Assembly: GCA_017430945.1 (NCBI GenBank)
Contig: JAFRMB010000089.1
Span: forward strand, 1 to 14,928
DNA length: 14,928 nucleotides
DNA from: Clostridia bacterium
GTDB lineage: Bacteria; Bacillota_A; Clostridia; Christensenellales; Aristaeellaceae
Direction: 5' to 3'
This document shows, in pieces, positions 1-14,928 of this stretch; the first letter of the stretch is position 1, and each line of letters opens with the position of its first letter. The translations under genes were made by a program, and so were the position numbers. The notes under the pieces were generated by a model, which was not told where the DNA came from, did not search any database, and worked only from the letters and a program-made list of their open reading frames with translations.

Positions 1-1
1 C

Positions 2-934
2 CCGGCGTTCTACGCGGTGAACCAGGCCTGCGCCGAGTCCGTCGAGGGCTGGCAGGAGAATCCCGGCGCCTGGGCGAACGAGGCTGGCTTCGTGACCTCC
101 GGCCCCTTCACGCTGACCGAGTGGACCCACAACGAGTCCATGGTGTACACCAAGAACCCCAACTACTATGACGCCGAGAACGTGAAGCTGGAGAAGCTGG
201 AGTTCATGCTCTCCGCCGACGATACCGCGATCTATGCCGCCTATCAGGCCGGCGACGTGGACTTCATCGATTCCGTTCCGACCGATGAGATCCAGAACCT
301 GAAGGATTCCCCCGAGTTCCACATCATCGACAACCTGGGCACCTACTATGTGTGCTTCAACGTGAAGTCCGACCTGTTTGCCGGCAAGACCGTCGAGCAG
401 GCTGCCGCGATGCGCAAGGCTTTCTCCAAGCTGATCGACCGCGACTACATCATCGACACCGTGGGCCAGTGCGAGCAGAAGCCGGCGAACGCCTTCATCC
501 CCGAGGGCATGGCGGACGGCAATGGCGGCGTGTTCAAGGCCAACGACGATGCCTACACCTATCCGGATGCGGAGAACGTGGGCTACTACGGCTACGAAGT
601 GGACGTGCCCGGCGCGATCGAGCTGCTGAAGGAAGCGGGCTTCGAGTTTGACGGCGAGAAGCTGTCCGCCAACACCCCCATCTCCTTCGAGTATCTGACC
701 AACGAGTCCTCCGGTCACGTGGCCATCGCCGAGTGCATCCAGCAGGATCTGGACGCTGTGGGCATCAGCATGACCATCCGCACCTGCGACTGGAACGTGT
801 TCCTGGACGACCGCAAGGCCGGCAACTATGACATCGCGCGCAATGGCTGGATCGCTGACTTCAACGACCCGATCAACATGCTCGAGATGTGGACCACCGA
901 TTCCGGCAACAACGACTGCCAGTTCGGCCGTTGA
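2..934 (+). CDS. Oligopeptide ABC transporter solute-binding protein (OppA/DppA type), 5' partial and C-terminally truncated
   Basis: The reading frame is open from base 2, so the gene starts before the window. It encodes about 310 residues of a family-5 extracellular solute-binding protein, which captures peptides outside the cell for an Opp/Dpp importer. Family-typical stretches are SGPFTLTEW, a KNPNYYDAENVKLEKLEF-like segment, AAYQAGDVDFID, the LIDRDYI region and DWNVFLDDRKAGNYDIARNGW. The protein ends abruptly with NNDCQFGR and a TGA at 932-934. Family members normally continue roughly 100-150 residues from this point, through the last part of the binding lobe and back into the first lobe. 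The other two frames after the stop show no continuation, and a terminator begins 23 bases later, so a simple frameshift does not explain the loss. A deletion or an assembly join is likelier. The remnant is probably non-functional as a binder. Codon choice is strongly biased to GCC, CTG and AAC, as in a highly expressed gene. No permease or ATPase gene follows. Confidence 0.85.
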   Translation, partial: PAFYAVNQACAESVEGWQENPGAWANEAGFVTSGPFTLTEWTHNESMVYTKNPNYYDAENVKLEKLEFMLSADDTAIYAAYQAGDVDFIDSVPTDEIQNLKDSPEFHIIDNLGTYYVCFNVKSDLFAGKTVEQAAAMRKAFSKLIDRDYIIDTVGQCEQKPANAFIPEGMADGNGGVFKANDDAYTYPDAENVGYYGYEVDVPGAIELLKEAGFEFDGEKLSANTPISFEYLTNESSGHVAIAECIQQDLDAVGISMTIRTCDWNVFLDDRKAGNYDIARNGWIADFNDPINMLEMWTTDSGNNDCQFGR

Positions 935-956
935 GCTGATACCGTATGATCCCGCG

Positions 957-993
957 TGGGGCTGCCGTTTACCGGCAGTCCCACTTGATTTTT
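957..993 (+). terminator. Rho-independent terminator after the solute-binding protein gene
   Basis: An 11-bp stem (957-967 paired with 973-983, one G-T wobble) closes a 5-base loop. It is followed by CTTGATTTTT, an interrupted T tract ending at 993. It lies 23 bases after the stop codon of the truncated gene. The T tract overlaps the -35 element proposed for cls. Confidence 0.8.
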
Positions 994-1013
994 GCGCGCG
1001 TTTGGAGTATAGT
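985..1013 (+). promoter_or_regulatory. Predicted sigma-A promoter of cls
   Basis: A TTGATT -35 hexamer (985-990) and a TATAGT -10 hexamer (1008-1013) are separated by exactly 17 bases. Transcription would start near 1020, about 30 bases before the ATG at 1049. The -35 lies inside the T tract of the upstream terminator, so end and start signals are interlocked. Confidence 0.6.
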
Positions 1014-1048
1014 GTCAGAGAAGACAAAACGTGGCATTCGGGGAAGAC

Positions 1049-2641
1049 ATGGATAAACAGAAGATACGCGAAAAGTCCAGCCAGGACAATTCAAAGACGC
1101 TGCTGGTGGAGCGGGGCAGGCGGGGCGTGCTGAACGTGCTGTTCGGCCGCACGATGGTCATCGTCGTGCTGCTGGCGCTGCAGATCCTGCTGCTCTTCAT
1201 GGTGTTCCGTTCGTTCCGTTTCGTACAATACATCTACGCGGCGCAGCAGGTGCTGAACGTGGTGTTCGTGCTGCACATGGCGAACCGGGGCTCCAACCCG
1301 GGCATCAAGATCAGCTGGATCCTGCTGGTGGTGCTGGCGCCGCCGATCGGCGTGTTCCTGTATCTGTTCGTGGAGATGGACTGGGGGCACCGGGTGCTCA
1401 ACCGCCGGCTGAGTGAGTTGATGAAGGAGACGGAGGCGATGATGCCCGACCGCGCCGCCTTCCGCCGGCGGCTCAAAAAGCAGGATCCGGCACTGGGCGG
1501 ACTGGCTGAGTACACCTGGAAGCACGGCAGCTTCGGCCCGTACGACAGCACCGAGGCGCATTATCTACCCAGCGGCGAGCAGGCGCTGGAGGCGATGCTC
1601 GAGGAGATCGACAAGGCGGAGCACTTCATATTCCTCGAGTTTTTCATCATCGACGAAGGCGAGATGTGGGGCAGGGTACTTAAAAAGCTGGAGACGAAGG
1701 TGAACGAGGGCGTGGAGGTCCGCGTGCTCTATGACGGCACCTGCGCCATCTTCCGGTTGCCCTACCGCTATCCGAAGATGATGGAACAGCTGGGCATCAA
1801 GTGCAAGATGTTCTCCCCACTGCGTCCCCTGGTGTCCACGCACTACAACAACCGCGACCACCGCAAGATCCTGGTGGTGGACGGCCGGGTGGCCTTTACC
1901 GGCGGTGTGAACCTTGCGGATGAATACATCAACAAAAAGCAGCTGTTCGGCCACTGGAAGGACAACGCGCTGCTGATCCGGGGCGAGGCGGTGCGAAGCT
2001 TCACGATGATGTTCCTGCAGATGTGGAACATCGACGAGGCAGGGGAAGACTACAGCCGATACCTGTCCGTCTCCGAGCCGGTGACCGGCGCGCAGGGCTA
2101 TGTGCTGCCCTTTGGCGACAGTCCGCTGGACGATGAGCGCGTGGGCGAGATGGTGTATCTGGACATCATCGATCGCGCCGTACGTTATGTGCACATCATG
2201 ACGCCCTATCTGATCCTTGACAATGAGACGATCACGGCGCTGACCTTCGCCGCCAAGCGGGGCGTGGATGTGTCCATCATACTGCCCCACGTACCGGACA
2301 AGCGCTACGCGTTCGCGCTCGCCAAGACGCACTATCGCGAGCTCATACAGGCCGGCGTGCATATCTATGAGTATACGCCGGGCTTCGTCCACGCCAAAGT
2401 GTTCGTCTCCGACGACAGAAAGGCCGTGGTGGGCACGATCAACCTGGACTACCGCAGCCTGTACCTTCATTTTGAGTGCGCCGCCTGTCTGTTCGACATG
2501 CCCGCGGTGGCCGAAGTGGAGGTGGATTTCCGCCAGACTCGGGCCAGGTGCCAGGAGATCCGGCTTGAGGACCTGCGGAAGATCAGCGTTTTGACGCGGG
2601 CCGCCGGATGGCTGCTGAAGGTGCTGGCGCCGCTCATGTGA
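1049..2641 (+). CDS. cls: Cardiolipin synthase (phospholipase D superfamily)
   Basis: This 530-residue membrane enzyme joins two phosphatidylglycerol molecules into cardiolipin and glycerol. Hydrophobic segments at about residues 34-55, 62-77 and 87-108 form the N-terminal anchor (PLDc_N type). Two HKD catalytic motifs follow: HRKILVVD, with its histidine near residue 271 and followed by GRVAFTGGVNLADEY, and HAKVFVSD, with its histidine near residue 448 and followed by GTINLDYRS. Both have the full HxKxxxxD signature, so the enzyme should be active, and the length fits Gram-positive Cls proteins. The start is uncertain. ATG 1049 has GGGGAAG upstream at tight spacing. GTG 1031 in the same frame has AGAGAAG upstream but would leave a leader of only about 10 bases from the predicted transcription start, so I prefer 1049. 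The gene appears monocistronic and is convergent with the Ig-like/MBL gene. Confidence 0.95.
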   Translation: MDKQKIREKSSQDNSKTLLVERGRRGVLNVLFGRTMVIVVLLALQILLLFMVFRSFRFVQYIYAAQQVLNVVFVLHMANRGSNPGIKISWILLVVLAPPIGVFLYLFVEMDWGHRVLNRRLSELMKETEAMMPDRAAFRRRLKKQDPALGGLAEYTWKHGSFGPYDSTEAHYLPSGEQALEAMLEEIDKAEHFIFLEFFIIDEGEMWGRVLKKLETKVNEGVEVRVLYDGTCAIFRLPYRYPKMMEQLGIKCKMFSPLRPLVSTHYNNRDHRKILVVDGRVAFTGGVNLADEYINKKQLFGHWKDNALLIRGEAVRSFTMMFLQMWNIDEAGEDYSRYLSVSEPVTGAQGYVLPFGDSPLDDERVGEMVYLDIIDRAVRYVHIMTPYLILDNETITALTFAAKRGVDVSIILPHVPDKRYAFALAKTHYRELIQAGVHIYEYTPGFVHAKVFVSDDRKAVVGTINLDYRSLYLHFECAACLFDMPAVAEVEVDFRQTRARCQEIRLEDLRKISVLTRAAGWLLKVLAPLM

Positions 2642-2678
2642 TCGGCCTAAACGGCTGCGGCACGGCGCTCGGGAAAGG

Positions 2679-2711
2679 CGGGATCCTTCGCCCAAAAGGC
2701 GAGGGATCCCG
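2679..2711. terminator. Hairpin between convergent genes, likely bidirectional terminator
   Basis: A 14-bp stem (2679-2692 with 2698-2711, one T-G wobble) has a 5-base CAAAA loop. It lies 38 bases after cls and 38 bases before the end of the minus-strand gene. The flanking T tracts are weak on both strands (CCTTTCCC on the minus strand; only scattered Ts on the plus strand). The assignment rests mainly on stem strength and on its central position between two converging genes. Confidence 0.55.
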
Positions 2712-2748
2712 TCAAATCGTTGAAAACGCTGTGATCCATCGAGACGCG

Positions 2749-5361
2749 CTATTTCGGCGTCTTGGCCGTGCGAACGGTGAGTTGCTCGCCGTCGGAGCTG
2801 ACAGTGACGTGGCTGTGCCGGTTCGAGGAGGTGATGTACACCTTGCTGCCGCGCCTTTTGAGCCAGCTCACATACCCGCCCTGCGGCATATGCCGTTTGT
2901 CTGTGGATATGACGGTGATCTTGGGATTACACAGCTTGGCGGCGTATTTCTGTTCACCGTTGTGGTGCGGGTTCTTGAAAACATCCGCCTTCAGCGCTGC
3001 TGCGCCCATTTTCTTCTTGATCGCGCTGAATTCGGGGGACATGGCATCGCCGGTGAGAAGGTAAGTGTTCTTTCCGTAGAATCCCTTTAAGATCAGTGAA
3101 TTATAGTTTTCGCTCGTGTCGTGCGAACTGGAGCGCCTGATCTTCCTGGGCCCGAGCATTTCAAAGAAGGCGCCGCCGATGCAAAAGCGCTCTCCGACCC
3201 GCAGGATGTGATACGGCGTTCTCTTCGCGGCGGATTTTTCATTTTTGCCATGTGCCCACGACCGGATCTTCTTGATGACCCTGCTGTGGGGCACGAGCAC
3301 CATGTCCGTAGGGATCTTCGCGAGGATGCAGCCGGCGCCGCCAACGTGATCCTTGTGCGCATGGGTGCCGATGTAGAACTTAAGATGGGTCACGCCCTGC
3401 TTTCGCATATACTTGACAGCCTTGGCACCGTAGCCGTGCGTGCCTGAATCGATGAACGCGTATTCGCCGCCACACCTGATCAGTATGCCGTCGTTGCGCC
3501 CGATGTTCATGAATGTGACATCGAGGTTGCCGTCCACCGTTGTCATGGGGTCGATGTGGGCATCCACGGTGACCAGACAGCTGGCATGCTTTCCGTTCAG
3601 CGTCCTCGCAGTAATGACGGCACTGCCGGTCCTGCAGCCGATGATCTCGCCCGTTTCGGGGTCTACCGAGGCGATGTCGGGACTCGAGCTTTCGAAACGG
3701 ACCTTCGATTCACCTTTATTGAGCTTGTATGTCAGCAGCGCAGATTCACCGGTCGCGATCTCGGCATAGCTCGTGCCCAGGCTGATGCTCGTGGGGGCCT
3801 TGGGGACGATGACGGTGATCCGGTCGGACAGGCCGCTGCAGGTCGTGGCGGTGATCACAGCCTTTCCGGGCTTCAGGGCGTTGATGCAGCCGTTCTTCAC
3901 CCGTGCGATCTTTGACGATGAAGAAGTCAGACCCACGACGCTGTAAGCGTCCGATGGCTCGATCATGGGCGCAGGCTGCCAGGTCTCACCTACGAACAGC
4001 TTGATCTCCGGAGCGTCGAAGGCGATACTGGAGGGCGAGGGCAGCACATGAACGGTACATACGCCCATCGCGCCGTCCGGCGTGATGCCGTACACAGTGG
4101 TATCGCCCTCCGAGACACCGGTAACGCGGCCTGTCTTTGGATCCACGACAGCGATGCTCTCATCGCTGCTTTCGTAGCCGATCGAAGCCATCGTGTCCGG
4201 GGGAAGCGTGGCGCGAAAATCCTGAGACACGCCGACCGCCAGCGGCAGCGCATCTGAGGAGGGGATGAGGTACGTCGGTGCGGGCAGGACCTTCACCTTC
4301 ACTTTGGCGCTCCGTTTGTAGGTGGTGACCTTTACGTAGGCCTCGCCCGGGCTGACGGCGCTGAGCCGCCCATCGTCGGTCAGACTCAGCACACCGTTGT
4401 CATCCACGCTGAACGTTCGTGTGAAGGCGGCGGTATTCTTGGGCAGTTTGACGGTGAGGGACGTGGTCTGGCCGACGCCCATCGTGGTCTGACCGACCGC
4501 CAACGTCACTTTTTTGGGTGCTTTTTTTACGGTAACCTTCAGCGTCAACGCGTGCGACGCATCGGCCCGCACGGTGATCGTGGCTTTCCCGGTCTTTTTG
4601 GCCACCAGTGTGCCGTTTGCCGACACGGCGGCGACCTTCTTTCTGCTGCTCTTATAGGTCAGTGTGCACTCGGCATTTGAGGGCTCCGGCGATATCGCCA
4701 GATCGACCTTTTCACCGACGCCCAGGGTCAGCGACGTGTAGGGCGCAGAGAGCCCCGACAGTTCGATCGGAGCGGCATCCGTTCCGTCGATCGGATCGTC
4801 CTCGCCGGAACCGTCACCGTTGCCGTCTGTGTCATCCGGATCGGGAGTGCCGTCGGACGCCGCCAAAGCGACGCCTGCGGCGATGTCGTTCGACGTGTCT
4901 GCGACCGCGACGTCCGCAACGTTTTCCGGATCGCTCCCGGGCTGCGGATCGTCGCTCCCGGTGAGTCCGTCCACGGGATCATCGGCATCTGCGACGTCCG
5001 CAACGCTTACCGGGTCGCTTCCGGACTGAGGATCGTCGCTCCCGGGAAGTCCGTCCTCAGGATCGTCGGCGTACGCGCTGTCCGATACGGTATCATCGGC
5101 GTCGGATGATCCGGCGACATCCGCCGGCTCGTCTTCCGGATCCTGGATCTCACTGCCGGATGCCGCGTCAGCGCCGTCTGACGCAGACGGTGTACCCGAT
5201 GCGAAGTCACAGAGTTCGAAGGATCCCATCACTTCCGGCGTGGTCTCCACCGGATCGGCGGACACCGGCAGGTCGTCTTCGACCGCCTCTGAAAGTGAGC
5301 TGACGCAGCTCATGAACAGTATCACGACCAACAACAGGCAGATCATGCGCCGAATACTCAT
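2749..5361 (-). CDS. Secreted multi-domain protein: acidic repeat linker, about five BIG_2-like Ig domains and a ComEC-type metallo-beta-lactamase domain
   Basis: This 870-residue protein begins with a signal peptide (MSIRRM, then a hydrophobic run to about residue 20). LSEA near residue 26 could be a signal peptidase I site. Cys19 is preceded by F-M-S, a poor lipobox. Residues about 28-195 form an Asp/Ser/Gly/Pro-rich linker with a 28-residue tandem repeat. Residues about 200-600 hold about five Ig-like units, with BIG_2 features such as SSxxxIAxVD, GxxTGVSEGDTTV and KPGKAVITA. Residues about 612-870 resemble the extracellular metallo-beta-lactamase domain of ComEC/Rec2: LDVTFMNIGRNDGILIRCGG, H667-A-H669-K-D671-H672, LLTGD (D772) and NPHHNGE (H799/H800). 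The metal ligands are present, so hydrolase activity, perhaps on nucleic acid, is plausible but the substrate is unknown. AGAGAGG lies 7 bases before the ATG. The metallo-beta-lactamase part looks less GC-rich than neighbouring genes. The domain calls are fairly sure; the function is not. Confidence 0.88.
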   Translation of the reverse strand: MSIRRMICLLLVVILFMSCVSSLSEAVEDDLPVSADPVETTPEVMGSFELCDFASGTPSASDGADAASGSEIQDPEDEPADVAGSSDADDTVSDSAYADDPEDGLPGSDDPQSGSDPVSVADVADADDPVDGLTGSDDPQPGSDPENVADVAVADTSNDIAAGVALAASDGTPDPDDTDGNGDGSGEDDPIDGTDAAPIELSGLSAPYTSLTLGVGEKVDLAISPEPSNAECTLTYKSSRKKVAAVSANGTLVAKKTGKATITVRADASHALTLKVTVKKAPKKVTLAVGQTTMGVGQTTSLTVKLPKNTAAFTRTFSVDDNGVLSLTDDGRLSAVSPGEAYVKVTTYKRSAKVKVKVLPAPTYLIPSSDALPLAVGVSQDFRATLPPDTMASIGYESSDESIAVVDPKTGRVTGVSEGDTTVYGITPDGAMGVCTVHVLPSPSSIAFDAPEIKLFVGETWQPAPMIEPSDAYSVVGLTSSSSKIARVKNGCINALKPGKAVITATTCSGLSDRITVIVPKAPTSISLGTSYAEIATGESALLTYKLNKGESKVRFESSSPDIASVDPETGEIIGCRTGSAVITARTLNGKHASCLVTVDAHIDPMTTVDGNLDVTFMNIGRNDGILIRCGGEYAFIDSGTHGYGAKAVKYMRKQGVTHLKFYIGTHAHKDHVGGAGCILAKIPTDMVLVPHSRVIKKIRSWAHGKNEKSAAKRTPYHILRVGERFCIGGAFFEMLGPRKIRRSSSHDTSENYNSLILKGFYGKNTYLLTGDAMSPEFSAIKKKMGAAALKADVFKNPHHNGEQKYAAKLCNPKITVISTDKRHMPQGGYVSWLKRRGSKVYITSSNRHSHVTVSSDGEQLTVRTAKTPK
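4903..5070 (-). repeat. 84-bp imperfect tandem duplication encoding a 28-residue acidic repeat
   Basis: Two adjacent 84-bp units (4987-5070 and 4903-4986) encode residues 98-125 and 126-153 of the secreted protein. Both follow the pattern ADDPxDGLxGSDDPQxGSDP and end in VADVA. DNA identity is high but not complete, so this is a real duplication that has begun to diverge. The unit length is a multiple of three, so copy-number change would keep the frame. Confidence 0.85.
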
Positions 5362-5393
5362 TATAGGACCTCTCTTCAGATGGTATTGTCGTT

Positions 5394-5422
5394 ATTTTAC
5401 ATGGATTTATCACAAAAGTCAA
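5394..5422 (-). promoter_or_regulatory. Predicted sigma-A promoter of the Ig-like/MBL gene
   Basis: On the minus strand, TTGACT (-35, bases 5417-5422) and TAAAAT (-10, bases 5394-5399) are separated by 17 bases. This lies about 33 bases upstream of the ATG at 5361 and is divergent from the arg promoter. Confidence 0.7.
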
Positions 5423-5468
5423 CAAGTTTCCGTGCAGCGGTCATGCTGCATCTGACGGGCAGTCGGAT

Positions 5469-5533
5469 CGAATGGCTTCATTCGCATATAACTGCATAAA
5501 AATACATTCTTAACTTGCATTCGGGCGCGAATG
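5469..5533. promoter_or_regulatory. Pair of CGAATG/CATTCG inverted repeats at the arg promoter, candidate operator
   Basis: Two perfect hexamer inverted repeats, each with a 4-base spacer, bracket the arg control region. The first is CGAATG-gctt-CATTCG (5469-5484). The second is CATTCG-ggcg-CGAATG (5518-5533), which overlaps the last three bases of the -35 element and fills part of the spacer. Their centres are 49 bases apart. The arm order is reversed between them. A bound protein at the second repeat would block polymerase. No regulator gene is in the window. Confidence 0.4.
5493..5506 (+). promoter_or_regulatory. ARG-box-like site (ArgR/AhrC operator candidate)
   Basis: TGCATAAAAATACA matches 12 of 14 positions of the arginine-repressor half-site arrangement TGAAT-W4-ATTCA, including the AT-rich centre. 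It lies 9 bases upstream of the -35 element of argC, the expected place for arginine-responsive control of a biosynthetic operon. Only one box is recognisable. ArgR sites often occur in pairs, which lowers confidence. Confidence 0.5.
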
Positions 5534-5543
5534 GACGTATAAT
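5515..5543 (+). promoter_or_regulatory. Predicted sigma-A promoter of the argCJBD operon
   Basis: TTGCAT (5515-5520) and a perfect TATAAT (5538-5543) are 17 bases apart. Transcription would start near 5550 and give a leader of about 27 bases. This is too short for a riboswitch or T-box, so control is probably by a DNA-binding protein. Confidence 0.75.
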
Positions 5544-5576
5544 ATACACATATTTTTGAATAGCAAGGTGCATGGT

Positions 5577-6503
5577 ATGATCAGGGTATTCATTGACGGC
5601 AGCGCGGGGACCACAGGCCTGCGTATTCGTCAGAGGCTTGAGGCGCGCGGGGACATCGCGCTGATCACGCTGGACGAAGCCGTGCGAAAGGATATCGATG
5701 CGCGCCGCGAGGCGCTGAACGCGGCCGACATCGCCTTTCTGTGCCTGCCCGACGCGGCTGCGGAAGAGGCGGTCCAGTTGGTCCGGAACAGCCACACGGC
5801 GGTCATCGACACCTCGACCGCCCATCGGACGGCAGCCGGATGGACATACGGCATGCCCGAGCTTCCGGGCCGGCGCGAGGCGATCGCCGCGTCGAAGCGG
5901 ATCGCCAATCCCGGCTGCCACGCCAGCGGCTTCATCGCACTGATCGCGCCGCTGGTGGCTGCGGGGATCGTGGCGCGCGACGCGCGCTTGAGCTGTTTTT
6001 CACTGACGGGCTATTCCGGCGGCGGCAAGCGCATGATCGCCGAATACGAGTCGCCGGACCGGTCGGATCTGCTGGCGGCGCCGCGGCAATACGGCCTCTC
6101 CCAGCGCCACAAGCACCTGGCGGAGATGGCAAAGGTCTGCGGGCTGGAAGCGCCGCCCGGTTTTTCGCCCATCGTGGCGGACTTCTACAGCGGCATGGAG
6201 GTCAGCGTCCATCTGTTCGACGTGGATGTCGAGCGGGTGCGGGATGTGTACCGGGCGGCATACCCGGGGCCGGTGATCCGTTACGCGGAGGCAACGGACG
6301 AGGGCGGCTTCCTGTCGGCCGCGGCGCTCTCGGGGCGGGACGACATGGAGATCACCGTAGACGGCTTTGACGGCCGCGCGCTGCTGACGGCCCGGTTCGA
6401 CAATCTGGGCAAGGGCGCCTCGGGCGCGGCGATTCAGAATATGAACCTGGTGATGGGCGTCGATGAGACCACAGGCCTGTGCCTCAAGGGGGAGGAGAAA
6501 TGA
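5577..6503 (+). CDS. argC: N-acetyl-gamma-glutamyl-phosphate reductase, short-form type
   Basis: This 308-residue cytosolic enzyme reduces N-acetylglutamyl phosphate to the semialdehyde with NADPH, the third step of arginine synthesis. The dinucleotide-binding loop is DGSAGTTG near residues 7-14. The catalytic cysteine is C114 in IANPGCHASG. SLTGYSGGGKRMI and a PELPGRREA segment mark the shorter argC family (the TIGR01851-like form of about 310 residues) rather than the roughly 345-residue form usual in Bacillus. The start is ATG 5577, with AAGGTG 6 bases before it. The frame is open back to a TTG at 5556, but that codon has no ribosome binding site. It is the first gene of argCJBD and its stop overlaps the argJ start. 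Although it is fourth in usual naming order of the pathway set, argB, encoding the step before it, lies downstream. Confidence 0.95.
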   Translation: MIRVFIDGSAGTTGLRIRQRLEARGDIALITLDEAVRKDIDARREALNAADIAFLCLPDAAAEEAVQLVRNSHTAVIDTSTAHRTAAGWTYGMPELPGRREAIAASKRIANPGCHASGFIALIAPLVAAGIVARDARLSCFSLTGYSGGGKRMIAEYESPDRSDLLAAPRQYGLSQRHKHLAEMAKVCGLEAPPGFSPIVADFYSGMEVSVHLFDVDVERVRDVYRAAYPGPVIRYAEATDEGGFLSAAALSGRDDMEITVDGFDGRALLTARFDNLGKGASGAAIQNMNLVMGVDETTGLCLKGEEK

Positions 6504-7729
6504 TGGAACGCATCCAATGGATCCAGGGCGGCGTGTGTGCCGCACAGGGCTTCGTCGCCGGCGGCGTGCACTGCGGCATCCGGAAAAACCACGACAAGAA
6601 GGACCTGGCGATGATCGTCAGCTGCTGTGAAGCCAGCGCAGCGGCGGTGTACACCCGGAACCTGGTGAAGGGCGCGCCGCTGCTCGTGACGAAGCAGCAC
6701 CTTGAGAACGGCACTGCCCGGGCGGTCATCTGCAACAGCGGCAACGCGAACACCTGCAACGCGGACGGCATCGAGATCGCCGAGGCCATGAGTCGGCTGG
6801 TGTCCGAACACGTCGACGGCGTCGCGCCGGAGGACGTGATCGTCGCCTCAACCGGTGTCATCGGCCAGCCGCTGGACATCCGACCCATCGCACAGGGGAT
6901 CGGGCAGCTGGCGGCCGACCTGTCCGGGCAGGGCAGCCGGGCAGCGGCCGAGGCCATCATGACCACGGACACTGCCGTCAAGGAGGTCGCCGTCGAATTT
7001 GAGGCGGGCGGCAGGCTGTGCCGGCTGGGCGGCATCGCCAAGGGCAGCGGCATGATCCACCCCAACATGGCCACGATGCTCGTGTTTCTGACCACCGACT
7101 GTGCGATCAGCCCGGACATGCTCCGCAAGGCGCTGTCCGATGACGTGAAGGCCTCGTTCAACATGCTGTCCATCGATGGGGACACTTCCACCAACGACAT
7201 GGTGTCCATCATGGCCAACGGCATGGCGGGCAACCCTGTGATCGAAGCGCCGGGCGCGGACTATGACGCCTTTGCCGCCGCGCTGAATGCGATCACCGGT
7301 GCGCTGTGCCGCCGCATCGCCGCCGACGGAGAGGGCGCAACGAAGCTTCTGATCTGCCGGACGGGCGGCGCCGGGGACCTCGATACCGCCAGGACTGTGG
7401 CCAAGAGCGTCATATGCTCCAGCCTCCTGAAGGCGGCCATGTTCGGAGCGGACGCCAACTGGGGGCGCGTGCTGTGCGCCATCGGCTATTCCGGCGCGGA
7501 TGTGGACGTCGAGCGGATCGACGTGGCGTTTGCTTCGGCGAAGGGCGTCATCGAGGTCTGCAGGAGGGGCGCGGGCGTGCCGTTCTCCGAGGAGAAGGCC
7601 AAGGAGATCCTGCTGGAAAAGGAGATCGAGATCCGCGTGGACCTGAACGACGGCGATGCCGCCGCTACGGCCTGGGGCTGCGATCTCACCTATGATTACG
7701 TGAAGATCAACGGAGACTATCGGACCTGA
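6503..7729 (+). CDS. argJ: Glutamate N-acetyltransferase / ornithine acetyltransferase
   Basis: ArgJ moves the acetyl group from N-acetylornithine to glutamate, releasing ornithine and regenerating N-acetylglutamate (the cyclic arginine pathway). The precursor is 408 residues. KGSGMIHPNMATML contains the self-cleavage site between A190 and T191; the threonine becomes the N-terminal nucleophile of the beta chain. Other family stretches are ICNSGNANTC, STGVIGQPLD, NMLSIDGDTSTND and ADANWGRVL. The C-terminus is complete. GGAGG lies 7 bases before ATG 6503. The ATG at 6500 is an alternative with 4-base spacing and gives an ATGA overlap with argC. No argA is in the window, so whether this enzyme also accepts acetyl-CoA (the bifunctional form) cannot be told. 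Confidence 0.96.
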   Translation: MERIQWIQGGVCAAQGFVAGGVHCGIRKNHDKKDLAMIVSCCEASAAAVYTRNLVKGAPLLVTKQHLENGTARAVICNSGNANTCNADGIEIAEAMSRLVSEHVDGVAPEDVIVASTGVIGQPLDIRPIAQGIGQLAADLSGQGSRAAAEAIMTTDTAVKEVAVEFEAGGRLCRLGGIAKGSGMIHPNMATMLVFLTTDCAISPDMLRKALSDDVKASFNMLSIDGDTSTNDMVSIMANGMAGNPVIEAPGADYDAFAAALNAITGALCRRIAADGEGATKLLICRTGGAGDLDTARTVAKSVICSSLLKAAMFGADANWGRVLCAIGYSGADVDVERIDVAFASAKGVIEVCRRGAGVPFSEEKAKEILLEKEIEIRVDLNDGDAAATAWGCDLTYDYVKINGDYRT

Positions 7730-7740
7730 GGCGCGGTACG

Positions 7741-7765
7741 CGCGCCCGGCGAAGGACCGGGCGCG
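7741..7765 (+). other. GC-rich stem-loop between argJ and argB
   Basis: A perfect 9-bp stem (7741-7749 with 7757-7765) encloses a 7-base CGAAGGA loop in the 70-base argJ-argB gap. No T tract follows, so it is not a good terminator. It could be an RNA-processing or stability element that separates upstream and downstream expression within the operon. Confidence 0.5.
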
Positions 7766-7799
7766 GCCGGTGCCAGGGGCGCTGATGCGGAGGTCGTCT

Positions 7800-8687
7800 A
7801 TGGAGAAGCGTTTTTCCAACGCCGAGCGCGCAGAGGTGTTGACACTTGCGCTGCCGTACATCAAGCGGTACAACGGCAGGATCGTGGTCATCAAATACGG
7901 CGGGAACGCCATGGTCAACGACACGCTGAAGCAGCAGGTCATGGAGGACATCGTACTGCTTTGGCTCATCGGCGTGAAGGTGGTGCTGGTGCACGGCGGC
8001 GGGCCGGAGATCAGCGACACCATGCAGCGCCTGGGCAAGCAGGCCGTGTTCGTGGACGGGCTGCGGGTCACCGATCGGGAGACGGTGGACATCGTGCAGA
8101 TGGTGCTGGCGGGCAAGATCAACAAGACGCTGGTGAATCTGTTGGAGATGAAGGGCGGACGGGCCATGGGCATCTGTGGCATGGATGGCCGGCTCATAGA
8201 GGCGCGCGTGAAGGACGAACGCCTGGGCTATGTGGGCGAGATCACGAACGTCAACATTCAGCCGGTGCTCGATCTGCTGGAGAAGGGCTATATTCCGGTG
8301 ATCTCCACGCTGGGCTGCGACGATCAGGGCAACGCCTACAACATCAACGGCGACACCGCCGCCGCCTGCATCGCGGGCGCGCTGCGCGCCGAGCGCCTCA
8401 TCATGCTCTCGGACATCCCCGGCATCCTGCGGGACAGGAACGATCCCGCCACGCTGATCCCCGAGATGACCATCCTGGAGGCCGCGAGGCTGCGGGACGA
8501 GGGCGTCATCTCCGGCGGCATGATCCCCAAGGTGGACTGCTGTGTCGACGCCATACGCAAGGGCGTTCGGAAGGTCATCATCATGGACGGCCGCGTGCCG
8601 CACTCCATTCTCATGGAGCTCCTCACCGACGAGGGCGCGGGCACGATGGTGGAAGGAGGACATTACAATGAACATCCGGCAGATTGA
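7800..8687 (+). CDS. argB: Acetylglutamate kinase
   Basis: This 295-residue enzyme phosphorylates N-acetylglutamate with ATP, the second step and usual control point of arginine synthesis. Motifs of the amino-acid kinase fold are IKYGGNAM (residues 31-38), LVHGGGPEIS (residues 63-72), RVTDRETVD, an NINGDTAAACIAGAL segment and GGMIPKV. The N-terminal extension of about 25 residues before the first beta strand resembles the mobile helix of arginine-inhibited hexameric enzymes. Feedback inhibition by arginine would fit the ArgJ recycling pathway (inference). ATG 7800 is supported by GGAGG 6 bases upstream. The frame is open further upstream (ATG 7770), but that codon has a poorer context. The last 20 bases overlap argD. 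Confidence 0.96.
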   Translation: MEKRFSNAERAEVLTLALPYIKRYNGRIVVIKYGGNAMVNDTLKQQVMEDIVLLWLIGVKVVLVHGGGPEISDTMQRLGKQAVFVDGLRVTDRETVDIVQMVLAGKINKTLVNLLEMKGGRAMGICGMDGRLIEARVKDERLGYVGEITNVNIQPVLDLLEKGYIPVISTLGCDDQGNAYNINGDTAAACIAGALRAERLIMLSDIPGILRDRNDPATLIPEMTILEAARLRDEGVISGGMIPKVDCCVDAIRKGVRKVIIMDGRVPHSILMELLTDEGAGTMVEGGHYNEHPAD

Positions 8688-9837
8688 CGACACCTACATC
8701 GCGCACACCTATGCCCGCTTTCCGGTGGAGCTCCGGAAGGGCAAGGGCTCCCTGGTGTGGGACACGCAGGGCAGGGAATACATCGACCTGGGCAGCGGTA
8801 TCGCCGTCAACGGCTTCGGCATTGCGGACGACGCATGGCAGCAGGCCGTGATCGAACAGCTGGGCAGGCTGCCGCATGCGTCGAACCTCTACTACACCGA
8901 GCCCTGCGCAAAGCTCGCGCAGATGCTGTGTGCGCGCACGGGCATGAAGCGGGTGTTCTTCGGCAATTCCGGTGCGGAGGCCAACGAGTGCCTCATCAAA
9001 GTGGCCCGCAAATACGCCGCCGGGAAGCACGGGGCGGACTGCTACACCATCGTGACGCTGCGCAACAGCTTCCACGGCCGCACGCTGACCACGCTGTCCG
9101 CCACCGGGCAGGACCACTACCACGAGCTGTACCAGCCGCTCACACCCGGCTTTGCGCACATCGATCCCGGCGATATGGCCGGGCTCGAGGCGCTGAGCCG
9201 GACCACGAAGCTGGCCGCGGTGCTCATCGAATGCGTTCAGGGCGAGGGCGGCGTGGTGCCGCTCGAGGCGGGCTTCGTGCACGCGCTGGCGGACTTCTGC
9301 AGCGCGAATGACGTGCTGCTGGCGGTGGACGAGGTGCAGACCGGCAACGGCCGCTCCGGTCAGCTCTACGCCTACATGACCTACGGCATCCGGCCCGATG
9401 TCGTATCCACGGCCAAGGGCCTGGGCGGCGGCCTGCCCATCGGCGCCTGCCTGCTGGGCGAGAAGGTGCAGGACGTGTTCGCCCCCGGCGACCACGGCTC
9501 CACGTTCGGCGGGAATCCGGTCAGCTGCGCCGGCGGCGTCAGCATACTGAGCCGCATCGACGAGCAGCTGCTGGCGGGCGTGCGCGAGCGCAGTGCCCTG
9601 ATCTTCGCCGAGCTCACCGGTGCGCCGGGCGTCGAGTGTGTGAACGGGCTTGGCCTGATGATCGGCATCAAGCCCGTCAGGCCCGCCCGCGAGGTCGTGA
9701 TGCGCTGTATGGAAAACGGCGTGCTCTGCCTGACAGCCAAGGATCGCGTGCGGCTGCTGCCGGCGCTGAACATCCCTATGGATCAGTTAAAGAAGGCGGT
9801 GGGGGTGCTCAAGGCGGCCTGCGCGGAACAGGCGTGA
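8668..9837 (+). CDS. argD: Acetylornithine aminotransferase
   Basis: This 389-residue, PLP-dependent class III aminotransferase converts N-acetylglutamate semialdehyde to N-acetylornithine, using glutamate as amino donor. Visible signatures are GNSGAEANE (around residues 99-107), the FHGRT segment, D221 in VDEVQTGNGRSG, and the Schiff-base lysine K250 in STAKGLGGGLPIGA, followed by GDHGSTFGGNPVSCA. The start is ATG 8668, with AGGAGG 8 bases upstream; that site lies inside argB, and the coding regions overlap by 20 bases, so translation is probably coupled. It is the last gene of the operon and is followed by a strong terminator. argF, argG and argH are not in the window. Confidence 0.95.
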   Translation: MNIRQIDDTYIAHTYARFPVELRKGKGSLVWDTQGREYIDLGSGIAVNGFGIADDAWQQAVIEQLGRLPHASNLYYTEPCAKLAQMLCARTGMKRVFFGNSGAEANECLIKVARKYAAGKHGADCYTIVTLRNSFHGRTLTTLSATGQDHYHELYQPLTPGFAHIDPGDMAGLEALSRTTKLAAVLIECVQGEGGVVPLEAGFVHALADFCSANDVLLAVDEVQTGNGRSGQLYAYMTYGIRPDVVSTAKGLGGGLPIGACLLGEKVQDVFAPGDHGSTFGGNPVSCAGGVSILSRIDEQLLAGVRERSALIFAELTGAPGVECVNGLGLMIGIKPVRPAREVVMRCMENGVLCLTAKDRVRLLPALNIPMDQLKKAVGVLKAACAEQA

Positions 9838-9851
9838 GACAGTCTCGGGAT

Positions 9852-9897
9852 GGAAGGGACGCGGCGAAGCGCTTTCGCCCGCGTTCCTTCCGTTTTT
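9852..9897 (+). terminator. Rho-independent terminator of the argCJBD operon
   Basis: A long stem of about 17 bp (9852-9868 with 9874-9891; one G-T wobble and one bulged base) has a 5-base loop. It is followed by GTTTTT (T run 9893-9897). It lies 14 bases after the argD stop. Confidence 0.9.
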
Positions 9898-9942
9898 GGA
9901 ACGCGGCCCGCGGGTCCGGCGGCCGCGAACGGCACGCCGCGA

Positions 9943-9971
9943 TTGACAAAGCGGCGATGGGATGTTAAAAT
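9943..9971 (+). promoter_or_regulatory. Predicted sigma-A promoter of the phosphoribosyltransferase gene
   Basis: A consensus TTGACA (9943-9948) and TAAAAT (9966-9971) are spaced by 17 bases. TGT directly before the -10 makes it an extended -10 promoter. The leader to ATG 10011 would be about 33 bases. Confidence 0.8.
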
Positions 9972-10010
9972 TGAAGCGGTCAATAATGCGGTCGAACGAG
10001 GTGTTTTTCC

Positions 10011-10574
10011 ATGAGCAACATGACTTATCCCATGACCGTCGCGGGCGTGAGGCGCGAGCTGCCGTTGTGCCCGCTGAACGAGGATCTGATGATCGGCGCA
10101 TTCGTCATTTTCGGCGACATGGAGCTGACCACCGCCTGCGCCAAGGCGCTGCTCGAGCGCTGCCCGGAACATGACGTGATGATCACCGCCGAGTCCAAGG
10201 GCATCCCGCTGATCTGCGAGATGTCGCGCCTGAGCGGCAACGAGCGCTATGTGCTGGCGCGCAAGGCGCCGAAACTGTACATGCGCGATGTTTTTAAGGT
10301 GGAAGTCAATTCCATCACCACCGATCACAAACAGATGCTGTGCCTGGACGGCAGCGACGCGGCCTACATGAAGGGCAAGCGGATCGTCATCGTGGACGAT
10401 GTGATCTCCACCGGCGAATCACTGCATGCGCTGGAGGCGCTGGTCGAGCAGGCGGGCGGCAACATCGTGGGCCGCATGGCCATACTGGCCGAGGGCGACG
10501 CCACCAAGCGGGGCGACCTCATCTATCTCGAGAAGCTGCCGCTGTTCAACAGGGACGGCCAGCCCATCGACTGA
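10011..10574 (+). CDS. Phosphoribosyltransferase, adenine phosphoribosyltransferase-like
   Basis: This 187-residue cytosolic protein is of the type I PRTase fold. The PRPP-binding loop is IVIVDDVISTGES (residues about 125-137), with the paired aspartates followed by the TG loop. MITAESKGIPL (residues 57-67) matches the region that holds the pyrophosphate loop in Apt-type enzymes. Such enzymes join a free base to PRPP to make the nucleotide. The length is close to Apt, but the N-terminal PLCPLNEDLMIGAFVIFGD stretch belongs to a distinct Clostridia-type group, so the base used (adenine, another purine, or other) is uncertain and I give no symbol. GAGGTG lies 7 bases before ATG 10011. A second in-frame ATG is at 10020. 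The nucleoside kinase gene follows after 122 bases, pointing to a nucleotide-salvage pair. Confidence 0.88.
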   Translation: MSNMTYPMTVAGVRRELPLCPLNEDLMIGAFVIFGDMELTTACAKALLERCPEHDVMITAESKGIPLICEMSRLSGNERYVLARKAPKLYMRDVFKVEVNSITTDHKQMLCLDGSDAAYMKGKRIVIVDDVISTGESLHALEALVEQAGGNIVGRMAILAEGDATKRGDLIYLEKLPLFNRDGQPID

Positions 10575-10588
10575 TCCTTGAACGCAAA

Positions 10589-10615
10589 GCCCGCCTGCCG
10601 CAAAGACAGACGGGC
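10589..10615 (+). terminator. Weak hairpin after the phosphoribosyltransferase gene
   Basis: GCCCG-c-CTG (10589-10597) pairs with CAG-a-CGGGC (10607-10615) with one C-A mismatch and a 9-base loop. The following ATTCATATCTCTG is only mildly T-rich. It may give partial termination, leaving the next gene, which has no clear promoter of its own, to be read by readthrough. Confidence 0.35.
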
Positions 10616-10696
10616 ATTCATATCTCTGTGGCGCGGACCCGTGCGCGCGGGCTGCTTTGATGACGACGCGACGAATCGATCGACGGAGGTGGAATC

Positions 10697-12346
10697 ATGT
10701 ATCTCAAGCTGAACGACATCGAGATGTGCTGCACCGGCGAGGAGCGCTGGGGCGACCTGCTCCGGCGGCTGCCGGACGGCGGCGCGGGCGCGCTCGGCAT
10801 CACGGTGCAGGGCCGCACCTGTTCGCTGAACGATCCGGTGGAGGAGTATACCTTCGCGAGGACGCTGACGTTTGCCGACGAGGAGGGCCGCCGCATCTAC
10901 GAGCGCACGCTGCAGCTGGTGTTCCTCACCGCGGCCCATCGGCTGTACCCGGAGCAGCGCGTGCGGATCAGCCACTCCTTCATGCACGGGCTCTATATCG
11001 ATATGCCGGACATGGCGGTCACGCGGGAGGTCGTGCAGGCCATCGAGGCCGGGATGCGCGCCATCACGGCGTCGGACCTTCCCATCCAGCGCACGGCGGT
11101 GTCCGTCGAGGACGCCAGGAGCACCTTTGCCCGCACGGGCCAGCTGGATCGGCTGAGGATCCTCGACTATCGCCGGTTCAAGCATTTCACGCTGTATCGC
11201 ATCGACGATGCGCCGTCGGATTACTTCTACGGTGAGATGGCCGTTTCGACAGGCGCGGTCTCGGTGTTCGACCTGAGGGCGCACGGCGACGGCATCATAC
11301 TGCAGATGCCGGACAAGTCGTCGCCGTCCAGGCCCGCCCCCTTCGTGGATTCGCCCCACCTGCTGCGCACCTATGCCGAGGCGGCGCGCTGGCATGCCAT
11401 ACTCAACTGCGAGAACGTGGCGGACCTCAACGAGATGGTGACCAGTCACCGGCTGCGCGAATTCATCCGCGTCAACGAGGCGCTTCAGGAGCGCCGCATC
11501 GAGCAGATCGCCGACCAGTTCATCGCCTCGGGCGCCAAGGTGCTGCTGATCGCGGGTCCGTCCTCGTCGGGCAAGACCACATTCTCTCATCGCATGTCCA
11601 TCGCGCTCAGGACGCAGGGCTTCCGGCCGGTGAAGGTGTCCCTGGACGACTACTATCTCGCCCGTGACAAGATCCCGCTGGAGCCGGACGGCTCCATCGA
11701 CCTGGAGCGCATAGAGACGCTGGACATCGACCTGCTGTGCGACCACCTGGCCCGGCTGCTGGCGGGGGAGACGGTCGAGGTGCCGGAGTTCGATTTCAGG
11801 GCCGGCAAGCGCGCGGCACACACGCATGCCTTTTCGGTGGAGCCGGGCCAGCCCATCATCATCGAGGGCATCCACGGCCTGAACGACCGGCTCACCGCGA
11901 GCGTGCCGCCGGAGATGAAATTCAAGGTGTACATCAGCCCGCTGACCATGCTGAACCTGGACGACCACAACCGCATCCGCACCACAGACGCGCGGCTGCT
12001 GCGCCGCATCGTGCGTGACTATAAGTTCCGCGGCACCAGTCCGGAGGACACCATCGCCATGTGGCCGTCCGTGCGGCGGGGCGAGGAGCGGTACATATTC
12101 CCGTTCCAGGAGAAGGGGGACGCCATGTTCAATTCCGCGCTGACCTACGAGCTGTGCATCATGAAAAAGTACGCCTATCCCGCGCTGCAGGCCGTGAGCA
12201 CGAAGAGCCCCCAGTACACCGTCGCCCGGCGGCTGGTGAAGTTCCTAAACTACATCGAGACCGCCGACGTGGAAGACGAGATCCCCGTCAACTCCATCCT
12301 GCGCGAGTTCATCGGCGGCTGCTGCTTCTACCGCGAGGAGGACTGA
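10697..12346 (+). CDS. Nucleoside kinase (uridine kinase-like) with ThrRS-like N-terminal region
   Basis: This 549-residue protein has two parts. Residues about 1-250 resemble the TGS/second-additional-domain region of threonyl-tRNA synthetase. They include RISHSFMHGLYID, whose HxxxH spacing recalls the editing-domain metal motif, and FKHFTLYRIDDAPSDYFYGE. Residues about 275-490 are a P-loop kinase of the uridine kinase/phosphoribulokinase family: Walker A GPSSSGKTT with K293, the VSLDDYYLARDK strand with two aspartates, IIIEGIHGLN, and IRTTDARLLRRIVRDYKFRG. Known proteins with this architecture in Bacillota and Thermotoga are annotated as nucleoside or uridine kinases. Phosphorylation of uridine or cytidine is the likely role, and the function of the ThrRS-like part is unclear. 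GGAGGTG lies 5 bases before the ATG. No good promoter is visible in the preceding 122 bases, so cotranscription with the phosphoribosyltransferase is likely. Confidence 0.85.
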   Translation: MYLKLNDIEMCCTGEERWGDLLRRLPDGGAGALGITVQGRTCSLNDPVEEYTFARTLTFADEEGRRIYERTLQLVFLTAAHRLYPEQRVRISHSFMHGLYIDMPDMAVTREVVQAIEAGMRAITASDLPIQRTAVSVEDARSTFARTGQLDRLRILDYRRFKHFTLYRIDDAPSDYFYGEMAVSTGAVSVFDLRAHGDGIILQMPDKSSPSRPAPFVDSPHLLRTYAEAARWHAILNCENVADLNEMVTSHRLREFIRVNEALQERRIEQIADQFIASGAKVLLIAGPSSSGKTTFSHRMSIALRTQGFRPVKVSLDDYYLARDKIPLEPDGSIDLERIETLDIDLLCDHLARLLAGETVEVPEFDFRAGKRAAHTHAFSVEPGQPIIIEGIHGLNDRLTASVPPEMKFKVYISPLTMLNLDDHNRIRTTDARLLRRIVRDYKFRGTSPEDTIAMWPSVRRGEERYIFPFQEKGDAMFNSALTYELCIMKKYAYPALQAVSTKSPQYTVARRLVKFLNYIETADVEDEIPVNSILREFIGGCCFYREED

Positions 12347-12369
12347 GTGGACCGGTCAGGGAAAACGGC

Positions 12370-12423
12370 GAGGCTGTCTGCGCATACCGAAGGGCATACG
12401 CAGGCAGCCTCTTATTCGCTTTG
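12370..12423. terminator. Bidirectional terminator between the nucleoside kinase and the HprK-like gene
   Basis: A 13-bp stem (12370-12382 with 12399-12411; one T-G wobble) encloses a 16-base loop. On the plus strand it is followed by TTATTCGCTTT. On the minus strand it is followed by GCCGTTTTCCC. It sits 24 bases after the kinase stop and 115 bases beyond the end of the convergent gene. Confidence 0.75.
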
Positions 12424-12525
12424 GGAAAAGGGCACGCTGTCGATGATCGGAGCCGGCCATCGCGATCGGGCGAGGCCTGATGACCGCCGCTTCGGCCGGT
12501 ACGCGGATATCTTCTTTCTTCCGCC

Positions 12526-13254
12526 TCACCGGGCGTCCATGCCCCGCCACGCCGTCACGGCCGCCTCAGGCGACATGTTGCAGCGCAGCCAGTAGAAGGC
12601 AACAGCCTCCACGAGCCGCCTCTCCAGGGCGACGATCCGCGCCATGGTGGCCGGATCCCTGGAGGTGAGGGCCTGGCGCATCGCCACCTGGAATGCGTCG
12701 GGCCGGCTCATCGGCGCGATGCGGTTCTCGCTGTCCCGCTCCAGCAGCGCGATGGCCCTGAGAGGCGCGCCGGCGTTGCGGCTCAGGTGGTGCTTGCCGT
12801 CCCAGGGGCTGCCGAAGGCGGTGACGGCGCCGTCCGCGATGCGCAGCAGGGGCTTGTCGTCGTTGATCATCCACACGCGGTCGCCGAAGACCTCGCGCCA
12901 GAGCCTGGCGTGGGTGCTCTTCCCGGTGCCGCTGGGTGCGGTGAACAGATAACCCCGGCCGTCCATGCAAAGCGCCGAGCCGTGCATGAGCAGCACGTCC
13001 CACGCCACCAGCTGCTCGGCCAACAGGGCGTGGATGGCGTTGTTCTCGAGGTACGCGGGGCTGTGATGCCGCCGCGGCAGCCCGTCGGCGTCGTCCAGGC
13101 GGTCGAGATCCTCCCGGATCCGCCGGAGATCGTCTTCGGTCGGTTCGACGCAAAACCGCGGGGGGCGGTCTGAGGCGTAAGGCCCGAAGAAGGCATGGTT
13201 CTCCGGATGCCGGCATACCACCTCCGCCGGCACGCCGGCCAATTCGATCCGCAT
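12526..13254 (-). CDS. HPr kinase / PEP carboxykinase-like P-loop protein, function unknown
   Basis: This 242-residue soluble protein resembles the PEPCK/HprK-like P-loop family of Clostridia. FTAPSGTGKSTHARLWRE carries the nucleotide-binding loop (residues about 104-121, K112). MINDDKPLLR (129-138) is the acidic strand expected to hold the metal, and SPWDGKHHLS (149-158) is a conserved basic loop. The N-terminal half starts MRIELAGVPAEVV and has HPENHAFFGPY. Relatives are sometimes found near peptide-modification (RiPP) genes, but none is seen here, so its substrate is unknown. The frame is open upstream to 13380, but the internal ATG 13254 has AGG 7 bases before it, starts at the family's usual residue, and lies downstream of a promoter that falls inside the longer frame. 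I therefore take 13254 as the start. Confidence 0.8.
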   Translation of the reverse strand: MRIELAGVPAEVVCRHPENHAFFGPYASDRPPRFCVEPTEDDLRRIREDLDRLDDADGLPRRHHSPAYLENNAIHALLAEQLVAWDVLLMHGSALCMDGRGYLFTAPSGTGKSTHARLWREVFGDRVWMINDDKPLLRIADGAVTAFGSPWDGKHHLSRNAGAPLRAIALLERDSENRIAPMSRPDAFQVAMRQALTSRDPATMARIVALERRLVEAVAFYWLRCNMSPEAAVTAWRGMDAR

Positions 13255-13277
13255 GGGCTGACCTGCTTTCTCTCCGG

Positions 13278-13302
13278 CGGCACGGGCGGTCCGCCCGCAC
13301 CG
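13278..13302 (-). other. Leader hairpin of the HprK-like gene
   Basis: In the minus-strand leader, a 10-bp stem (two wobble pairs) with the 5-base loop GGACC forms just upstream of the ribosome binding site of the gene starting at 13254. No T tract follows. It may affect mRNA stability or translation. Confidence 0.35.
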
Positions 13303-13345
13303 ACCCTTCGTGATGATCGACGTACATCCGCCGATACTACAGCGG

Positions 13346-13374
13346 ATTATAGCAGGTTTCCCGGTGTCCAACAA
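13346..13374 (-). promoter_or_regulatory. Predicted extended -10 promoter of the HprK-like gene
   Basis: On the minus strand, TTGTTG (13369-13374) and TGC-TATAAT (hexamer at 13346-13351) are spaced by 17 bases. The predicted leader to ATG 13254 is about 85 bases. The promoter diverges from metQ. Confidence 0.65.
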
Positions 13375-13430
13375 TACCATTAAAACAAATGTAATACTTC
13401 CCCGGGGCGCAGGATGTGAGATGTCATCCG

Positions 13431-13451
13431 GTTATAGCTAAATTCTATAAC
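13431..13451. promoter_or_regulatory. Palindromic candidate operator between divergent genes
   Basis: GTTATAG (13431-13437) and CTATAAC (13445-13451) form a perfect 7-bp inverted repeat with a 7-base AT-rich spacer. ATCCGG direct repeats flank it at 13426-13431 and 13457-13462. It ends 19 bases upstream of the metQ -35 element and lies in the spacer shared with the divergent HprK-like gene. The regulator is unknown. Confidence 0.4.
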
Positions 13452-13470
13452 AAACTATCCGGAGCATGTA

Positions 13471-13500
13471 TTGGACAAAGCACGCGAATGGTGCTAAAAT
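13471..13500 (+). promoter_or_regulatory. Predicted promoter of the metQ-like gene
   Basis: TTGGAC (13471-13476) and TAAAAT (13495-13500) are separated by 18 bases. TGC just before the -10 gives an extended -10 element. Transcription would start near 13507. Confidence 0.65.
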
Positions 13501-13514
13501 AGTGTTCAACGATG

Positions 13515-13531
13515 CGGGCACAGGGTGCCCG
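13515..13531 (+). other. Small leader hairpin before the metQ-like gene
   Basis: CGGGCAC and GTGCCCG form a perfect 7-bp stem with the triloop AGG in the roughly 50-base leader, 11 bases before the AGGAGG ribosome binding site. There is no T tract. The leader is far too short for an S-box (SAM-I) riboswitch. Confidence 0.4.
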
Positions 13532-13555
13532 AATACGATCACAGGAGGACAAATC

Positions 13556-14404
13556 ATGAATATCCGCAAGCTCATCGCGGTCGTGCTGGCCGCACTGCTC
13601 ATCGTCTCCTCTGCCGCTGCGCTGGCCGAGATCACCATCGGCGTGCCGAACGACCCCACCAACGAGGCGCGCGCGCTGCAGCTGCTGGCCGACAACGGCA
13701 TCATCGAGCTTTCCGCTGACGCGAGCGAGCTGGCCACCAAGGCGGACGTCGTCACCGAGGGCATCACCATCGAGGAGGTCCAGGCGGACCTGCTGGTCAA
13801 CCAGCTGCCGGATCTGGATTACGCCGTCATCAACTCCAACTTCGTGCTGGACGCGCTGGACGCCGGCATCGAGATCAATGCCGCGCTGCTGACCGAGGCG
13901 GAGGACAAGTACCTGCCCCGCGCCAACATCATCGCCGTGCACGCTGACAACGTGGACGCCGACCTGACCAAGGCCCTGGTGGCCGCCGCCGCCAGCCAGC
14001 AGGTGGCCGACTACATCGCCGAGACCTACGCCGGCGCCGTGCTCTCCGTGGTGGAGAACCCCACCGACGGCTACGATGCTTCTGTGGACTATGACGCGCT
14101 GGCCGGCCAGAAGATCGTCATCGCCGCCAGCCCCGCGCCCCACGCCCAGATCCTGGAGATCGTGAAGGGCATCCTGGCCGAGAAGGGCATCGAGCTGGAC
14201 ATCGAGATCTTCACCGGCTACACCGAGGAGAACCCCGCCGTGGACGCGGGCGACGCCTACGCCAACTACTTCCAGCACCAGCCCTACCTGGATGAGGAAG
14301 TCGCGCAGAACGGCTACAAGGTCGAGAGCGTGGCCATCATCCACACCGAGCCCATGGGCCTCTACGGCGGCAAGCAGGCCGATCTGAGCGCGCTGGGCAA
14401 GTGA
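13556..14404 (+). CDS. metQ: MetQ/NlpA-family methionine-binding protein with swapped (circularly permuted) halves
   Basis: This 282-residue exported solute-binding protein probably delivers methionine to the MetNI importer. Residues 1-25 are a signal peptide ending ALA-E, a signal peptidase I-type site. There is no cysteine anywhere, so it has no lipobox. Residues 26-166 (IGVPNDPTNEARALQLL, LDYAVINSNFVLDAL, PRANIIAV, ETYAGAV) correspond to the C-terminal half of ordinary MetQ. Residues 167-183 are a linker. Residues 184-282 (KIVIAASPAPHAQILE, ANYFQHQPYLDEE, EPMGLYGGKQADLSALGK) correspond to the half that normally follows the signal peptide. Total length is normal for the family. AGGAGG lies 7 bases before ATG 13556. 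A metN gene follows 112 bases downstream. Family membership is clear. The permutation is a reading from remembered family sequences and needs an alignment. Confidence 0.88.
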   Translation: MNIRKLIAVVLAALLIVSSAAALAEITIGVPNDPTNEARALQLLADNGIIELSADASELATKADVVTEGITIEEVQADLLVNQLPDLDYAVINSNFVLDALDAGIEINAALLTEAEDKYLPRANIIAVHADNVDADLTKALVAAAASQQVADYIAETYAGAVLSVVENPTDGYDASVDYDALAGQKIVIAASPAPHAQILEIVKGILAEKGIELDIEIFTGYTEENPAVDAGDAYANYFQHQPYLDEEVAQNGYKVESVAIIHTEPMGLYGGKQADLSALGK

Positions 14405-14420
14405 TGCGGGACGGACCCCT

Positions 14421-14449
14421 TTGACAGGAGCCCTGTTTCCGGGTATAAT
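14421..14449 (+). promoter_or_regulatory. Consensus sigma-A promoter of metN
   Basis: Perfect TTGACA (14421-14426) and perfect TATAAT (14444-14449) hexamers are 17 bases apart, starting 16 bases after the metQ stop. The palindrome CCGTACGG (14454-14461) covers the predicted transcription start and could be an operator. Confidence 0.85.
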
Positions 14450-14467
14450 GGTACCGTACGGAACGAT

Positions 14468-14502
14468 GGGACACACCCTGACCCGGTGTGTCCCTTGATT
14501 TT
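14468..14502 (+). terminator. Intrinsic terminator in the metN leader, possible attenuator
   Basis: A perfect 10-bp stem (GGGACACACC 14468-14477 with GGTGTGTCCC 14485-14494) has a 7-base loop and is followed by TTGATTTT (14495-14502). It lies between the metN promoter and the metN GGAGG. It would end metQ transcripts and also transcripts from the metN promoter unless it is disrupted. Confidence 0.75.
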
Positions 14503-14516
14503 GGAGGCGAAAGCCC

Positions 14517-14928
14517 ATGATCGAACTGCGCAATCTGTCCAAGAGGTTCGTCACCGCGGACGGGCCGGTGGAGGCGCTGAACAACGTGAACCTCACCGTG
14601 AACGACGGCGACATCTACGGCATCATCGGCATGTCGGGCGCGGGCAAGAGCACGCTCGTGCGCTGCATCAACATGCTGGAGCGGCCCACCGAAGGCACCG
14701 TGTTGCTGGACGGCCGGGACCTGGGCGCGCTCGACAAGAAGGAGATGCAGCTGGTTCGGCGGGAGGTCACGATGATCTTTCAGTCGTTCAACCTGCTCAT
14801 GCAGTCCACGTGCCTGCAGAACATCATGTTCCCGCTGAAGCTGGCGCACGTGCCCAGAGCACAGGCCGAGGCGCGCGCCCGCGAGCTGCTGGGGACCGTG
14901 GGCCTGCCGGACAAGGCGGGCGCTTACC
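14517..14928 (+). CDS. metN: Methionine ABC transporter ATP-binding protein, 3' partial
   Basis: The first 137 residues of an ABC ATPase are present and the gene runs off the window end. MIELRNLSKRF is followed by GPVEALNNVNL, Walker A IGMSGAGKST (37-46), LVRCINMLERPTEGTV, and the Q-loop IFQSFNLLMQST with Q89. The CINxLERPTEG and FNLL stretches are typical of MetN, which powers methionine uptake with the permease MetI and the binding protein MetQ. The signature motif, Walker B and the C-terminal methionine-sensing domain lie beyond the window. GGAGG (14503-14507) lies 9 bases before ATG 14517. The adjacent MetQ-like gene supports the methionine assignment. A metI permease gene would be expected downstream. 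Confidence 0.9.
   Translation, partial: MIELRNLSKRFVTADGPVEALNNVNLTVNDGDIYGIIGMSGAGKSTLVRCINMLERPTEGTVLLDGRDLGALDKKEMQLVRREVTMIFQSFNLLMQSTCLQNIMFPLKLAHVPRAQAEARARELLGTVGLPDKAGAY

What the first reader, a model, noticed from the sequence alone, without database searches (positions are those of the whole stretch)
13556..14404. MetQ-like binding protein appears circularly permuted
In ordinary MetQ/NlpA proteins the order after the leader is V(V/I)GA-PHAEIL, then NxFQHxPYLD, then a (P/EP)MGLYSKK-like segment, SLDEL, IAxPNDPTNxGRALLLL, AVINTNYA, and finally GAV near the C-terminus. Here the order is signal peptide, IGVPNDPTNEARALQLL, DYAVINSNF, ETYAGAVLSVV, linker, IVIAASPAPHAQILE, ANYFQHQPYLD, EPMGLYGGKQADLSALGK, stop. 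The cut falls exactly between SLDEL-like and PNDPTN-like segments, a natural inter-lobe crossover. The old termini are joined by a linker of about 17 residues, and total length is preserved. All in one clean frame with its own signal peptide and ribosome binding site, this looks like a true circular permutation of a Venus-flytrap binding protein and not a fragment.
Basis: partly seen in the sequence, partly recalled or inferred. Interest (0 to 1): 0.82.

Follow-up and report, generated by a model that had tools for sequence, protein, structure and literature searches.

The report
Circularly permuted methionine-binding protein
A gut-bacterial gene makes a methionine-catching protein whose two halves are in the opposite order from normal, as if the protein had been tied into a ring and cut elsewhere; many related bacteria share this rearrangement, and it may have arisen twice.

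Summary
ORF 13556-14404 encodes a MetQ/NlpA (PF03180) protein with its halves swapped. It is no fragment or misassembly: the 80 best relatives kept by the scan all have this order, cultured Faecalibacterium among them, and so does an annotated Vescimonas replicon. A 17-residue linker (77 of 80) carries a motif seen in 80 of 80 permuted, 0 of 34 ordinary MetQs and 0 of 4637 other ORFs (a later member, L225, lacks it). All seven methionine-contact residues are invariant; metN and metI follow in 71 of 72 loci with room. AlphaFold2 gives a confident model (pLDDT 91.8). The permuted proteins form one clade (100/100) nested in ordinary clostridial MetQs. I also found a second permuted clade (Subdoligranulum/Gemmiger kin) with another, 13-residue linker, gene order metN-metI-metQ, and ordinary-order sisters at 71-76% identity. 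Two independent permutations at the same cut are favoured; topology tests are mixed. Permuted binding proteins are known (TpMglB-2, OpuAC/ProX); my searches found no report for MetQ.

The parts
13472..13500 (+). sigma-70-like promoter upstream of the permuted gene (TGGACA-17-TAAAAT, 10 of 12)
   Evidence: consensus scan only
13543..13548 (+). ribosome binding site AGGAGG, seven bases before the ATG
   Evidence: read directly
13556..14404 (+). permuted metQ (metQ*), 282 aa plus stop
13556..13627 (+). signal peptide, residues 1-24, A-x-A type without a cysteine (cleavage site judged by eye)
   Evidence: sequence; AF2 helix 3-20
13631..14053 (+). residues 26-166: old C-terminal part of MetQ (holds R39, N93, N124 = E. 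coli R144, N202, N229)
14054..14104 (+). 17-residue linker, residues 167-183, joining the old C- and N-termini; motif PTDGYDxxVDYxALxG
14105..14401 (+). residues 184-282: old N-terminal part of MetQ (holds Y222, F239, H241, Y244 = E. coli Y69, F86, H88, Y91)
14421..14449 (+). perfect consensus promoter TTGACA-17-TATAAT between metQ* and metN
   Evidence: 12 of 12 matches (consensus scan, not proof of function)
14468..14494 (+). hairpin in the metQ*-metN gap, similar in close relatives
14517..14928 (+). metN, ABC ATPase, cut by the window end
   Evidence: full-length NIL-domain homologue in L001

Best explanation
The gene encodes the methionine-binding protein of a MetNI-type ABC importer, descended from an ordinary clostridial MetQ by circular permutation. 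The chain was opened at the first lobe-to-lobe crossover (between the SLDEL-like and PNDPTN-like segments) and the old ends were joined by a new 17-residue linker. Shown: swapped order, clade-wide conservation, intact ligand-site residues, operon with metN and metI (in relatives; the window holds only the start of metN), nesting within ordinary MetQs. Inferred: it folds into the usual Venus flytrap, closes on methionine and delivers it to MetI. Also inferred, from established type II binding-protein topology (recalled): because the broken bond is one of the two chain crossovers between lobes, the permuted chain crosses the hinge only once and each lobe becomes one continuous segment. Likely route (inferred): tandem duplication of metQ, in-frame fusion of the first copy's end to the second copy's start, then loss of the outer halves, with the signal peptide kept. 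A second MetQ clade with the same cut but another linker and operon order suggests that this happened twice.
Against: No binding, transport or solved structure. dN/dS values are rough (low synonymous change; one N-half pair 0.94). One locus (L057) has room downstream but no metN or metI. Two of 16 genomes also hold an ordinary MetQ. The window protein lacks a lipobox, while lipidation was needed for MetQ-MetNI interaction in N. meningitidis (title and passages of PMC8416018). No credible duplication intermediate was found: the C-N-C and N-C-N proteins in the database look like assembly chimeras. The single-crossover statement was not measured on coordinates.
Confidence: 0.93

Rival explanations
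1. Misassembly or a fragment pair: the end of one ordinary metQ and the start of the next were joined by error.
For: Apparently chimeric MetQ proteins do exist in the protein database, so joins at conserved motifs happen.
Against: 80 of 80 relatives have the order, linker length 17 in 77 of 80, cultured isolates and an annotated 861-kb replicon; half-cut genes would not share a conserved linker.
Confidence: 0.01
2. A fusion of halves of two diverged MetQ paralogues, not a permutation of one gene.
For: Any duplication route joins halves of two copies; in the N-half tree the resolution is limited (97 columns).
Against: Both half-trees keep the clade together (98/95 and 100/99) and place it among ordinary clostridial MetQs; nothing points to two different donors, though the sister groups of the halves were not tested formally.
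Confidence: 0.08
3. One permutation only: both permuted clades descend from it and the ordinary-order relatives near the second clade reverted.
For: The AU test does not reject a clade of both permuted groups plus P0240/P0242/P0248 (p 0.42, 0.14); with wide sampling it does not formally reject the two permuted groups alone either (p 0.058), nor does the N-half alone (p 0.21) or the C-half alone (p 0.054).
Against: 0% of 200 bootstrap trees leave the ordinary group with a single change (2% with one second-clade row); AU p 0.0085 with 66 rows; linkers differ in length and sequence (17 versus 13 residues; motif 80 of 80 versus 0 of 101); gene order differs (metQ*-metN-metI versus metN-metI-metQ*); a reversion would itself be a second permutation event.
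Confidence: 0.22
4. A permuted binding protein that now serves another ligand.
For: Function is inferred from residues and neighbours only.
Against: All seven methionine-contact residues invariant in the window's clade, and the same motif residues in the second clade (matched by eye); NIL-domain MetN in L001.
Confidence: 0.07

Closest known systems
MetQ/NlpA methionine-binding protein (Pfam PF03180; E. coli MetQ, N. meningitidis MetQ, T. pallidum TpN32)
   Same: Both halves homologous, seven ligand residues conserved, partner genes metN and metI.
   Different: Order of halves swapped, new conserved linker, window protein has no lipobox, clade 1 has metQ* first in the operon.
TpMglB-2 / Tp0684 of Treponema pallidum ('Type Ic / Cluster Bc'; passages of PMC4990184)
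   Same: A natural circular permutation of an ABC-importer binding protein that still binds ligand; homologues in Gram-positive gut bacteria.
   Different: Type I sugar-binding fold; about the last 70-100 residues are concerned, share only 13% identity with their ordinary counterpart, and a fourth crossover is added. Here it is PF03180, the break lies near the middle, both halves are clearly homologous, and a crossover is lost (inferred).
Glycine betaine-binding proteins OpuAC and ProX (CPSARST paper, PMC2395249, section 11 and passages; the names for its PDB entries and recall)
   Different: Under 24% identity between any pair there; here permuted and ordinary proteins are 45-62% (window's clade; window itself 48%) and 71-76% (second clade) identical to their best ordinary row.
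Engineered permuted lobes of ribose-binding protein and the domain-dislocation idea (passages of PMC9815098, abstract included)
   Same: Uses permutation to ask how bilobed binding proteins evolve.
   Different: Laboratory constructs of single lobes; here whole natural proteins.

Membership tests
MetQ/NlpA methionine-binding proteins (PF03180) | Sequence homology over the profile above the curated cut-off | tested here: met
   175.8 bits against a cut-off of 27, two stretches
MetQ/NlpA methionine-binding proteins (PF03180) | Co-linear order, N-part then C-part, as in the solved MetQ chains matched | tested here: not met
   Swapped in 22 of 22 PDB sequences; so it is filed as a permuted descendant, not as a co-linear member
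MetQ/NlpA methionine-binding proteins (PF03180) | Methionine-contact residues (R144, N202, N229; Y69, F86, H88, Y91 of E. coli) | tested here: met
   7 of 7 conserved in the window, invariant in 81 of 81
MetQ/NlpA methionine-binding proteins (PF03180) | Operon with MetN (NIL domain) and MetI | tested here: met
   Relatives: 71 of 72 loci with room, NIL tested in L001 only; in the window only the start of metN is present
MetQ/NlpA methionine-binding proteins (PF03180) | N-terminal lipobox (common, not universal in the permuted clade) | tested here: not met
   No cysteine in the window leader; by pattern 40 of 80 relatives have a lipobox, 34 an A-x-A leader, 6 neither (by eye L006 and L025 look mis-sorted and L067 and L073 look lipidated)
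MetQ/NlpA methionine-binding proteins (PF03180) | High-affinity methionine binding and transport | not testable with these tools
   needs protein
Natural circular permutants | Both parts homologous to one ordinary family in swapped order, little or nothing lost at the cut, old ends joined | tested here: met
Natural circular permutants | Derived from within the ordinary family | tested here: met
   Clade 100/100 nested among ordinary clostridial MetQs (the root is at the midpoint only)
Natural circular permutants | Same three-dimensional fold by order-independent superposition | not tested
   Model coordinates not available to scripts; indirect support
Type Ic / Cluster Bc (TpMglB-2) | Type I, MglB-related sequence | tested here: not met
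   only PF03180 matched in Pfam at E up to 0.1

The most novel reading that the evidence does not exclude
Circular permutation of MetQ at the first inter-lobe crossover has happened at least twice independently in Clostridia: once in the window's clade (17-residue PTDGYD linker, operon metQ*-metN-metI) and once in the Subdoligranulum/Gemmiger clade (13-residue linker, the common gene order metN-metI-metQ*). This would be a recurrent, selectively favoured re-wiring that turns a two-crossover hinge into a one-crossover hinge in a working importer.
Probability: 0.7. Interest if true: 0.76.

Novelty: new variant of a known kind. Interest (0 to 1): 0.67.

Why it matters
Natural circular permutants with close unpermuted relatives are, to my general knowledge, uncommon. 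Here permuted and ordinary forms of one well-studied importer component exist side by side, at 45-62% identity in one clade and 71-76% in another, some in cultured gut bacteria. That makes two open questions directly testable: how permutations arise and are tolerated in evolution (the duplication route and the role of a conserved linker), and how much the covalent hinge of a Venus-flytrap protein matters for ligand affinity, closing and delivery to the transporter. It also shows that annotation by profile domains hides such re-wirings: the Vescimonas record names the gene simply MetQ/NlpA family.

Tried and rejected
Duplication intermediates: the search with the second-clade protein returned 12 proteins of C-N-C or N-C-N order (six each; P0129-P0135, P0199, P0238, P0239, P0241, P0244) that would be the expected intermediates. 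I set them aside as most likely assembly chimeras. Each stands on one contig (P0132 on two), P0199 begins with a nearly exact E. coli MetQ N-terminus, P0135 looks proteobacterial at its start (by eye), and the joins seem to fall at motifs conserved between permuted and ordinary genes (by eye). Not every one was proved chimeric. P0237 also looks chimeric and was left out of the trees. P0246 (N-C-C) and P0142, P0236 (C-C-N by the profiles) were not used.

L133, a 579-aa protein next to the clade in the tree, is a fusion of an SBP_bac_3 domain with an ordinary MetQ, not an intermediate.

Rotated-query search was meant to rank ordinary-order relatives first; it still ranked permuted ones, so ordinary ones were taken from genome searches. 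Order-keeping structure comparison cannot superpose a permutant; full-length matches to OpuAC, HisG and others, mostly at 4-6 A, show the shared bilobed type only. The Rfam scan of the window and ten loci (gathering scores) found no riboswitch at metQ*; its only match was a T-box in L044, downstream. Phylum sample: 172 of 249 genomes with a match, but the match list was cut; a follow-up of nine genomes with weak best hits found one more permuted (G173), so permuted genes there are a lower bound. The plasmid search listed 10 of 371 records: the two with a single piece were read and are permuted; the other eight had two pieces and were not read.

The linker motif is not in every member: L187 and L224 have it, L225 does not.

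Trees: the first IQ-TREE run on 115 rows timed out; FastTree on all 115 kept the 81 permuted rows together in all three alignments, but the node supports printed after re-rooting are not reliable; the tree used 30 of the 81 permuted rows chosen for diversity. A row with a wrongly chosen domain (P0191) was corrected. In some searches four long-branch or weak ordinary rows were dropped, and 20 of the permuted and 13 of the second-clade rows used; six more ordinary rows were dropped and 37 rows from new loci offered. AU tests for one clade of both permuted groups: p 0.0085 whole, 0.21 N-half, 0.054 C-half, 0.058 with wider sampling.

Not in print: ten library searches, of which 10, 21, 22, 24, 25, 72, 73 and 96 bear on permuted binding proteins; none of their listings showed a permuted MetQ. 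Long result lists were only seen in their best rows, and subscription journals are mostly not held.

Full report
What is there. The ORF at 13556-14404 (+) is 282 codons plus stop, with AGGAGG seven bases before its ATG. Against all PDB sequences it matches 22 distinct MetQ-family sequences as two stretches each; the best stretch is in swapped position in all 22, and in the five printed in full both are, e.g. 4k3f: query 185-279 = chain 3-97 and query 26-163 = chain 102-237 (profile version). Pfam sees two stretches of PF03180, the best one putting residues 27-164 on the end of the profile. Rotating the mature protein around its circle and aligning it globally with six ordinary MetQs raises the score from 29-116 to 262-462, with the best start at residue 165-187, in or at the edge of the linker; an ordinary MetQ used as control prefers no rotation.

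Not an artefact. All 80 have C-part then N-part. They come from many assemblies, cultured Faecalibacterium strains among them. A tblastn search of plasmid records found it in an annotated 861-kb replicon of Vescimonas fastidiosa MM35, where it is called MetQ/NlpA family and is followed by an ATPase and a methionine permease.

The linker. Between the half-models lie 17 residues in 77 of 80 permuted proteins. The short form of its motif is in 80 of 80 permuted proteins, 0 of 34 ordinary MetQs and 0 of 4637 other ORFs of the loci; of three members found later, L187 and L224 have it and L225 does not. Residues 168-183 are as conserved as the ligand-binding halves (mean majority frequency 0.80 against 0.67 and 0.72). 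In ordinary proteins only two residues lie between the half-models in 33 of 34, so the cut at the crossover lost little or nothing.

Function. N. meningitidis MetQ holds methionine with R156, N213, N238 from one lobe and Y81, F98, H100, Y103 from the other (passages of PMC6739813). The corresponding E. coli residues were aligned with the window protein: R39, N93, N124, Y222, F239, H241, Y244, seven of seven identical, and all seven are invariant in 81 permuted sequences. metN and metI follow the gene in 71 of 72 loci with over 2 kb downstream; the exception is L057; the other eight loci are too short (one of them shows both genes, one metN only). The MetN of L001 carries the NIL domain. In 14 of 16 genomes searched through the loci the permuted gene is the only PF03180 match; G006 and G011 also hold an ordinary one. 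In a sample of 118 genomes of the class (centre included), 49 had a match: 10 permuted, 30 with full-length ordinary matches, one ordinary gene cut by contig ends, 8 with weak partial matches only, and none with both. Purifying selection is suggested by whole-protein dN/dS of 0.26-0.61 in six pairs, but these numbers are rough and one N-half reaches 0.94.

Origin. In a tree of 30 permuted and 34 ordinary proteins the permuted ones form one clade (100/100), nested among ordinary ones and nearest to L130 and L133 (94/69). N-half and C-half alone give 98/95 and 100/99. Ordinary genes mostly lie in the order metN-metI-metQ (51 of 60 loci examined; 5 have metQ first, 1 shows metI-metQ, 3 show metQ alone), while the window's clade has metQ* first. 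The best identity to an ordinary row is 45-62% in 22 clade members, 48% for the window.

A second permuted clade. The Subdoligranulum variabile record OY725879.1 held a permuted MetQ with another linker. Of its relatives P0136-P0236 (sources name Gemmiger sp. An120, Candidatus Fournierella and Ruthenibacterium; a few odd proteins are included), 93 of 101 have a 13-residue linker by pattern and 0 of 101 the clade-1 motif. In 6 of 6 loci the order is metN-metI-metQ* (L188, L219-L223); one of them is on a 3.76-Mb contig (L220). In the family sample of 119 genomes (centre included) 53 had a match, among them five of this clade and three of the window's, none of these eight with an ordinary copy. 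The ligand residues, located by motif, are invariant here too, and the AlphaFold2 model shows a similar order of elements (pLDDT 85.9, pTM 0.76, two of five models near 62). Ordinary-order proteins P0240, P0242 and P0248 are its sisters (100/100), and 18 members have 71-76% identity to their best ordinary row. In trees of 66 and 97 rows the two permuted clades are separate, and 0% of 200 bootstrap trees leave the ordinary group with one change. AU tests are mixed: p 0.0085 with 66 rows but 0.058 with 97, 0.21 and 0.054 for the halves alone; p 0.42 and 0.14 if the ordinary sisters are counted in, i.e. if they reverted. Different linkers and operon order favour two events, and a reversion would itself be a second permutation.

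What it is like. Natural permutants among binding proteins are known: T. pallidum TpMglB-2, a type I sugar binder that keeps ligand binding and conformational change (passages of PMC4990184), and glycine betaine binders, found by structure comparison at under 24% identity (PMC2395249 section 11). This case differs in family, in the place of the break, in the closer unpermuted relatives and in the apparent recurrence. I found no paper on a permuted MetQ in the searches listed under Tried and rejected.

Verdict. A real, conserved, probably working circularly permuted MetQ. A new variant of a known kind; what lifts it is the second clade and the conserved linker.

Noticed in passing
L188 4001-4747; L219-L223; P0136-P0236: A second permuted MetQ clade with another linker and the common gene order metN-metI-metQ; became part of the main argument.
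   Followed up: yes
window 14421-14494: A 12-of-12 consensus promoter and a strong hairpin lie between metQ* and metN; a hairpin of this type occurs in 11 of 24 close loci, each time once and shortly after metQ*, in several with a promoter-like site just before it. Could be an attenuator or a small RNA.
   Followed up: partly
L001-L080 leaders: Permuted clade 1 mixes lipobox leaders (40 of 80 by pattern), A-x-A leaders without lipobox (34) and others (6), though all 16 genomes tested have Lgt and LspA. How the non-lipidated forms stay near MetNI is unclear.
   Followed up: partly
L133 1492-3231 (-): A 579-aa fusion of an SBP_bac_3 domain with an ordinary MetQ, beside an ABC ATPase gene.
   Followed up: partly
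L132 1393-3315 and L137 1351-3108: Tandem pairs of ordinary metQ genes, the starting state that a duplication route to permutation needs.
   Followed up: no
P0129-P0135, P0199, P0238, P0239, P0241, P0244, P0237: Proteins in the database that mix permuted and ordinary MetQ halves, apparently chimeric contigs.
   Followed up: partly
L057 5845-6822: A permuted metQ without metN or metI next to it, with 6 kb of room downstream.
   Followed up: no
window 2749-5361 (-) and 5556-9837 (+): A long secreted protein with repeated Ig-like segments and a metallo-beta-lactamase-like end, and an apparent arginine-biosynthesis cluster argC-argJ-argB-argD (names by recall from the translations, no family search).
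   Followed up: no
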